Shown here one piece after another: positions 1 to 64,000 of a DNA stretch of 64,000 bases; the first letter of the stretch is position 1, and each line of letters begins with the position of its first letter. Below the pieces are notes generated by a model. It did not search any database. It had not been told where the DNA came from and saw only the letters and a list, made by a program, of their open reading frames with translations. The position numbers were made by a program, and so were the translations under genes. This DNA is from Bacillota bacterium. Its GTDB lineage: Bacteria > Bacillota > Limnochordia > DTU080. The stretch covers positions 19,663 to 83,662 of the forward strand of contig DULU01000089.1 of the NCBI GenBank assembly GCA_012840225.1, given 5' to 3'.

Positions 1-929
1 TGCAGGAGGCACATTTTGTCGAAGCCGCCGAGAAGGAGGATCTGCCGGCCATATTCCCGGCGCAAAGCCACAGGATCGGAGCCGGCCCTCACCTCGATGG
101 GGAACATACAATTATAGCCGGCCTCCAGCCAGATGGGCACCAGGGCGTTGATGTTGCCGTCGCAATCGGTGAAGATGACGTCCACCCCATATTGATGCAG
201 GAGGTCGGCAATCGCCTTATACCTGGGCAAAAGCAATTCCCGCAGCATAGCGGGGCTGATCAGCGGGCCATTGTTGAAGCAGATGTCTTCCCACCCGTGT
301 GCATAATCGAATCTGATAAGTTCCAGATAGGGCTTGATGCCCTGGATGATCAGCTGGAACTGGGTCTCCACGATCTCCTCCACCAACTCCGGATCATCAT
401 ATAAAAGATAGGCCAGGTTCTCCACACCTATGCGGTTGCGGGGCGTGCCGATCAGGGAACCGATACTTATCCCCACAGGATAATCGGCCTGATTATACTT
501 CTCCGCCAACTGCTGCAGGTGCTCCGGTGCAGGCCGGCGCCCGGGGGTCGCCGGATTAAGTCTTTCTTTATATTCCTCCCAGCTGGCCTTGTCTTTGATG
601 GGGTAGGAAAGATAATGCGGGATGGTAGCCTCTCCGCTTCGCGGTTGGGCATATATGATGCCTTCACCATCCTGCACAATTTCCACATCATCCCTTCTCT
701 CCAGCACTTTTGGCTGAAAAGGCGGCAGCAGTCCCAGCGGCGGTCCAATGGCCACCCGCTTGTCCAGCCCGAAAAAGGCATCGGCTTCCCGCTCGCTGTT
801 GATATGCTCCGGCAATCCCTGCTTGTGCCACACTTCATAGCATTGCTTCCAATAGCCGAATTCGTAGTTGGGCACCCTGTCCACCGGCTGAAAATGAAAG
901 GTGCGCTGCCAGCGCTCCCTGGCATTCAT
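1..929 (-). CDS. Uroporphyrinogen decarboxylase (URO-D/MtaA-like) family protein, C-terminus outside window
   Basis: Open minus frame from ATG at 929 to the window edge: MNARERWQRTFHFQPVDRVPNYEFGYWKQCYEVW...DYAHGWEDICFNNGPLISPAMLRELLLPRYKAIADLLHQYGVDVIFTDCDGNINALVPIWLEAGYNCMFPIEV. Reads as a URO-D fold protein. Missing from the ORF track because it has no stop in the window. Confidence 0.85.
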   Translation of the reverse strand, partial: MNARERWQRTFHFQPVDRVPNYEFGYWKQCYEVWHKQGLPEHINSEREADAFFGLDKRVAIGPPLGLLPPFQPKVLERRDDVEIVQDGEGIIYAQPRSGEATIPHYLSYPIKDKASWEEYKERLNPATPGRRPAPEHLQQLAEKYNQADYPVGISIGSLIGTPRNRIGVENLAYLLYDDPELVEEIVETQFQLIIQGIKPYLELIRFDYAHGWEDICFNNGPLISPAMLRELLLPRYKAIADLLHQYGVDVIFTDCDGNINALVPIWLEAGYNCMFPIEVRAGSDPVALRREYGRQILLLGGFDKMCLL

Positions 930-1274
930 CAACGATCATTCTCCCTTCGCTGCCTGCGTCGCAATTCGTTCCAGCCCAAACATCACCATCATCTTATTTA
1001 ACACCATCTTATTTACCACCGCTCATCTCTTTCCTTCGTTTTTCTGCGAACGCCACGAAAACTATATGAAAGTTTATGGGCGTATAGATAGTATTAAAGT
1101 CCTATTAGGTCCCGGTGTCGTTTTTATTTAACCTATAAAAAGTATGCCTATAGATAGAAGGAACATAGCACCAGCAATAAGAATAGCGATTTAAACTCCG
1201 CAAAATATCGATTGTAACTTACAGCAACTATCTTCCTACTTTGTTAAGGTAGAGGCGTAGGAGTTGGTTCCTAG

Positions 1275-1880
1275 ATGGAACGTCTGGCGGGTGCAGTGGG
1301 GGCATTCCTGGCCGAACAGCTAAATTTGGACAATGATCGCCGCGAACAGCTTTCTTATGGAGCGTTCATCGCATTGCAGAGTGTCCTGGTGTTCGTTATT
1401 CTGCTGGCTATCGCCCTCCTCTTCGACATCTGGCGCCAGGCGTTGGTTATCGCCTTCACGGCCGCCTCATTACGGTGGAAAGCAGGTGGCTCACATTTAG
1501 GGAGCGCCACCGTTTGCACCGTTCTTTCCATTGCTGTTTTCACCGGCAGCAGCCTCCTGGTAAAAAGCGGGACCGCTTATCTGGCCGCCGCTTCGCCCTG
1601 GACACTGTTGCTCCTGGTTTTGGCCTCAACTTTGGTCGCTTCCGTGTGCGTCTTTATGTATGCCCCGGTGGAAGCCGCCACCCGCCCCTTGCGCCCTGAA
1701 CACAAGGAGAGGTTAAAAGCAGCGAGTCGAAAGCTGGTGTTGGCATACTCGTTATGTGCCCTTGTAGCTGTACCATTTTACAGATGGCTCGGATTGAGTA
1801 TCGCAATGGGTTTATTGCTGCAAAGCTTCACTTTGACACCGGCCGGGATCAAAATAGCGCACATCCTGGATAAAAAATAA
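1275..1880 (+). CDS. agrB: AgrB-like accessory gene regulator (peptide-processing membrane endopeptidase)
   Basis: 201 aa multi-TM protein with AgrB-like features (RWKAGGSHLGSATVCTVLS...) directly upstream of a cyclic-lactone-type peptide gene. Confidence 0.85.
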   Translation: MERLAGAVGAFLAEQLNLDNDRREQLSYGAFIALQSVLVFVILLAIALLFDIWRQALVIAFTAASLRWKAGGSHLGSATVCTVLSIAVFTGSSLLVKSGTAYLAAASPWTLLLLVLASTLVASVCVFMYAPVEAATRPLRPEHKERLKAASRKLVLAYSLCALVAVPFYRWLGLSIAMGLLLQSFTLTPAGIKIAHILDKK

Positions 1881-1910
1881 TACCTACATAAGTAGATAGG
1901 AGGTGAAAAC

Positions 1911-2030
1911 ATGAAGAAGATGCTGCTGGGGGTCATTACCACCCTGTTGACCACCCTTGCGGTTACCAGCGTTGCTGGTGCCTGCATGTGGTTTTGGTAT
2001 CAACCGCCGGTTCCCAAATCTCTGGAGTAG
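1911..2030 (+). CDS. agrD: AgrD-like cyclic lactone autoinducer peptide precursor, 39 aa
   Basis: MKKMLLGVITTLLTTLAVTSVAGACMWFWYQPPVPKSLE*, with RBS aggaggtg just upstream. Amphipathic leader, Cys-containing core and YQPPVPKSL recognition tail are typical of AgrD. Too short for the ORF track. Confidence 0.88.
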   Translation: MKKMLLGVITTLLTTLAVTSVAGACMWFWYQPPVPKSLE

Positions 2031-2084
2031 TATCAACCTAATCCCAGATCCCGGCCGGCTTCCCTAAACAGGTGGTAATGCGGT

Positions 2085-2549
2085 TTGTCCACAACAATTG
2101 TACTCTTAGCACTATTGCTGTATATACCTACTTCGATTTTATGCCTTTATGTAGGCTTGCGTGTTATCGGATATGTGCCGAAAGCAAAGCCATTATTGAT
2201 TTTCGGTGCGCTGCACGGAATATTATTAACAATATTCCACAATACGCCACGCCTCTTCGGTTTGCACATTCCTTTAAATACGTTAACCATGATATTAATA
2301 ATATATTACCTAGCCAGATGCAGATTGGGAATGGCGGTATTAGCCGGACTGGTGGCGGTTCTTCTAACCGCTATCGGCGAGGGTCTATTCACAGCCCCTC
2401 TATTTTTATTAATGGGGGTCTCATTGGAAGAATCAATTAAAACTTTTGGATATAGAATGCTTGGCGGCTGGTTTGGAAATATATTATTATTGCTTATAAG
2501 CTTGGTTTTATACTTCCAAGGCAGGCATAAAGGAGCTTCAAAAGCATGA
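2085..2549 (+). CDS. Multi-TM membrane protein resembling a free-standing AgrC/GHKL-kinase N-terminal sensor domain
   Basis: 154 aa, about 5 hydrophobic helices, TTG start; 4-bp ATGA overlap with the next gene. Confidence 0.6.
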   Translation: MSTTIVLLALLLYIPTSILCLYVGLRVIGYVPKAKPLLIFGALHGILLTIFHNTPRLFGLHIPLNTLTMILIIYYLARCRLGMAVLAGLVAVLLTAIGEGLFTAPLFLLMGVSLEESIKTFGYRMLGGWFGNILLLLISLVLYFQGRHKGASKA

Positions 2550-4036
2550 ACTCCACCAAAGACCGCTTAGTCTGGCTGGCTTGCGGCGTATTGCTCATCG
2601 CCTGGGTGATTGCCGCAGCGGCGAACCTCGGACTGCGGCATATATGGATAAACATCGATGAAGCAGAGGAGTTGTTTCATTGGAACTACACTCCTCTGCT
2701 TTTAGGTGCTGCCTTGGTCTTGGCCGGCGGCGTGCTGGCTTGGCTTTTCTATTCTCTCGGCACTCAGGAGCTCAGAGAGAAAGCCGCCATGGAAAAGCGC
2801 TTCCGCCAGATCCTGGAGGAAGCCTGTCGGGGTACCATGCACACTTTAAGCAGCGCCTTGGATTTGCGCGACGACGGTACTTATGGCCACAGCCAGCGGG
2901 TGACCGGTTATAGCGTGGCCATCGGCAAGCGCATGGGCCTGGATCACAATGAGCTGCAAATCCTGGCATGGGGTTCTCTCCTCCATGACTTGGGCAAGAT
3001 CGGCATTCGCGACGAGATTCTGCTCAAGGCCGGACCGTTGGACGAAAATGAAAGAATGCAGATCAACAAGCACGCCATCATCGGTTGGCAGTTAGTGAAA
3101 GGTATTCCCTTTCTGGCAAAAACCGCCGATTTAATCAGACACCATCACGAGCGCTGGGACGGCACAGGTTATCCCGACCGCTTAAAGGGCAACGAAATCC
3201 CTCTTTTGGCTCGCATATTTACCGTGGCCGATGCTTTTGACGCTATGACTTCGCTCCGGCCTTATCGTTCCGTCCCATTTGATATCGACGAGGCCCGCGC
3301 CGTGATCAAGGCGGAGTCAGGGAAGCAGTTTTGCCCTCAGGTGGTGGAAGCTTTCCTCTCCATTTCCGATCTGGAACTGGAAGAAGTGCGCAACCACAGC
3401 ATCATGCCCCTCTCCGACCCCAGGGTTCTATACCTTTTGGACATTGCATCGGAAGATATAAGCGATGCTTATTATCAGGATATCCTCACCGGTACCCGCA
3501 ACAGATCAGCTTGGGAAATGAAGCGGGCGCAGATGATTTTGAAACGCGGTCAGGATTTGGGTATTCTGGTGTTTATAGATCTGGACGGCTTTAAAGATGT
3601 GAACGACATCCACGGGCATCCGGCCGGCGACCGGGTTTTGGCGGATTTAGGAGCGCGCCTGCTCCAGATCGGCTGTGAAAGCTATCGCCTGGGTGGCGAC
3701 GAATTCATCCTCTGGTTCCCCAAGGAGACCACGCTGGCCGATGTGAGCAAACGGATGGAAAGCATTGCCGCCAATTTCGTCACCGACTGGAAACACTTAA
3801 AATGCGGGCTCACGGTCAGCTGGGGAGTGGCGATGGCCACCGAAGCCACCGAGTCTTTGGATCAACTTTTATATGAAGCAGACCGTGCTATGTATGGCCG
3901 GAAACGATCGAACCGCGCCGGCTATTATACCCCCATCTACCCGGTAGGCAGCAATTATCCCATCATGGAGAACGACCAGGTCAAACTGGCTAAAAAAAAG
4001 ATCAAGCCACAAACCGTGCACCGCAACGGCACATAA
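2546..4036 (+). CDS. Membrane-anchored HD-GYP / GGDEF cyclic-di-GMP signalling protein
   Basis: Two N-terminal TM helices; HDLGKIGI and HHERWDGTGYPDRLKGNEIPLLARI (HD-GYP motifs); DILTGTRNR...FIDLDGFKDVND...YRLGGDEFILW (GGDEF domain with intact GGDEF). Confidence 0.93.
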   Translation: MNSTKDRLVWLACGVLLIAWVIAAAANLGLRHIWINIDEAEELFHWNYTPLLLGAALVLAGGVLAWLFYSLGTQELREKAAMEKRFRQILEEACRGTMHTLSSALDLRDDGTYGHSQRVTGYSVAIGKRMGLDHNELQILAWGSLLHDLGKIGIRDEILLKAGPLDENERMQINKHAIIGWQLVKGIPFLAKTADLIRHHHERWDGTGYPDRLKGNEIPLLARIFTVADAFDAMTSLRPYRSVPFDIDEARAVIKAESGKQFCPQVVEAFLSISDLELEEVRNHSIMPLSDPRVLYLLDIASEDISDAYYQDILTGTRNRSAWEMKRAQMILKRGQDLGILVFIDLDGFKDVNDIHGHPAGDRVLADLGARLLQIGCESYRLGGDEFILWFPKETTLADVSKRMESIAANFVTDWKHLKCGLTVSWGVAMATEATESLDQLLYEADRAMYGRKRSNRAGYYTPIYPVGSNYPIMENDQVKLAKKKIKPQTVHRNGT

Positions 4037-4060
4037 GGCAGATAAATATGAGAACAAAGA

Positions 4061-4116
4061 AAACGGGCGGAGCGCTTTACGGCTATATAGCCAAGGAGAA
4101 CTCCGCCCGCTTTTAC
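4061..4116. terminator. Bidirectional intrinsic terminator
   Basis: Stem CGGGCGGAG(4064-4072)/CTCCGCCCG(4101-4109) between convergent genes, followed by cttttac on + and gttttc on -. Confidence 0.75.
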
Positions 4117-4171
4117 TTTCAGGCTTGCCTATTCAACCGGCTCGCCTTACACCGTCGCCGGTGCTTTATTG

Positions 4172-5440
4172 CTAATTATCCGTACCTATTTCATACGCCG
4201 CATCCAAAACCAGGTCGATTTGATGCTTGGCCTCCAGCAGGCCGTCCATCACCGATTTCTCACCCGTCATCACCGGGGTGAGGGCGGTGCGTTTGGCGGT
4301 CTGCCAAGTCGCCCAGTCCGGGCTCCAGTCGGCATCGGTCATGAAGGCCACCGACTCCATCAGCACCTGCTGAATTTGGCTGGGCCTTCTCATCTGACTA
4401 GCGAGGGCGCGCACGGAAGGCAGGCTGTAGGGAACGGCATATGAGGTCCAGAAGGCCTCCAGGGTCTCCAGGGTGATGAGCTCGCGCATAATGGTCATGA
4501 TGGCCGCCATATCCTGATTGGGCCGGCGCACTACTTCCCACATGTTGGAGCCGCCGTAGGCATTCCAGGTCACCGGACCTCTCGGCATGGGCGCCACATC
4601 CCAATGCAATTCCGGTTTGGCCCGCACATTGTTTATATAATGGCTGCCGTGGATCTGGAAACCGGCTTTGCTGTCGAGGAAATAAGAACCGCCAAACGCC
4701 GCCGCCCGGTCCTGCAGCACCAGATCGGCCAAGAAGCGGGTAGCGGCGGCAGCTTCGGGAGAATCCAGCCCGGATGATTTGCGGTCGGGCATGAGGACGT
4801 TACCGCCATAGGCTTTGACCAGCGGATCGAAGACCAGATGGGTGAGGTCTACCACCATGCCCCAGATATCGATGACACCGTCGCCGTTCTGGTCCTGAGT
4901 GATCTTCCGCGCCGCCGTGCGCAGAGTATCCAGATTCCAGGCGGCGGTGGGCGAGTTCACCCCGGCGTTGGCCAGAATAGTCGGGTTATACCAGAGCATC
5001 GAACCTACCGTGTCGTAGGGCAGGCCGTAAATGCCGGCTCCGTCCGGCTGGGGCCATCTGACCTCGTTCCAGGGCCCCGGCCAGAAGAGGTTTTCGCTCA
5101 AATAATCGTCTTTGGCCAGATAAGGAGCCAGGTCTACGGCACCGTTCCTGATCACATGGCCGAACAAGTATGTACCTGCCGTGTCGATGATGTCGGGAGC
5201 CATTTCGGTGCCCATGAGGATCAACATTTTATTCCAGAAATCCGGGAAAATAATCACTTCCAACTCGATGTCGGGATGCTTGGCCTGCCACTTCGGTACC
5301 AGGACGTCGCGCATGATTTCATACCTTGGGTTGGAATAGGTGGCAATGGTCACTTTTGGTCTTGCCGCCAGGGCGGCTGCGCCGGAAACCAGAACCAATA
5401 CCATTACCATTACCAGGATGCCTATTACCGGTCTTCTCAT
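4172..5440 (-). CDS. Extracellular solute-binding protein, family 1 (sugar ABC transporter type)
   Basis: Signal sequence followed by a PKVTIATYSNPRYEIMRDVLVPKWQAKHPDIELEV...APDIIDT type periplasmic-binding fold. Confidence 0.85.
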   Translation of the reverse strand: MRRPVIGILVMVMVLVLVSGAAALAARPKVTIATYSNPRYEIMRDVLVPKWQAKHPDIELEVIIFPDFWNKMLILMGTEMAPDIIDTAGTYLFGHVIRNGAVDLAPYLAKDDYLSENLFWPGPWNEVRWPQPDGAGIYGLPYDTVGSMLWYNPTILANAGVNSPTAAWNLDTLRTAARKITQDQNGDGVIDIWGMVVDLTHLVFDPLVKAYGGNVLMPDRKSSGLDSPEAAAATRFLADLVLQDRAAAFGGSYFLDSKAGFQIHGSHYINNVRAKPELHWDVAPMPRGPVTWNAYGGSNMWEVVRRPNQDMAAIMTIMRELITLETLEAFWTSYAVPYSLPSVRALASQMRRPSQIQQVLMESVAFMTDADWSPDWATWQTAKRTALTPVMTGEKSVMDGLLEAKHQIDLVLDAAYEIGTDN

Positions 5441-5649
5441 ATTATCCTCCCTTTCTTTTGGTGTAGTTTAATTCTTTATACATTCATTGTATAACACATT
5501 TACTATCGGGTTACAATTATTCTCACTGCAAAAATGCGGTTTTGGCGCAATAGCAGCATAGCAGCCTTATTACTTTTCATACAAAATGAGTTCTGTTCTC
5601 GGAAGGATTTATCGGAGGCTTATTTAACCAAAAAACAAAAAGCAGAGGG

Positions 5650-8600
5650 GTGTTCTCCATACGCAGGACGGAAATTCATATCGGTGCCCGCCGGGGCTTA
5701 TTCCATCTCTGGGCCACAGAAGGTGCCGCCTCTGCCGCCAGATCCTTCAGGGCAGCCGGTACCTATTTTCCTGGGGCACTTTCATATGATGAGTTAAAAA
5801 GTATCATAAAATCTATCGTCGGAGGTTCACACAGCATCGGCTATCCTGTCAAAGCGTACATCTGGCTCCCGGAAGAGCTTACGGCGCGCTCCAGAACCGC
5901 CGGCAGCCGGGGAAGGCTTTTGCCTTACGCCATTCCCACCATCGGCCTTGATGAAGAAACCGCTGTGGCCATACTTCACGCCTGCCTCTCCAGGCAAGCT
6001 TTTGCCGGGAACATCTTCCCGGCAGCCGATCTCCTCTATTGGACTTATGCGCTCAGACTGGCCATCATCTTAATCGTCAAGCAGCAATACCTGCCGGGCC
6101 TGGTTTCCACCGATTTTGTTGGCTGGCGGGCGGTCTGGGAGCCGGTTTACAGCGATGAGACGGCTGAATTTTGCAACCGGCTGGCGCAGTCCATGCCAGG
6201 AGCAGCGCGGGCCATCACTATGGATGATCATGAGCCGCCGGGCCAATCAGCGTCCGATTGTATGTGGGCGGTGGTCCGCACCTTGGTGGATTACCTGGTG
6301 CGGGCGGCTCAGGACCAGTCATTATCGCGCCTGCGCCAATTATCTGCCGATAGCCTGCATGATGATTGGATAGCCGCCTTAATGAACATCTATGGCTATC
6401 TGGATGATAAGTATAAAGATGCGCCTAAATGGCAGCAGCAGCTACAGGCCTGGCAGCGCCCCATCAAGCTGGTCGCCGGGGCGCCTTTCCGACTGTGCCT
6501 GCGCCTGGAGGAGCCGGTGCCGCCGACCGAGGACTGGCACCTGCGCTTCCTGGCCCAATCCCGCCATGATCCCAGCCTGCTCATCCCGGCTGCCGATATC
6601 TTCTCCAACAGGAAGATATCGCCCTACCTCCCCAAATCCGAGATCCGGGAAGCCTTGCTGATGTCCCTGGCGCTTGCCGCCAACATCTCCAAGGCGGTGG
6701 AAAAAGGCCTGCAGCAAAAGGTACCGGACGGCTCCACCCTTGACGGCGATGCCGCTTTCCATTTCCTCACCGAGGAAGCGCCCCGGCTGGAAGAGGCCGG
6801 TTTCAGCATCATGCTGCCGGCCTGGTGGGTGAAGGGCACAGACTCTCAGCTCAAAGTGAAAGCCGAAGTGAAAAGTCCACCCATGAAGACCAAAGGGCGC
6901 CTGTCCCTGGATGCCCTGGTGTCGATAGATTGGCATCTGCTGCTGGACGGCGAAGAAGTGGCCGTTGAGGAAATCAAAGCATTGGCCAAGCTGAAAACTC
7001 CCCTGGTGCAGATGCGCGGCCGATGGGTAATGCTTAAGCCTGAAGACATGGAGGCCATAGCCGCCTATTGGCGGCAAAAGGAGAAAAAAATAACCGCCAG
7101 GCAGTTTATCAATATGGCCTTGACCGGTCAATCGCCCATTTCCGGGCTGGCTCTCGCCGATTATAAAGCGGACGGCTGGCTGGGACAAACCCTCACCCGG
7201 CTGGAAAACAAGAGCAGCATCTCAGACTGTCCACTGCCCAAAGGATTGAACGGCGTGCTCCGGCCATATCAAAAAAGAGGTTATGACTGGCTGCAATTTC
7301 TCTGCCGCGCCGGCTTGGGCGCCTGCCTGGCAGACGATATGGGTTTAGGAAAAACCATCCAGACTCTGGCTTCCATCCTGAAAGACAAGGAAGACGGCGA
7401 GCAGAAACCTGTATTGATCGTCTGCCCCACCTCCGTGCTCAACAACTGGCTGTTGGAGGCCCGGAAATTCACTCCCGAACTGAAGGTGATGGTGTATCAT
7501 GGCTCCGGGCGGCTGAAAGAGGACCAGTTCAGCGAGGAGGCCGGTGCCCATGATCTGGTGCTCACCACTTATTCCTTGCTGCATAGGGATGTGAAGAGTA
7601 TGGCGCGGCTCCGCTGGGCCGGTGTGGTGCTGGACGAAGCCCAAAATATTAAAAATCCGGAGACCAAGCAAGCCCGGGCGGCGCGCACCCTGGCTGCCGC
7701 CGCCGACTACAGGATTGCCCTCACCGGTACACCGGTAGAGAATCATGTCGGCGATCTCTGGTCCATTATGGAATTTCTCAATCCCGGCATGCTGGGGACG
7801 GCGGCGGATTACCGCCGGCGCTTCTTCCTCCCTATACATCACTATAACCAGGAAGAGGCCGCCGCAGAGCTAAAGAAGCTCACCGGGCCGTTTATCCTGC
7901 GCCGGGTGAAGACGGATAAAGCCATCATCGCCGATCTGCCGGAGAAGATAGAGAGCAAGGCTTATTGCGGGCTTACCAAGGAACAGGCTTCGCTGTACCA
8001 GGCCGTGGCCAATGATCTTCTGGAACAAGCCGACGCCGCTGAAGGCATGGCCCGCCGGGGGTTGATCCTTTCGGCTTTGACCCGCCTAAAGCAGGTCTGC
8101 AACCATCCGGCTCTGTTTCTCGGCGACCATTCTGCGCTGACTGACCGTTCCGGCAAGCTGAACCGGCTGACGGAGCTATTGGAGGAAACGCTCAGTGCCG
8201 GCGACCGCAGCCTGATCTTCACCCAATTTGCGCAGATGGGCGAGCTGTTGCAAGATTACCTGCAGGAGAGATTCGGCCAGGAGGTGCTGTTCCTGCACGG
8301 CGGGGTACCGAGGAAAGAACGGGATGAGATGGTGACGTGCTTCCAGCAAACCGCAAACGGCACAAGTGGCCCCCGGGCACCGCAGATATTTATTCTCTCC
8401 CTGAAAGCCGGCGGAACCGGTCTCAACCTGACGGCGGCCAATCACGTCTTTCATTTCGACCGCTGGTGGAATCCGGCGGTGGAAAACCAGGCCACAGACC
8501 GGGCCTTCCGCATCGGTCAGAAAAAAGGCGTCCAGGTCCACAAATTTATCTGCCGGGGTACCCTGGAGGAGCGCATTGACGAAATCATTGAGCAGAAGCG

Positions 8601-8709
8601 GGGCATGGCGGAAATGGTGGTCGGCAGCGGCGAGCAATGGCTGACGGAGTTGACCACCTCCCAGCTGCGGGAGCTGATCATGCTGGCCGGCGACGTCACG
8701 GCCGAATGA
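5650..8709 (+). CDS. SNF2/Rad54-family DEAD/DEAH helicase
   Basis: ADDMGLGKTIQTLA (Walker A), VLDEAQNIKN, LTGTPVENH, SLKAGGTGLNLTAANHVFHFDRWWNPAVENQATDRAFRIGQ. Confidence 0.95.
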   Translation: MFSIRRTEIHIGARRGLFHLWATEGAASAARSFRAAGTYFPGALSYDELKSIIKSIVGGSHSIGYPVKAYIWLPEELTARSRTAGSRGRLLPYAIPTIGLDEETAVAILHACLSRQAFAGNIFPAADLLYWTYALRLAIILIVKQQYLPGLVSTDFVGWRAVWEPVYSDETAEFCNRLAQSMPGAARAITMDDHEPPGQSASDCMWAVVRTLVDYLVRAAQDQSLSRLRQLSADSLHDDWIAALMNIYGYLDDKYKDAPKWQQQLQAWQRPIKLVAGAPFRLCLRLEEPVPPTEDWHLRFLAQSRHDPSLLIPAADIFSNRKISPYLPKSEIREALLMSLALAANISKAVEKGLQQKVPDGSTLDGDAAFHFLTEEAPRLEEAGFSIMLPAWWVKGTDSQLKVKAEVKSPPMKTKGRLSLDALVSIDWHLLLDGEEVAVEEIKALAKLKTPLVQMRGRWVMLKPEDMEAIAAYWRQKEKKITARQFINMALTGQSPISGLALADYKADGWLGQTLTRLENKSSISDCPLPKGLNGVLRPYQKRGYDWLQFLCRAGLGACLADDMGLGKTIQTLASILKDKEDGEQKPVLIVCPTSVLNNWLLEARKFTPELKVMVYHGSGRLKEDQFSEEAGAHDLVLTTYSLLHRDVKSMARLRWAGVVLDEAQNIKNPETKQARAARTLAAAADYRIALTGTPVENHVGDLWSIMEFLNPGMLGTAADYRRRFFLPIHHYNQEEAAAELKKLTGPFILRRVKTDKAIIADLPEKIESKAYCGLTKEQASLYQAVANDLLEQADAAEGMARRGLILSALTRLKQVCNHPALFLGDHSALTDRSGKLNRLTELLEETLSAGDRSLIFTQFAQMGELLQDYLQERFGQEVLFLHGGVPRKERDEMVTCFQQTANGTSGPRAPQIFILSLKAGGTGLNLTAANHVFHFDRWWNPAVENQATDRAFRIGQKKGVQVHKFICRGTLEERIDEIIEQKRGMAEMVVGSGEQWLTELTTSQLRELIMLAGDVTAE

Positions 8710-8723
8710 AAGGTGAATGATCA

Positions 8724-9710
8724 TTGGCGCGCAAAGATAGGTTCTCCGACTATAATTCCAGGTTTATGCATTATTCCTCTGAACCCAGAAAGGTCAAAGG
8801 CGGCATCAAAGCGCAGACGCAGCGGGGGGAATTTGCCGCCAACTGGTGGGCCCAAAAATGGCTGAGCGCCATTGCCGGTAAGGCAGCCCACTCCAGACTG
8901 CAAAGGGGTAAGACCTATGCCCGTAAGGGCCAGGTAGTCGATCTGGATATCAAAAAGGGGAAAATCAGCTCGCTGGTACAAGGCAGCCGGGCTATTCCCT
9001 ATAAAGTGACCATCACCCTCCCGACCTTCTCCGCCGCCGAGTGGCGGCATATGGTGGAACTGGTCAAAGAAAGCGCCATGTGGCAAGCCCAGCTGTCGGC
9101 CGGACAAATGCCGGCGGAGATGATCACCGCCATCTGGGAGAAAGCCGGACTCTCTCTTTTCCCCACTCCGAAGAGCCCCTGCCATACCGATTGCTCTTGC
9201 CCCGACTGGGAAAACCCCTGCAAGCACCTGGCCGCCGTCATCTACCTGGTGGGAGAAGAACTCGATCATGATCCCTTCCTGCTTTTTACCTTGCGCGGCA
9301 TGACCAGGGAAGAGTTTTTCTCCGCCTTGCATGACGAGGAAAAAAGCGGCACAGAGGCCATGAAAGATGGGGCGAAGATAAAAGCCGGCACAGAGGTCCG
9401 GAAAAAGGCCGGAACAGGAGCCAAAGCGAAAGCTAAGGAGCCGGCGCCGGCACCTATGGAGCCAGAACCTCTTCTCCCCCAGCAATACTGGCAAATGGGC
9501 AAATTACCCGAGCGGTGGCCCACAGACCGCAAACCACCAGCGCAGAATGCCCCTCTCCTCATGCGCCTCGGACCGCCGCCCTTCTGGCGCGGCGAGAAAC
9601 CCATCCTGGAGCTCTTGGCGCCGGTCTATGCCCAGGCTACGGCGGCAGTAATAAAAATGATCGACGAGCAGTCTCTCACTTCAGAGCAGTCTCTCACTTC
9701 AATAGAATAG
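8724..9710 (+). CDS. SWIM zinc-finger protein
   Basis: CHTDCSCPDWENPCKHLAAVIYLVGEELDHDPFLLFTLRGM; directly downstream of the SNF2 gene. Confidence 0.9.
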   Translation: MARKDRFSDYNSRFMHYSSEPRKVKGGIKAQTQRGEFAANWWAQKWLSAIAGKAAHSRLQRGKTYARKGQVVDLDIKKGKISSLVQGSRAIPYKVTITLPTFSAAEWRHMVELVKESAMWQAQLSAGQMPAEMITAIWEKAGLSLFPTPKSPCHTDCSCPDWENPCKHLAAVIYLVGEELDHDPFLLFTLRGMTREEFFSALHDEEKSGTEAMKDGAKIKAGTEVRKKAGTGAKAKAKEPAPAPMEPEPLLPQQYWQMGKLPERWPTDRKPPAQNAPLLMRLGPPPFWRGEKPILELLAPVYAQATAAVIKMIDEQSLTSEQSLTSIE

Positions 9711-9795
9711 TACAAAAGGCATCTCATACCGTTGCAAGAAATCACCTCCCCGCCGCCTTTAATATAAAATCACTCTAGCGAACGAGGTGATCAGC

Positions 9796-11181
9796 ATGCA
9801 TCGTTATGATACTTTAGCCATCTCTAGCCCGGATGATCTGCTTTATGGCCGCGCTCCCCGCCCGCTGAAGGTGAAGGAGGGCTTGGTCATCGGCGGCGGT
9901 ACGGTGTATCCCGAGGTTAATTTTACCCTGCCGCCGATGAATATCTCGGCTGAGGTCATGCCGGCCATCTACCGCCAGTATGAGGAGATGATCGAAGGGA
10001 TCTGCAAACGGGCGGTGGAACTGGAACTGCCCGGCCTGGTGGTGGAATTTGAACTGCTCCCGCCCATGACCATGGAGCCGCAGTGGGGGGCCGGGATCAC
10101 GGAGGTGCTGCGCCGCACCCTGGATAAATATGCAGCGGAAGCAGGCCTGAAAAGCGCCTTGCGGGTGACGCCCAACGACATCCGGGAACATGAACGCCCA
10201 CCTCTGTTGCGCACAGGATATTTATGGGAAAAAATGGTGGAAAGTTTCCGTCTGAATGCCGCCGCCGGCGCCGATCTTATGGCCATAGAATCCACGGGAG
10301 GGAAAGAGCTGCACGACGATGCCATCATCATGGCCGACCTGCCGCTCGCACTCTTTGCGCTCGGGGTGTTGGGTTGCCGGGATATGGACTTTCTCTGGGA
10401 TAACATCGTGCAGACCTGCCAAGGCACTACCTGCCATCCGGCGGGCGATTCGGCCTGCGGTTTCGGTAATTCGGCGATGGTGTTGGCCGAAAAGGGCTAT
10501 ATACCCAAGGTATGGTCGGCCCTGATCAGGGTGATGACCGTCCCCCGCAGCCTGGTGGCTCACGAGAAAGGAGCCGTAGGCCCCGGCAAGGACTGCGCTT
10601 ATGAAAATCCATATCTGAAAGCCATCACGGGACTACCGATGTCCGGGGAGGGCTCCGAGGCGGCTTGCGCCCATCTTTCGCCGGTAGGCAACATTGCCAG
10701 GGCCGCCGCCGACCTCTGGAGTAATGAATCCGTGCAGAATGTCCGCCTCCTGGGCGGCATGGCTCCCGTCGTCTCCCTTGAACAGCTGGCCTATGCCACC
10801 CGCTTGCTGAACACCGCCGCCGCCCATGGTCCGGCTGGGGCCCGGCAGCTCCGCAACTGGTATGTGGAAAGCGATGCCAATAGGGATCCCCAGGCTTATA
10901 TCCTCCGCCCGGATGTGGTGATCGCGATTGCCAAGCAGATAGTGGCGGCACCCACGCCATATCTGAGAACGCGCACCGCCGCTTTGGCCACCCTGGCAGC
11001 CTTGCGGTCGGCGGTAGCCGAGGGCGAGCTGGCCCTGCCGGAGAGAGAGTTGACATATCTTGACCTGCTCTCCAGCCAAGCCGACAGCCTCCCGGAAGAC
11101 GAAGCCGATCTGATTGGGATGGTGAGCGGCTCTTTCGACCGGGAAAAGATAAGGCTCGATCAATACGAGCTGGATATCTAA
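9796..11181 (+). CDS. mtaB: Methanol:corrinoid methyltransferase MtaB-like
   Basis: MHRYDTLAISSPDDLLYGRAPRPLKVKEGL...; metal-ligand-like regions HPAGDSACGFGNSAMVLAEKG and GPGKDCAYENPYLKAITGLPMSGEG. ORF track start is 9787. Confidence 0.88.
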   Translation: MHRYDTLAISSPDDLLYGRAPRPLKVKEGLVIGGGTVYPEVNFTLPPMNISAEVMPAIYRQYEEMIEGICKRAVELELPGLVVEFELLPPMTMEPQWGAGITEVLRRTLDKYAAEAGLKSALRVTPNDIREHERPPLLRTGYLWEKMVESFRLNAAAGADLMAIESTGGKELHDDAIIMADLPLALFALGVLGCRDMDFLWDNIVQTCQGTTCHPAGDSACGFGNSAMVLAEKGYIPKVWSALIRVMTVPRSLVAHEKGAVGPGKDCAYENPYLKAITGLPMSGEGSEAACAHLSPVGNIARAAADLWSNESVQNVRLLGGMAPVVSLEQLAYATRLLNTAAAHGPAGARQLRNWYVESDANRDPQAYILRPDVVIAIAKQIVAAPTPYLRTRTAALATLAALRSAVAEGELALPERELTYLDLLSSQADSLPEDEADLIGMVSGSFDREKIRLDQYELDI

Positions 11182-11222
11182 GCTTTCACCGACACCTGAC
11201 TAACCGAATATAGTACATGTGA

Positions 11223-11270
11223 AACCAGGAGCGGATCTCCCATACCGGCTGAGATCCGCTCCTGGTTTAT
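11223..11270 (+). terminator. Intrinsic terminator after mtaB
   Basis: Perfect 17-bp stem AACCAGGAGCGGATCTC/GAGATCCGCTCCTGGTT followed by ttatttg. Confidence 0.8.
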
Positions 11271-11394
11271 TTGAGTTAATCAACGGACCTTGTTTACCTT
11301 CCTTGGAAAGCTACTGTCCCTATTTGAACACCCCCCACAGCCCTCCTCCACGTTTGGAGTAAGAATTGGACACTCCGGCGGTATTCATAACGCA

Positions 11395-12882
11395 TCACAA
11401 CGACCTAAGGTGGCCGCAATTGAAATTGTCGTTCATGATGGTATCGGCGAAACGAGAGACATCTGTCTTTTTGCGCAAGAGCGCACCATATACCCCCGCC
11501 TGGGATATATCTCCCACCAAAACCATGCCTACCAGTGCATTTTTATACAAAACCAGCTTCTTATATCTGCGCTGTTCAGGCTCGGCTTTCACCAACACCA
11601 TATAGGCGCTTTCGCCGCTCTCACCTTTCGCCGGCACCGGCGGCTCCACCAACCCCATGGCGATGGCCGGCACCTCCCGGAACTCGACGGCATTTTGCAG
11701 GCCGATTAAGCCGCGACAAGCTCTTCTCCGGCTGGCCATATTGTAAGCGGCTATACGCCCCTGCGCCGAAGCATTAGGCCAGATAGGCGTCCAGGTGGGC
11801 AAGGCTCCGGCGCGCTCCGGGGAAAGGGTGCGGAATTCGGCCACGTCCCCGGCGGCATAAATGCCGGGCACACTGGTTTCCAGGTAATCATCGATCAAAA
11901 TGCCCCGGCGGACGGCCGGACCGGCGGACGCTGCCCATGCCGTATTGGGAGTGATGCCCGCAGCCACAATAATCAGATCAGCCGGCAAGCTTTCCTCTCC
12001 GCTGTCACCTGCCGTCCCGCTGCCGGTCAACACCACCCGACATCGATCCCCGACTTCTCGTCCTGCCTCATGGTCAGGCCTTTCCTGACCAACGATCTCC
12101 CCAACCTGCCGACCCAAAATAAAGCGGATCCCTTCTTTCTCCATCTCCCTCTGCAGCATCCCCGCCGCATATGCATCAAATTGCGCCGGCAGGATCTGCG
12201 CTTCCTTCTCCACGACGGTCACCTCAAGCTGAGCGCCCCACCTTCTTATCAGGGCATAGGCGGCTTCCACGCCCACAAAACCGCCGCCGATCACCACGAC
12301 GGAGCGGGTTTGGGCAACCAGCCGAGAATCGGAATCAGGTTGGGCGCCGGCGTGGGCACCGGCGTGGGCACCGGGCCGGGTGCACATTTGAACACAGGCT
12401 TGTTCTATCGCCCGAGCATCCGCCAGATGGCGCAAACCGAATACCTGCGGGCGGTCTATCCCCGGTATAGGCGGAAAACGGGAGGCGGCGCCGGTAGCGA
12501 TGAGCAGGCGATCATATGGCAACTCCTCACCATCTGCCAGCTTCACCACCTTTTTGCCTGGGTCAACGGCCAAAGCCTCCCGCCCCAGGAGCAGGTTGAT
12601 GCCCAGCTTCCGAAAAAAATCCCTCGGCCTGATGGTGAGGTCTTCCTCCCGGCAACGCCCGGCCAGGTAAGCCGGCAAGAGGCAGCGGGAATAGGGAGGA
12701 AAATCTTCGGCGGATACCAAAGTAACGGTCACCTGGCCATCCTCCGGCCGGCCGTCCACCTGTACCCCGCTGTCTTCGAAACTATTGCCGCTTCTCCGAG
12801 CCTCCCCGGAGGGGAAAATCTGCCTGAGCGTCTCAGCGGCTCTCACCCCTGCCGCGCCGCTACCAATGATGACAAAGCGCAT
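11395..12882 (-). CDS. FAD/NAD(P)-dependent oxidoreductase (CODH-associated FNOR type)
   Basis: MRFVIIGSGAAGVRAAETLR; VVVIGGGFVGVEAAYAL; GIYAAGDVAEF. Confidence 0.88.
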   Translation of the reverse strand: MRFVIIGSGAAGVRAAETLRQIFPSGEARRSGNSFEDSGVQVDGRPEDGQVTVTLVSAEDFPPYSRCLLPAYLAGRCREEDLTIRPRDFFRKLGINLLLGREALAVDPGKKVVKLADGEELPYDRLLIATGAASRFPPIPGIDRPQVFGLRHLADARAIEQACVQMCTRPGAHAGAHAGAQPDSDSRLVAQTRSVVVIGGGFVGVEAAYALIRRWGAQLEVTVVEKEAQILPAQFDAYAAGMLQREMEKEGIRFILGRQVGEIVGQERPDHEAGREVGDRCRVVLTGSGTAGDSGEESLPADLIIVAAGITPNTAWAASAGPAVRRGILIDDYLETSVPGIYAAGDVAEFRTLSPERAGALPTWTPIWPNASAQGRIAAYNMASRRRACRGLIGLQNAVEFREVPAIAMGLVEPPVPAKGESGESAYMVLVKAEPEQRRYKKLVLYKNALVGMVLVGDISQAGVYGALLRKKTDVSRFADTIMNDNFNCGHLRSL

Positions 12883-12907
12883 CCAGACTCACCTCACCAC
12901 TTCAACC

Positions 12908-13402
12908 TCAAGCTCCCTCCAGCAGAGCCAGAGCTGTTTTCATGGCTCGTCCGGCAGCGAAATCATCCACTTCGCCCCAAATCAGGGCATCCATGGGACA
13001 GGCGGCGGCACAGGCCGGCACTTCCCGGTCGGGACAGCCGTCGCATTTCAGCGCCACTTTCTTGTCAGGATGCTGCCGCACGGCTCCATAAGGGCAGGCC
13101 ATGATGCACATCCAACAGCCCACACAGGCCTGCTCGCCCCCTTCATTCGAGACCAAACCGCTTTTGGGGTCCTTACGCATCGCCCCGGTCATGCAGGCAT
13201 CCACGCAGGCAGGTTCCTCGCAGTGCAGGCAAAGCAGCGGCACGGCCCGCCCCTTCACCGGTAACACCTGTATACGGGGCGGCGTCTTTTCCATCATGCC
13301 TCCTATGATGGATTTATCATTGGCCGCATGTGCTCCCGCACAAGCCAGGACACAGGTCATGCAGCCGTTGCACTTCCCGGCATCGATCATCACTCTTCTC
13401 AT
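12908..13402 (-). CDS. cooF: CooF-like 4Fe-4S ferredoxin
   Basis: Start taken at MRRVMIDAGKC (track start 13444). CNGCMTCVLAC, CLHCEEPACVDAC, CVGCWMCIMACPYG, CDGCPDREVPACAAACP. Confidence 0.88.
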   Translation of the reverse strand: MRRVMIDAGKCNGCMTCVLACAGAHAANDKSIIGGMMEKTPPRIQVLPVKGRAVPLLCLHCEEPACVDACMTGAMRKDPKSGLVSNEGGEQACVGCWMCIMACPYGAVRQHPDKKVALKCDGCPDREVPACAAACPMDALIWGEVDDFAAGRAMKTALALLEGA

Positions 13403-13440
13403 ACCCAAAAGGCACCCCGCTTTCAGCTCCCGCGCCGGTT

Positions 13441-15399
13441 TCACAAGCCCAAAGCTTCCCTTTTCGCTTCGATGTGTTCGATCATGGCCGCGGCGGCGGC
13501 TTTCGGCTCCTGCTCCAGGAGCACCTTCCCGCCAAGAAGCCCTTCAATGTCTTCCGTCAGCACCCGGGTGACCAGGCTGCTCCCGGCTACAGGGGGCACA
13601 GGGCCAAGGTGTGTCAACAACCCAAAGGCCACGGCAAAGATACCGTCGGCTACCGCCTTTTGCTCCAGGTATTCCGGAGCGGAGACCGCTACCGGCAGCC
13701 GACTGGGATCCACATTGAGCAGTGCCGCCAGCCGGGTGACGGCCAGCACAATGCGGCCAATATCCACACAGGAACCGAAGTTGAGCACCGGCGGAATGCC
13801 CGCCTCCCGGCAAAAGCGGCTCAGGCCGGCTCCGCACCGGGCCTCTGCCGCCGGATCCATTAAGCTCTCGATCTCCGCCGCGCTGCTCATGCAGCCGGCG
13901 CTTATCACTAAGACATTGTTTTTGATCAACTCCTGCATGATGGCCAAACCGGTGGTATCGTGACCATTGCGATTGTTGGTACAGCCCACCACGGCCACCA
14001 CCCCGCGGATGGTGCCGTCGGCGATGGCCGCCAAGAGCGGCTCCAGGCTGCCGCCGAAGGCCCGGCTGATGCTTTCCAGGCCGAAGCCGGCCAGCACTTT
14101 GGCTTTATAGGGCGGGAGATAAGGAGCCGGCCTGCCGTTCCCATGGTGATTTCCCTGGCTTCCCAGTCCCCGATAGCCGTTTTGCCGGCGGCGGTAGGCT
14201 TCTATGGCCATGCGGATCAATTCCCTGGCTTGGGCGGCCACCTGCTCCGGGGCATAGTCCACATGTTCAGAAACTCCCGGCAGGCGCACCACTTTGTCCA
14301 CCGAGACCAATCTGGTAGGGAAGTGCTCGGCTATGGTGGACAAGGCCGGAATGGAGCAGTTCATATCCATCATCACCAGATCCACAGCCCCGGTGGCGAT
14401 GATATATTCCTGGGCTATCCAGTTGGCCAACTGCCCGGCAAAACCACCGGCACTGGCGGCGGAACGCTGCATCAGCTCCTGCCCGGTGCACATGGATCCA
14501 TATACATTGATCCCCTTGGCTCCTGCTTCTTTGGCCCAGGACAATATTTCCGGATCGCGGCTCGCTTGGATGACGGCCGTGCCGACAAAAGGCACGTGAC
14601 CATGCGCCACAATATTCACTTTTTCCGGATCGATCACGCCCAGATCTGCCCAGCTTTCGGTCAGGGCCGGCGAGCCGAGAACGATATCCTGCACAGTGAT
14701 GGTGCCCATCAAGCCCAGGTAACCAGTGGCGAGGGCTAATCGCACGGCAGTCAAAAGCAGATCCACCGGATCGGTATTGATGCTGGTCATGGATTTGGTT
14801 AAGGCATCTCTGATCTCAGAGAGGATCCCGCCGGGAATGACGCCCAGCTTAGCCCACACCTCGCGGCGGGAAGGCGGGGCGAGGAGAGAGAGACTGGTGA
14901 GCGGCTCACGGCTCGCTTTGTGCATGTCGGCCAAAAGCCGGTCTGCAAGCTGCAGGGCGAGCTCCCTCTCGCTTTGCCCGGCGACGTTGATGCCGAAACC
15001 CATGGCCACCTCCTGGAGCTTCTGGGAATCGCCGATGCGGAAAGGCGTGCTTCCCAAAGCCGTGGCTTTGAGGGTGTCGATGGCCTCTTCCAGGTGGTGG
15101 GAATAGGCGGCCGCCCCATGAACAGCCAGTCTTAAGAGGTTACGGGCCGCAATGGTGTCGGCGGTGGCTCCGCAGATGCCGCGCTCGGCGCGGTGGGTGA
15201 TGCGGCATGGTCCATGGCTGCACAGCTGGCAACATATCCCCTGCATGCCGAACCCGCATTGCGGTTGCTGCGATTGATAGCGATCGAAAATGGTCGGGAT
15301 ACCCTGGCTTCGACAGTACTCATACATTTCGTTCGTGCTTCGATGCGCCGACGGACACCTGTCGACCGCATGGCATGTGCGGCAAATGCTCATCTTCAT
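13441..15399 (-). CDS. cooS: Ni-containing carbon-monoxide dehydrogenase catalytic subunit
   Basis: CGFGMQGICCQLCSHGPCRI...GICGA (B/D cluster Cys), AHGHVPFVG, YGSMCTGQE, MNCSIPA, VVGCTNN, SAGCMSS, NFGSCVDIGR (C-cluster ligands). Confidence 0.95.
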   Translation of the reverse strand: MKMSICRTCHAVDRCPSAHRSTNEMYEYCRSQGIPTIFDRYQSQQPQCGFGMQGICCQLCSHGPCRITHRAERGICGATADTIAARNLLRLAVHGAAAYSHHLEEAIDTLKATALGSTPFRIGDSQKLQEVAMGFGINVAGQSERELALQLADRLLADMHKASREPLTSLSLLAPPSRREVWAKLGVIPGGILSEIRDALTKSMTSINTDPVDLLLTAVRLALATGYLGLMGTITVQDIVLGSPALTESWADLGVIDPEKVNIVAHGHVPFVGTAVIQASRDPEILSWAKEAGAKGINVYGSMCTGQELMQRSAASAGGFAGQLANWIAQEYIIATGAVDLVMMDMNCSIPALSTIAEHFPTRLVSVDKVVRLPGVSEHVDYAPEQVAAQARELIRMAIEAYRRRQNGYRGLGSQGNHHGNGRPAPYLPPYKAKVLAGFGLESISRAFGGSLEPLLAAIADGTIRGVVAVVGCTNNRNGHDTTGLAIMQELIKNNVLVISAGCMSSAAEIESLMDPAAEARCGAGLSRFCREAGIPPVLNFGSCVDIGRIVLAVTRLAALLNVDPSRLPVAVSAPEYLEQKAVADGIFAVAFGLLTHLGPVPPVAGSSLVTRVLTEDIEGLLGGKVLLEQEPKAAAAAMIEHIEAKREALGL

Positions 15400-15474
15400 C
15401 CGACCTCCCAGTCAATTTTCAACTTCTCTACTCTCCCTCGCCTTCGCCATCTCTCCGGCCCAGAGCGACGGAGA

Positions 15475-16809
15475 TCAGGCAGTCCTGACCTTTTGACCAC
15501 CCAGCATGGCGGCCAGATCTTCCCGCGGCTCGCCGGTCTGGCGCAAGTCGAACTCTTTCTGCAGCACGGCCAGCACCGCCGGGGTGATCCAGGCCGGAAG
15601 CTTGGGCCCCAGATAGATCCCTTTTATCCCCAGGGAAAAGAGACTCATCAGGATAGCCGCCGCCTTCTGCTCCATCCAGGAGAGCACCAAGGTGAGGGGC
15701 AGATCGTTCACCGGGCAACCTAAAGCTTCGGATAAGGCCACGGCGATGTCGATGGCGTGAATGGCGTCGTTGCACTGCCCCAGATCGATCAGTCTGGGGA
15801 TGCCGTCGATGGTGCCCAGATCGAGATCGTTGAAGCGGAATTTACCGCAAGCCAAGGTGAGGATGACCACATCGGGCCTCTCCGCCGCAGCCTGCACAAA
15901 TTCCCGGTAATATTGATGACCCTTGCCCGGTGCATCGCAACCGCCCACCAGGAAGAAGTGACTGATCTTGCCCTGCTCTACCGCTTCTATGATCTTCCCG
16001 GCCAGCGGCAGCACATTGCCGGCGCTGAAGCCGGTGGTCAACACCGTTTTCCCGGGAGCCTCAGGCAACGGTGGTAGCTTCTTGGCCAGCTCGATCACGG
16101 GAGTGAAATCGTAGCCCTCAATGTGGCGCACTCCGGGCAGACCGGTGATACCGCAGGTGAACATGCGCTCCTTGTAGCTCTCCCTCGGCAGCACTACACA
16201 GTTGGTGGTACCTAAGATCGCCCCGCTGAACTCGCTGAACAGCTGCCGCTGGTCGATCCAGGACCCGCCCAGGTTCCCCCGCAGGTGGGAGAAGGCCCGC
16301 AGGCGTGGATAGCCATGAGCCGGAAGCATCTCGGAATGAGTATATATATTAACTCCTTGGCCTTCACTTTGCCTCAACAGCTCATACAGCGCTTTCATGT
16401 TGTGCCCGGTGACCAAAATGCCGGGACCGGCCACCGTGCCGGTCTCCACCTGCGCCGGCTCATGAGCGCCGAAAGCATCGATATGTGCCTGGCGCAGGTT
16501 GCGCATCGCCCGCACATTGATTTCCCCGGCTTTCAGATTGAGCTTGATAAACCTCTCCAGATCGAAATCCACATTGGTCAGGGTGCTGTAGAGACCTTCC
16601 GCCAGGAAAGCGTCCACCTCTTCATCGGCCTTGCCGAGCTCGCGGGCATGATAGACATAGGCGCTGATGCCCTTCAGAGCATACAAGAGGTTCTCCTGCA
16701 AGCTTTGGATGTCGGCATCTTTACCGCACACCCCCACCTTCGTGCAGGCTGCCCCGGCTACCATTGAACACTGATTGCAATACATCAAGTTATTCCTCCG
16801 TTTGCCCAT
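15475..16809 (-). CDS. hcp: Hydroxylamine reductase / hybrid cluster protein, short form
   Basis: MYCNQCSMVAGAACTKVGVCGKDADIQSLQENLLYALKG; GCDAPGKGHQYYREF; GKFRFNDLDLGTIDGIPRLIDLGQCNDA. Confidence 0.92.
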   Translation of the reverse strand: MGKRRNNLMYCNQCSMVAGAACTKVGVCGKDADIQSLQENLLYALKGISAYVYHARELGKADEEVDAFLAEGLYSTLTNVDFDLERFIKLNLKAGEINVRAMRNLRQAHIDAFGAHEPAQVETGTVAGPGILVTGHNMKALYELLRQSEGQGVNIYTHSEMLPAHGYPRLRAFSHLRGNLGGSWIDQRQLFSEFSGAILGTTNCVVLPRESYKERMFTCGITGLPGVRHIEGYDFTPVIELAKKLPPLPEAPGKTVLTTGFSAGNVLPLAGKIIEAVEQGKISHFFLVGGCDAPGKGHQYYREFVQAAAERPDVVILTLACGKFRFNDLDLGTIDGIPRLIDLGQCNDAIHAIDIAVALSEALGCPVNDLPLTLVLSWMEQKAAAILMSLFSLGIKGIYLGPKLPAWITPAVLAVLQKEFDLRQTGEPREDLAAMLGGQKVRTA

Positions 16810-17372
16810 TATTTATCTTGGTCTTCTTCCCCATATGCTTCCATTTTTCTTTTTCTCACCTGTGCCAAAATGCAGCTCTCGGTGTGGTGCAGGCCGCATT
16901 GCAGGCAGAATTGTTGTTCATCAACCGCCCGGCCGGCTACCCGCAACATCCCGGTCACACCCAGATGCAGATGCTGCAGTTCCTCATCGCTCATCTGATC
17001 CAGAAAAGCCTCCAGGGCGCGCCGGTAAGCTTTTTCCACCTTATCCAGCACCCGCTTTCCTTCAGCGGTTAATGACAGCGTCACTCCCCGCTGGTCATCG
17101 GCAGACTCTTTTTTCACCAACCAGCCGCTTTTCACCAGGCGGTTTATCAGATTGGTCATGGACGGGGCACTGATGCCCAAAGCTTGAGCAGCCTGCCCCG
17201 GAGCAGCACCCGGATGGTTAGACACAAAACGCATGGCCGCCAGCCGGGCTTTGGACATGAAGTCCCGGCCGCCCGATCCGGCAGCCAAAGCCTCCGGCAT
17301 GATGACCTCCTCAAGCAAGAGTTGCAAAAGGCTGAGATTGTGCTTCAGCTCATTGAAGTTTAAGGCCGGCAT
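16809..17372 (-). CDS. MarR-family transcriptional regulator with C-terminal Cys cluster
   Basis: wHTH ISAPSMTNLINRLVKSGWLVKKESADDQRGVTLSLTAEGK; C-terminal CLQCGLHHTESC. Confidence 0.9.
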   Translation of the reverse strand: MPALNFNELKHNLSLLQLLLEEVIMPEALAAGSGGRDFMSKARLAAMRFVSNHPGAAPGQAAQALGISAPSMTNLINRLVKSGWLVKKESADDQRGVTLSLTAEGKRVLDKVEKAYRRALEAFLDQMSDEELQHLHLGVTGMLRVAGRAVDEQQFCLQCGLHHTESCILAQVRKRKMEAYGEEDQDK

Positions 17373-17442
17373 CGGACACCTCCCTTCCCGGATCTCCGGT
17401 CATCCCTGGCGGCGCAGTTGCTCGGGGAGAACCGCCTAACGT

Positions 17443-17459
17443 TTAGTTAGCATAACTAA
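17443..17459. promoter_or_regulatory. Candidate MarR operator: perfect inverted repeat TTAGTTA-GCA-TAACTAA
   Basis: 7-3-7 palindrome directly downstream of the predicted -10 of the marR-hcp-cooS operon. Confidence 0.7.
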
Positions 17460-17488
17460 TTATTATCATAAAGAAGAACCCCCGTCAA
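17460..17488 (-). promoter_or_regulatory. Predicted sigma70-type promoter TTGACG-N17-TAATAA
   Basis: -35 at 17483-17488 and -10 at 17460-17465 on the minus strand. Confidence 0.65.
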
Positions 17489-17593
17489 CCACTTTTCTTA
17501 CTTTGGCCATGTAAAAAAGACTCCTTGTTCATCTCGGCAGGCTACCGGAACCACTGCCGCCAGCTGCACCGCCAACAGCCGCTTTAACCCCTC

Positions 17594-18184
17594 TCAGACC
17601 TCCGGCTTAAGCATACCGAACAAGATGTGCCTGGTTTTTTCCACATCGCCGGTGTGATGAATGGCTCTGATGCCCAGGGCAGCGGCAGCCGCCACATATT
17701 CCGGTATATCGTCTATGTAAGCCGTCTCCTCCGGCGCCAGATCCAATAGCCGCAGGGCATACTGGTATATTTCCCGCTCGGGCTTGCAGCTCCCCACCTC
17801 ATACGACAAGACTACCGGATCAAAATGGGTGAACAAACCCATGTCCTTCATCAACCGGGCATGGTTGAAGGTAGTGTTGGAAAGGATGCCCGTACGCAAC
17901 CCTCCGGCTCTCACCTCTGCGGCCAACGCCTGCATCTCGGGAAGATGGCGATAATATTCCAGCCATATATCGTCGAAGGCGTCGCCGGCTACCGGCCGGC
18001 CGGCGAGACTCTGCCAGAAATCGGTCTCCAAAAGCTCGCCTTTTTGCAACTGCGGCGTCACTTCCTCATAGCGAGGTGGGATATCGGGCAAAACCAGGCG
18101 GCGTACCAAATCCCGGCGGTACTCCGCTTCCCCAAGCCGCAAGAGGACGCCTCCCACATCGAAAAGAACCGCTTTAATCACCAC
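17594..18184 (-). CDS. HAD-superfamily hydrolase (HAD-IA)
   Basis: AVLFDVGGVLLRLGE; GILSNTTFNHARLMKDMGL; YIDDIPEYVAAAAALGIRAIHH. Confidence 0.9.
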   Translation of the reverse strand: MVIKAVLFDVGGVLLRLGEAEYRRDLVRRLVLPDIPPRYEEVTPQLQKGELLETDFWQSLAGRPVAGDAFDDIWLEYYRHLPEMQALAAEVRAGGLRTGILSNTTFNHARLMKDMGLFTHFDPVVLSYEVGSCKPEREIYQYALRLLDLAPEETAYIDDIPEYVAAAAALGIRAIHHTGDVEKTRHILFGMLKPEV

Positions 18185-18332
18185 AATCCCCCCAACTCCT
18201 TATAAATCCGCTTCCCCCCGGATATTTCTTTAACCAGGCGCCAAACGCCTGCCTCCCTTCCGGGAAGGAAACTCCGCACCGTTATATAAACAGTAAACAG
18301 TAAGCTAGAGCGTCCACACACCGGCATACATA

Positions 18333-19736
18333 ATGATACGTTTTGAGGTGAAACAGATGAACAAGCAAAACCAAAGCCGCGGGAAAGGTGGCGAGCGGCC
18401 CAACATCGTGTTGATAGTGGCCGACGACCACGGGCGGGAAGCGCTAGGTTGCTACGGCAACCCGGTTATAAAAACGCCGCACCTGGATCAGTTGGCCGCC
18501 GAAGGGGTGCGCTTCACCCACAGCTTCTGCACCACCGCCTCCTGCGCCGCCAGCCGCTCCGTCATCATGACCGGCTTATATAACCACAGCAACGGGACTT
18601 ACGGGCATACCCACGCCCACCATCATTTCTCTTGCTTTGAACATGTGCGCACTTTGCCGGCTCTTTTGGGAGAGGGCGGCTACCGCACCGGCCGCGTAGG
18701 CAAAAAGCATTATGCTCCGGATCATCTCTTCCCCTTCCACTGGGGCATCAAAGATAATGCCTTCGGCCGCGACGACGTGCGCATGGCCGAGAGCTGCCGG
18801 TCTTTCATCAGGGAGGCGGAGCCTTTCTTTTTATACTATTGCTCGCACAACCCGCACCGGGAGCGGGTGGTAAAATCACATCCCCTGCAGCCGAACAATT
18901 TCGGCAACCCGGAAACATCATTCCCCGGCGATCAGGAACAAACCTATGCCGAGGACGAAGTGATTATTCCCCCGTTTCTGGCGGATATCCCCGAGTCCCG
19001 CGCCGAGCTGGCGCAATATTATCAATCCATATCCCGCCTGGACCGGGGGGTAGGGCGCCTGATAAAGATCCTCAAAGAAGAAGGTAAATACGACAACACG
19101 GTCATCATCTATATTTCCGACAACGGAGCGGCCTTCCCGCAGGCCAAAACCACCCTCTATGAACCGGGCACCAATCTCCCTTGCATTGTGCGCAGCCCGC
19201 TGCACCACAAGCGCGGCACCACCTGCAGCGCCTTGATCACCTGGGCGGACATCACCCCCACGGTGCTGGACTTTGCCGGTCTCTACCATGACCCGGCCGC
19301 CTTTCACGGCCGCTCGTTCAAAGAGGTGATCGACGAGGAGGATCCGCCCAACTGGCGCGCAGAGGTCTTTACCGCCCACACTTTCCATGAGATCACCAAC
19401 TACTATCCAATGCGGGCGATACGGACAAAAAAATATAAATTCATCTGGAACATCGCCTGGAAGCTGGATTATTCCTTTGCCAGCGATCTGTGGGCGGCAC
19501 CGTCATGGCAGGGCGCGCTGCGGCGCCGGCTGGATCAGGTAGGCATGCGCAAAGTGGCGGCCTATATTCACCGTCCCCGCTTTGAGCTTTATGATCTGGA
19601 GAATGATCCCCATGAGACGGTGAACCTGGCGGAAGATCCGGCATATGGGCAACTGGTGGCCGAATTCTGCGCCAAACTGCAGCAGTTCCAGAAGGAGACC
19701 AAAGACCCCTGGCTGCATAAATGGGAATATGAATAA
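18333..19736 (+). CDS. Sulfatase (heparan N-sulfatase-like)
   Basis: RPNIVLIVADDHGREALGCYGNPVIKTPHLDQLAAEGVRFTHSFCTTASCAASRSVIMTG; start may be the internal Met at 18357. Confidence 0.9.
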   Translation: MIRFEVKQMNKQNQSRGKGGERPNIVLIVADDHGREALGCYGNPVIKTPHLDQLAAEGVRFTHSFCTTASCAASRSVIMTGLYNHSNGTYGHTHAHHHFSCFEHVRTLPALLGEGGYRTGRVGKKHYAPDHLFPFHWGIKDNAFGRDDVRMAESCRSFIREAEPFFLYYCSHNPHRERVVKSHPLQPNNFGNPETSFPGDQEQTYAEDEVIIPPFLADIPESRAELAQYYQSISRLDRGVGRLIKILKEEGKYDNTVIIYISDNGAAFPQAKTTLYEPGTNLPCIVRSPLHHKRGTTCSALITWADITPTVLDFAGLYHDPAAFHGRSFKEVIDEEDPPNWRAEVFTAHTFHEITNYYPMRAIRTKKYKFIWNIAWKLDYSFASDLWAAPSWQGALRRRLDQVGMRKVAAYIHRPRFELYDLENDPHETVNLAEDPAYGQLVAEFCAKLQQFQKETKDPWLHKWEYE

Positions 19737-19834
19737 CCGCCGGGAATAGGCATAACCGGCATGAGGCCATTGGCCTTTTGGCCGGGCGCTCCGGCTGCCC
19801 ATGCGCCCGGCTGCCGTCTTCCTCAGCTTCTTCC

Positions 19835-20614
19835 TCAGGTCAGGTGAGGCGGAAGCCGCAACCGGTTCACCGCTGCCAGTGCCGCTTCCAGGTGCCTTTT
19901 TCCCCGCCTGAGGCTAAAGGTGAGGTGTCCGGGCAGCAAGGCGGAGAAATCGGCGGCCTGCATCTTTCTGATGCTCTCAATATGCTCCGTTATGGAACAA
20001 TCATATATGGCCTGCCAAGCCACCCGCCCGCCGCAGAAGATGCTGTCCCCCGAGAAAAGCATCCGGTAGCCGTACCCGTCGACCAGGAAGGACAGGTGCC
20101 CGTCACAGTGCCCCGGGGTGGACAAAGCCTTGATGGTGAGGACTCCCTCCTCGCCGCCTATCCGCACCTCGTCCCCGTCATTTAATATATGGTCGATGCT
20201 GCAGGCTTGAAACTCCATGTCCGGAGGATAAAGCCCGGCCGCGATAGCTTCATCCAGGCAAATCAGCCGGCGGTCGGCGTTGACCACAGCTTCGGCTGTG
20301 TGTGCGGAAGCCCATATTTCCAGGCCGTACCTTTCCTTCAACACGGCCGCCCCACCGCTGTGATCGACATGCTTGTGCGTGAGAAAGAGCCTGGTCGGTG
20401 CACCGCCGCCCAGGGTCTCATCGATATTCGCCAATAGCTGGGTCGTGTCATAGCCGGCTCCGGCATCAATCAAAATCCGTTCTTCTCCGGCAGCAAGCAA
20501 ATAGACATGGCAGTCCAGCGGGTCGGATAGATCAAAACCCATCCGCCCGCTGCCGACCAGCCATAGGTGTCCAGTGATCTGCACCAGCCACCCCTTCTTT
20601 CCACCGTTTTTCAC
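19835..20614 (-). CDS. MBL-fold metallohydrolase
   Basis: FLTHKHVDHSGGAAVL; ALSTPGHCDGHLSFLVDG; LFSGDSIFCGG. Confidence 0.9.
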   Translation of the reverse strand: MKNGGKKGWLVQITGHLWLVGSGRMGFDLSDPLDCHVYLLAAGEERILIDAGAGYDTTQLLANIDETLGGGAPTRLFLTHKHVDHSGGAAVLKERYGLEIWASAHTAEAVVNADRRLICLDEAIAAGLYPPDMEFQACSIDHILNDGDEVRIGGEEGVLTIKALSTPGHCDGHLSFLVDGYGYRMLFSGDSIFCGGRVAWQAIYDCSITEHIESIRKMQAADFSALLPGHLTFSLRRGKRHLEAALAAVNRLRLPPHLT

Positions 20615-20644
20615 ATGCGATCTAATCAGGAGATGAACTCCGTG

Positions 20645-21823
20645 CTATTCGGCGGCCAACTCCAAAATGCGGCGCAGATCGTCCCGGGTCAGCCGGACAA
20701 ATTTGCCGAGCGTATCATCGTTCGGCATTCTGCACTTGGCCACCAGCTCATCGAATTTCTCCCGGCCGATTTTCAGCTCAGCCAAGGAGACAGGCAAGCC
20801 AATCGACCTGATGAACTGCCGCAGCCGCGCGATGCCGGCGAGGGCGATCTCTTCCGGATGGCGAAAATCGGGCTCGACATCCCAGACGCGCACGGCAAAT
20901 TGAGCAAAGCGGTAGACATCATGGCGATAGACGTAGGTCATCCAGGCCGGGAAGAGAGCTGCCAGGCCGGCTCCATGGGCCACATCATACATACCGCTCA
21001 ATTCATGCTCCAGGATGTGGGTGGCCCAATCCCCGATCCGCCCCGTGCCCACCAGGTCATTGTGCGCCAGCGTTCCCGCCCACATGATTTCGGCCCTGGC
21101 GTCGTAGTTCTCCGGTTCGCGCAGAACCACAGGCGTATGCTTAATGACGGTTTTCATCACAGCTTCGCCCAGGCGATCCGTCAAGTCGACATGAGGGGTA
21201 TTGGTAAAATAGCGCTCAAAAACATGGGCTAATATGTCCATGGCGCCGCAAGCCGTCTGATAGGGCGGCAAGGTGAACGTCAGCTCAGGGTTTAAAATGG
21301 CGAAGACAGGCCGGTTGATGTTATTGTTATAGCTCCGCTTCAGCCAGCCGTCCTCATTGGTGATGACGCAGCTCCAGCTGGCTTCACTCCCTGCCGCGGC
21401 GATGGTCGGAATCGCTCCCACCGGCAGAGAGGTTTGCGCTTCGGCTTTGCCGCTGAAGAAGTCCCACACGTCCCCTTGATACGGCACGCCCAAAGCGATG
21501 GCTTTGGCCGAATCGATGACGCTTCCGCCGCCGACGGCCAGAACGAAATTAATCCCTTCCTTCCGGCACAGCTCTATGCCTTTATATACCAGGCTTAACC
21601 TGGGATTGGGGGCGACTCCGCCCAGTTCGACGTACTCTACCCCGGCTTCTTGCAGGGAGGCCGTCACCTGGTCGAACAAACCGCTCTTTTTGATGCTCCC
21701 ACCGCCATAATGTAACAACACCTTGCGGCTGTATTTTCCGGTCTCCGGACCCACTTCATGGTGGCTCCCCCGGCCGAATATGATCTGAGTCGAACTGAGA
21801 AAGCGGAAGTTTTCCATATGCAT
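20645..21823 (-). CDS. Iron-containing alcohol dehydrogenase
   Basis: FGRGSHHEVGPETGKYSRKVLLHYGGGSIKKSGLFDQV; AVGGGSVIDSAKAIALG; HELSGMYDVAHGAGLAALFPAWM. Start at MHMENFRF rather than track 21937. Confidence 0.92.
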   Translation of the reverse strand: MHMENFRFLSSTQIIFGRGSHHEVGPETGKYSRKVLLHYGGGSIKKSGLFDQVTASLQEAGVEYVELGGVAPNPRLSLVYKGIELCRKEGINFVLAVGGGSVIDSAKAIALGVPYQGDVWDFFSGKAEAQTSLPVGAIPTIAAAGSEASWSCVITNEDGWLKRSYNNNINRPVFAILNPELTFTLPPYQTACGAMDILAHVFERYFTNTPHVDLTDRLGEAVMKTVIKHTPVVLREPENYDARAEIMWAGTLAHNDLVGTGRIGDWATHILEHELSGMYDVAHGAGLAALFPAWMTYVYRHDVYRFAQFAVRVWDVEPDFRHPEEIALAGIARLRQFIRSIGLPVSLAELKIGREKFDELVAKCRMPNDDTLGKFVRLTRDDLRRILELAAE

Positions 21824-21987
21824 CGCTGCTCCTTTGGCCAAGATATATGAGACGGGCAACCGCCGGGTTGCCCTCCTCGCCGCGGCGATATGAATTACTT
21901 CATTGATGAGCCGGAGACAACCTGCTTTTTTGTTCATTTAGCGGAGCAGGCAGGGCATCTTTTTCGGCTGTTGAATTCAGAGCTTTA

Positions 21988-23535
21988 TTGAACAAAACGT
22001 CTCCGGTTCCGGAGGAGCCGGACGGCGTTTTTTCAGGTTTCGGGGAAAGGTTTGGTTGTTTTATGATAGGCGCCTGGGCCCAAGATGAGCGCAAACGCTG
22101 GGCTATACTCATGACGGTCGGCATCGGCAGCATCATGTCCCCTCTCGACAGCAGCGTGGTCAACATTGCCCTGCCGGTGATCACGGCCGATCTGAACACG
22201 ACAATTACCGTGGCCGAATGGGTGGCGGCGGCCTACCTGCTCACCATCAGCAGCTTGCTTTTGACCTACGGCCGGGCCGGCGACCTCTGGGGCCACCGCC
22301 ATATTTATGTCACCGGTTTTGCCGTCTTCACCGCCGGATCGCTATTGTGCAGCTTATCTTCCAACATCGGTTTATTGATCGCTTTCCGGGTGGTGCAGGC
22401 CATAGGTGCCGGCATGATGATGGCTGCCGGACCGGCTCTGATCACCGCCGCCTTTCCGGCCAACGAGAGAGGGCGGGCTTTAGGCCTCAACGGCATGATG
22501 GTCGGCGTCGGCCTCGCTGCCGGTCCCGTCCTGGGCGGCCTCCTGGTGCAGCTCAGCGGCTGGCGCTCCATCTTCCTCATCAATTTGCCGATCGGCTTGG
22601 CCGGCATCTGGCTGGCTCACCGGATCCTCCCCTATCCAGCTCCCGACAGGCGCCGGCGCCGCTTTGATGTATCCGGAGCGGCCACTTTTTTCATCGCCCT
22701 ATTGTCTCTTCTATTAGCCTTGAGCAGGGGCGACACCTGGGGTTGGCGCTCGGCGCCTATAACGGTGCTGTGGATAATCGGCCTTCTTGCCTTTGTCTCC
22801 TTTTTCCACATCGAGCGGCGGGTCGCAGATCCCATGGTCGACCTGCACCTCTTCAGGATCAGGCTTTTTGCCGCCGCCAACGGCAGCGCTCTGCTCAATT
22901 ATATGGCCCAGTTCACGGTGACCTTTCTGATGCCTTTTTACCTGCAACAAGCGTTGGGCTTACCACCACAGCAAGCCGGCCTCATCCTTTTGGCTTTCCC
23001 GGTCTTCATGCTTCTCATGGCTCCCTTCAGCGGCGCCTTGTCCGACCGGTTGGGTTCCTATATCCTAAGCCCGTTGGGGATGCTCATCATCACCGTGGGA
23101 TTGTGGCTCTTGAGCCGCCTGACCGGCACCACAGACCCGGGCAGCATATTCTGGCGCCTGGCTATCGTAGGATTAGGTTCAGGCCTTTTTCAGGCCCCCA
23201 ATAACAGCGCCATCATGGGCAGCGTACCCAAAGACCGGCTGGGCCTGGCGAGCGGTATGCTGGCCACCATGCGCAATGTAGGCATGGTGCTGGGAGTGGC
23301 CGTCAGCGCCGCCGTTTTCAGTTCCAGACATGACTTTTACCTTTACCAGGAGATGACGGGGAGAATGTTTGCTTACGATGCAGGTTTGACTCCGTATGTG
23401 GCGGCTGTCAGGGATACCTTCCTCGTCGGTTCAGGCTTTGCCTTGTTGGGTGTCGTCACCGCTATGGTGAGAGGCCGACCGGGCACCGGCACCGGCAGTC
23501 AAAACCGGCAGGCCCAGCAGGGCGAAGCCGATTGA
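21988..23535 (+). CDS. MFS drug-efflux transporter (DHA2/EmrB type)
   Basis: SIMSPLDSSVVNIALPVITADLNTTITVAEWVAAAYLLTISSLLLTYGRAGDLWGHR; start may be internal (Met at 22063). Confidence 0.9.
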   Translation: MNKTSPVPEEPDGVFSGFGERFGCFMIGAWAQDERKRWAILMTVGIGSIMSPLDSSVVNIALPVITADLNTTITVAEWVAAAYLLTISSLLLTYGRAGDLWGHRHIYVTGFAVFTAGSLLCSLSSNIGLLIAFRVVQAIGAGMMMAAGPALITAAFPANERGRALGLNGMMVGVGLAAGPVLGGLLVQLSGWRSIFLINLPIGLAGIWLAHRILPYPAPDRRRRRFDVSGAATFFIALLSLLLALSRGDTWGWRSAPITVLWIIGLLAFVSFFHIERRVADPMVDLHLFRIRLFAAANGSALLNYMAQFTVTFLMPFYLQQALGLPPQQAGLILLAFPVFMLLMAPFSGALSDRLGSYILSPLGMLIITVGLWLLSRLTGTTDPGSIFWRLAIVGLGSGLFQAPNNSAIMGSVPKDRLGLASGMLATMRNVGMVLGVAVSAAVFSSRHDFYLYQEMTGRMFAYDAGLTPYVAAVRDTFLVGSGFALLGVVTAMVRGRPGTGTGSQNRQAQQGEAD

Positions 23536-23568
23536 CCGCCTGCCGGCACCCGGTTCCTCCGGTCTTAC

Positions 23569-24027
23569 CTACCTATCAAAAATTTCATCCAACACCACGT
23601 CGGCCAATCCGGCCAAAGAGCCGACATGAGCCGAGGTCCACACACCCCACCCCAACCCGGACCAGGAAAATCCGGTGTTGCCGGTGACAAATCCGCTCAA
23701 GCCGCCACTTACAGCGCCGATCACCGCTCCCGTGATCACTGCTTCCGCGGCCTCTTCTACCGTGGGAGTATCATCAGAGATAATATACTCGAAAAACGAA
23801 CCGACAGCTCCGGAGATAGCCCCAGTAACAATGCAGAGCCATTCGCCGTCCACAGTTGCCATCTCTTCTGCAGAAAGAGGACGGCCATATGCGGACCAGT
23901 CGACGGCAGGCGGTTCTGCAGCGAACGCCGCCGGAGCGGCCATTGATTGCAGCCCGAAGACCAAAGACAAAGCTACCACCATGATCAAAGAAAACCAACG
24001 TTTTTTCATTTCTGCCTTCCTCCTCAA
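23569..24027 (-). CDS. Secreted small Gly-rich bacteriocin-like precursor (putative)
   Basis: Sec-type signal MKKRWFSLIMVVALSLVFGLQSMAAPAAFAAEPP, a PLSAEEMATVDGE leader-like motif, and a Gly/Ala/Val-rich hydrophobic C-terminus. Confidence 0.5.
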   Translation of the reverse strand: MRRKAEMKKRWFSLIMVVALSLVFGLQSMAAPAAFAAEPPAVDWSAYGRPLSAEEMATVDGEWLCIVTGAISGAVGSFFEYIISDDTPTVEEAAEAVITGAVIGAVSGGLSGFVTGNTGFSWSGLGWGVWTSAHVGSLAGLADVVLDEIFDR

Positions 24028-24165
24028 GTCTCACAGGCGGCTGGACGGTTTTCAAACTAACATAAAGTTCTCCACCCGGGCAAAGACCGTATAGGGTGAT
24101 GAAAGGAAATTAGCCAAGCCTTCCCTGTATGGCCATCTCTTTAAAGCTCTGCCGTTCTCAGGAAA
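23958..24165. repeat. Direct repeat copy 1 (~205 nt): promoter/leader plus signal-peptide start
   Basis: Aligns by eye with 24579..24785, e.g. cacaggcggctggacggttt.caaactaaca; gggcaaagaccgtat.gggtga.gaaagg; ccctgtatggc.atctct. Confidence 0.85.
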
Positions 24166-24334
24166 TCACAGACGGAAAAATGTTGATAGAATTGAAATTG
24201 GCGAAAGGCGGATCGGCCTTCATTTCTCCCCAACAGACACCAGGGCACACAAAAGAAAAAGGCGCCCTGTTCAGGCGCCAGGAAACGGCAGGCGGCCGAC
24301 CGGGTGCCCGCACCCGGTTAACCTCTGCTTTGCT

Positions 24335-24544
24335 TTATTTTAATAAGCCATGTTTGACAAAATACCACAGAAAAAAGCTCATGGAAAACCAGTATAAATT
24401 AATACGCAACAGGCCTAGACCGCTTTTTTGTTCAGGCGACAACTTTTTTCTTTCCGTTATGTTCATAGCTGTAGTAAAGAGAGTGGCAAACATGATGGAT
24501 GAACCTAACCGGGTGCCAAAAAACTCGATGTCTATGGCGCTCAC
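24335..24544 (-). CDS. Small hydrophobic protein, 69 aa (hypothetical)
   Basis: MSAIDIEFFGTRLGSSIMFATLFTTAMNITERKKLSPEQKSGLGLLRINLYWFSMSFFLWYFVKHGLLK; follows the second copy of the duplicated leader. Confidence 0.4.
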   Translation of the reverse strand: MSAIDIEFFGTRLGSSIMFATLFTTAMNITERKKLSPEQKSGLGLLRINLYWFSMSFFLWYFVKHGLLK

Positions 24545-24578
24545 CTTCCGTTCTCCGCTTTCGTCGGTTAAAGCGTCA

Positions 24579-24785
24579 ATAGACCAGAGACAAAGCTACC
24601 ATCATGATCAGGGAAAACCAACGTTTTTTCATTCCGTCTTCCTCCCCAAGCTCACAGGCGGCTGGACGGTTTCCAAACTAACAGAAGACCTCCGTCCGGG
24701 CAAAGACCGTATGGGGTGAAGAAAGGAGATTAGCTAAGCTCTCCCTGTATGGCGATCTCTCTCAATCTCAGCCGTTCACAGGAAT
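24579..24785. repeat. Direct repeat copy 2; encodes truncated MKKRWFSLIMMVALSLVY*
   Basis: Same block as copy 1, with the signal-peptide ORF stopping after 18 codons. Confidence 0.85.
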
Positions 24786-24816
24786 GCGCCGGCTTGATAC
24801 TGTTAAATAACGAATT

Positions 24817-27231
24817 CTAGATAACGAATTCGCCTTCAATATCGGCTTTGCTGCGCAAGACGCTCTTCGCCCGGAAAATGCGTTCCAACGGCGAGAGCTG
24901 CGACAGGAGGTCTTCATCGACCACTTCATGGGTTTTTCCCGCTTTGACGGCCGCATGCGTGGACCACTGGCTTTGCTGCTTTTCTATATCTTGGATATGC
25001 ACCACCGCCAAGGCCGTCACATCGATGATATCGGACACATCGTCCGAATTGCGCAGAACATATACGGGACGTTCCGTGCCCAGGAGGATCGGCCCCATCA
25101 CTTCCGCGCCGCCTAATGACTGCAAAAGCCGCACGGCAATATTGGCTGCTTCCAGGCCGGGGAAGACCAGGATGTTCGCCGCATCGGTCAGGTCGCTGAA
25201 GGGATGCCGCTCATCCAGCAATTCATGATTGACGGCCAGGTGAGCCTGAATTTCCCCGTCGCAAACCACCTCGGGACGCAACACTTTCACCAGTTCGGCG
25301 GCTTCGCTCATTTTCACCGCTGCCGGGTGGCGGCTGGAACCGAAGCTGGAGAAGCTGAGCATGGCGATGCGCGGCTCCACGCCCATCGCCCTGACCCGCT
25401 CTTCAGCCATCAACGCGATATGGGCCAGATCCTCGGCGCTGGGATTTACATTCACCGTGGGATCGGTGAGGAAGAAGATACGGCCGGCAATAGCGGTTAT
25501 ATATAGCCCGGCCACGATGTTATAACCGTTGTTGGGCCTGATCACCTGCAGGGCGGGACGCATCACATCGGCGGGATGCAAAGCCGGGCCGCCGACCAAA
25601 GCCTCGGCTTCCCCTTTGGTCACCAGCATGGCACCGAAATAGATAGGCCGGCGCACCATGATGGAAGCCTCGGTGCGGGTCACTCCTTTCCGCTGCCTCA
25701 TCAGATAGAGTTCCCGGGCAAATTCTTTCAGGCGCTTGTCCGTATTGGGATCTATGATTTCCGGCAACTGCCGGATGCCGAGGCGCTCCGCTTTCTCCTT
25801 GATCACCTCTTCCCGCCCCAGCAATATCGGGGTGGCGATATGCTCTTTCGTCATGACGGCGGCCGCTTTCAGCACCTTCTCATTTTCCCCTTCGCTGAAG
25901 ACCACGCGCCTTTTGTCCCTCTTCACCCGCGTCATGAGATTCAGCTTGATCTCTTTGGTCGGTCCCAGGCGGGATTGCAGGCCGACTTCATATTCCTCTA
26001 TATCGATGATCTTGCCGGCTACTCCGGAGGCCATGGCCGCTCTGGCCACCGCCGGGGCTACTCTGGTGAGCACTCTGGGGTCCAAGGGTTTGGGAATAAT
26101 GTAATCGGGTCCGAAGGAGAGATGATCGACGCCATATAGATGAGCAATGGAAGCGGTCACCGGCTCCCTGGCCAATGCGGCCAAGGCCCGGGCGGCCGCC
26201 AGTTTCATCTCCTCGTTGATCTGCCTGGCGCTTACATCGAGCGCTCCCCGGAAGATGAAGGGAAAGCCCAACACATTGTTCACCTGATTGGGTTTGTCGC
26301 TTCTTCCTGTGGCTACAATGGCCTCGGGACGCAGAGCTTTGATATCTTCATATGCCATTTCCGGATCTGGATTGGCCAGGGCGAAAACGATAGGCTTTTC
26401 CGCCATGGCGCCGACCATCTCCGGAGTCAGCGCCCCCTTGACCGAGAGGCCGATAAAGACATCGGCGCCAGCGACGGCCTCAGCCAGCGTGGCGACATCC
26501 ACATCGCGAGCAAATTTGGCTTTATATGGATTCAGGGAATCCAGGCGGCGTTTTGTGATCACACCTTTGGAATCGCAAAGGAGGAGATGATCGGCGGATA
26601 CTCCCAGCTGCAGGAGAAAATTGGCGCAGGCGATGCCGGCGGCGCCAGCACCGTTGATCACCACCTGCACCTGCCCGATCTCCTTGCCCACTATTTCCAG
26701 AGCGTTGAGCAGTGCCGCACCTACAATGATCGCCGTGCCGTGCTGATCGTCGTGAAACACCGGGATGTGCAGTTCTTTTTTCAGCTGCTCTTCAATGACG
26801 AAGCAGTCCGGGGCTTTGATATCCTCCAGGTTGATGCCGCCGAAAGAAGGAGCGATGGCCTTCACGATGCTTACCACCTGGGCGGGATCCCCGGCGTCGA
26901 TTTCCAGATCGAAGGCATCGATATCGGCAAACCGTTTAAACAGGACACACTTGCCTTCCATTACCGGTTTGGCAGCCAGTGGTCCCACATCACCGATCCC
27001 CAACACCGCCGTGCCGTTGGAGACCACGGCCACCATGTTGCCCTTGCTGGTATAATCATACGCTTTTTCCGGACTGGCGGCGATCTCCCACACCGGTTCA
27101 GCCACACCAGGGGTATAAGCGAGCGATAAATCACGCTGGGTGACCACCGGTTTGGTGAGGCTCAAGCCTATTTTCCCGGGGCGTCCTCCGCAGCTGTGAT
27201 AATTCAAGGCTTCTTCTTTGGTTATTCTCAT
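24817..27231 (-). CDS. maeB: Malic enzyme with C-terminal phosphotransacetylase-like domain
   Basis: [60 protein letters not shown]...[13 protein letters not shown]-like C-terminal half. Confidence 0.95.
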
Positions 27232-27331
27232 CTTTACCCCTCCTGGACCGCACTCTATCTAGTTTAAAATTCATCCCGCACTGCCGGACTCCTGTGCCGG
27301 GCGGCTGATATCGCCGCTTTATTGCGTCTGA

Positions 27332-28588
27332 TTATGTACCGGCCTGGTAACTCCGCAAATAAGCCACCTGCTCCGGGGTCAAGGTTTCCAGCTTGATCCC
27401 CATGGAGGCCAGCTTCAACGCCGCCACTTTCCTGTCGATCTCTGTGGGCACCGGATAGACCCGGCATTCCAGGCGCCCTTGGTTTTTGAATATATACTCG
27501 GCGCACAAAGCCTGATTGGCAAAGCTCATGTCCATGACCTGGGCGGGGTGTCCTTCCGCAGCCGCCAAGTTGAGCAGCCGGCCTTTTGCCAAAAGGCGCA
27601 GGCGGCGGCCGTCCGCCATTATAAACTCATCGACACCCGGGCGCACCTCTCTAATCTCCACGGCCATCTCTTTCAGGGCGGCGAGATCCACCTCCACATC
27701 GAAGTGACCCGAATTGGCCACAACGGCACCGTCTTTCATCAGCGCAAAATGCCGGCCGGCCAGCACATGCTTGTTGCCCGTCACCGTCACAAAGACATCG
27801 CCTAGCGGCGCCGCTTCCAGCATCGGCATCACCCGGTAGCCTTCCATCACCGCCTCAAGCGCCCGCAGGGGATCGACTTCCACCACGATGACGTTGGCGC
27901 CCATGCCTTTGGCCCTCATAGCCAACCCCCGGCCGCACCAACCATAGCCGATCACCACAAAGGTGGTGCCGGCGATCAGCATATTGGTGGCCCGCAGCAG
28001 CCCGTCGATGGTCGATTGCCCCGTGCCGTAACGATTGTCGAACATATGCTTGGTTAAGGCATCGTTGACGGCGATCACGGGAAACGGCAGCTGCTTGTCG
28101 GCCTCCATGGCTCTAAGCCTGATGACGCCGGTGGTGGTCTCCTCCAGGCTGCCCATGATATGAGGGATCAATTCCCGCCTTTGCCCGACGATGGTGTTCA
28201 CCAGATCGGCCCCGTCGTCCATAGTGATCTGTGGCTCGGTGTCCAGCACCTGGTTTATGTGCCGGTAATAAGTGGCGGTGTCTTCCCCCTTCACCGCATA
28301 AGTAGGTATACTGTATACCTCATTCAACGCCGCCGCCACATCATCCTGTGTAGACAGCGGATTTGAGGCGCATAGCGCCACTTTGGCCCCACCGGCCGCC
28401 AGGGTGCGCATCAGATTGGCCGTCTCGGTGGTGACATGCAGGCAAGCCCCGATGGTCAGGCCGCTGAGCGGCCTGGTTTTCAACCATTCATTTCTGATGC
28501 TGGAAAGGACCGGCATGGCAGCTTCTGCCCATTCTATCCTCCGCCGGCCAAGAGGGGCGAGCGTTCTATCCCGGCAATCTCCCGGCAT
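27332..28588 (-). CDS. ahcY: Adenosylhomocysteinase
   Basis: [75 protein letters not shown]. Start at internal Met MPGDCRD (track 28648). Confidence 0.93.
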
Positions 28589-29501
28589 TCTGTGTCCTCC
28601 TATAACCGGCCAGGCGCTCTTCCGCCAGCCGGCAGTAATTCTCCTCAATATCGTACCCTACATAGTGCCTGCCGTTCATCAGAGCGGCGAGGCAGGTGGT
28701 CCCCGAACCGTTGAAGGGGTCAAGCACCACATCGCCGACATAGGAATATAAGCGGATCACCCTGGCGGCCAGCTCTACCGGAAACGGGGCCGGATGGCCG
28801 ATCTTGCGCGCCGACTCCGGCGCAATCTCCCAGACCGACAGGGTGGCGGCCATGAATTCCTCCCGCGAGATGTCGCTTTCTCCCTTGTCGGGGCGACCAA
28901 AGCTCTCTTTCACCAAGACCAGCAGGTATTCGTGGATATCCCGCAGCCTGGGCGCCTTGGCCGAACACCAGCTGCCCCAGGCGCAACTGCTGTTCATCCC
29001 CTTGCCCTTCTGCCAGATGATCTCGCCGGCGGTCTTGAAGCCGATGGCCATATGCCTGGCGTAAAAGTAGGCATGGAGGGGGATATATGGCGCTCGCCCG
29101 ATATTGGCGATATTGATCACATACCGGCCGCCCGGCCGCAGCACCCGGTATACTTCCGCCCCCACCCTGGCGATCAGATCCAGATATTCCCGGAGGGAGA
29201 GGTCTTCATCATAGGTTTTCCCTGTGTTGTAGGGTGGTGAAGTGAAGGCTAAGGCCACCGATTCATCAGGGATATGATGCATGTCTTCCGCAGTGTGGCA
29301 ATAGACGCGGTTCGCCCATTCCTCAAGCGGCCGGTATGGGACCGTCCTCGCTGCGGCTTCCCGGTCAGGTGGGGGAGCGGCATAAAGCGCCGCTCCCATG
29401 AGCCCCGGATCGTCCTGATATAAACTGCGCCGGTAAAATTCGCCGGCATCATGCGCCTCGCGTTTTCCCGCTCCAAAAGAATAAGTTTTTGTTCTGCCCA
29501 T
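28566..29501 (-). CDS. Site-specific DNA methyltransferase (beta-class, SPPYN motif), orphan
   Basis: [63 protein letters not shown]. Confidence 0.93.
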
Positions 29502-29578
29502 TCCTTCAGACCTACCTAGTTATTTACATAACCTATTGGCAACAGAGGCCTCCGGCACCTTCATTCTTTGGGATATTT

Positions 29579-31459
29579 TTATTCTACGGTGACGCTTTTG
29601 GCCAGATTGCGCGGGTGATCGACATCGCAACCCCGGTTCACCGCCGCATAATAGGCCAAAAGCTGCAGGGGAACAGCGGCAATGATCGGCATGAGATCCG
29701 GATCCACCTCCGGCAGGTAGATGACCTTATCGGCCACATCCACGAGCGGCCGGTGCCGGTTGTTCTCCCCGGTCAAAAGCAACACCTCGGCGCCGCGGGC
29801 TTTCACTTCCTTGATGTTGCTGACCATTTTGTCGAAAAGCTGCGGCTGGGTAGCCAGCGCCACCACCGGCGTACCTTCGGTGATCAGTGCCAGGGTACCG
29901 TGCTTCAACTCCCCCGCCGCCAGGGCCTCGGCGTGGATATAGGATATCTCCTTCAGTTTCAGCTGACCTTCCATGGCCAGCGGATAATCCAGACCCCGGC
30001 CGATATAATACACATCGGCGGTGCGTCCCCACTCCACAGCCACCTCCCGCACCTCCGGCTCAAGGCGCGGTATCATCTCCCTCATCACCCCGTTGAGCGC
30101 CAAGAGCTCCCCAAGAAGGGCCGCCGCTCGGTTTTGGTCCATCTCTCCCCTGGTCGAGGCTATATATATCCCCGTCAAAGCCAAACAGGCCAACTGGGAA
30201 GTGTAGGCTTTGGTGGAGGCCACGGCAATCTCCGGACCGGCCTGGGTATAAAGTACATAATCGGCTTCCCGGGCCACAGAGCTACCCACCACATTGGTAA
30301 CCGCCAGAGTGACGGCTCCCCGGCGCTTGGCTTCCCGCAAAGCGGCCAAGGTGTCGGCCGTCTCTCCCGACTGGCTGACGATGACCACCAAGCTGTGCCG
30401 GTCCAGATGAGGGTGATGATAGCGGAATTCGCTGGCCAACTCGGCCTGGACCGGCAGGTCCGTCCACCGCCGCCACCATTCCCGGCCAAGATACCCAGCG
30501 TGATAAGCCGTCCCGGCCGCCACGAACACCGCCTCCCGGCACGCTGCGGCCACGGAGGCCGGCAGCACCTGCTCCAATTTGGGCAGGTGCTTGCCGCCGG
30601 TATCAAACCCCACCCGGCCGGCCAGGGCGGCTCGCAAAGCCGCCGGCTGCTCATGGATCTCTTTGAGCATGAAGTGGTCGTAGCCTTCCTTCTCCGTGCG
30701 GCCCGGATCCCAGTCGACGATGAAGAGGTGCCGCTCCACCGGCAGGCCGTCCAGCTTCTGCACCATCACCTTCTCCCTGCCCACCACGGCCACATCGCCG
30801 TCCTCCAGCACCATCATCCGGCGGGTGTATTTGATGATGGCCGGCATATCCGAGGCCAGGAAATTTTCTCCTTCGCCCAACCCGATGATCAAGGGGCTGT
30901 CCTGGCGGGCGGCGAGCAACAAATCGGGCTGATGTTGATCGAGAACCACCAAAGCATATGATCCGCTCACCACCGACAGCGCCTTGGTCAGGGCCTTATA
31001 AAGCCTCGCACCGTGAGCATCGCCCGAACCTCCGCCGACAGAGGAAACGGCAAATTCCTCGATTAAGTGAGCCAATATTTCACTGTCGGTTTCCGAACTA
31101 AATTTGTGTCCTTTCTCGATCAGCCAAGCTTTCAGTTCCAGATAATTTTCGATAATGCCGTTGTGCACCACACCGATCGTCCCGGTACAGTCGGTATGGG
31201 GATGGGCATTGATATCCGTTGGAGCGCCGTGGGTAGCCCATCTGGTATGAGCAATGCCACTTTGCCCTTCCAGGGGCCTTTTGGCCAACTCCTTCACCAG
31301 ATTGTCCAGGCGCCCGGCACTCTTGGCTACCTCCAGTCTGATGTTATTGGTGCAGGCCACTCCCGCAGAGTCATAGCCTCTATATTCCAGCCGGCGCAGT
31401 CCGTCCACGAGCACCTCTGCCGCCGGTCGGTAACCAATGTAACCTACAATACCGCACAT
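29579..31459 (-). CDS. glmS: Glutamine--fructose-6-phosphate aminotransferase
   Basis: MCGIVGYIGYRPAAEVLVDGLRRLEYRGYDSAG at the true start (31459); ends DHPRNLAKSVTVE. Confidence 0.97.
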   Translation of the reverse strand: MCGIVGYIGYRPAAEVLVDGLRRLEYRGYDSAGVACTNNIRLEVAKSAGRLDNLVKELAKRPLEGQSGIAHTRWATHGAPTDINAHPHTDCTGTIGVVHNGIIENYLELKAWLIEKGHKFSSETDSEILAHLIEEFAVSSVGGGSGDAHGARLYKALTKALSVVSGSYALVVLDQHQPDLLLAARQDSPLIIGLGEGENFLASDMPAIIKYTRRMMVLEDGDVAVVGREKVMVQKLDGLPVERHLFIVDWDPGRTEKEGYDHFMLKEIHEQPAALRAALAGRVGFDTGGKHLPKLEQVLPASVAAACREAVFVAAGTAYHAGYLGREWWRRWTDLPVQAELASEFRYHHPHLDRHSLVVIVSQSGETADTLAALREAKRRGAVTLAVTNVVGSSVAREADYVLYTQAGPEIAVASTKAYTSQLACLALTGIYIASTRGEMDQNRAAALLGELLALNGVMREMIPRLEPEVREVAVEWGRTADVYYIGRGLDYPLAMEGQLKLKEISYIHAEALAAGELKHGTLALITEGTPVVALATQPQLFDKMVSNIKEVKARGAEVLLLTGENNRHRPLVDVADKVIYLPEVDPDLMPIIAAVPLQLLAYYAAVNRGCDVDHPRNLAKSVTVE

Positions 31460-31644
31460 GATGAATGACCTCCCGTAATAATCTTGCCAATTTGCACCCC
31501 TCGCCGACGCACTATTTCCCAATGCACCGACAAAAGGGCAAAAAGCGCGGCCCAAAGGGAGGAGAAAATGGGATTTTCTGCTCACATTGCTGTTTTTTTG
31601 ATTGGAAGGGAGAAGGAAGGCAAAAAGGGATCAACCCGTCGCCT

Positions 31645-31791
31645 GGGTGATATCACCGGAGCGCTTTGTCGCCGGAATCGCTTCCGGGTTTTGTCGCCCG
31701 CTTGCGGCCGTGATCAGCCGAGTGGTATCCGCCGAATCTTTCGATGAACCACTGCCTCGTCAACTTGCCCAATAGGGTAAGTCCCGGCGCT
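31645..31791 (-). ncRNA. glmS ribozyme (glucosamine-6-phosphate-activated self-cleaving riboswitch)
   Basis: Minus strand: TTTCA|GCGCCGGGACTTACCC...AGTTGACGAGGCAGTGGTTCATCGAAAGATTCGGCGGATACCACTCGGCTGATCACGGCCGCAAGCGGGCGACAAAACCCGGAAGCGATTCCGGCGACAAAGCGCTCCGGTGATATCACC. Matches the conserved glmS core (AGCGCC, GACGAGG, UUCGGCGGAUnCC, GCCGnAAG, ACAAAG). Upstream of glmS, same strand. Confidence 0.93.
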
Positions 31792-31900
31792 GAAAGTCAA
31801 ACTAAACCTCCATCTCCGCCTTGCCGCTCATCAACCTACCGTGTCACACCTCCTCTCCAGTTTGGCAGTCTCCTCTCCTCAGGCCATGTGCATGAGATAG

Positions 31901-31929
31901 ATTATGACATAATCCGGAGGACGGCGCAA
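31901..31929 (-). promoter_or_regulatory. Predicted glmS promoter TTGCGC-N17-CATAAT
   Basis: -35 at 31924-31929, -10 at 31901-31906, about 110 nt upstream of the ribozyme cleavage site. Confidence 0.55.
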
Positions 31930-32088
31930 GAACGACGGCTAGGGGGTCCGCGGGAAAAAAATGCTTGATGATAAGCTTTTCATGACTTTTGGCATAGTCT
32001 GTTAGGTTGACATAATCCCGTCATGATCGTTATTCTTGGTTTGTATACTTTTACTTTCACTTTTTGCTTATAGATAGGGGGCTTATTA

Positions 32089-32832
32089 GTGTTACTGGGT
32101 ATTTTCGGCGATATCCATGGTAATCTCGCCGCCCTGTCGGCGGTGATCGACGACGGGCGCAAAAATGGTGTGGAGCGGTGGATTTGTCTGGGGGACATCT
32201 GTTTCCGTGGGCCGCAGCCGGTGGAATGCCTGGAACTGTTGGCAGGGATGGACACCCTCACCTGCATTGCCGGCAACACCGATCAATGGCTCTTCCGCGG
32301 CTTTCCCGCCATGGCTCATTTCCCTCCGGAGCGCCGGCGACAGCTGGAAGCGTTCAGAAAATGGGCTCTGAGCCGCATGTCGAAAGATCACTTAAAGTGG
32401 TTGGAGGCCGCACCGTTTTGCCACTCCCTGGCTCACGGCGAAGAGAACCTGCTCTTTGTGCATGCCTCACCTTATTCCACCGAAGACTGGCTGCCGCCTT
32501 CGGCGGCCGATGAGTCGTTTCGCCCGATGATCACCGGTCACAATGCCACCATCGTAGTCTCCGGACACGTGCATGTGCCGTATCTGCGGCGCATATCAGG
32601 CAGGTATGTGCTCAACGCCGGCAGTACCGGCCATCCAACCGACAACAATAACCGCGCTTCCTATCTCCTCCTTGAATTAGCCGATTACCAAACAGACGGC
32701 GGTTCCTGCCTGGGCATCACGTTCCGCCGGGTGCCGTATAATCTGGAACTCACGGCGGAAGCCGCCAGGCTGACCGGTATGCCCATGGCTGAAGAATATA
32801 TCAGCGCGCTGCGCACAGGCGTGCCCCTCTAA
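32089..32832 (+). CDS. Metallophosphoesterase (YfcE-like)
   Basis: GIFGDIHGNLAALSAVIDDGRKNGVERWICLGDICFRGP; CIAGNTD; VVSGHVHVPYLRRISGRYVLNAGSTGHP. Confidence 0.9.
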   Translation: MLLGIFGDIHGNLAALSAVIDDGRKNGVERWICLGDICFRGPQPVECLELLAGMDTLTCIAGNTDQWLFRGFPAMAHFPPERRRQLEAFRKWALSRMSKDHLKWLEAAPFCHSLAHGEENLLFVHASPYSTEDWLPPSAADESFRPMITGHNATIVVSGHVHVPYLRRISGRYVLNAGSTGHPTDNNNRASYLLLELADYQTDGGSCLGITFRRVPYNLELTAEAARLTGMPMAEEYISALRTGVPL

Positions 32833-32867
32833 ACGGGCCCGCCCGGCGCAGGGCGCCGGTACCCAGT

Positions 32868-33143
32868 TCATTCGCCTATATAGATCACCTTTTCCACATA
32901 ATCCGCAGCCAGCGGCCAGGTATGGGGTAATCCGTATTTAACACAAATAGTCTCCCACCAGGTGGCTTTTTTCTCAGCCAACTCTTTAGCCAAAGTGAGG
33001 GTGATATGCGTCATGCGTATGGCATCGTAAAGAATGACTATCTCCCGCAGAGAGGCAGCTTCTTCATCAGTAATTGTGGCGACTACAGTGCCCCTTGTCG
33101 GCTTCTCCGCCTCGACATTATCTTTAACCTGCATAATCGCCAT
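32868..33143 (-). CDS. Hypothetical protein, 91 aa
   Basis: Complete ORF upstream of a convergent gene end; no family recognised. Confidence 0.5.
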   Translation of the reverse strand: MAIMQVKDNVEAEKPTRGTVVATITDEEAASLREIVILYDAIRMTHITLTLAKELAEKKATWWETICVKYGLPHTWPLAADYVEKVIYIGE

Positions 33144-33236
33144 CGCAGGATCCCCCCTTCAGAGACACATTCAGCTTATCTAATTTATTATAGCATGAAT
33201 CGGCTTGTATGGAGCAGGCCTGGAGGGCAACCTCTG

Positions 33237-34211
33237 TCAAGAGATGTTTTTCTTTTTCTTTTGCTTTTTGTTGGGATGGTGTTTTACCTGTGGAGGAAGT
33301 GGTTGTTTATCAGCATTTTTGATTATATGGTCTACTGTTTGATCCAACATCGTGCGTATTTGCTGCAAGTGATCCAGGATGCGCTGGCGCTCATGGGCCG
33401 GCAGGTAAAAAGGGGCAATGCGCCGCAGCTGGGTGAGGGTCTCCTCCGATCTTTCCAGGACGGACACCCAGCGGTCGATATTCCTCTGCACCGCCATCCT
33501 TTCATCTTCCGCCTCTTTGGGCAACGGCTGCACATCGGCGGGACGCCGCACCAGTTTGACGGCTTCCTCCACCGACACGTCGGAGTTGGAGCGCACCAGA
33601 GCGCACACTTCTCTCGTCTCCACTTTGCTCAGCTTATATTCCAGTACGGCATCGAGAACGACATTGCATATGGCAGGGCTGCGCAGCTTATTGGCCAGGG
33701 CGCGAGCCTCGGATATATGTGAAAGGGTAAGAGGGGAATTGCCACCGTTAAAATTGTCTATCAATGCTCTCTGATACCGCTCCTCCACTTCCAGCACATC
33801 AAGCCAATCCGTGATGGTGGTGCGGGGAATGCCCAACCTTTTGGCGGTGACCACTTTGTTCAGCTTTTCCATGGTCATGAATTCATGCACGGCCAGAGCC
33901 CGTTCCACGGGATTTAAGTCTTCCCGCTGCAGGTTTTCGATCAGCTGCAGTTGCTTCACCGGCACGCCTGGTTTGAGGATGATGGCGGCAATAGTTTCTT
34001 TGCCGTTCATGATGGCCGCCCGCAGGCGCCGCTCGCCGGCGATCAGCTGATACCCCCCCTCCACCTCTTTTACCAGTATCGGGTGCAGCAGACCCACTTC
34101 TTCCATGGATTTAGCCAGTCCGACCAGGCTTTCTTTATTGAAAATTTTGCGCACTTGGTTTGGATCTCGTCGTACCAATTTTATAGGCACTTCGATAATT
34201 TCCAAAGGCAT
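33237..34211 (-). CDS. ParB/Spo0J-like protein
   Basis: DPNQVRKIFNKESLVGLAKSMEEVGLLHPILVKEVEGGYQLIAGERRLRAA; LIENLQREDLNPVERA; HTH AKRLGIPRTTITDWLDVL. Confidence 0.92.
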   Translation of the reverse strand: MPLEIIEVPIKLVRRDPNQVRKIFNKESLVGLAKSMEEVGLLHPILVKEVEGGYQLIAGERRLRAAIMNGKETIAAIILKPGVPVKQLQLIENLQREDLNPVERALAVHEFMTMEKLNKVVTAKRLGIPRTTITDWLDVLEVEERYQRALIDNFNGGNSPLTLSHISEARALANKLRSPAICNVVLDAVLEYKLSKVETREVCALVRSNSDVSVEEAVKLVRRPADVQPLPKEAEDERMAVQRNIDRWVSVLERSEETLTQLRRIAPFYLPAHERQRILDHLQQIRTMLDQTVDHIIKNADKQPLPPQVKHHPNKKQKKKKNIS

Positions 34212-34307
34212 TCACCCCAATAGCGGATGTTGGTGGTAACATTTGTAAGTATATTCGACAGAGGATATGGACAACCTTCATCTATCTTCATGTCCATATC
34301 TGGAAAA

Positions 34308-34360
34308 AATAATAATCACGCCGGATTGCCACCCTAGAGTAGGCAACCCGACGTGATTAT
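34308..34360 (-). terminator. Intrinsic terminator downstream of 34403..35332
   Basis: Dyad ATAATCACG.CCGGATTGCC / GGCAACCCGACGTGATTAT. Confidence 0.55.
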
Positions 34361-34402
34361 ATCATGGACTAAGGCATCGGCTTTGTGATGCCGGTCAACT
34401 TT

Positions 34403-35332
34403 TTATCTGCTGGGTGTCAACGACAAGCCTACAACCGAGACTTGTTCGGCGGTAGTTAAGCTGATTTCATATCCCGCCGAGACGATCAGCTCTTCGCCTC
34501 TCACCAGCACGCCGCCCAACAATCCGGCCGGTCCTAATGCCACCAATCCCAACAGGCTGGCCCCCGCCGCCAACTCTGAGGTAGAGGGCTTTTCACCCGG
34601 CCGGGCGCTGCTCATCCTGATCGCCGTGCCGTCCAGAGCATAAACGGTGCCGAAATCGACGGTCACATCCGCATCCCGACCGAAGCTTCCGGCCGACCTC
34701 ACTCCGGTCACCCGCCCGACGCCCTCGGCCCCGGCCGGAATGATCACCTTGGAATCGATAGTGATGTTCTGCAGCACCACATACTTGATTAGGTCGCCGG
34801 TCTTGGCCGTGCGGGAGCTGATTTCATTCATGAGCTTTACCCGCACCTGAGTGCCTGCCGGCAGGCTCACCTTTCCGGTCTCCAGGTTGCCGCTGGGCCA
34901 CACCAGACCGACCAGGCCGGCAATGCGGGTGTCGACGGGGCCGGTCTGGGCCGAGCCATAAACTTCCCGCTCTATCTGCTGCAGCCGGTTCACCAGGGGA
35001 CCTCCCGGCGTCATGCGGCCGAAGATCATCCACTCGGCACAGTTCAGCTTCATGATCAATGAGGAACCGCCGGTGCCCACGGTAGCTAAAGCTTTCAGAT
35101 TATCGACCCGGGAGATGAGGCTTCCGGTCTGCGGATTGCCGAACAGATCCTTCTCAATGCGCTCGATGCGGGCCAGGAGACCGGCTTCCAAGGGCGTCAC
35201 TTGCCCATATAAGCTTTGCTCAATATCATTTAACGCCAATGCCGGTATGGCAACCTGGGCCGATGCCGCCGAGGCGATCATCATAACAATATTCATCACC
35301 AGTATAATGCCGAATAATGCCTTTCCCTTCAT
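34403..35332 (-). CDS. Secreted/envelope protein with N-terminal internal repeats
   Basis: Signal peptide; repeats IEQSLYGQ..PLEAGLLARIERIEKDLFGNPQTGSLISRVDNL and QIEREVYGSAQTGPVDTRIAGL; C-terminal beta-rich domain. Confidence 0.6.
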   Translation of the reverse strand: MKGKALFGIILVMNIVMMIASAASAQVAIPALALNDIEQSLYGQVTPLEAGLLARIERIEKDLFGNPQTGSLISRVDNLKALATVGTGGSSLIMKLNCAEWMIFGRMTPGGPLVNRLQQIEREVYGSAQTGPVDTRIAGLVGLVWPSGNLETGKVSLPAGTQVRVKLMNEISSRTAKTGDLIKYVVLQNITIDSKVIIPAGAEGVGRVTGVRSAGSFGRDADVTVDFGTVYALDGTAIRMSSARPGEKPSTSELAAGASLLGLVALGPAGLLGGVLVRGEELIVSAGYEISLTTAEQVSVVGLSLTPSR

Positions 35333-35371
35333 TAAAATGGCTCCCCTTTCCTGTTGTTATTTGTTTATAGG

Positions 35372-36721
35372 TTAAAACCTGATGGAAAATTCGGCTATGG
35401 CCATATTGCCGCCGCTAGTTTCGGCGGCGTCTTCATCGGCCAGTGGGCTGCTCAATCTGTAGCCTAGCTTGATGGAAGCCCCGTTCACCGAGTACCGCAA
35501 TCCAAAGTCGGCTATCTTCTCATTGCTTTTTTCATTGCCGATGATGGTTATACCGGCACTGGCTTCCGTTTCCGGCGTCAACCGAAAGCCCAAACCGGCA
35601 CTGGTGGTATGCCTCCGCCACGGATCACCTCCGGTCATCTTGTCTGTTGACAGCTCCTGCAAAGAGTAATGCAGGTTCAGATTCCATCTGTCCAATTCCA
35701 CACCCAAGCCAACGGCAGTTGAAGATGGAGAAGACAAAACCCCCCACATATTATCCGCCGCCTGCACCGCGGCCAAGTTGGCGCTCACACTTCTTCTTTC
35801 GCCGAAAGGATACCTCACCCCGAAGGAGGTGACGGCTTCCACACTATCGCTCTCGCCACCGAAGACGATATGCGAACGGCCGGCGGTCACCTGCACTTCG
35901 CCGACATCCACCGACAAACCGAACCCGGCCTGCTCCAGTTGCCCCTTGTCGCTCAAAAAAGCGTCGCCGGAGCCACCGAGGAAAGAGGCAGGTCTGTAGA
36001 GGCTGTAGTAATCATGGTTGGGGTATAACAATTCCATTCCAGGTCCGGGCATGGAGCCTTGGGCGGAATTGATCACAGGCAACAGCCACTCATTGACCCG
36101 CTCGCCCAGCATGGCACTGAATGACGGGCGTTCGGCGACGGAGGCGCCATATCCCAGCTGTTCCATCTCAGGCCGGACAAAGGCCACCAGCCTGCGTATC
36201 TCCTCCATTTCTTCAGAAGTGAGGGTGGGCGTCAGGCCGGCATCGGCATATTGTTTCAGCAAGATATCAACCTGCCGGACTTTTTTCCGGACATCGGCAA
36301 AAGCCCTGCTTTCGCCGGGAGAGATATGTTTTTCCAGCTGTATTTCCATAGTCTCGAGGGCGCTTATCACCCACAGTGCCGCCTCATAACGGCACATGCT
36401 GACCACCTGTGGGGAATCAACATCGGCAGTCGAATCAATGAACCCCAGGGTGAAAAGGCGGTTGATGATGCCATAGCTCCAATGCCCCTCGGGCAGCTCG
36501 GCAAAGGGGCTTTCCTCGGCAACCACCTGAGCCGAGGCGGCGGCAGGGGCGAAAAACAGACAGTCCGATCCTATCGGCACAAGCAGATGCACTGCCACGA
36601 GCCAATATAGTAAAAACAGACTAAATACAGGTAGGCAATGGCGCATCGCCGCGATGCGATTTATGAACTTGTTGCCTGCCACCCTGGCTATCACCCCACA
36701 GCCTACGGTAATATTCTCCAT
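35372..36721 (-). CDS. SLH-like / outer-membrane beta-barrel protein
   Basis: FAELPEGHWSYGIINRLFTLGFID (SLH-like), alternating barrel-like C-terminal half, ends AIAEFSIRF. Confidence 0.65.
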   Translation of the reverse strand: MENITVGCGVIARVAGNKFINRIAAMRHCLPVFSLFLLYWLVAVHLLVPIGSDCLFFAPAAASAQVVAEESPFAELPEGHWSYGIINRLFTLGFIDSTADVDSPQVVSMCRYEAALWVISALETMEIQLEKHISPGESRAFADVRKKVRQVDILLKQYADAGLTPTLTSEEMEEIRRLVAFVRPEMEQLGYGASVAERPSFSAMLGERVNEWLLPVINSAQGSMPGPGMELLYPNHDYYSLYRPASFLGGSGDAFLSDKGQLEQAGFGLSVDVGEVQVTAGRSHIVFGGESDSVEAVTSFGVRYPFGERRSVSANLAAVQAADNMWGVLSSPSSTAVGLGVELDRWNLNLHYSLQELSTDKMTGGDPWRRHTTSAGLGFRLTPETEASAGITIIGNEKSNEKIADFGLRYSVNGASIKLGYRLSSPLADEDAAETSGGNMAIAEFSIRF

Positions 36722-36852
36722 TCACTCCCAGTTACCTTTATATTTACTTACAATGTCTTCCTCTGCAAGCAGAAAATAGTCGAAAGACCTAAGGTATTTA
36801 GGACTTCGGTCACAGGCAAAGTGCCTAACTTTGACCGCCACTTTTTCCCGGG

Positions 36853-37338
36853 TCACGGTTGCTCTATCATTTGCAGATACCTCCGGGCCAAAACCTCCGC
36901 CACGAAATGATCGTAAGGCTCAGGCGGCGTCTGCAAGCCTAGAGGAACAAAGCGGCGCCAGCCTTTCCTGTTGGTCAAAAGATAAAGACGTCTCCCTTCC
37001 ATGCTGGATTGATGTTCATCCACCTGGGCGATGGCCACCACCGGCTGCTTTGCTGCTGCACCTTCCTCAACGGCAGCCGTGGTCCCTGAGGAGAAAACCT
37101 GGCTGGTCATCGCTTCCAAACGCCGCCGCACCGCCCCGGAGCCGGTGCGATCGCCGAGGATCAATAAACAAGGATGATACTTGGCCACCAAATCCGCCAA
37201 AGCCGTCTCCAGCTGCCCGACATCCACCACCTGCCGGTATAGGCAAAGGCCTTCGGCCGTCAGGACGGCAAAGCCGCATTTGGCCGTTCCCGGATCAATA
37301 CCAATGTAATATGGCGCTGTATGATACCGAGACGCCAC
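36853..37338 (-). CDS. RuvC/YqgF-like RNase H-fold resolvase-type protein
   Basis: YYIGIDPGTAKCGFAVLTAEGLCLYRQVV; GTG start after gaggaggggcg (track start 37356). Confidence 0.65.
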   Translation of the reverse strand: MASRYHTAPYYIGIDPGTAKCGFAVLTAEGLCLYRQVVDVGQLETALADLVAKYHPCLLILGDRTGSGAVRRRLEAMTSQVFSSGTTAAVEEGAAAKQPVVAIAQVDEHQSSMEGRRLYLLTNRKGWRRFVPLGLQTPPEPYDHFVAEVLARRYLQMIEQP

Positions 37339-37359
37339 ACCGCCCCTCCTCGTCATATG

Positions 37360-37405
37360 AACGGCAGCGGACCTTTCCCTTTCACAGGTAAGGTCCGCTG
37401 CCGTT
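37360..37405 (-). terminator. Intrinsic terminator downstream of the 1834-aa gene
   Basis: 16-bp stem AACGGCAGCGGACCTT/AAGGTCCGCTGCCGTT. Confidence 0.65.
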
Positions 37406-37454
37406 ATCTATCCGTTTTGGTCACGCCTGTTTACCGGCTTTGGCCGGCGCTTTT

Positions 37455-40400
37455 TTAGAACCGGATCACCACGCCGGTGTTCAGCTGCACAGCGGAGAAG
37501 CTGTTGACGGCGTTAGTTTTGTCCACATAGTTGATGTAATCCGCCTTGAGCTGGAATCCGGCAGCTTCATAGATCGGCAGATCCACCAGCAATTCCGCCG
37601 TGGAGTCGTCGACCTGGTTCTGTTCGTCGCCGACGCCGCTGCGCAGATTAACCTTACCGCTCACGGAACCTCCGGCCAGCGGACCGGCAAATTTCAGCTC
37701 CAGGGACTGCTTGGCCAAAGCCGGTATGCCGGTGTTGATGGTTCTCCGCCAATCCAGAACGGATTCGAAGCGGATATTCTTGATGATAAACCCAGCTTTG
37801 AGGCCGGCTATCACCAACTCTTCATCAGCCGTCAGCCCGCCGACGGCCGTGGGTTTGTCCACCAGCTTGTTCAGCCCTGTATAAATGCCGGTGGTGAAGG
37901 TGCCGTTTTGCGCTTTGATCAGTTGCCAGTTCACCATCACCTGCGTCAGGCTGCGGTCGGTATAGGCGATCCAGTTCTGCCGCGGTTTGGTCGGATCGGC
38001 ATTGGTATTGCGCCAACGCAGATCCCACTCTTCTATCATCAACGGCGTATTCTCTTTCCGGTAGCCGGCCGATATGCGGAAGTTCTCGGTGAAGACCGGA
38101 AAGTCTTCTATCGCCAACCCCAGGAGAGAATGATTGAGATTGACGTCCGGTGTACCCTCCAGGCTATTGTTGCCCACCTCTACCGTGGCCCGCAGCGGCA
38201 GGAGAACCTTCATGTTGCGCTCGGCTCTGATCATGGACAAGGTGCGCTCGCCCTCGGAATTGCTCGTCACCCGGTGCACGATAGTGGTGTCGAAGTCCAG
38301 CGGGCGCAAGCCGCTGATCTCCAGACTGGTATACTGTTCCTCCCCATAGAGGGCTCTATCCAGATTGGGCGCTGCGTATGGCTGCACCCACGAGTTGTGC
38401 ATATAGCCATGCTCCAGGCTGGCCCAGATGCCTCTCATCCGGCCATGCTCATCGAGAGCCGGATTGCCGAAGAACCGGCTGACATACATCTGCAGCACCT
38501 GGCCCTGATTGACGTCGTTGTTGGCACCGGTAATGCCATAGGACCAGAGCGGTGCCTTACCGCTGATCTCCAGCGTCGCCACCTTAGCCGCCGCATTGGT
38601 CAGCGGCCCGGCGTTGGTCCCGCCAAGATTCAGCCAGTTGGCCCGCACGACAAAGAGATCATGCAGCAGGGCCGAGGCGGAAATGGCCGTCACATGCGCC
38701 GGATCGTCGCCTGCGACGAATCCGCCGGCCGCATTAAGCCGTCTCGCCGTTCCCTGGCCGAAGAGCAAGTTGGCCTGCACTTTACGGCCGGCGAGATCGG
38801 CTTGCACCCCTCTGGTGCGCCACAGCATGGCTTCCCATTTCTCAGCCGACAGGACGTATTCATTGTAGGAAGTGAAATCGACGCTTCTTTCCCCGAAGGG
38901 CTGGAGGCTGCCGATGCGCAGCGACTTCAGCGCGGAGGCGGTCGTCAGGTCGATTTCAAATCCCACGTCGGCCAGGCTGCCCTGGTCGTTCAGGTTTCTG
39001 GTGGCATAAATCTCGGCATCAAGTTTGGCCTGAGGAACCGGTTCCGTCTTCAGTATGATGCTGTAACGGGAGACCGCTTCATCTTTCAGGAACCGGGAGT
39101 TTTGGTACCAGTCGCCGCTCGCCGCCTGCTCCGCGTATGGCAAATTGCGCTCCCGCGGATCGCGGTAGATGGTCAAGCCGTCGGCGGCGGTATAGGAAAC
39201 CGCTGACGCCAGGCTGATCTCGGTATTCTCGAATTTCTTCTTCAGCGGCGCCAGGTCGTCGGCCACCTGATCGACAGCTTCGGACAGCTCGGCTATATTG
39301 CCGTGCATTCTTTCATCCAAAGCGACCAGGTCGTTGCCGAGCCCTTCTATCTTGGCGGCGTTTTCGGCGATGGCCTGTTGATTGTCGCCAATCAACCCGG
39401 CATTCTGTTTTATCGCCGCCTCGTGCTCATCCAGACGGGCGATATTCTCCTCTACTTTTTCCTCCAGTCTCCGCTCCGCCTCTTCCAAGGCTGCCAGTCT
39501 GGCCTCGATCAACGCGGCTCTCTCTTCCAGGGCGGCCGCCCTTCTCTGCAGAGCCACCACATCTTCCGCCAGCAGCACTAAAGCATCGCTCAGCAGGTCG
39601 TCTACCGCCTTACCTTCTTCCATATCCTTCAGCAACTGCTCCAAGGTCTGCTGATGCGCCGCCACCTCGCTCCGGCAATCGGCCAGATCGGCCGCCAGTT
39701 GGTCGATGTTGGCTTTGGCTTCGGCGGCATCTTCCTGAAGGCCGGCGATCTCCCCCTGCATGGCGGTGATATTCTCCGCGGCGGCTTCGACTTTTTCGGC
39801 CGTCTGTTCCAGTTTTTCGTCGGTCTGCTTCAGCTGCTCTTCCATCTGCCCGACCCAGCCGGTCAGCTGTTCTATCTTGAGATTGTGGTCGAGAAGGCCG
39901 GCGGTCAGATCCATGATCATCGCTTTGTTCTCATTGATCAGGGCATCATGCTCCAGCAGTTGAGATGTCAGCCTGGAAATCATGGACGAATTGATCAGGA
40001 GCTGCTCGCTGTTTCTCTCAATCTGCTCGGCATTGCGGTTGATCCGCTCCAGGAGGGTGTCTTTCACCTCACCGACCTCGGCACCCAGCTTGACAAGGGC
40101 GAGCCGCTGCTGCTCCTGTTCGTCGGCCAAGGCCATCTGCTGCACTTCCAGGAGATAAATCTGCTCGGCGCTGAGCGCCACTCCGCTGATCAGACCTTCC
40201 TGTATCTCCTCCAGCTCGGCCAGTTTGCCGGCCTGAGCCTCTTGCTCCCCTGCCAGCATCTCCTGTGAGGCCGTCAAAGCAGCTTGTCCGGCAGCCAACT
40301 CATCGATGCGACCGGCATTAAGCATGATCCCTTCGGACAGAGCATCCTGGCCGGCCTGCAGCACATCCTGGCCCGCTGCCAGGGCTTCAAGGCTTTCGCC

Positions 40401-42959
40401 GTGGGCGGCCTGGACGGAGGCCAACTCCTCGATTTTGTCTACCTGCCCGGCGACACTAGCTGCCAAAGCTCCCTGCTCTTCGGTCAGCCGGTCGATCCTT
40501 TCGGCATTGAACAGCACACCCTCGGCGAGAGCCTCCTGGCCCGCCGCCAGCTCATCCAGTTTTTGACCTTGCGCAGCCTGCCCGGTGATCAATTCATCTA
40601 TCCTGCCTCCCTGCTCGGTAACTACAGCGGTCAAAGCCTCCTGCTTCTCCGTCAACTCATCGATCCTACCGGCGTTTAACTGTACGCCCTCGGCCAGAGC
40701 ATCCTGGCCTGCCGTCAACTCCTCAAGGCGCCGGCTGTGCGTATCCTGAACGGCGGCGAGCTCGGTGGTCAGTGTTTCAATTTGGCTGCCTTGCCCGTCC
40801 ACCACTTTCGCCAACTCCGCCTGCTCTCCGGCCAATTCTTCTATTTTACCGGTGTTGGCGGCTACATCCTGCGCCAGGGCAGCTTGATCTGCTGCCAGTT
40901 TATCCAGGCGCTCGCCCTGCGCCGCCTGCCCGGCCGCCAGATCACTTATCTGTTTGCCCTGATCGGCTTGGATCCCGGCCAGCTCCTCCATTTTGCCGGC
41001 ATTGGCAGCCACATTTTCCGCCAGAGCGGCCTGATCCCCAGCCAGCCGGTCCAGGCGCTCGCCCTGCACTGCCTGCCCGGCCGCCAGATCACTTATCTGT
41101 TTGCCCTGATCGGCCTGATCCCAAGCCAGCTTATCCAGACGCTCACCCTGCACTGCCTGCCCGGCCGCCAACTTATCTATCTCGCCTCTCTGCTCATCCA
41201 CCCGAACGGTCAAAGCATCCTGCTTCTCCGTCAAGGCATCTATCCTCTCGGCATTGAACAGCACGCCCTCGGAAAGCGCATCCTGTCCCGCCTCAAGCGC
41301 CTTCAGGCTATCTCCCTGGGCCGCCTGAGCCCCAGCCAACTCGTCCAGCTTGGCTGCCTGTTCGGCCTGGGTTTTCTCGATTGCTTCCACGCGTTGATAC
41401 AAAGCAGCCTGAGCCTCTTTCAAACCGGCAACTTCCCGGCTCAAGAGGTCCAGCTCCACCCGGAACTCCTGACCTAAGGCTTCGATCTTGGCGGCTAAGT
41501 CGGCCACCCGCTCGGCCACTAAAGCCCGCAATTCTTCGACATCGCCTTTGACGGCGGCGAGGATCCTATCCATGTCGGCTACTTGATTCGCCAACTCATC
41601 AATCCGTTCCAAAGCCTTACCGATCTCTCGGGCCACTACAGCTTCCGCGATGTCGTTGGCGATTTTTTCGGCAGTTTTTCTGTCAATAAAATTCCCTATC
41701 GGCTGAGCCAACTCGTCGACCTTGGCTTCCATTTGCTTCAACCTATCAGCGATATCCTCATACACATGTTTCTGCAAAGCACTGATAGCCTGCTCATTAA
41801 GGGCAACTCCCTTTGCTAAGCCAGCAATTTTTTCCAGAGCTTCCTCTGCCTTGCTGTCGGCCTTCTGCGCCAGATCTTTCGCCTCTTCGGCCAAGCCGGC
41901 CACTTTAGCCAGATCAGCCAGGGTGGCAAAGTTATCTGCCATCCTCTTTACTTCTTCCGCGAGCTTTTTGGCCTCTTCGGCCGTCGTCTGAGCCGCAGCT
42001 GCCAGATCCTGGGCTTTGGCCGCCACCGCAAGAGCCTGTGCGGCATCGGTGGCCGCTCCCAAAGCTATCTCCCTCGTTTCCGCCAAGAGCCTCTCAACTT
42101 CTTCGGCAAGCTGTTGGGCCTGCGCAATAGCTTCCTCCAGCTGTTGGAAACGCTGCGGCAATTCCTGTTCTATAGCTTCGACTTTAGCTAAAGACTCCTT
42201 AGCCGCAGCCAAGGACTCCTCCGCTTTGTCCAATGCCTTCTGCGCCAGGGCCAGCGCCTCCTGGGCGGCGGCTTGAGCCTCAAGCGCCTCATCTTTGGCA
42301 TCCAAGGCCGTGTTATGAGCGTTGTCGGCGCTCTTCTGGGCAATATCCGCCCGCACCGCCGCTTCCTCCGCCCGCTTCAGAGCTTCCCCGGCCAAAGCCC
42401 CGGCCTCCTCGGCCAATTTACCCGCCCGGTCGGCTTTGCCGTCGATTTCCTGCACGGCCGCCTCCAGCTTCCCGGCTAACTCCTCGACCATTTTGGCGAG
42501 CTCATATGCGCTGTCGGCCCGCTCCTGGGCGCCGGCGGCCTTGGTGTAGGCTTCATCGGCACGGCTTTGCGCTTTGATGGCCTCCGCCAGAGCTTTTTTG
42601 GTCTCATCTATGTTTGACGCCAGATTCTTCTCCAGCTCCCCAATCCGACTATCCAAAGGCGCCACTTTATTCTCAATGCGGATATCGATTTCCCGTAACA
42701 GCAAGGACTCCATTCTCACCAAGATGCGGCTGAATACCATAGCCATCTCATACCTGGTAAACATGCGGTCCCCGCCGAAGGTACCGTCCGGATAGCCCTC
42801 GACCAGACCGGCGACGGCCAGGCTGGTTACGGCATCATAAGCCCAGTGATCCCTGGGCACGTCCGGAAACGGATTGGCGGCGGCCAATGTACCCTGCGTC
42901 AACAGCAAAAATATGAGTGCGAACAGGAAACCAGAAAGCCGTTTTTTTTGCATGCACAT
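37455..42959 (-). CDS. Giant SLH + coiled-coil + outer-membrane beta-barrel protein (OmpM-like), 1834 aa
   Basis: Signal peptide, SLH domain FPDVPRDHWAYDAVTSLAVAGLVEGYPDGTFGGDRMFTRYEMAMVFSRIL, >1000 aa heptad repeats, barrel-like C-terminus ending AVQLNTGVVIRF. Confidence 0.85.
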   Translation of the reverse strand: MCMQKKRLSGFLFALIFLLLTQGTLAAANPFPDVPRDHWAYDAVTSLAVAGLVEGYPDGTFGGDRMFTRYEMAMVFSRILVRMESLLLREIDIRIENKVAPLDSRIGELEKNLASNIDETKKALAEAIKAQSRADEAYTKAAGAQERADSAYELAKMVEELAGKLEAAVQEIDGKADRAGKLAEEAGALAGEALKRAEEAAVRADIAQKSADNAHNTALDAKDEALEAQAAAQEALALAQKALDKAEESLAAAKESLAKVEAIEQELPQRFQQLEEAIAQAQQLAEEVERLLAETREIALGAATDAAQALAVAAKAQDLAAAAQTTAEEAKKLAEEVKRMADNFATLADLAKVAGLAEEAKDLAQKADSKAEEALEKIAGLAKGVALNEQAISALQKHVYEDIADRLKQMEAKVDELAQPIGNFIDRKTAEKIANDIAEAVVAREIGKALERIDELANQVADMDRILAAVKGDVEELRALVAERVADLAAKIEALGQEFRVELDLLSREVAGLKEAQAALYQRVEAIEKTQAEQAAKLDELAGAQAAQGDSLKALEAGQDALSEGVLFNAERIDALTEKQDALTVRVDEQRGEIDKLAAGQAVQGERLDKLAWDQADQGKQISDLAAGQAVQGERLDRLAGDQAALAENVAANAGKMEELAGIQADQGKQISDLAAGQAAQGERLDKLAADQAALAQDVAANTGKIEELAGEQAELAKVVDGQGSQIETLTTELAAVQDTHSRRLEELTAGQDALAEGVQLNAGRIDELTEKQEALTAVVTEQGGRIDELITGQAAQGQKLDELAAGQEALAEGVLFNAERIDRLTEEQGALAASVAGQVDKIEELASVQAAHGESLEALAAGQDVLQAGQDALSEGIMLNAGRIDELAAGQAALTASQEMLAGEQEAQAGKLAELEEIQEGLISGVALSAEQIYLLEVQQMALADEQEQQRLALVKLGAEVGEVKDTLLERINRNAEQIERNSEQLLINSSMISRLTSQLLEHDALINENKAMIMDLTAGLLDHNLKIEQLTGWVGQMEEQLKQTDEKLEQTAEKVEAAAENITAMQGEIAGLQEDAAEAKANIDQLAADLADCRSEVAAHQQTLEQLLKDMEEGKAVDDLLSDALVLLAEDVVALQRRAAALEERAALIEARLAALEEAERRLEEKVEENIARLDEHEAAIKQNAGLIGDNQQAIAENAAKIEGLGNDLVALDERMHGNIAELSEAVDQVADDLAPLKKKFENTEISLASAVSYTAADGLTIYRDPRERNLPYAEQAASGDWYQNSRFLKDEAVSRYSIILKTEPVPQAKLDAEIYATRNLNDQGSLADVGFEIDLTTASALKSLRIGSLQPFGERSVDFTSYNEYVLSAEKWEAMLWRTRGVQADLAGRKVQANLLFGQGTARRLNAAGGFVAGDDPAHVTAISASALLHDLFVVRANWLNLGGTNAGPLTNAAAKVATLEISGKAPLWSYGITGANNDVNQGQVLQMYVSRFFGNPALDEHGRMRGIWASLEHGYMHNSWVQPYAAPNLDRALYGEEQYTSLEISGLRPLDFDTTIVHRVTSNSEGERTLSMIRAERNMKVLLPLRATVEVGNNSLEGTPDVNLNHSLLGLAIEDFPVFTENFRISAGYRKENTPLMIEEWDLRWRNTNADPTKPRQNWIAYTDRSLTQVMVNWQLIKAQNGTFTTGIYTGLNKLVDKPTAVGGLTADEELVIAGLKAGFIIKNIRFESVLDWRRTINTGIPALAKQSLELKFAGPLAGGSVSGKVNLRSGVGDEQNQVDDSTAELLVDLPIYEAAGFQLKADYINYVDKTNAVNSFSAVQLNTGVVIRF
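40300..41350. repeat. Degenerate tandem coding repeats within the giant SLH gene
   Basis: Recurrent units such as AAGQAAQGERLDKLAADQAALAQDVAANTGKIEELAGEQ and DALSEGVLFNAERIDALTEKQDAL; DNA blocks like gccgccagatcacttatctgtttgccctgatcggc recur. Confidence 0.85.
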
Positions 42960-43286
42960 CTTCCCCTTTCATGTCGGCTTTGTACCAATACCAAATATCA
43001 TATTTTGCGCTTCAATCAACAAATCCGGACATTGCAGATCGCTTTATACCTCTGAACCACACCAAGCGGATATTAATGAGATCAATTACGGCGAACAGGC
43101 GAAAACAGGCTGGTCAACATTTCTTAAATAATCAACAAAGTAGTATTCTAAACATGATTGGGAATCCCTTCCTGAAGTAATATTTTCCTGGGGTGATAAT
43201 TCCCCGCATTTCCTCGTCCGGGCAGGTTATCGCCAGGCATTCGGTGAACCAAGATGCATAGGCATATAAAGAGCGGAGGTAAGTAA

Positions 43287-43733
43287 ATGACCGGCGACAT
43301 GACCGTCCCGGCCTCACCCCAAGGCCGCATCAAGCGCATCATCGCTTTCCTGTTTCCCGTATCGGCCTATAAGCAAAGTCTGGTCTTACTAATAAGTCTG
43401 GTTATTGTTATTATCGGCTCGTTCCTGGGCAATGCTTTACCCGTCGATAATGCTAATTTAATCGCACCTATCATAGTTGGTTATTTTTTCGGAGGCCGGA
43501 TCCATCCGCTCATCTTCATGGGAGCCGGAGCCACAGCCGCCTGCATCGCCGGTATCACCTGGTCGCTGGCCATTCTGAGCGGTGACAGCTGGGATATAAC
43601 CTATGCCCTGGCCATCGCCAGCACCAGTTTCAATGTATTCGTCACCATGAGCCTGGGAGATCTGGCCCGCCGCGCTTACCTTCACCTGCGCCGGTTCAGG
43701 GAAAAAGGACGGGACAAAGCCAACAATTCATAA
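43287..43733 (+). CDS. Small multi-TM membrane protein (hypothetical)
   Basis: 148 aa with about 4 hydrophobic segments. Confidence 0.6.
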   Translation: MTGDMTVPASPQGRIKRIIAFLFPVSAYKQSLVLLISLVIVIIGSFLGNALPVDNANLIAPIIVGYFFGGRIHPLIFMGAGATAACIAGITWSLAILSGDSWDITYALAIASTSFNVFVTMSLGDLARRAYLHLRRFREKGRDKANNS

Positions 43734-45731
43734 CAACGTCCCCCGGCTTTCCCGGTACCAGTCCCGGATGATGGCCATCTCTTCCCGGCCCAGCCTGAAC
43801 ATGGTTCCCACCGCCTGATCGATGCGCTGCAGTCCGGCCAGTATCTCCTCGTCCCCGGACAACTCCTTATGGGCACTGGCGGCAGCTGAAACCAGCAGAG
43901 CTTCCTCAGCCACCGTCTGCCAAAGCGCCGAAGCGGCGGCCGCAGCCTGGTCCGATACGTCGAAAGCTTGAGAGACCAAGCCCGGCAAACCGGATATCGC
44001 TAAAGTGGGAGCCGGCATGGTGGGAGCCGGCATGGCGGGAACTGGCAGGTCGAGGAGATGGGCCAGCACCACATTGGTGGTGAGCCTGGCCCGGTCGTTA
44101 TATCTGTGTTCGTAATAATAAGCTACGACGGAGCTGTTCAGATATCCCAGCAGGGCGGCCTCGCTTAAGTTGGAATCGGCGGCCCTCAGGATATATACCC
44201 CTTGAGTGACATAGGCCTCCGAATCGTCCAACGCCGCCCTGATCTCGGGAGCGACCTTGGCTACCAGAACTTTTCTCCCCCGGAAATAATGCGGCTTTTT
44301 ATAATCCACTCCCGGAAGGCCCGGTTCCAGCCAAAGCGGCTCGGCCAGGCGATATTTACGCACCTGCGCCCCGCCGTACACCGGCACGGTATGCCTGGTA
44401 TCACGCTCCACTGTGATAAAGCGGTAGTCGGCCGCCGTCCCCCGCAATAGAAACCGGCAATTACGGCAAGGCTTTTCAGCCCTTTTCTTCTTAGGTATGG
44501 AGTTGTATTGCCCACAGCTGGGGCATCGGACCAAGGCCCCATCTTTTCCATATTCCAGGCCACGGTGCCATCTGACATAGCGTCCCAGAACATGTCCCCC
44601 GGCAGCCTTTTCCATATGCTGCAATAAAGCCTGAGTTCTCTCCCCGGTATGTATCAAAATAGTAGCCCGACTGTGCAGGCGAAAAAGGCTCTGTTTCACC
44701 TCTCCGATACCGGAGATGACGACCTGCGGCTTCAACCCGACAGGAATGATCGTGGCGGCGGCTGTTTTTACCTTGGCCGCCGCTGAGGGCTTGTCGGTGC
44801 GGGTGGCCACCACCAACGCCACTTCCTGCAGTACACCCGGAAAAAGGGTGCCGGCATCTATGATCCATTCCAGTTCCGCCATATCCAGGAGCCGGCGCCG
44901 CACGGCACTGTAGTCGTGACCTTTGAAAAAGTTGCGCGGCAACACCAGGCCCATGCGGCCGCCGGGGGCCAGATGCTGTAAAATATTGACCACAAATATA
45001 CTGAAGATATTTATATTATCCCCCGGCAGACCCAAAGCTCTGGCCTGCTCGACACCGGCTCCCTCGGCTCCCCACGGGGGATTGCTGAGAATGACGTCGG
45101 CATGCTTCAGAACCTGCCAGGGGTCATCCCCCGCCCCTGCAGCGGATTTTTCAACCGCCGGCGCCACCGCATTGGATAATCTTAAGGTAAAACCGCCTGT
45201 GCCCCCGCCGGCGATGGTCAATATTCGCGCAGCGCACTTTAGGGCCTCTTCATCCACATCCATGCCGTAAAGGGAAGCCAATGCTCCCGCAGCCCCCTCC
45301 ATCCGCTTCGGGAAGAGCCTGTGCTGCCGCTCCATGCGGTTGCGCAGGCCGGCCAGCACATAATGCAGCGTCTGCAAGCGGCGGAAGGCTGCCAGAAGAA
45401 AGCGCCCGCTGCCGCAGGCCGGATCCCCCACCACCAGGGTGGAAGTGCGCCGGCAGCAAGCCGTCAAAGCCCGCAGATCGTTATGTGCCAGCGCCGTCCG
45501 GGCTTCCCGGATGATGCCCCGCACCAATGGATCCAAAGTAAGGTGAACAAGATACTCGACAACAGGTTTCGGCGTATAAAAGGCGCCCTTTTGCCGGCGC
45601 CTGTTGCCGACAAAGGGTTGCCTGGCCGCCTTCTGCCGCTCCAGAACCTCTTTCACCCATTTTTCTTCCGCCAGCCAAGCAGAGCGATATAACGCGCCCG
45701 CCGTCAAACCGGTAGGGCTATCCGGTACCAA
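43728..45731 (-). CDS. N6-adenine DNA methyltransferase (N6_Mtase/Eco57I-like) with embedded zinc ribbon, orphan
   Basis: GAFYTPKPVVEYLV; VVGDPACGSGRFLLAAF; VILSNPPWGAEG; CPSCGQYNSIPKKKRAEKPCRNC; ITVERDTRHTVPVYGGAQVRKY. Confidence 0.88.
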   Translation of the reverse strand: MVPDSPTGLTAGALYRSAWLAEEKWVKEVLERQKAARQPFVGNRRRQKGAFYTPKPVVEYLVHLTLDPLVRGIIREARTALAHNDLRALTACCRRTSTLVVGDPACGSGRFLLAAFRRLQTLHYVLAGLRNRMERQHRLFPKRMEGAAGALASLYGMDVDEEALKCAARILTIAGGGTGGFTLRLSNAVAPAVEKSAAGAGDDPWQVLKHADVILSNPPWGAEGAGVEQARALGLPGDNINIFSIFVVNILQHLAPGGRMGLVLPRNFFKGHDYSAVRRRLLDMAELEWIIDAGTLFPGVLQEVALVVATRTDKPSAAAKVKTAAATIIPVGLKPQVVISGIGEVKQSLFRLHSRATILIHTGERTQALLQHMEKAAGGHVLGRYVRWHRGLEYGKDGALVRCPSCGQYNSIPKKKRAEKPCRNCRFLLRGTAADYRFITVERDTRHTVPVYGGAQVRKYRLAEPLWLEPGLPGVDYKKPHYFRGRKVLVAKVAPEIRAALDDSEAYVTQGVYILRAADSNLSEAALLGYLNSSVVAYYYEHRYNDRARLTTNVVLAHLLDLPVPAMPAPTMPAPTLAISGLPGLVSQAFDVSDQAAAAASALWQTVAEEALLVSAAASAHKELSGDEEILAGLQRIDQAVGTMFRLGREEMAIIRDWYRESRGTLL

Positions 45732-45766
45732 AACCTGCCGACCTGCCTTTTCAGTGCGTGGTGAGG

Positions 45767-46048
45767 TTACTGGTCTTTATGTTCGCTCTTCTCCTCCCTC
45801 TCACCTTTATCTCCATCCTGTTCGTGCGTTTTGTGGAGCACCCAATGGTGCAGCACGGAAGCATCGATCCCGATAGCTCCCAAACCTTCAGCCATACCTA
45901 AACGAAAGGCTTCAAGGTTTTGCGCCGACGCATCTTCAATGGCATTCTCCAGCGCCGCCTTTATCATATTGGCCACCATGGCGCCCATCTGGTATGCTCC
46001 ATCCGGGGAAATATCCTTCATTTTCCAAATGGTGGGCTTTTCTGCCGA
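45767..46048 (-). CDS. Hypothetical protein, ~93 aa
   Basis: MSAEKPTIWKMKDISPDGAYQMGAMVANMIKAALENAIEDASAQNLEAFRLGMAEGLGAIGID...; start adjusted from 46087. Confidence 0.5.
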   Translation of the reverse strand, partial: SAEKPTIWKMKDISPDGAYQMGAMVANMIKAALENAIEDASAQNLEAFRLGMAEGLGAIGIDASVLHHWVLHKTHEQDGDKGEREEKSEHKDQ

Positions 46049-46153
46049 CATCTCCACCAATAACCCTCCTTTCGGCGCCAAGCGCAAAAAGGACCCGTCG
46101 CTTTCCGGGCAGGACGAGTCCTTTCTTCCATCTTGGTCGCAGTCGGCGCTTTG

Positions 46154-46570
46154 TCACATCGTGCTTTGACTTTGGCTGCTCAGCCCGCTATAGTTTGACC
46201 CGCCAAACTGGCTGCTGCCGAACTGGTTGCCGAACTGACTGCCGCTTTGTCCGCTATATGACGGCATATTCTGGTAGCTCTGCTGCTGGGAGGGGCCGTA
46301 TTGTCCGGATCCGGTCGAAAAAAACGACGGCTGCTGGTAGCTGCCGGCCTGAGAGCTGCCGAACTGGCCGCCGCTTGGCAACTGCTGCTGCGAATAAGAT
46401 TGCGCCAAGGTGGAGGCATATTGATTGAGCTGATTGATGAGTTGCTGGAGGCGGGAGGAAGCCTGGCTCTCTTCCTGGGCCAGCGCATTCAACTGCTGGG
46501 CGTGGCGCAATTCCGCCTGGCTCAACTCTTGAGCGATTTGTTGGATCTGCTGAAAAGTAAACTGATGCAT
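46154..46570 (-). CDS. Low-complexity Q/S/G/Y-rich protein (coat-like/prion-like)
   Basis: MHQFTFQQIQQIAQELSQAELRHAQQLNALAQEE... then GQFGSSQAGSYQQPSFFSTGSGQYGPSQQQSYQNMPSYSGQSGSQFGNQFGSSQFGGSNYSGLSSQSQ. Confidence 0.65.
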   Translation of the reverse strand: MHQFTFQQIQQIAQELSQAELRHAQQLNALAQEESQASSRLQQLINQLNQYASTLAQSYSQQQLPSGGQFGSSQAGSYQQPSFFSTGSGQYGPSQQQSYQNMPSYSGQSGSQFGNQFGSSQFGGSNYSGLSSQSQSTM

Positions 46571-46732
46571 AGCTTTTCCCCTCTCTTGATTCCCCATTTT
46601 TGCCAGGGGTATATCGCAATTTAGCTTGCACCTCGCCGGTCCGGACTATAACCGCAAAAAGCTGCTGGCAACAATTGCCTGCCCTGGCGCCATCTCTCAT
46701 CACCGGCAGTAGACCGGTGGGCAACAAAAAAT

Positions 46733-46790
46733 ACAGCCGGCCCGTACCGCCCTGCCCAACCAGGGCAAAGTCGATACGGCCGGCTGCCTC
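46733..46790 (-). terminator. Intrinsic terminator after DUF378 gene
   Basis: Minus: CAGCCGGCCGTATCG...CGGTACGGGCCGGCTG followed by TATTTTTTG. Confidence 0.65.
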
Positions 46791-46824
46791 GCCTTTACAA
46801 AGCCCGTATGATAAAGCTATCAGG

Positions 46825-47061
46825 TTAGGACTTTTGCTCAACCTTGTCCGAACTGTCTTCCGACATCCGGTAAAAGGTGAAGGCATAGAGACCTGACAAT
46901 CCCACGAGCAAATACACGATTCTTGATGCCAGACTGGGGCTGTAGGTTGTCGTCCCGCCGAATATGGCCTGCACCAGGTCGATATTGAACAACCCGATTA
47001 GACCCCAATTTATAGCACCGATGATCAAGATGGTTAGCGCAATGGCCCTCAGTGTATCCAC
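46825..47061 (-). CDS. DUF378 family membrane protein
   Basis: MDTLRAIALTILIIGAINWGLIGLFNIDLVQAIFGG...ASRIVYLLVGLSGLYAF. Confidence 0.9.
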   Translation of the reverse strand: MDTLRAIALTILIIGAINWGLIGLFNIDLVQAIFGGTTTYSPSLASRIVYLLVGLSGLYAFTFYRMSEDSSDKVEQKS

Positions 47062-47181
47062 GACGTGCCACCCTCCTTTAACTTGCCGGCAAGAGATGCG
47101 GCTTTTCTGCCCCTATTCTGTACCAATTCATGCGTTTCATATGCATGCCGCCGCCCCGTCGGGCGCCTGAACAAGGGTTAA

Positions 47182-47775
47182 TTATAATACCTGCTGCAAA
47201 ACAGCTTGGCTCGACGCGTCCATCTGCCGCAAATCGCTGATAGCAAAGCGGTTGCCGTCCACATCTATCAAGAGCACCCGCTCTCCGTCAAGCCCGATCA
47301 CCGTCTCCCGGTTGGCCCGGACCACAAATTCCCGCCGGCCCCGGCTGGTTTCCACATCGAAATATAAGGTGTCACTCTCGGCGCGGAGCGCATTGATCCG
47401 CTTCACTTCATTGACCAGATACCGGCGTCTGATCTCCTCTTCCACCAGAGCGCGCTGGGAAGGAGAAAGCTCAGCCAGGCTGCGTATCGTGCCGATCTCC
47501 TCATTCTTGCGATTCAAAAACACAATATAACTGTCGGCCATCGTCAAAGGAAAGGAGCGGACGATGCGCACACCTAGCCAGGTGCGCACATTTTCCATGG
47601 TGAGGCATAGCCCCCAACTGCGACTGGTACCGAAGGACAGCTTTGCCGTATCCAGCCAGCCCGGCTCCCAGCAATCCCGGGCATATTCGGCCGTGGTGTA
47701 GTGAGCCAAACCGTTGGCGAAACAGTCAAGCAGCTGAGACTCTGGCTCTTGAACCATAATATTGTCGGCAGCCAT
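47182..47775 (-). CDS. DUF1854-like protein
   Basis: VRIVRSFPLTMADSYIVFLNRKNEEIGTIRSLAELSPSQRALVEEEIRRRYLVNEVKRI...LLIDVDGNRFAISDLRQMDASSQAVLQQVL. Confidence 0.75.
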   Translation of the reverse strand: MAADNIMVQEPESQLLDCFANGLAHYTTAEYARDCWEPGWLDTAKLSFGTSRSWGLCLTMENVRTWLGVRIVRSFPLTMADSYIVFLNRKNEEIGTIRSLAELSPSQRALVEEEIRRRYLVNEVKRINALRAESDTLYFDVETSRGRREFVVRANRETVIGLDGERVLLIDVDGNRFAISDLRQMDASSQAVLQQVL

Positions 47776-47831
47776 ATGGGTTGAACATCCTTTCCGAACC
47801 AATGCTTAGCTTATGCTCAAATGTAACGACA

Positions 47832-50045
47832 TCATCCGTCAATGGCCCTGGTTTTGTTGATCTCCGCTTGCATATTGACCAGGCGGTAATAGATGCCTTT
47901 CTTCACCAGCAATTCATCATGGGTGCCTATTTCGGCGATCTTGCCGTCGTCCAACACCACCAGCCTGTCGGCGTTGCGCAGGGTGGAGAGCCGGTGGGCG
48001 ATGGCGAAGGTGGTGCGGCCTTTAACCAGTCTGGCAATAGCCTCCTGGATCTGCCGTTCGGTTTCGGTGTCGACCGAGGCGGTGGCTTCATCCATGATCA
48101 ATATTTTGGGATCATGCAAAATAGCCCGGGCAATGGAGATTCTCTGCCGCTCGCCAACCGACAGCTTGGTGCCTCGCTCTCCCACCTGGGTATCATAGCC
48201 GTCCGGCTTGTTGACGATGAAGTTGTGAGCGTTGGCCGCCCTGGCCGCCCGCACGATCTCCTCGCGGGTGGCGTCTGGTTTGCCGTAGGCGATGTTTTCA
48301 GCGATGGTGCCGTTGAAGAGGAACGGCTCCTGCAGCACCATACCGATGCGGCTGCGCAGGCTGTCCAGCCTGATCTCCTTCAGGTTCACGCCGTCCAGGA
48401 GGATCTCCCCTTCGTCGGGATCATATAAGCGGCACAGGAGATTGATGAGGGTGCTCTTCCCCACTCCCGAGCGGCCGACCAAGCCGATCATCTCCCCGGG
48501 TTTGACGTTCAGGTTGATGTTTTTCAGTACCGGCTTGTAACGCTCATAACCGAAGATCACCCCGCGAAACTCCACCTTGCCGGCGATATCCTCCAGGTGG
48601 CGGGCTTTGGGATCCTGATAGGGCTCGGGTTGGGAGTCGATCACCTCGAAAATGCGCTCGGCTCCGGCCAAAGCCCTGGTCATCCAGTTGTTCAGCTGGG
48701 AGATCCACTGCAGCGGCCCATACAATATAGTCTGATACATGGTGAACATGATCAGCTCACCGGCGGTGATCTCCCCGGCCAGCACCCGGCGGGCGCCGAA
48801 GAAGTAGACCAAGAGAAAGCCGATGCCGGCCGTGAAGTTCATGGTGGTGAAGAAGGTGAACCAGAGCCGGTCGGCCCGGGTGCCGATCTGGCAGACCGCC
48901 TCATTGCGCTGGTCGAGGCGGCTTATTTCCCGCACTTCCTGGGCAAAGGCTTTGACCACCTTAATGCCGGTGATCGACTCATTCAGGTACGCTGAAAAAT
49001 TAGACCATTTTTGACTCCAGGTGTACCAAGACTGGCGCAGGTGCTTCCAGAAGGCGGCTCCTCCCAACACCAGGAGAGGCGCCGGCACCAAAGCCAACAG
49101 AGCCAGCCACCAGTCATGGATCAACAGCACCACCGCCACGCCCACAATCAACACGATGTTGGAGAGCAGGTAGGGCAAGCCGTCCACCAGCAACCCTTGC
49201 AGGCGGTCGGAGTCGGTGGTGACGCGGGACATGATGGCACCGATCTGGCGTTTGTCATAAAAGCGCAAGGTCAGCCGCTCCAGGGTGCGGTAAATATGCG
49301 CCCTGATGTCCCTGGTCACCTTGGCGCTCAAGGCGGCCACAATCCAGCTGTGCGTCAGTCCGGCCAAGGCCTCGGCCACATATACGCCGAGCAGGGCCAA
49401 GATCAGCCATATCAGAAGACCGGTTTCCTGGCCCAGCAATACCCGGTCGATCAGCATCCTGGTCACCCGGGGCGGCACCAGCCGGGCACCTGTGCTGGCT
49501 AAAGCCACTACGGCCAAAGCCAGGGCGCTCGGCCAATAGGGTTTCATGTAGCCGGCGATGCGCATGAAGACGGCCACTTTGCGCACACAAGCCGGGCACA
49601 GCCCGCCGGGCTCCGGCAAGAGGCGGCGGCATTTGGAGCAGCGCTTGGCTTCCTCCGCTGCCGGTACACCCGGGTCCTCGCCCTTGGCCAGTTTCTCGAT
49701 CATCCTGGCTGCCTCGGCAAAGCGTTCCGTGAGGGAACTGGAGAAATATAACGCCTCAATCAGCTTCAGCCCCACCAGGAACTGCAGCCGGCCGCCGCCG
49801 ACCAGCGGGTCCACCTTGGCCCACTTCACGTCCCGGATGGGATATTCGGCAATATGCCAGGCCTCCGAGGTCTGCTGCGGACGGAATACCATTATTCTCT
49901 CATGGGTGGCCACCAGCCACCCGGTCACATATTGGTCGGGTATGGCCATGTCGGTAGCCAGGCTGATGATTATTTCCTCACCATGCGGCAGGCGCTCGGC
50001 CACCAGGCAGGCTATTGTTTCCGGTAACGGCCATTTGACTTGCAT
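47832..50045 (-). CDS. ABC exporter (fused TMD-NBD) with N-terminal extension and zinc ribbon
   Basis: Zinc ribbon CSKCRRLLPEPGGLCPAC; GLVGRSGVGKSTLINLLCRLYDPDEG; LSVGERQRISIARAILHDPKILIMDEATASVD. Start MQVKWPLPE at 50045 (track 50174). Confidence 0.93.
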   Translation of the reverse strand: MQVKWPLPETIACLVAERLPHGEEIIISLATDMAIPDQYVTGWLVATHERIMVFRPQQTSEAWHIAEYPIRDVKWAKVDPLVGGGRLQFLVGLKLIEALYFSSSLTERFAEAARMIEKLAKGEDPGVPAAEEAKRCSKCRRLLPEPGGLCPACVRKVAVFMRIAGYMKPYWPSALALAVVALASTGARLVPPRVTRMLIDRVLLGQETGLLIWLILALLGVYVAEALAGLTHSWIVAALSAKVTRDIRAHIYRTLERLTLRFYDKRQIGAIMSRVTTDSDRLQGLLVDGLPYLLSNIVLIVGVAVVLLIHDWWLALLALVPAPLLVLGGAAFWKHLRQSWYTWSQKWSNFSAYLNESITGIKVVKAFAQEVREISRLDQRNEAVCQIGTRADRLWFTFFTTMNFTAGIGFLLVYFFGARRVLAGEITAGELIMFTMYQTILYGPLQWISQLNNWMTRALAGAERIFEVIDSQPEPYQDPKARHLEDIAGKVEFRGVIFGYERYKPVLKNINLNVKPGEMIGLVGRSGVGKSTLINLLCRLYDPDEGEILLDGVNLKEIRLDSLRSRIGMVLQEPFLFNGTIAENIAYGKPDATREEIVRAARAANAHNFIVNKPDGYDTQVGERGTKLSVGERQRISIARAILHDPKILIMDEATASVDTETERQIQEAIARLVKGRTTFAIAHRLSTLRNADRLVVLDDGKIAEIGTHDELLVKKGIYYRLVNMQAEINKTRAIDG

Positions 50046-50086
50046 AAAATACCTCCCAGAGCCTCTTTTTCCCTGAAAATGAGGAC

Positions 50087-50114
50087 AAAAAAACCACGGC
50101 AACGGACGCCGTGG
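50087..50114 (-). terminator. Intrinsic terminator inside the 5' leader of the ABC exporter gene
   Basis: Minus: CCACGGC-GTCCGTT-GCCGTGG-TTTTTTT, ~40 nt upstream of the start codon. Confidence 0.8.
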
Positions 50115-50272
50115 CTCAGGAGGCAGGTATAGCACCGGATGACTCACGGTGACAAAATACCTGTTCGAGCACACGGACGTACAAGGATACCAACTACTGG
50201 ATGGATAACGGCATATCCACTGATCACTTTGTGCACACCCCCTATTTCCCGATACTTAATGATACAGCTACC
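50087..50272 (-). ncRNA. Candidate structured cis-regulatory leader (unknown class)
   Basis: Contains hairpin CAGGTAT...CACCG...CGGTG..ATACCTG (50124-50163), hairpin TGGATA-TGCCGT-TATCCA, and a terminal intrinsic terminator. Confidence 0.5.
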
Positions 50273-50278
50273 TTCCAC

Positions 50279-50307
50279 ATTTTATACTCCCATACAATAG
50301 ATAGCAA
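50279..50307 (-). promoter_or_regulatory. Predicted promoter TTGCTA-N17-TAAAAT for the ABC exporter transcript
   Basis: -35 at 50302-50307, -10 at 50279-50284. Confidence 0.6.
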
Positions 50308-50331
50308 CATTTAATTGATTAATTTTATTTA

Positions 50332-50622
50332 TTGACCGGTCATGCTGAAAAATGGGGCGGGCGAGAGACGGAAATGGAGGTTAACGGCTGCATGATGAGG
50401 GAAATCACCTATGAGGCGGGCGGCAGAGTGAGCGGTGAGCCGGCGACAGAGGCCGCGTATATAGCAGCGGCAGCTCCGGTTTCCTCACAGCTCATGGCCA
50501 TCCTGGATCAACAAGTAGCCCTGAAAAACGCCTTGTTGAACACACCGACATCCCGCAGATTTCAGGCCACCGTGCTGGGTCTGGCGACCCTGCAGATGCT
50601 CAACCAGGTGCGGCGCTCCTAA
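50332..50622 (+). CDS. Hypothetical protein, <=96 aa
   Basis: Open frame with plausible internal start at 50374; no family recognised. Confidence 0.4.
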   Translation: MTGHAEKWGGRETEMEVNGCMMREITYEAGGRVSGEPATEAAYIAAAAPVSSQLMAILDQQVALKNALLNTPTSRRFQATVLGLATLQMLNQVRRS

Positions 50623-50725
50623 CGCCGCATCCGCCTGCCCCACTCTCCTCCCCTCACCTCCGGGTACAAAGGCTGCCGCCACAATACCGGCAGCGGTCGC
50701 AGTGCGGGCTGCTGCCGGGATACAC

Positions 50726-50773
50726 AAAAAAGCACCGCTTCTCTCCTCAAAGGCGCAGGAGAAAAGCGGCGCC
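50726..50773 (-). terminator. Intrinsic terminator after 50825..51811
   Basis: Minus: GCGCCGCTTTTCTCCT...AGGAGAGAAGCGGTGC followed by TTTTTTG. Confidence 0.8.
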
Positions 50774-50824
50774 AATTTTCACCGGTCGCAGCCAAAACCA
50801 GCACAGTCCGGCTGTTCCCGGAGC

Positions 50825-51811
50825 TTAGAATTTGAAGGAACCCTGTATCATGGCCGTGTTGATGTTGCTCTTGAACATATCGGTCGAACCGGCCGCCATA
50901 TCCAGGCGCAGCGGTCCAAGATAGATGCCCAATCCGGCCGTGGTGAGCGGCTCGTCGACGTCAGGACGCTTGACCTGCCCGACGCGGAACTTGAAGATCA
51001 AAAGGCCGGCTTCGGCACCAATATGGGTGGTACCGTCCTCTTCCATGTCGGCCGCCAGCACCAGGCCCAACACCGGCAGCTTCAGAGCGGCGCCATAGCG
51101 GATCACCATGTCGGGCTTGATCTTTTCCGTGCCGAGAGCAGTCTCCATCTTCACGGTACCATAAACATTGCGGGCTGAAATCCCTACAGACAAGGGCCCG
51201 CCTTCAGCAATCAACCCGGCATTCAGGAGAATACCGCTTACCGGCTGGGTGGATTGGGAGTCTACCATGTTTCCGTCTTCATCAAAAGTAGCCGTCGTCA
51301 GCCCCTCAACGAGGCGATCGGCGCTCAGGCCGAAGCGCAGGCGCAAAAGTCCCAGATTGAGGACCTGGCCGCCTATGCCGGCGGAAATCCGGCCGCTGTA
51401 ATACACCGTCCCATCACCGGTATCCTCATCTTTCATAGCCAGGCCGTTGACAAAGGCGCCTAACCCCAGGCTGCCCAGGCTGAACCCGGCCAGCCCGTTG
51501 ATATCCAGTTGCTCCACCTCTTCCAGCGCCTCGTCGATCCTGCTGATGTCGGACAAAAGATCCGCATTGGAGCTGTCAAGGCCGACGGTCAACTCAACAA
51601 AGGATCTTCCTAAGCCGGCCGGGTTATACTGCAAAGCGGATATGTCTCCGGCTACGGCAGTATAGGCTCCTCCCATGGCGTAGGCGCGGGCGCTGGGATA
51701 CTCCGCGGAAAAACTGCTGTTATATCCTTCGGCAGCAGCCGGGATAGCAACAAGTGTTGCCGCCAACGCTAACGCCAGGATGATCGATATACCTCTCATG
51801 CGGTTGATCAT
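50825..51811 (-). CDS. Outer-membrane beta-barrel-like protein
   Basis: Signal peptide; AEYPSARAYAMGGAYTAVAGDISALQYNPAGLG (OM transporter-like start); ends AMIQGSFKF. Confidence 0.75.
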   Translation of the reverse strand: MINRMRGISIILALALAATLVAIPAAAEGYNSSFSAEYPSARAYAMGGAYTAVAGDISALQYNPAGLGRSFVELTVGLDSSNADLLSDISRIDEALEEVEQLDINGLAGFSLGSLGLGAFVNGLAMKDEDTGDGTVYYSGRISAGIGGQVLNLGLLRLRFGLSADRLVEGLTTATFDEDGNMVDSQSTQPVSGILLNAGLIAEGGPLSVGISARNVYGTVKMETALGTEKIKPDMVIRYGAALKLPVLGLVLAADMEEDGTTHIGAEAGLLIFKFRVGQVKRPDVDEPLTTAGLGIYLGPLRLDMAAGSTDMFKSNINTAMIQGSFKF

Positions 51812-52113
51812 TTACCTCCTCCTTCTCATATACACACATTGTTTGCTTAATTTTCCACATCGGGAAGATCATTACCTGCAGGTTTAATGAAAGAGTTGCC
51901 TTCCGGGTGGAATTTCTTTTGTTAAATTTATGATATTCATCTTTCTGTGATTTGCCAGTGACTCTTATCACAAGAAGGCGGCCATTTTCTTCATCCCGGC
52001 CAAACCGTTATGAAAATATACCGGCCTGGTGCAGGAATATCTTTCCCCTTTGTTGTAATTGTACTTATAAACCCAATACATGTTATATTTCCGAGGAAAG
52101 GACGGTGTTGTCA

Positions 52114-53436
52114 ATGTTGTTTAGGTTTGAGAAGTTAATGTCGTCGTTCATGGTCACCATTCTTCTTCTGGCCGCCCTTGGCCTGACCTGTGCGGCTGCC
52201 CCCGCCCAGGAGATCAGGCTGTCGCTGATGATGTATGGCGACGATTCGCAGAAATACTTCTTCGATCTGATTAAGGAAGGTTTCGAGCGGGACAATCCGG
52301 GATACAAGCTTGATTACGAAATAGTTGCCTACGCTCAGTACATAGAAAAAATCCAGGTGCTCTTCGCCACCGGCACAGCCCCGGATGTCTTTCTCACCTG
52401 GGCACAGTACAAACCACTCTTCGTGGAAAGCGGCATGCTTCTCGATGTCACCGAGCGCATCAACCGCAGTGAAGTGGTGAAGCTGGACCAATTTTTCCCG
52501 GTGATCAAGGACAACATCTCCTACCAGGGCCGCATGTGGGGAACACCCTGGGGATTCAACTCCACTGTCTGGATCGCCAACCTTGATCTGCTCAACGAGG
52601 CCGGCATAGCTTTCCCCGGATATGATTGGACGGTGGACGACCTGCGGGAAATTTCACGCAAAATAGCCCGTCCGGAGCAGAAGATATTCGGTACGGTAAA
52701 CCCGATCACTTCCGGTGACGGTCATACCATTCAATGGTTCATTAACTGGGCCGGTCATGGCTATGTCGACGAAACCGGACGCAAAGTGCTGGTCAATTCC
52801 AACAAGGCGGTGGAAATGGTGGATTACTGGCGGGAGCTGGCGCTGGACCTCGCCGTTATCCCCTCCAGCAGATACCCCCGCACTTCCGGCGCCACCTTCC
52901 TCGGCACCGGCGACCTGGCTTTCTGGCAGTGCTGGACGACGGAAACCCAGAGGCTGATCACTTTCAGGCAGCAGGGCATCGAGCCGGTGCGCTGGCGTTT
53001 CACCACCTATCCGAAAGCTGCGAACGGGCAGGGGCATTTTGCCCAGGGACACCTCTGGAGCATCCCGGCCAACAGCAAACGTCCGGATGATGCCTGGAAA
53101 CTGCTGGAATGGCTGGGCAGCGAAGCCTGTGATTACATCTGGGCCTCCTCGCAGCGCACCCCGCCGGTAATGCCCAACGTCAGGCACTGGAATGCCTATA
53201 ACCAGCTCCTGAGCGAGCGGGATCGCCAGGAAGTGCTCAACTTCATAGTCAATGTGGTGTATGGACAGGGTTATGCTCAGGATCTCTCCTACTGGCCGAC
53301 CTACGGCGAGATGTCCACCATCATAAAAGCGCAATTGGGCCAGGTATATGCCGGCAATATCTCCGCCAAAATGGCCATGGATCAGGCGGCGGCGCAGATG
53401 CAGATAGTCTTGGACGAATACTGGAGCAAGAAGTGA
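52114..53436 (+). CDS. Extracellular solute-binding protein, family 1
   Basis: MLFRFEKLMSSFMVTILLLAALGLTCAAAPAQEIRLSLMMYGDDSQKYFFDLIKEGFERDNPGYKL; start corrected from 51952. Confidence 0.88.
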   Translation: MLFRFEKLMSSFMVTILLLAALGLTCAAAPAQEIRLSLMMYGDDSQKYFFDLIKEGFERDNPGYKLDYEIVAYAQYIEKIQVLFATGTAPDVFLTWAQYKPLFVESGMLLDVTERINRSEVVKLDQFFPVIKDNISYQGRMWGTPWGFNSTVWIANLDLLNEAGIAFPGYDWTVDDLREISRKIARPEQKIFGTVNPITSGDGHTIQWFINWAGHGYVDETGRKVLVNSNKAVEMVDYWRELALDLAVIPSSRYPRTSGATFLGTGDLAFWQCWTTETQRLITFRQQGIEPVRWRFTTYPKAANGQGHFAQGHLWSIPANSKRPDDAWKLLEWLGSEACDYIWASSQRTPPVMPNVRHWNAYNQLLSERDRQEVLNFIVNVVYGQGYAQDLSYWPTYGEMSTIIKAQLGQVYAGNISAKMAMDQAAAQMQIVLDEYWSKK

Positions 53437-53493
53437 GCCTGACCGGTCTCGCCCCCTATTGATGATGGAGAGCAAAAAAATGTGAACAAAGAT

Positions 53494-53565
53494 GGCCCGG
53501 AGCTCGGCTCTCTGAGCCGGCCGCCGGTTGGCGGTGCGGATACTGACGGAGAGCAACTCCGGGCC
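53494..53565. other. Structured three-way-junction element, probable terminator/processing structure
   Basis: Outer stem GGCCCGGAG/CTCCGGGCC enclosing hairpins CGGCTC-TCT-GAGCCG and CCGCC-GGTT-GGCGG, between convergent genes. Confidence 0.5.
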
Positions 53566-53686
53566 TCTTCATGCTTTCATGCCGCTGCAGAACAAAAGTG
53601 GCGGCGCAGTCCGGCCATCGCCGGGGTGATCCAGGTATATTCCGCCTCATTATATAGCCAAAAGTGCTGATGGGCATCGATCTTGA

Positions 53687-54733
53687 TCATGCCCCATCCT
53701 CCGCATAAAGGACCACTTTCAGCGCCACACCCGGTTGGCTGTGCATCAGCTCCAACGCCTCCGCCGCCCGCCGCAGAGGAAAGCGGTGCGTGATCATGGT
53801 ACGAGTGGCGATATGCCCTCCGGCCAGGATAGAGATAGCTCTGGGAAACATGCGGCAGCTGTTGCGGGAGCCGAAGACATCCAGCTCTTTGCGCATCAGC
53901 TGTACGGTATCCACAGTGATGGGCCCTTTGTTCCAGCCGACCAAAGAGAGCCGACCGGCATGCCCCAGGCAGTCGATGGCGGCGGCAGTCGAGGCCGGAT
54001 GGCCTGTGGCTTCAATGGCTACTGTGGCCAGATCGCCTTTGGTCCATTCTTTTACAGCTTCGAGCAAAACCGGCGCCGTGCCGGGTCCCGTCCAGCCGGC
54101 CACATTGATGGTAGCGGCCGCCCCGAGCTTCTCTGCCAATCTCAGGCGCTCAGGGAGCACATCGACCACCAAGGCGGCGGCGCCTAGATAGGAGGTGACC
54201 ACCTGCAGGGCCAAAAGGCCAATTGTACCGGCGCCGAAGATGATCACCTGGTCTGCTGCCGACACCCCGGCACGAAACACCGCCTGGCAGGCGATGGTGA
54301 GCGGCTCGACCAGCACCGCCGTATCCAGATCCATCTCCTCCGGGACGCGATATAGGTTCAGGGTGGGAACGACGAAATAATCCTGAAAACCGCCGTCCAC
54401 ATGCACACCCATCACCTGCAGGTGCACACAGGTGTTATAGCGCCCCTTGCGGCAGGCTATACAGCTGCCGCAGGGGAGCAGAGGTTCTATCACCACTCTG
54501 GCGCCGAGCAGGCTGTCGTCGCCCGAGCCGCATTGCACCACCTCGCCCACCATCTCGTGCCCGATGACCCGGGGATAGACCACCAAAGGAGAGACGCCCT
54601 GGTAAGCGGCCAGATCCGAACCGCATATCCCGCCTTGCAAAAAACGCAGCAGCACTTCACCGCGAGTGGGTGCAGCTACCGGCCGCTCAACCAGAGCCGC
54701 TTCATACGGTTTTTTCACCATTACTGCATGCAA
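53687..54733 (-). CDS. Zinc-dependent medium-chain alcohol/sorbitol dehydrogenase
   Basis: GGICGSDLAAYQG; VIGHEMVGEV; GSCIACRKGRYNTCVHLQVMGVHVDGGFQDY; VIIFGAGTIGLLALQV. Confidence 0.93.
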   Translation of the reverse strand: MHAVMVKKPYEAALVERPVAAPTRGEVLLRFLQGGICGSDLAAYQGVSPLVVYPRVIGHEMVGEVVQCGSGDDSLLGARVVIEPLLPCGSCIACRKGRYNTCVHLQVMGVHVDGGFQDYFVVPTLNLYRVPEEMDLDTAVLVEPLTIACQAVFRAGVSAADQVIIFGAGTIGLLALQVVTSYLGAAALVVDVLPERLRLAEKLGAAATINVAGWTGPGTAPVLLEAVKEWTKGDLATVAIEATGHPASTAAAIDCLGHAGRLSLVGWNKGPITVDTVQLMRKELDVFGSRNSCRMFPRAISILAGGHIATRTMITHRFPLRRAAEALELMHSQPGVALKVVLYAEDGA

Positions 54734-54739
54734 TTTTCT

Positions 54740-55741
54740 CTACCCCCTATAATAAGCCGCGGCCGGCCACTCAGCCTCCCGGCCGCTCGGCCAGACCTGA
54801 TCGCGCCCCGGCTGCAAAATCCTCTGCACGGCTGCCAGTATCTCCTCATCAGGTTCTTGCTCGATAGCCGCTATATTGCTCTCGACGTGCCTGACTTTGG
54901 ACATACCCACCAGCATGGTATCGATTCCCTCCTGCCGGTAGGCAAATTGCAAGCTCAATGCGGCGATATCCACACCCCGCTCCCGGCAATAGGCGGCGGC
55001 TTGGCGGCAACACTCCCGAAGTATGGGCGGAGCCGGATGCCATGGCGGCGGTCCTTTCTGCGTCAGGAGTCCCATGGCGGTTACAGAGGCGTTTATCATG
55101 CCGGTGCCTTTCTCCGCCGCCACCGGCAGGAGCCAGGTCTTCAGCAAGGTATTGGTCAGGTTGCAGTGACAATATGACAAGACCACATCCAGGCGGCACT
55201 GCTCAAGAGCATGGCGCAGCACGGAAAGCGGATAGCCTGTCATGCCGACAAAGCGGCACTTACCCTGCACCTTTAGCTCCAGCAAAGTCTGGTAAGCTTC
55301 GCCCAGTACCTCGTCAGGGGTGCCGAATTCTATATCGTGGAGCTGCAGGATATCCACATAATCGGTGCGCAGCCGGCGGAGGCTTTCCTCCACACTGCGC
55401 ATCAATCCGCGGCGGCTGAAATCAAAACGATCCTCGGTGAGGCGGCCGGCTTTGGTGGCCAGGATCACCTGCGACCTCAATCCCAAAAGCGCCTCTCCCA
55501 ACACTTCTTCCGCTCTGGTTAAGCCGTAATAGGGACTGACGTCGAAAAAATTGATACCCAGATCCACGGCCTTATGCACAGCCTGGAGGCATTCGGCCGT
55601 GTCCACCGGCCCGAAGACTCCCCCCAACGGGGAGGCGCCAAAAGACAGGGCGCTGACACGCAAGCCGGTTTGGCCCAACATTCTGTATTCCAACTGCTTC
55701 ACCCCACAATGGTATGGATACCATTTTCGGGAAGAAACCAT
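54740..55741 (-). CDS. Aldo/keto reductase
   Basis: MLGQTGLRVSALSFGASPLGGVFGPVD; NFFDVSPYYGLTRAEEVLGEAL; DYVDILQLHDIEFG. Confidence 0.92.
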   Translation of the reverse strand: MVSSRKWYPYHCGVKQLEYRMLGQTGLRVSALSFGASPLGGVFGPVDTAECLQAVHKAVDLGINFFDVSPYYGLTRAEEVLGEALLGLRSQVILATKAGRLTEDRFDFSRRGLMRSVEESLRRLRTDYVDILQLHDIEFGTPDEVLGEAYQTLLELKVQGKCRFVGMTGYPLSVLRHALEQCRLDVVLSYCHCNLTNTLLKTWLLPVAAEKGTGMINASVTAMGLLTQKGPPPWHPAPPILRECCRQAAAYCRERGVDIAALSLQFAYRQEGIDTMLVGMSKVRHVESNIAAIEQEPDEEILAAVQRILQPGRDQVWPSGREAEWPAAAYYRG

Positions 55742-55796
55742 TTATTCCTCTTTCCGTACCGGGACAAACGGCGGATTAAAATCAGGGCGGCACATT

Positions 55797-56825
55797 TCAG
55801 GCCGGCAGACGGCAGCCGCAGGAGCGGCGGATGATCAAGCGCGGCTGGAAAACCACCTGCCGCTCGGTGGCCGGCCCCCGATCGCACAGGCGCTCGTGCA
55901 GCATCTCCATAGCCGTCACCCCCATGTTGTAGGCATCCTGCGCCATGACGGTGAGAAAAGGATCGATGGCGGCCGCCATTTCAATATCGTCGAAAGATAC
56001 CAAAGCCATCTGCTCCGGAACCTTGATGCCCCGCTCCCGCAAAGCCGACATGGCTCCGGCGGCGAGAAAGTTATTGGTGGCATATATGGCCGTGGGCGGT
56101 GCACCAAGACTCAACAAGGTCTGCACGGCGGCGCGCCCCCCGGCCATGGTGAGAGGTACATGGCAGATAAGCTGATCGTCTATTGGCAAGCCCTGCTGCC
56201 GCAAAGCCTCTTCATAGCCCGCCAGGCGTTCGGCGGCCACGCTCACCTTCGACAAACCGAGCAGCAGGGCAATGCGGGTGTGGCCATGCCCCAGGAGGTG
56301 CTCGGTCAGCTCCTTGCTGCCGAGGCGATTGTTGCTGACCACCGTATCTTTGGCCAACCCGCCTTCCAGGCGGCGGTCGACGGCCACGATCGGCGGGACC
56401 AAAGCGGGATTCAAACCGTCGAACACATGGATCAAATGTTTCCCCGAGCTGTCGGCCGAAACCAGGATGATCCCGTCGATCCGCTGCTGCAGCAGGGTGA
56501 CCAGGTAGTCCTGCTCCTTGGCGGTGTTCTCATCGGTGTTGCACAGGATCACCCGCAGTTTCCGCTGGTGGGCGATATCCTCCACTCCCCGGACCACGGT
56601 GGTGAAAAAGGGATTGGTGACATCAGTTACCAGCACGGCAACGGAACCGCTGGTGCCTGAGCGCAAGGTGCGGGCCGCCAGGTTGGGCACAAACCCCAAC
56701 TCCTTAATGGCCTGCTCCACCCGCCTCTTCGTATCGGGACGCACCTTGCTGCTGCCGTTGATCACCCGCGACACCGTCACAGGAGCCACCCCGGCTCTCT
56801 CCGCCACTTCGCGTACAGTAACCAC
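55797..56825 (-). CDS. LacI-family transcriptional regulator
   Basis: MVTVREVAERAGVAPVTVSRVINGSSKVRPDTKRRVEQAIKELGFVPN. Confidence 0.96.
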   Translation of the reverse strand: MVTVREVAERAGVAPVTVSRVINGSSKVRPDTKRRVEQAIKELGFVPNLAARTLRSGTSGSVAVLVTDVTNPFFTTVVRGVEDIAHQRKLRVILCNTDENTAKEQDYLVTLLQQRIDGIILVSADSSGKHLIHVFDGLNPALVPPIVAVDRRLEGGLAKDTVVSNNRLGSKELTEHLLGHGHTRIALLLGLSKVSVAAERLAGYEEALRQQGLPIDDQLICHVPLTMAGGRAAVQTLLSLGAPPTAIYATNNFLAAGAMSALRERGIKVPEQMALVSFDDIEMAAAIDPFLTVMAQDAYNMGVTAMEMLHERLCDRGPATERQVVFQPRLIIRRSCGCRLPA

Positions 56826-56984
56826 CCCATCACCCTCTCGCCTCCAGCCGGCCGGCCGTCAGGCAATATTTAAAACTCTTGCCCTTGCCGGCCGGCTTTC
56901 CTTGTGGTAAGTGTGCAGAGAGATACTTCGCTCCGACGGGCGGCAATCCTGTCAACAGCCTATATCCTGGACCGCCGGCCGCTT

Positions 56985-57287
56985 TCAGCAGGTTGAGCCA
57001 TTTGGCGAGGTGATTATAAAACCTTCATTCAGCCAACTTTTCCGGTAATCGATCACCGCCCCCTGCAAATAGGTCGAAGTCCGGCGATCGATCACAAACT
57101 TTAACCCTTCCGTTTCTTCCGTAATGTCGTCCGGACCGGCTGACTCTGCCAGAGTCAGTGCATATCTCGGCCCGCCTCAGCCGACGCCGGCAATATACAC
57201 CCTGATGCCGGCGCCATTCCCCTGCTCTTTTAATATCTCGGCCAGTTTCTCCTGCGCCGCCTTCGTCACCTTAATCAACCGGCTCAT
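56985..57287 (-). CDS. HesB/IscA-like selenoprotein: 100 aa with in-frame UGA (Sec37)
   Basis: MSRLIKVTKAAQEKLAEILKEQGNGAGIRVYIAGVG-U-GGPRYALTLAESAGPDDITEETEGLKFVIDRRTSTYLQGAVIDYRKSWLNEGFIITSPNGSTC*. UGA at 57177-57179 occupies the position of the conserved Cys in HesB/IscA-like IAG.(G/S)C(G/S)GP.. motifs. Confidence 0.85.
57133..57173 (-). promoter_or_regulatory. Bacterial SECIS-like element
   Basis: Minus: 8-bp stem CUGACUCU-GGC-AGAGUCAG, apical loop starts with G 26 nt after the UGA; lower stem GGGCCG/CGGUCC. Confidence 0.75.
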
Positions 57288-57489
57288 CCTTTCTACCCGG
57301 CCTCCTTGCCCTTGCTCGCCGGCCGCTCTTCACTGCCCAGCCGCCGACAAGTCCTTTCGCTGTTTACTATTTTATAATGTTATATATCACTGGTCAAGTG
57401 CAGCCATCCCGTTCATGCCTAATGGTTGACCATTATTTTGCCGTTTACTCCCGGAGCCCGCCGGGAATACTTTACTGCAGAAAGGGAGG

Positions 57490-57966
57490 ATGGATATGGC
57501 CGATATCACGCGCTGGAACCCTATCGACGATATATCGCGCTGGCGTGATGATGTCAACCGCTTCTTTCAGGGACTTCTCCCCTGGGGAGACTATAGTTGG
57601 CCCCGCTCGCTCAGTCACTGGGGACCTTCGGTGGATGTGAAAGAAACTGATACCGATGTGCACATCATGGCGGAGGTGCCGGGGGTGGATCCCGGCGACA
57701 TCGACATCACCGTGACTGAAGACAGCCTTACCATCAAAGGCGAGGTCAAGCACGAAGAGGACCAAAACCGGGAGGGCTACAGGCGCATTGAAAGGCGGTA
57801 CGGCAGCTTCCACAGGGTGATTCCCTTCCCGGTCAAAGTGAAGCATGATCAGGCTACAGCCGACTACCGCAACGGCATTCTGGAGGTCAAAGTGCCGAAA
57901 GCCGAACCAGGGAAGATGAGAGCCTTCCGGTTGAAAGTGACGGATCAACCAAAACAGTTGCAATAA
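57490..57966 (+). CDS. Hsp20/alpha-crystallin small heat shock protein
   Basis: PSVDVKETDTDVHIMAEVPGVDPGDIDITVTEDSLTIKGEVKHEE...YGSFHRVIPFPVKVKHDQATADYRNGILEVKVPKAE. Confidence 0.95.
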   Translation: MDMADITRWNPIDDISRWRDDVNRFFQGLLPWGDYSWPRSLSHWGPSVDVKETDTDVHIMAEVPGVDPGDIDITVTEDSLTIKGEVKHEEDQNREGYRRIERRYGSFHRVIPFPVKVKHDQATADYRNGILEVKVPKAEPGKMRAFRLKVTDQPKQLQ

Positions 57967-57985
57967 AAAGCGGCCCATAAGCCCC

Positions 57986-58015
57986 GGCGGCCGCTGCCTC
58001 CTGAGAGCGGCCGCC
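57986..58015. terminator. GC-rich hairpin between convergent genes (no U-tract)
   Basis: Perfect GGCGGCCGCT/AGCGGCCGCC 10-bp stem, 10-nt loop. Confidence 0.45.
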
Positions 58016-58078
58016 CGCTACCTTCACGAACCCGTCACCCTTGCCGACCCATCATCACACCGGCCGGCCCGTTCCACT

Positions 58079-59344
58079 TCAGCCGTTCACGACCACCCAC
58101 CTGGAGCAGGCCAATACCAAAGCCAAGGCATATTGCGCTCCAGGCAAGACGGAATCTTCTTCCAGATATTCTTCCAGGGTATGAATACGACCGCCGGCCG
58201 TCACCCCCACCGTTACTGCCGGAATTCCTTGAGAAAGGGGTACATTGGCGTCGGTGCTGGCCGTCAGCATCTTGGTCTTGATGCGGTGGTGCTCGGCCAC
58301 TTCCCGCACCGCCTGCACCAGCGAGTGGTCGTCCGGCATGCGGCCGCCCGGCCGGTCCCCGACCACCGCTACATTCATCTGCAAGGTCTCCTGGGGAGCG
58401 CCGCTGCCGGTCCCGCCGGCTCCGGCAGCCTTCTCCCTATGCAAAGAAAGATCCAGCTCATTACGGATTTTTTCTTCCATCACGGCTAAAGCCGCCGGAT
58501 CTTCCGAGCGGATGTCGATCAGCATTTCCGCTTCGGCGGCGATAGAGTTTACCGAAACACCGCCCTTCACCACCCCCACGTTATAGGTGGTGCGCGGCTC
58601 TCTGGGCACGCTCAGGCTATATATGCCGGCGATCGCCCGCCCCAAACCTTCTATGGCGCTGGGCTTGCCGAAATCCCCCCAGCTGTGACCACCAGGGCCC
58701 TTATATGTCACCTGCAGGCGGCGGCTCGCCGTGCCTTTATAGCACACCAGGCCGGCGTCGCCGTCAAATATCAAAGCCGCGGCTATCGGCCACTTTTTGC
58801 CGATGCCTTCATTTATTATATATTTCATTCCCCGCAGGTCGCCTAGTCCTTCCTCGCCCACGTTGGCGGCAAAAACCAACCCGTGATCCGGCTGAAAGGA
58901 TAACCCGCTCCGGCAGAACAGGTTGGCCAACTCCACCAGGATGGCCACTTTGACCGAGTTGTCCTGAATACCGGGAGCAAAAAGGCGCCCATGGCTGTGC
59001 TTCACCTTGATCGGAGTTCCGGGGGGAAACACCGTATCCAGATGCGCCGTCACCAACAACACAGGTTTGCCCGGCGGCGGCTCTCTCCAGACATAGATGG
59101 CGTTCCCGCACTCATCGATATAGACCTGCCCGCCCCCGGCAGCCGCCGCTTTTTCCCAGAGGTCTGCCACGTGCTCAGCCCGGGAGGCTTCCGCAAAAGT
59201 CGGTGCCGGAATTTCGCTGATCTCTTTCACCAGAGCCAGCAGATTTTGTTCCCGGTCGGCCAGCCAGGACAGCCCCTCCTGGTAGATGCTCCCATAATCG
59301 ATCCCGCCGACAAGTGAGCCGGCAAACAACATTCCTTTCGACAA
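58079..59344 (-). CDS. M20-family peptidase
   Basis: VLLVTAHLDTVFPPGTPIKVKHSHGRLFAPGIQDNSVKVA; FAANVGEEGLGDLRGMKYI; TYNVGVVKGGVSVNSIAAEAEMLIDIRSED. Confidence 0.9.
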   Translation of the reverse strand: MSKGMLFAGSLVGGIDYGSIYQEGLSWLADREQNLLALVKEISEIPAPTFAEASRAEHVADLWEKAAAAGGGQVYIDECGNAIYVWREPPPGKPVLLVTAHLDTVFPPGTPIKVKHSHGRLFAPGIQDNSVKVAILVELANLFCRSGLSFQPDHGLVFAANVGEEGLGDLRGMKYIINEGIGKKWPIAAALIFDGDAGLVCYKGTASRRLQVTYKGPGGHSWGDFGKPSAIEGLGRAIAGIYSLSVPREPRTTYNVGVVKGGVSVNSIAAEAEMLIDIRSEDPAALAVMEEKIRNELDLSLHREKAAGAGGTGSGAPQETLQMNVAVVGDRPGGRMPDDHSLVQAVREVAEHHRIKTKMLTASTDANVPLSQGIPAVTVGVTAGGRIHTLEEYLEEDSVLPGAQYALALVLACSRWVVVNG

Positions 59345-59367
59345 ATTACTCCCCCCAACTCCTAACC

Positions 59368-60111
59368 TTAACTCGTCCCGGCCATCGGCTTGCGCTGCAG
59401 CCGCGTGCTATATTGATACCTGTCCGCCCGGTATAACACTTCGGTGTATTCTATGGGAGAATCCATCTCGACGAAGGTCAGGCGTTTGATTGACAGGGCC
59501 GGATCACCCGGGTTTACCCCCAAAAGGGCGGCATCCTCTTCGCTCAGACTGACCGCACCGATGGTCTGCTCTCCTGCCCTGATAGGATAGCCGAGCTGTT
59601 CCACGATGACATAGATGGGCGTGCTCACCAGGTCGGCGCCCAGCACCATCCGGCCGATCTGGGCTACCAGATAGGTGCGGTCCACGAAAAGCGGCTCCTC
59701 TCCCACGGAGACCAGGCGCTGGATAAAAGCCGCCTGTTGACCGGCCTGCAAGTGCAGTTTATAGGCGGCTTCCTCAGGCACCGGTCTCATCTCCGCCGCC
59801 AGCACCTTCACCCGAGGAGACAAGCCCTTATCCCGCAGCTCTTCGGCAAACCCCCGGAGCCAGGTCAAGTTTTGCTCGAACTTACCTGAGGCCACAAAAG
59901 TGCCCTTGCCGTGTTTGCGATAGAGAACGCCGTCGCTCACCAGTTCATTCAGAGCCTGGCGCACGGTGGTCCGGCTCAGGCCGTGCTGTTGGCTCAGCTG
60001 GCGCTCACCGGGCAAGGGATCGCCGGCCTTCAGCTCACCGCTCCGGATCTGCATCCAGATTAAATTTTTCAACTGCACGTGCAGCGGTACATCTGCTCCC
60101 TGGATAATCAT
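59368..60111 (-). CDS. GntR-family transcriptional regulator (UTRA domain)
   Basis: PLHVQLKNLIWMQIRSGELKAGDPLPGERQLSQQHGLSRTTVRQALNELVSDGVLYRKHGKGTFV; start corrected to MIIQGADVP. Confidence 0.95.
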   Translation of the reverse strand: MIIQGADVPLHVQLKNLIWMQIRSGELKAGDPLPGERQLSQQHGLSRTTVRQALNELVSDGVLYRKHGKGTFVASGKFEQNLTWLRGFAEELRDKGLSPRVKVLAAEMRPVPEEAAYKLHLQAGQQAAFIQRLVSVGEEPLFVDRTYLVAQIGRMVLGADLVSTPIYVIVEQLGYPIRAGEQTIGAVSLSEEDAALLGVNPGDPALSIKRLTFVEMDSPIEYTEVLYRADRYQYSTRLQRKPMAGTS

Positions 60112-60281
60112 GAAAAAACCCACACTCCACAGTTTATCGGAGATCGCGGCATTCACTTGTATTCACTTCCCTGCAAAAACAATCCTGCCTTGTTCGGCTC
60201 AACCTCCGGAAAACAAGAGGAAACACAGCAGGTGCGGCGAAGATGGATGTGATCAACCGTAATTTTAAGGAGGAGTCCGAC

Positions 60282-61334
60282 ATGGTCAAACCATTGAAAT
60301 TAGGCATTATTGGAGCAGGTAACATCTCCAAGTCTCACCTGGAAGCCGCCAGGCGGACCGGCGCCGCTGTTCCGGTCGCCATCTGCGATCCCCTGCTGGA
60401 CAGGGCCAATCAGAGGCAGAACGAATATGGCATTCAGGAAGTATATGCCGATTATCACGACATGCTGGCCAAGTCCGATATCGAAGCCGTGGTCGTCTGC
60501 CCACCCAACCATCTGCACCATGTGGTGACCATCGACGCGCTGCGGGCGGGCAAGCATGTCCTCTGCGAAAAGCCGATGTCCTTCCGCGCCGACTGGGCGC
60601 AGAGCATGGTGGACGAGGCTAAAAAGAGCGGCAAAATCCTGCAGGTCGGCATGGTCAGCCGCTACCAGCCGACGGTGCAATGGCTGCGCCGCCAGGTGGC
60701 GGAAGGCTCTCTCGGCTGGGTTTATTTCGCCCGCGCCCAATATGTGCGCCGCTCCGGCATTCCCGGCTGGGGCAGCTGGTTCACCCGCAAAGATATGGCC
60801 GGTGGCGGGCCGCTGATCGACATTGGCGTCCATCGCCTCGATCTGGCCTGGTATCTGATGGGTTGCCCCAAACCGGTGAGCGTCTTCGGCGTCACTTTCG
60901 CCGCGCTGGGTCCCTCGAAGCAAGGCTTGGGCACCTGGGGTACGCCCGAATGGGACGGCTATTATGATGTGGAAGACTTTTCCGCCGCTTTGATCAAATT
61001 TGCCGACGGCTCGGCTATTTCCCTGGAAGCGGTGTGGGCCGGCTATACCGATCCCTCCAGCGCCCTTCACCTCATAGGCAACAAGCAGGGTGCTCAGCTC
61101 ATCGACGATAAGGTGAAGATCATGACCCAGGTGGACAAACATGACATGGACACCATGGTCTCCATGCCGAAGAATTCCTTGGAATCCGGTTTTTCCGGCC
61201 AGATGATGGCTTTCAGAAATGCGGTCAGAGGAGAAGCCCCTTGCCCGGCACCCGGTGAACAAGGCCTCGAGGTGACCAAGATGCTGGCCGGCATTTACGA
61301 ATCGGCTCAGAAAGGTGCCTCGGTGGCTCTGTAA
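60282..61334 (+). CDS. Gfo/Idh/MocA-family oxidoreductase
   Basis: LKLGIIGAGNISKSHLEAARRTGAAVPVAICDP; HVLCEKPMSF; GGGPLIDIGVHRLDLAWYLMG. Confidence 0.95.
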   Translation: MVKPLKLGIIGAGNISKSHLEAARRTGAAVPVAICDPLLDRANQRQNEYGIQEVYADYHDMLAKSDIEAVVVCPPNHLHHVVTIDALRAGKHVLCEKPMSFRADWAQSMVDEAKKSGKILQVGMVSRYQPTVQWLRRQVAEGSLGWVYFARAQYVRRSGIPGWGSWFTRKDMAGGGPLIDIGVHRLDLAWYLMGCPKPVSVFGVTFAALGPSKQGLGTWGTPEWDGYYDVEDFSAALIKFADGSAISLEAVWAGYTDPSSALHLIGNKQGAQLIDDKVKIMTQVDKHDMDTMVSMPKNSLESGFSGQMMAFRNAVRGEAPCPAPGEQGLEVTKMLAGIYESAQKGASVAL

Positions 61335-61357
61335 CGACGATCAGATGAGGCGGGCAG

Positions 61358-62116
61358 ATGAGCAACTCGGCCAAAAATATATATGAAAACGGATTCTGGA
61401 ACGAGATCAAACCTATTCGCCCGCAGGAAGGCGGCGGCTCGTTCTATGATGTCAGGGCAGCGCGCTATGACGGCATATGCGCCTTCTCTCCTACCAAAAC
61501 CCTGGCTCTTTCCGGAGCACTGGCCGGGTTGGGCATCGCTTTACTGCTTTGGCTCATGCCGCTGACCTTCGTCAACCTGAGTAATCTTCCCGCCACAGGC
61601 TTATTCTTCGCCGTCTATGGAGCATTGATGGGTATATGGAGAAAAAGGGACGCCGCCCGGAGGAAATACGCCAGGCTATTCCACCTGGTGCGGCGTCCCC
61701 ATTCCATCTTTTCCTTCTTCTTTTTTCCTTTTGTCCTGATCCTGCGCATCATTTTCTGGGAACCTGGCGGAAATGCCTCCGGCATGGGTGAGCCGGACAC
61801 TTTCCTGGCCTCCATGGTGGTGCTGCTCTGTCTTTTCTGGATCGGCATGGCTTTCGACTATATATGGGAAGCTTTGCACAACCTTATACTGGGGCGCATG
61901 ATCGATGTGACCTCCGATACAGCTCGCCGGCATACCCTGCACATGTGGATCACCTGTGAAGAAGCCAACTCGCCGCACCGCCTGGATCAAGTGGATTATC
62001 ACGACAGCAAGGTTATCGTCAGGGGTTGGTTTGAGAATCCGGCAGAGCTGAAGCGCAAGCTCCTGCTTCTGGACTTTGTAAAAGAAGCCGAAGTGATCAG
62101 CGAAAAGAGCAAATGA
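61358..62116 (+). CDS. Membrane protein (hypothetical)
   Basis: Four hydrophobic segments and a soluble C-terminal domain; no family recognised. Confidence 0.6.
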   Translation: MSNSAKNIYENGFWNEIKPIRPQEGGGSFYDVRAARYDGICAFSPTKTLALSGALAGLGIALLLWLMPLTFVNLSNLPATGLFFAVYGALMGIWRKRDAARRKYARLFHLVRRPHSIFSFFFFPFVLILRIIFWEPGGNASGMGEPDTFLASMVVLLCLFWIGMAFDYIWEALHNLILGRMIDVTSDTARRHTLHMWITCEEANSPHRLDQVDYHDSKVIVRGWFENPAELKRKLLLLDFVKEAEVISEKSK

Positions 62117-62210
62117 CAGCCTGTGGAGCCATAGACTATACCCGCAGAAAACCGTGAACCGGTAAATGCCCGGAAACCAACGCTCCTTGTATCAAGAAAA
62201 TTGTCATGCT

Positions 62211-62241
62211 AAGATATATATGAAGATATACATATCATCTT
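62211..62241. promoter_or_regulatory. Imperfect dyad, candidate Rrf2 operator
   Basis: AAGATATATATG-aagatata-CATATCATCTT upstream of the Rrf2 gene. Confidence 0.35.
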
Positions 62242-62304
62242 TAAACGGCTGCTCACCCGGACAGGATTGTAGGTAGTGTAGGAAAGACAGAAAGAAGTGC
62301 CGCC

Positions 62305-62703
62305 ATGATATCAAAAACGGCTGAATACGCATTACGGGCCATGGTTTGCCTGGCTAAACAGCAACCGGGTACAAGCCTTACAAATAAGCAGATAGCTGCC
62401 GCCACAGGAATCCCGCTGCCTTATTTGTCCAAAGTGATGTTGAGCTTGTGCCGGGCCGGCTTGATTTCCGCTCGCCGGGGTCGGGGCGGGGGTCTGGCCC
62501 TGACCCAAAAGCCGGAGAATATAACCATTCTGGATATCATAGAAGCGGTGGATCCGATCAAGGAGGTGTCAGGCTGCCCCCTGAAGCTGAAAAGCCATCA
62601 GACCCAATTGTGTCCCCTGCATAGCCGCCTGAACGAGGCCACGGTCATGATTAAGCAGGCTTTCAGCAGAACAACCCTATCCGAGATGATCACCCAAAAG
62701 TGA
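62305..62703 (+). CDS. Rrf2-family transcriptional regulator
   Basis: MISKTAEYALRAMVCLAKQQPGTSLTNKQIAAATGIPLPYLSKVMLSLCRAGLISARRGRGGGLAL. Confidence 0.95.
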   Translation: MISKTAEYALRAMVCLAKQQPGTSLTNKQIAAATGIPLPYLSKVMLSLCRAGLISARRGRGGGLALTQKPENITILDIIEAVDPIKEVSGCPLKLKSHQTQLCPLHSRLNEATVMIKQAFSRTTLSEMITQK

Positions 62704-62743
62704 GCGGCATGAAGCCCATCGAAACAAAAAGGAGGACGAGGCC

Positions 62744-63988
62744 ATGAGCGAACTGATCACCAAGAAGGAGAACCTAAAGAAACTCTTGCGCCAGGTACAC
62801 GAGACTCCGGAGAAAGTCGGGGAGATCAAAGCTGCTTTCCGCCACCTATTGGCCGGCCTGACCCCCACCATGATAGCCGAAGTGGAGCAGGAATTGGTCG
62901 AAGAAGGGCTGCCGGCGGAAAAGTTGCGGCTGATGTGCGACGTCCACCTGGAACTGATGAAGGAATCGCTCGACGAAAGTGAGCCGGCCGGTCTGCCGCC
63001 GGGGCATCCGATAGCCATATTGACCAAAGAGCACAGCCAATTTCTGGAGGTGATGGACGAGCTCCGCCGGCTTTTGGCCTCACCGTTGCAAGATGGGAGC
63101 CGGAAGCGGCTGGCGGAGCTGCGGGACCTTCTGAAGGTGGGGGAAAACCACTACTTAAGGGAAGAAAACGTGCTCTTCCCACAGCTGGAAAAGCGTGGCA
63201 TCGTGCAGCCGCCGGCGATCATGTGGCAGGAGCATGATGTAATCAGAGACATGAAGCGACGGCTGTTTGCCGCCATCGATCGCCTGAACTCCGGCAATGA
63301 AGGAGGGAAGGCGGGCTTCATCGACGATGTCATCGCCCTGCAGGAGTTCCTCAGCAGCCACTTCCAGAAGGAGAACAAAATCCTCTTCCCTGCCGCTTTG
63401 CAGGTGATTGAGAGAAGCGTCTGGCCGGAAATGCGACGGGAGTTCGACGAGATCGGGTATGTCTTCGGCGAGCCGGCGCCTATCCCGCACCTCATGGGGA
63501 AAGCGGCAGCGAGCGGCGCACCCGGTGCACCCGGAGCCGGGGCAGCGGAGAAAGCCGATGCGGCCGGCGAGGGCGGTCCGGGCCTCATCGATCTGGGGTC
63601 GGGACGGCTGACCATCGAGCAGCTGACCTGCCTGTTCAACACACTTCCCGTAGACATAACCTTTGTGGATGCAGATGATCGCGTCGCCTATTTCAGCGAA
63701 ACCGCCGATCGCATCTTTGTGCGCACCAGATCCGTCATCGGTCGGGCGGTGCAAAACTGCCATCCGCAGAAAAGCGTCCACGTGGTGAATAAGATATTGG
63801 ACGACTTTAAAGCGGGACGGCGCCATCAGGCCGAGTTCTGGATCAACCTGGGCAACAAGCTGATTCTGATCCGCTATTTCGCCGTGCGCAATCCCGAGGG
63901 CCGATATCTCGGCACAGTCGAGATAACCCAGGATATCACCCGCCTGAAAGAGTTGACCGGCGAAAAGCGCCTGGACGACGATGTGTAA
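62744..63988 (+). CDS. DUF438 + hemerythrin HHE + PAS-domain protein
   Basis: N-terminal DUF438-like region, HPIAILTKEHSQFLEVMDELRRLL...NHYLREENVLFPQLEKRG...MWQEHDVIRDMKRRL (HHE), C-terminal PAS (DITFVDADDRVAYFSETADRIFVRTRSVIGRAVQNCHPQKSVHVVNKIL). Confidence 0.9.
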   Translation: MSELITKKENLKKLLRQVHETPEKVGEIKAAFRHLLAGLTPTMIAEVEQELVEEGLPAEKLRLMCDVHLELMKESLDESEPAGLPPGHPIAILTKEHSQFLEVMDELRRLLASPLQDGSRKRLAELRDLLKVGENHYLREENVLFPQLEKRGIVQPPAIMWQEHDVIRDMKRRLFAAIDRLNSGNEGGKAGFIDDVIALQEFLSSHFQKENKILFPAALQVIERSVWPEMRREFDEIGYVFGEPAPIPHLMGKAAASGAPGAPGAGAAEKADAAGEGGPGLIDLGSGRLTIEQLTCLFNTLPVDITFVDADDRVAYFSETADRIFVRTRSVIGRAVQNCHPQKSVHVVNKILDDFKAGRRHQAEFWINLGNKLILIRYFAVRNPEGRYLGTVEITQDITRLKELTGEKRLDDDV

Positions 63989-64000
63989 AACCTCCGGCAG

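Follow-up and report, generated by a model that had tools for sequence, protein, structure and literature searches.

A putative split-receptor Agr operon with a cyclic-di-GMP enzyme in place of the receptor kinase

Among described systems, the agr system of Staphylococcus and the Clostridia (AgrB-AgrD-AgrC-AgrA) shares with the operon reported here the AgrB and AgrD families, a cyclic peptide and AgrC-type sensor helices, but here the sensor is split off as a protein with five transmembrane helices (5-TM), an HD-GYP-GGDEF enzyme replaces the kinase, and no AgrA/LytTR regulator was found in the genome. RpfC/RpfG couples a DSF sensor kinase to an HD-GYP response regulator by phosphorelay; there a quorum signal controls an HD-GYP phosphodiesterase, as it would here, but a Pfam scan found no receiver domain in the present enzyme, so it is not of the RpfG two-component type. 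In the NspS-MbaA system of Vibrio cholerae, a separate receptor protein controls a membrane cyclic-di-GMP (c-di-GMP) enzyme, as is proposed here, although the receptor is a periplasmic polyamine binder and the enzyme is of the GGDEF-EAL type. A quorum signal acts directly on a c-di-GMP enzyme in the case of the BDSF receptor RpfR, whose phosphodiesterase activity it raises with no phosphorelay (PMC8846402). The mechanism proposed below resembles that of RpfR in this direct action, whereas RpfR recognizes a fatty-acid signal, its PAS receptor is soluble and belongs to the same polypeptide as the enzyme, and that enzyme is of the EAL and not the HD-GYP type. In C. difficile agr is also joined to c-di-GMP, but transcriptionally, as distant c-di-GMP genes encoding EAL proteins are affected in an agrA mutant (PMC3754575). 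In a 2022 census of c-di-GMP inputs, only BDSF and AI-2 appear as quorum molecules with a direct receptor (RpfR for the former, a dCACHE cyclase for the latter), and no peptide does (PMC8846402). In the open-access literature, judged mostly from titles and abstracts, we found no account of a split AgrC or of a linkage between agr and HD-GYP genes, an absence that is no proof of novelty.

The operon and its products

The operon is located in a 64,000-nucleotide stretch of a Bacillota genome (GenBank assembly GCA_012840225.1, contig DULU01000089.1, positions 19,663 to 83,662), hereafter called the window. It is compact (window positions 1275-4036) and consists of agrB, a 39-aa agrD, a free-standing 5-TM gene and the gene of a 2-TM HD-GYP-GGDEF enzyme (Table 1). 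A first-pass annotation of this DNA placed all four genes correctly, and the 4-bp overlap (ATGA) that it read between the stop codon of the 5-TM gene and the start codon of the enzyme gene is real. Its assignments of agrB and agrD agree with the family matches listed in Table 1, while its membrane-bound HD-GYP and GGDEF enzyme with intact motifs is borne out by the HD_5 and GGDEF matches, by the motifs themselves and by two N-terminal TM segments. The operon agrB is the only AgrB gene in the genome. In the sequence, agrD is preceded by a AGGAGGTG site, and the 5-TM gene begins with a TTG codon at 2085 behind an AGGTGG site. As a terminator-like hairpin with a T run sits between the enzyme gene and the convergent next gene, closing the operon, all four genes seem to be transcribed together; a promoter scan gave matches at chance level only. 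Genes for sugar-type solute-binding proteins flank the operon on both sides on the opposite strand (window 4172-5440 (-) and L007:164-1444 (-)), and no link between them and the operon was seen.

Table 1. Features of the operon, in window coordinates.
Feature	Position	Strand	Description	Evidence
agrB	1275..1880	+	201 aa, membrane peptidase processing AgrD	PF04647, E=1.9e-30
agrD	1911..2030	+	39-aa prepeptide, MKKMLLGVITTLLTTLAVTSVAGACMWFWYQPPVPKSLE	TIGR04223, E=3.8e-13, 49.2 bits (cut-off 19)
Predicted thiolactone ring of the autoinducing peptide, C25-M-W-F-W29	1983..1997	+		Cys-to-tail spacing
5-TM sensor protein gene, free-standing	2085..2549	+	154 aa, corresponds to helices 1-5 of AgrC-type receptors	profile HMM from the N-termini of fused AgrC-type proteins, E=1.6e-12
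2TM-HD-GYP-GGDEF c-di-GMP enzyme (predicted)	2546..4036	+	496 aa	HD_5, 6.9e-35; GGDEF, 1.6e-24
Two-TM hairpin of the enzyme	2567..2752	+	residues 8-26 and 51-69, where AgrC has helices 6-7	hydropathy; match in topology only
HD-GYP domain (predicted phosphodiesterase)	2846..3340	+	residues 101-265	aligned to solved HD-GYP 4mcw
GGDEF domain	3473..3916	+	residues 310-457	PF00990, 1.6e-24
Terminator-like hairpin	4064..4114	+	9-bp CGGGCGGAG/CTCCGCCCG stem and T run	fold -31.8 kcal/mol, z=-5.8

Cys25 of AgrD is positioned five residues ahead of a Y-Q-P tail. If the ring is placed according to the spacing between the cysteine and the (D/Y)(E/Q)P tail of S. aureus AgrD, then the ring of the autoinducing peptide would be C-M-W-F-W. 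The AgrDs of relatives share its C-x4-(Y/H)QP-x-x-P pattern, with the motifs CAWFW-YQP, CMFFY-YQP, CWLGY-HQP, CLSWA-YQP, CVIFS-YQP and CAVFS-YQP.

In the enzyme, the HDLGK, HHHERWDGTGYP and RLGGDEF motifs are all intact. The HD-GYP domain contains the HD and GYP motifs and the metal ligands, which suggests that it may act as a c-di-GMP phosphodiesterase; its closest solved relatives include a 3'3'-cGAMP phosphodiesterase besides c-di-GMP enzymes, and relative to 4mcw the Glu of the DPETQNH sequence is Gly, a single-position difference. The GGDEF domain retains the GG(D/E)EF active-site signature of diguanylate cyclases, and the sequence contains no RxxD product-inhibition site at the usual position. 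A PilZ effector protein is also encoded in the genome.

The 5-TM protein and the search for a conventional receptor

Neither the window 5-TM protein nor the scanned free-standing members of its family match any Pfam or NCBIfam model, and comparison of the window protein with solved structures returned no PDB match by sequence or by fold. Its relationship to AgrC was revealed by a profile built from 10 N-termini of fused 5TM-2TM-kinase proteins, with no free-standing 5-TM protein included. With this profile the window protein ranks first among the 504 ORFs of the window (E-value in Table 1; next ORF, 0.88), the best value from 200 shuffles being 0.013, and the alignment covers profile positions 11-144 of 242, ending before the last two helices. 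All 127 free-standing 5-TM proteins match the same profile at E<1e-3, and in a genome-wide search the AgrC sensor homology of the window protein reached 6.7e-16. The family also has fused members. Each of the 20 large-frame matches that were fetched combines 5TM, 2TM and kinase parts in a single polypeptide (434-478 aa), and 13 of the 20 adjoin agrB; a further fused protein is present in the same class (L025). When a fused protein was compared with the Staphylococcus AgrC model, it gave a match of 7e-20. A 5TM-2TM-HD-GYP fusion was also sought among these large frames; the 20 fetched were kinases in every case. In AlphaFold calculations the window protein is modeled with high scores (pLDDT 94.6, pTM 0.87), and the model of a fused receptor exhibits the same series of helices, followed by a low-confidence linker at about residues 161-170 (pLDDT 47) and two more helices, the second of which is continuous with the kinase dimerisation helix. 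The profile match shows that the window protein is homologous to AgrC sensors and confirms its first-pass reading as an AgrC sensor half; judged from sequence and model, it corresponds to helices 1-5 of an AgrC-type receptor and ends where the linker begins. As such it would presumably bind the cyclic peptide. Sequence homology between the two-TM hairpins of the enzymes and those of the kinases could not be established, as hhalign gave 85% versus 33-57% for reversed controls, a result that is not separable from hydrophobic composition; we therefore claim only a common topology, in which a hairpin is followed by a helix into the output domain.

Across the phylum, members of the 5-TM family occur in 129 of 398 sampled genomes (about a third); they are mostly free-standing and adjoin agrB in most of the loci fetched. 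Some agr loci contain two or three tandem 5-TM genes (L042, L045, L060, L066, L067, L083, L111, L124), so that a single peptide or partner might serve more than one receptor half.

No AgrC-type kinase or LytTR regulator adjoins the operon, as had been noticed at first pass, and genome-wide searches for AgrC, GHKL and LytTR did not find the canonical agrC/agrA pair that had been named beforehand as evidence against a split receptor. In the window genome, a profile built from whole fused receptors gave no match to the sensor part other than the 5-TM gene of the operon, and its remaining matches were confined to the ATPase part of ordinary histidine kinases; the GHKL ATPase model (PF14501) gave no match above the cut-off, and the LytTR model (PF04397), which would mark an AgrA, gave none. 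The locus thus holds the sensor half of AgrC only, and no AgrC-type receptor kinase was found elsewhere in this genome. Seven genomes have the gene layout of the window (see below), and in four of them (G295, G364, G385 and G341) the AgrC sensor region was again matched only at the 5-TM gene linked to the c-di-GMP enzyme, the remaining matches covering the kinase part only, whereas G171 and G329 possess an additional, separate 5TM-kinase pair. An AgrC-type kinase was accordingly not found in 5 of the 7 genomes (the window genome included), nor a LytTR regulator of the AgrA type in any of the 7, absences that are not absolute because the assemblies are drafts.

Exchange of the partner gene among relatives

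A search of 73 genomes of the same class with a three-member 5-TM profile located the 5-TM gene in 9 of them. At the loci with readable context, agrB, agrD and the 5-TM gene are followed by the gene of a histidine kinase that has two TM helices and an RHDxxN box, and the two kinases that were scanned (G004, G023) match the SPOB_a, HATPase_c and GHKL domains. These split AgrC systems (5TM plus 2TM-kinase beside agrBD, found here in the same class and phylum) are similar to the window operon in gene order, in their 5-TM family and in the two-TM topology of the partner, but their output is a kinase. As the slot of the window enzyme is occupied by a 2-TM AgrC/Spo0B-type kinase in these relatives, the window operon looks like a split AgrC whose output has been swapped.

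The layout of the window, agrB-agrD-5TM-(2TM-c-di-GMP enzyme) or layout A, was found in 7 genomes from 5 families, and the 5-TM gene overlaps the enzyme gene in all 7, by 4-23 bp. The enzymes differ in their domains. G171 and G329, which belong to one family, contain agrB, 5TM and a 2TM-HD-GYP gene without GGDEF, whereas in G295, G364, G385 and G341 the 5-TM gene is joined to 2TM-PAS-GGDEF-HD-GYP (the G341 contig ends before agrB). Both agrB and the enzyme gene of G329 read as broken frames; its 2TM-HD-GYP gene (L150:3598-4517) is two overlapping frames, from a frameshift or an assembly error, and the G171 gene is intact. The agrD genes of G364 and G385 were picked by pattern, and in G171, G329 and G295 the presumed place of agrD is a gap of 180-200 bp between agrB and 5TM. 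At 44-45% identity, the enzymes of the window and G171 are no nearer to each other than the window enzyme is to HD-GYP proteins without agr linkage, so recruitment of the window enzyme may be recent or independent. In a second and commoner arrangement, layout B (5TM-agrB-agrD-(5-6TM-GGDEF-HD-GYP); about 20 genomes, 12 families), the end of the 5-TM gene runs into agrB, and since the enzyme follows agrD and has 5-6 TM helices of its own, the role of the 5-TM protein may differ there. Together the layouts span about 17 families of the phylum, always with the same strand and order; as loci were chosen by their 5-TM match score, these genome tallies are counts and not frequencies. A query of public genomes with the 5-TM protein gave no match, and one with the enzyme gave generic HD-GYP proteins only; when the best matches among these were taken as a control, neither agrB nor a 5-TM gene lay within 4 kb at any of 80 loci. 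The agrB-agrD-5TM-HD-GYP order, a search for which had been suggested at first pass, recurs in several other families, but the expected conservation of the linkage does not extend to the nearest relatives, which keep the 5-TM protein and pair it with a histidine kinase. In three genomes with kinase-paired 5-TM genes (L023:6138-7109 (-), L076:504-1934 and L151:2950-3516), agrB is immediately preceded by an HD-GYP gene of the same orientation, perhaps as a third link between agr and c-di-GMP, or by chance.

In a tree of 127 five-TM proteins the type of partner is clustered (22 changes versus 47.5 in shuffles), and parsimony places 7 changes between kinase and c-di-GMP partners, a number that is only indicative because deep branches are weak and the window protein forms a long branch. 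The activity common to the enzymes appears to be that of the HD-GYP domain. No complete enzyme of either layout has lost its HD or GYP motif, while L093 (2TM-HD-GYP alone) has no GGDEF, and several layout-B enzymes with an intact HD-GYP domain have a degenerate GSDEF (L116, L127, L081, L082, L130) or no recognised GGDEF, which points to phosphodiesterase activity as the common output.

Proposed direct control of c-di-GMP and its alternatives

We propose that AgrB turns AgrD into a cyclic peptide with the predicted ring CMWFW, and that this peptide is then secreted. The 5-TM protein, equivalent to AgrC helices 1-5, would form a complex in the membrane with the two-TM hairpin of the enzyme, which would stand in for helices 6-7. 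Binding of the peptide would alter the activity of the enzyme, chiefly that of its HD-GYP c-di-GMP phosphodiesterase, and population density would in this way set the level of c-di-GMP directly, with no phosphorelay. As to the sign of the effect, our guess by analogy with RpfR is that the peptide activates the phosphodiesterase. We infer the 5TM-enzyme complex, peptide binding, the enzyme activities and the sign of the effect, and we assign a probability of about two in three to the operon being a split-receptor Agr system whose peptide directly controls a c-di-GMP enzyme. The findings support the first-pass suggestion that the autoinducer controls c-di-GMP through a split receptor/enzyme pair, in which physical coupling and peptide control are the conjectural steps.

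Other readings assign different functions to the same genes. The 5-TM protein could be the autoinducing-peptide receptor of an orphan histidine kinase encoded elsewhere, with the HD-GYP-GGDEF gene merely co-transcribed and responding to its own signal through the 2-TM hairpin. The genome does encode ordinary histidine kinases, seen as ATPase-only matches, and most 5-TM relatives pair with kinases, but we consider this unlikely, as the kinase adjoins the 5-TM gene in the split systems, the window genome and four others of its layout show no AgrC-type kinase, and the overlap of the 5-TM and enzyme genes is maintained in 7 of 7 genomes despite differing enzyme types. An equally doubtful alternative is that the system serves mainly to make c-di-GMP, with the peptide switching GGDEF and the HD-GYP domain being regulatory; the window enzyme and its 2TM-PAS-GGDEF-HD-GYP relatives do have an intact GGDEF signature, yet GGDEF is the domain that is absent in L093 and degenerate in several layout-B enzymes, whereas HD and GYP are always kept.

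Less probable than either of these is a role for the 5-TM protein in helping AgrB with peptide maturation or export, in which case the c-di-GMP enzyme would be the regulatory target of another, unspecified receptor. The overlap of the 5-TM gene with the start of agrB in layout B would fit such a role, as would the loci with two or three 5-TM genes. However, fused AgrC-type kinases have the 5-TM region as their sensor half, and where a kinase is adjacent, the 5-TM gene overlaps or abuts the kinase gene rather than agrB. Even though the slot holds a kinase and not an HD-GYP enzyme in the nearest relatives, a chance neighbourhood of agr and enzyme genes is highly improbable given its recurrence in 7 and about 20 genomes with constant strand and order, and its absence from the 80 control HD-GYP loci. 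In the best reading, the peptide would target a c-di-GMP phosphodiesterase, with the 5-TM protein as its receptor.

Somewhat more tentatively, but still with better than even odds, we regard the operon as a member of an undescribed class of Agr systems in which a split AgrC-type receptor lets the peptide directly control c-di-GMP turnover and in which the output module, a kinase, 2TM-HD-GYP-GGDEF or 2TM-PAS-GGDEF-HD-GYP, has been exchanged several times in evolution. Very few direct receptors of quorum signals on c-di-GMP enzymes are known. How AgrC-type sensor helices signal to different outputs is a question for which the split-receptor design is a natural experiment and also provides a modular tool and, if the proposal is true, a peptide-controlled c-di-GMP enzyme in many families would join the main quorum signal of Gram-positive bacteria to the main second messenger of bacterial lifestyle without transcription.
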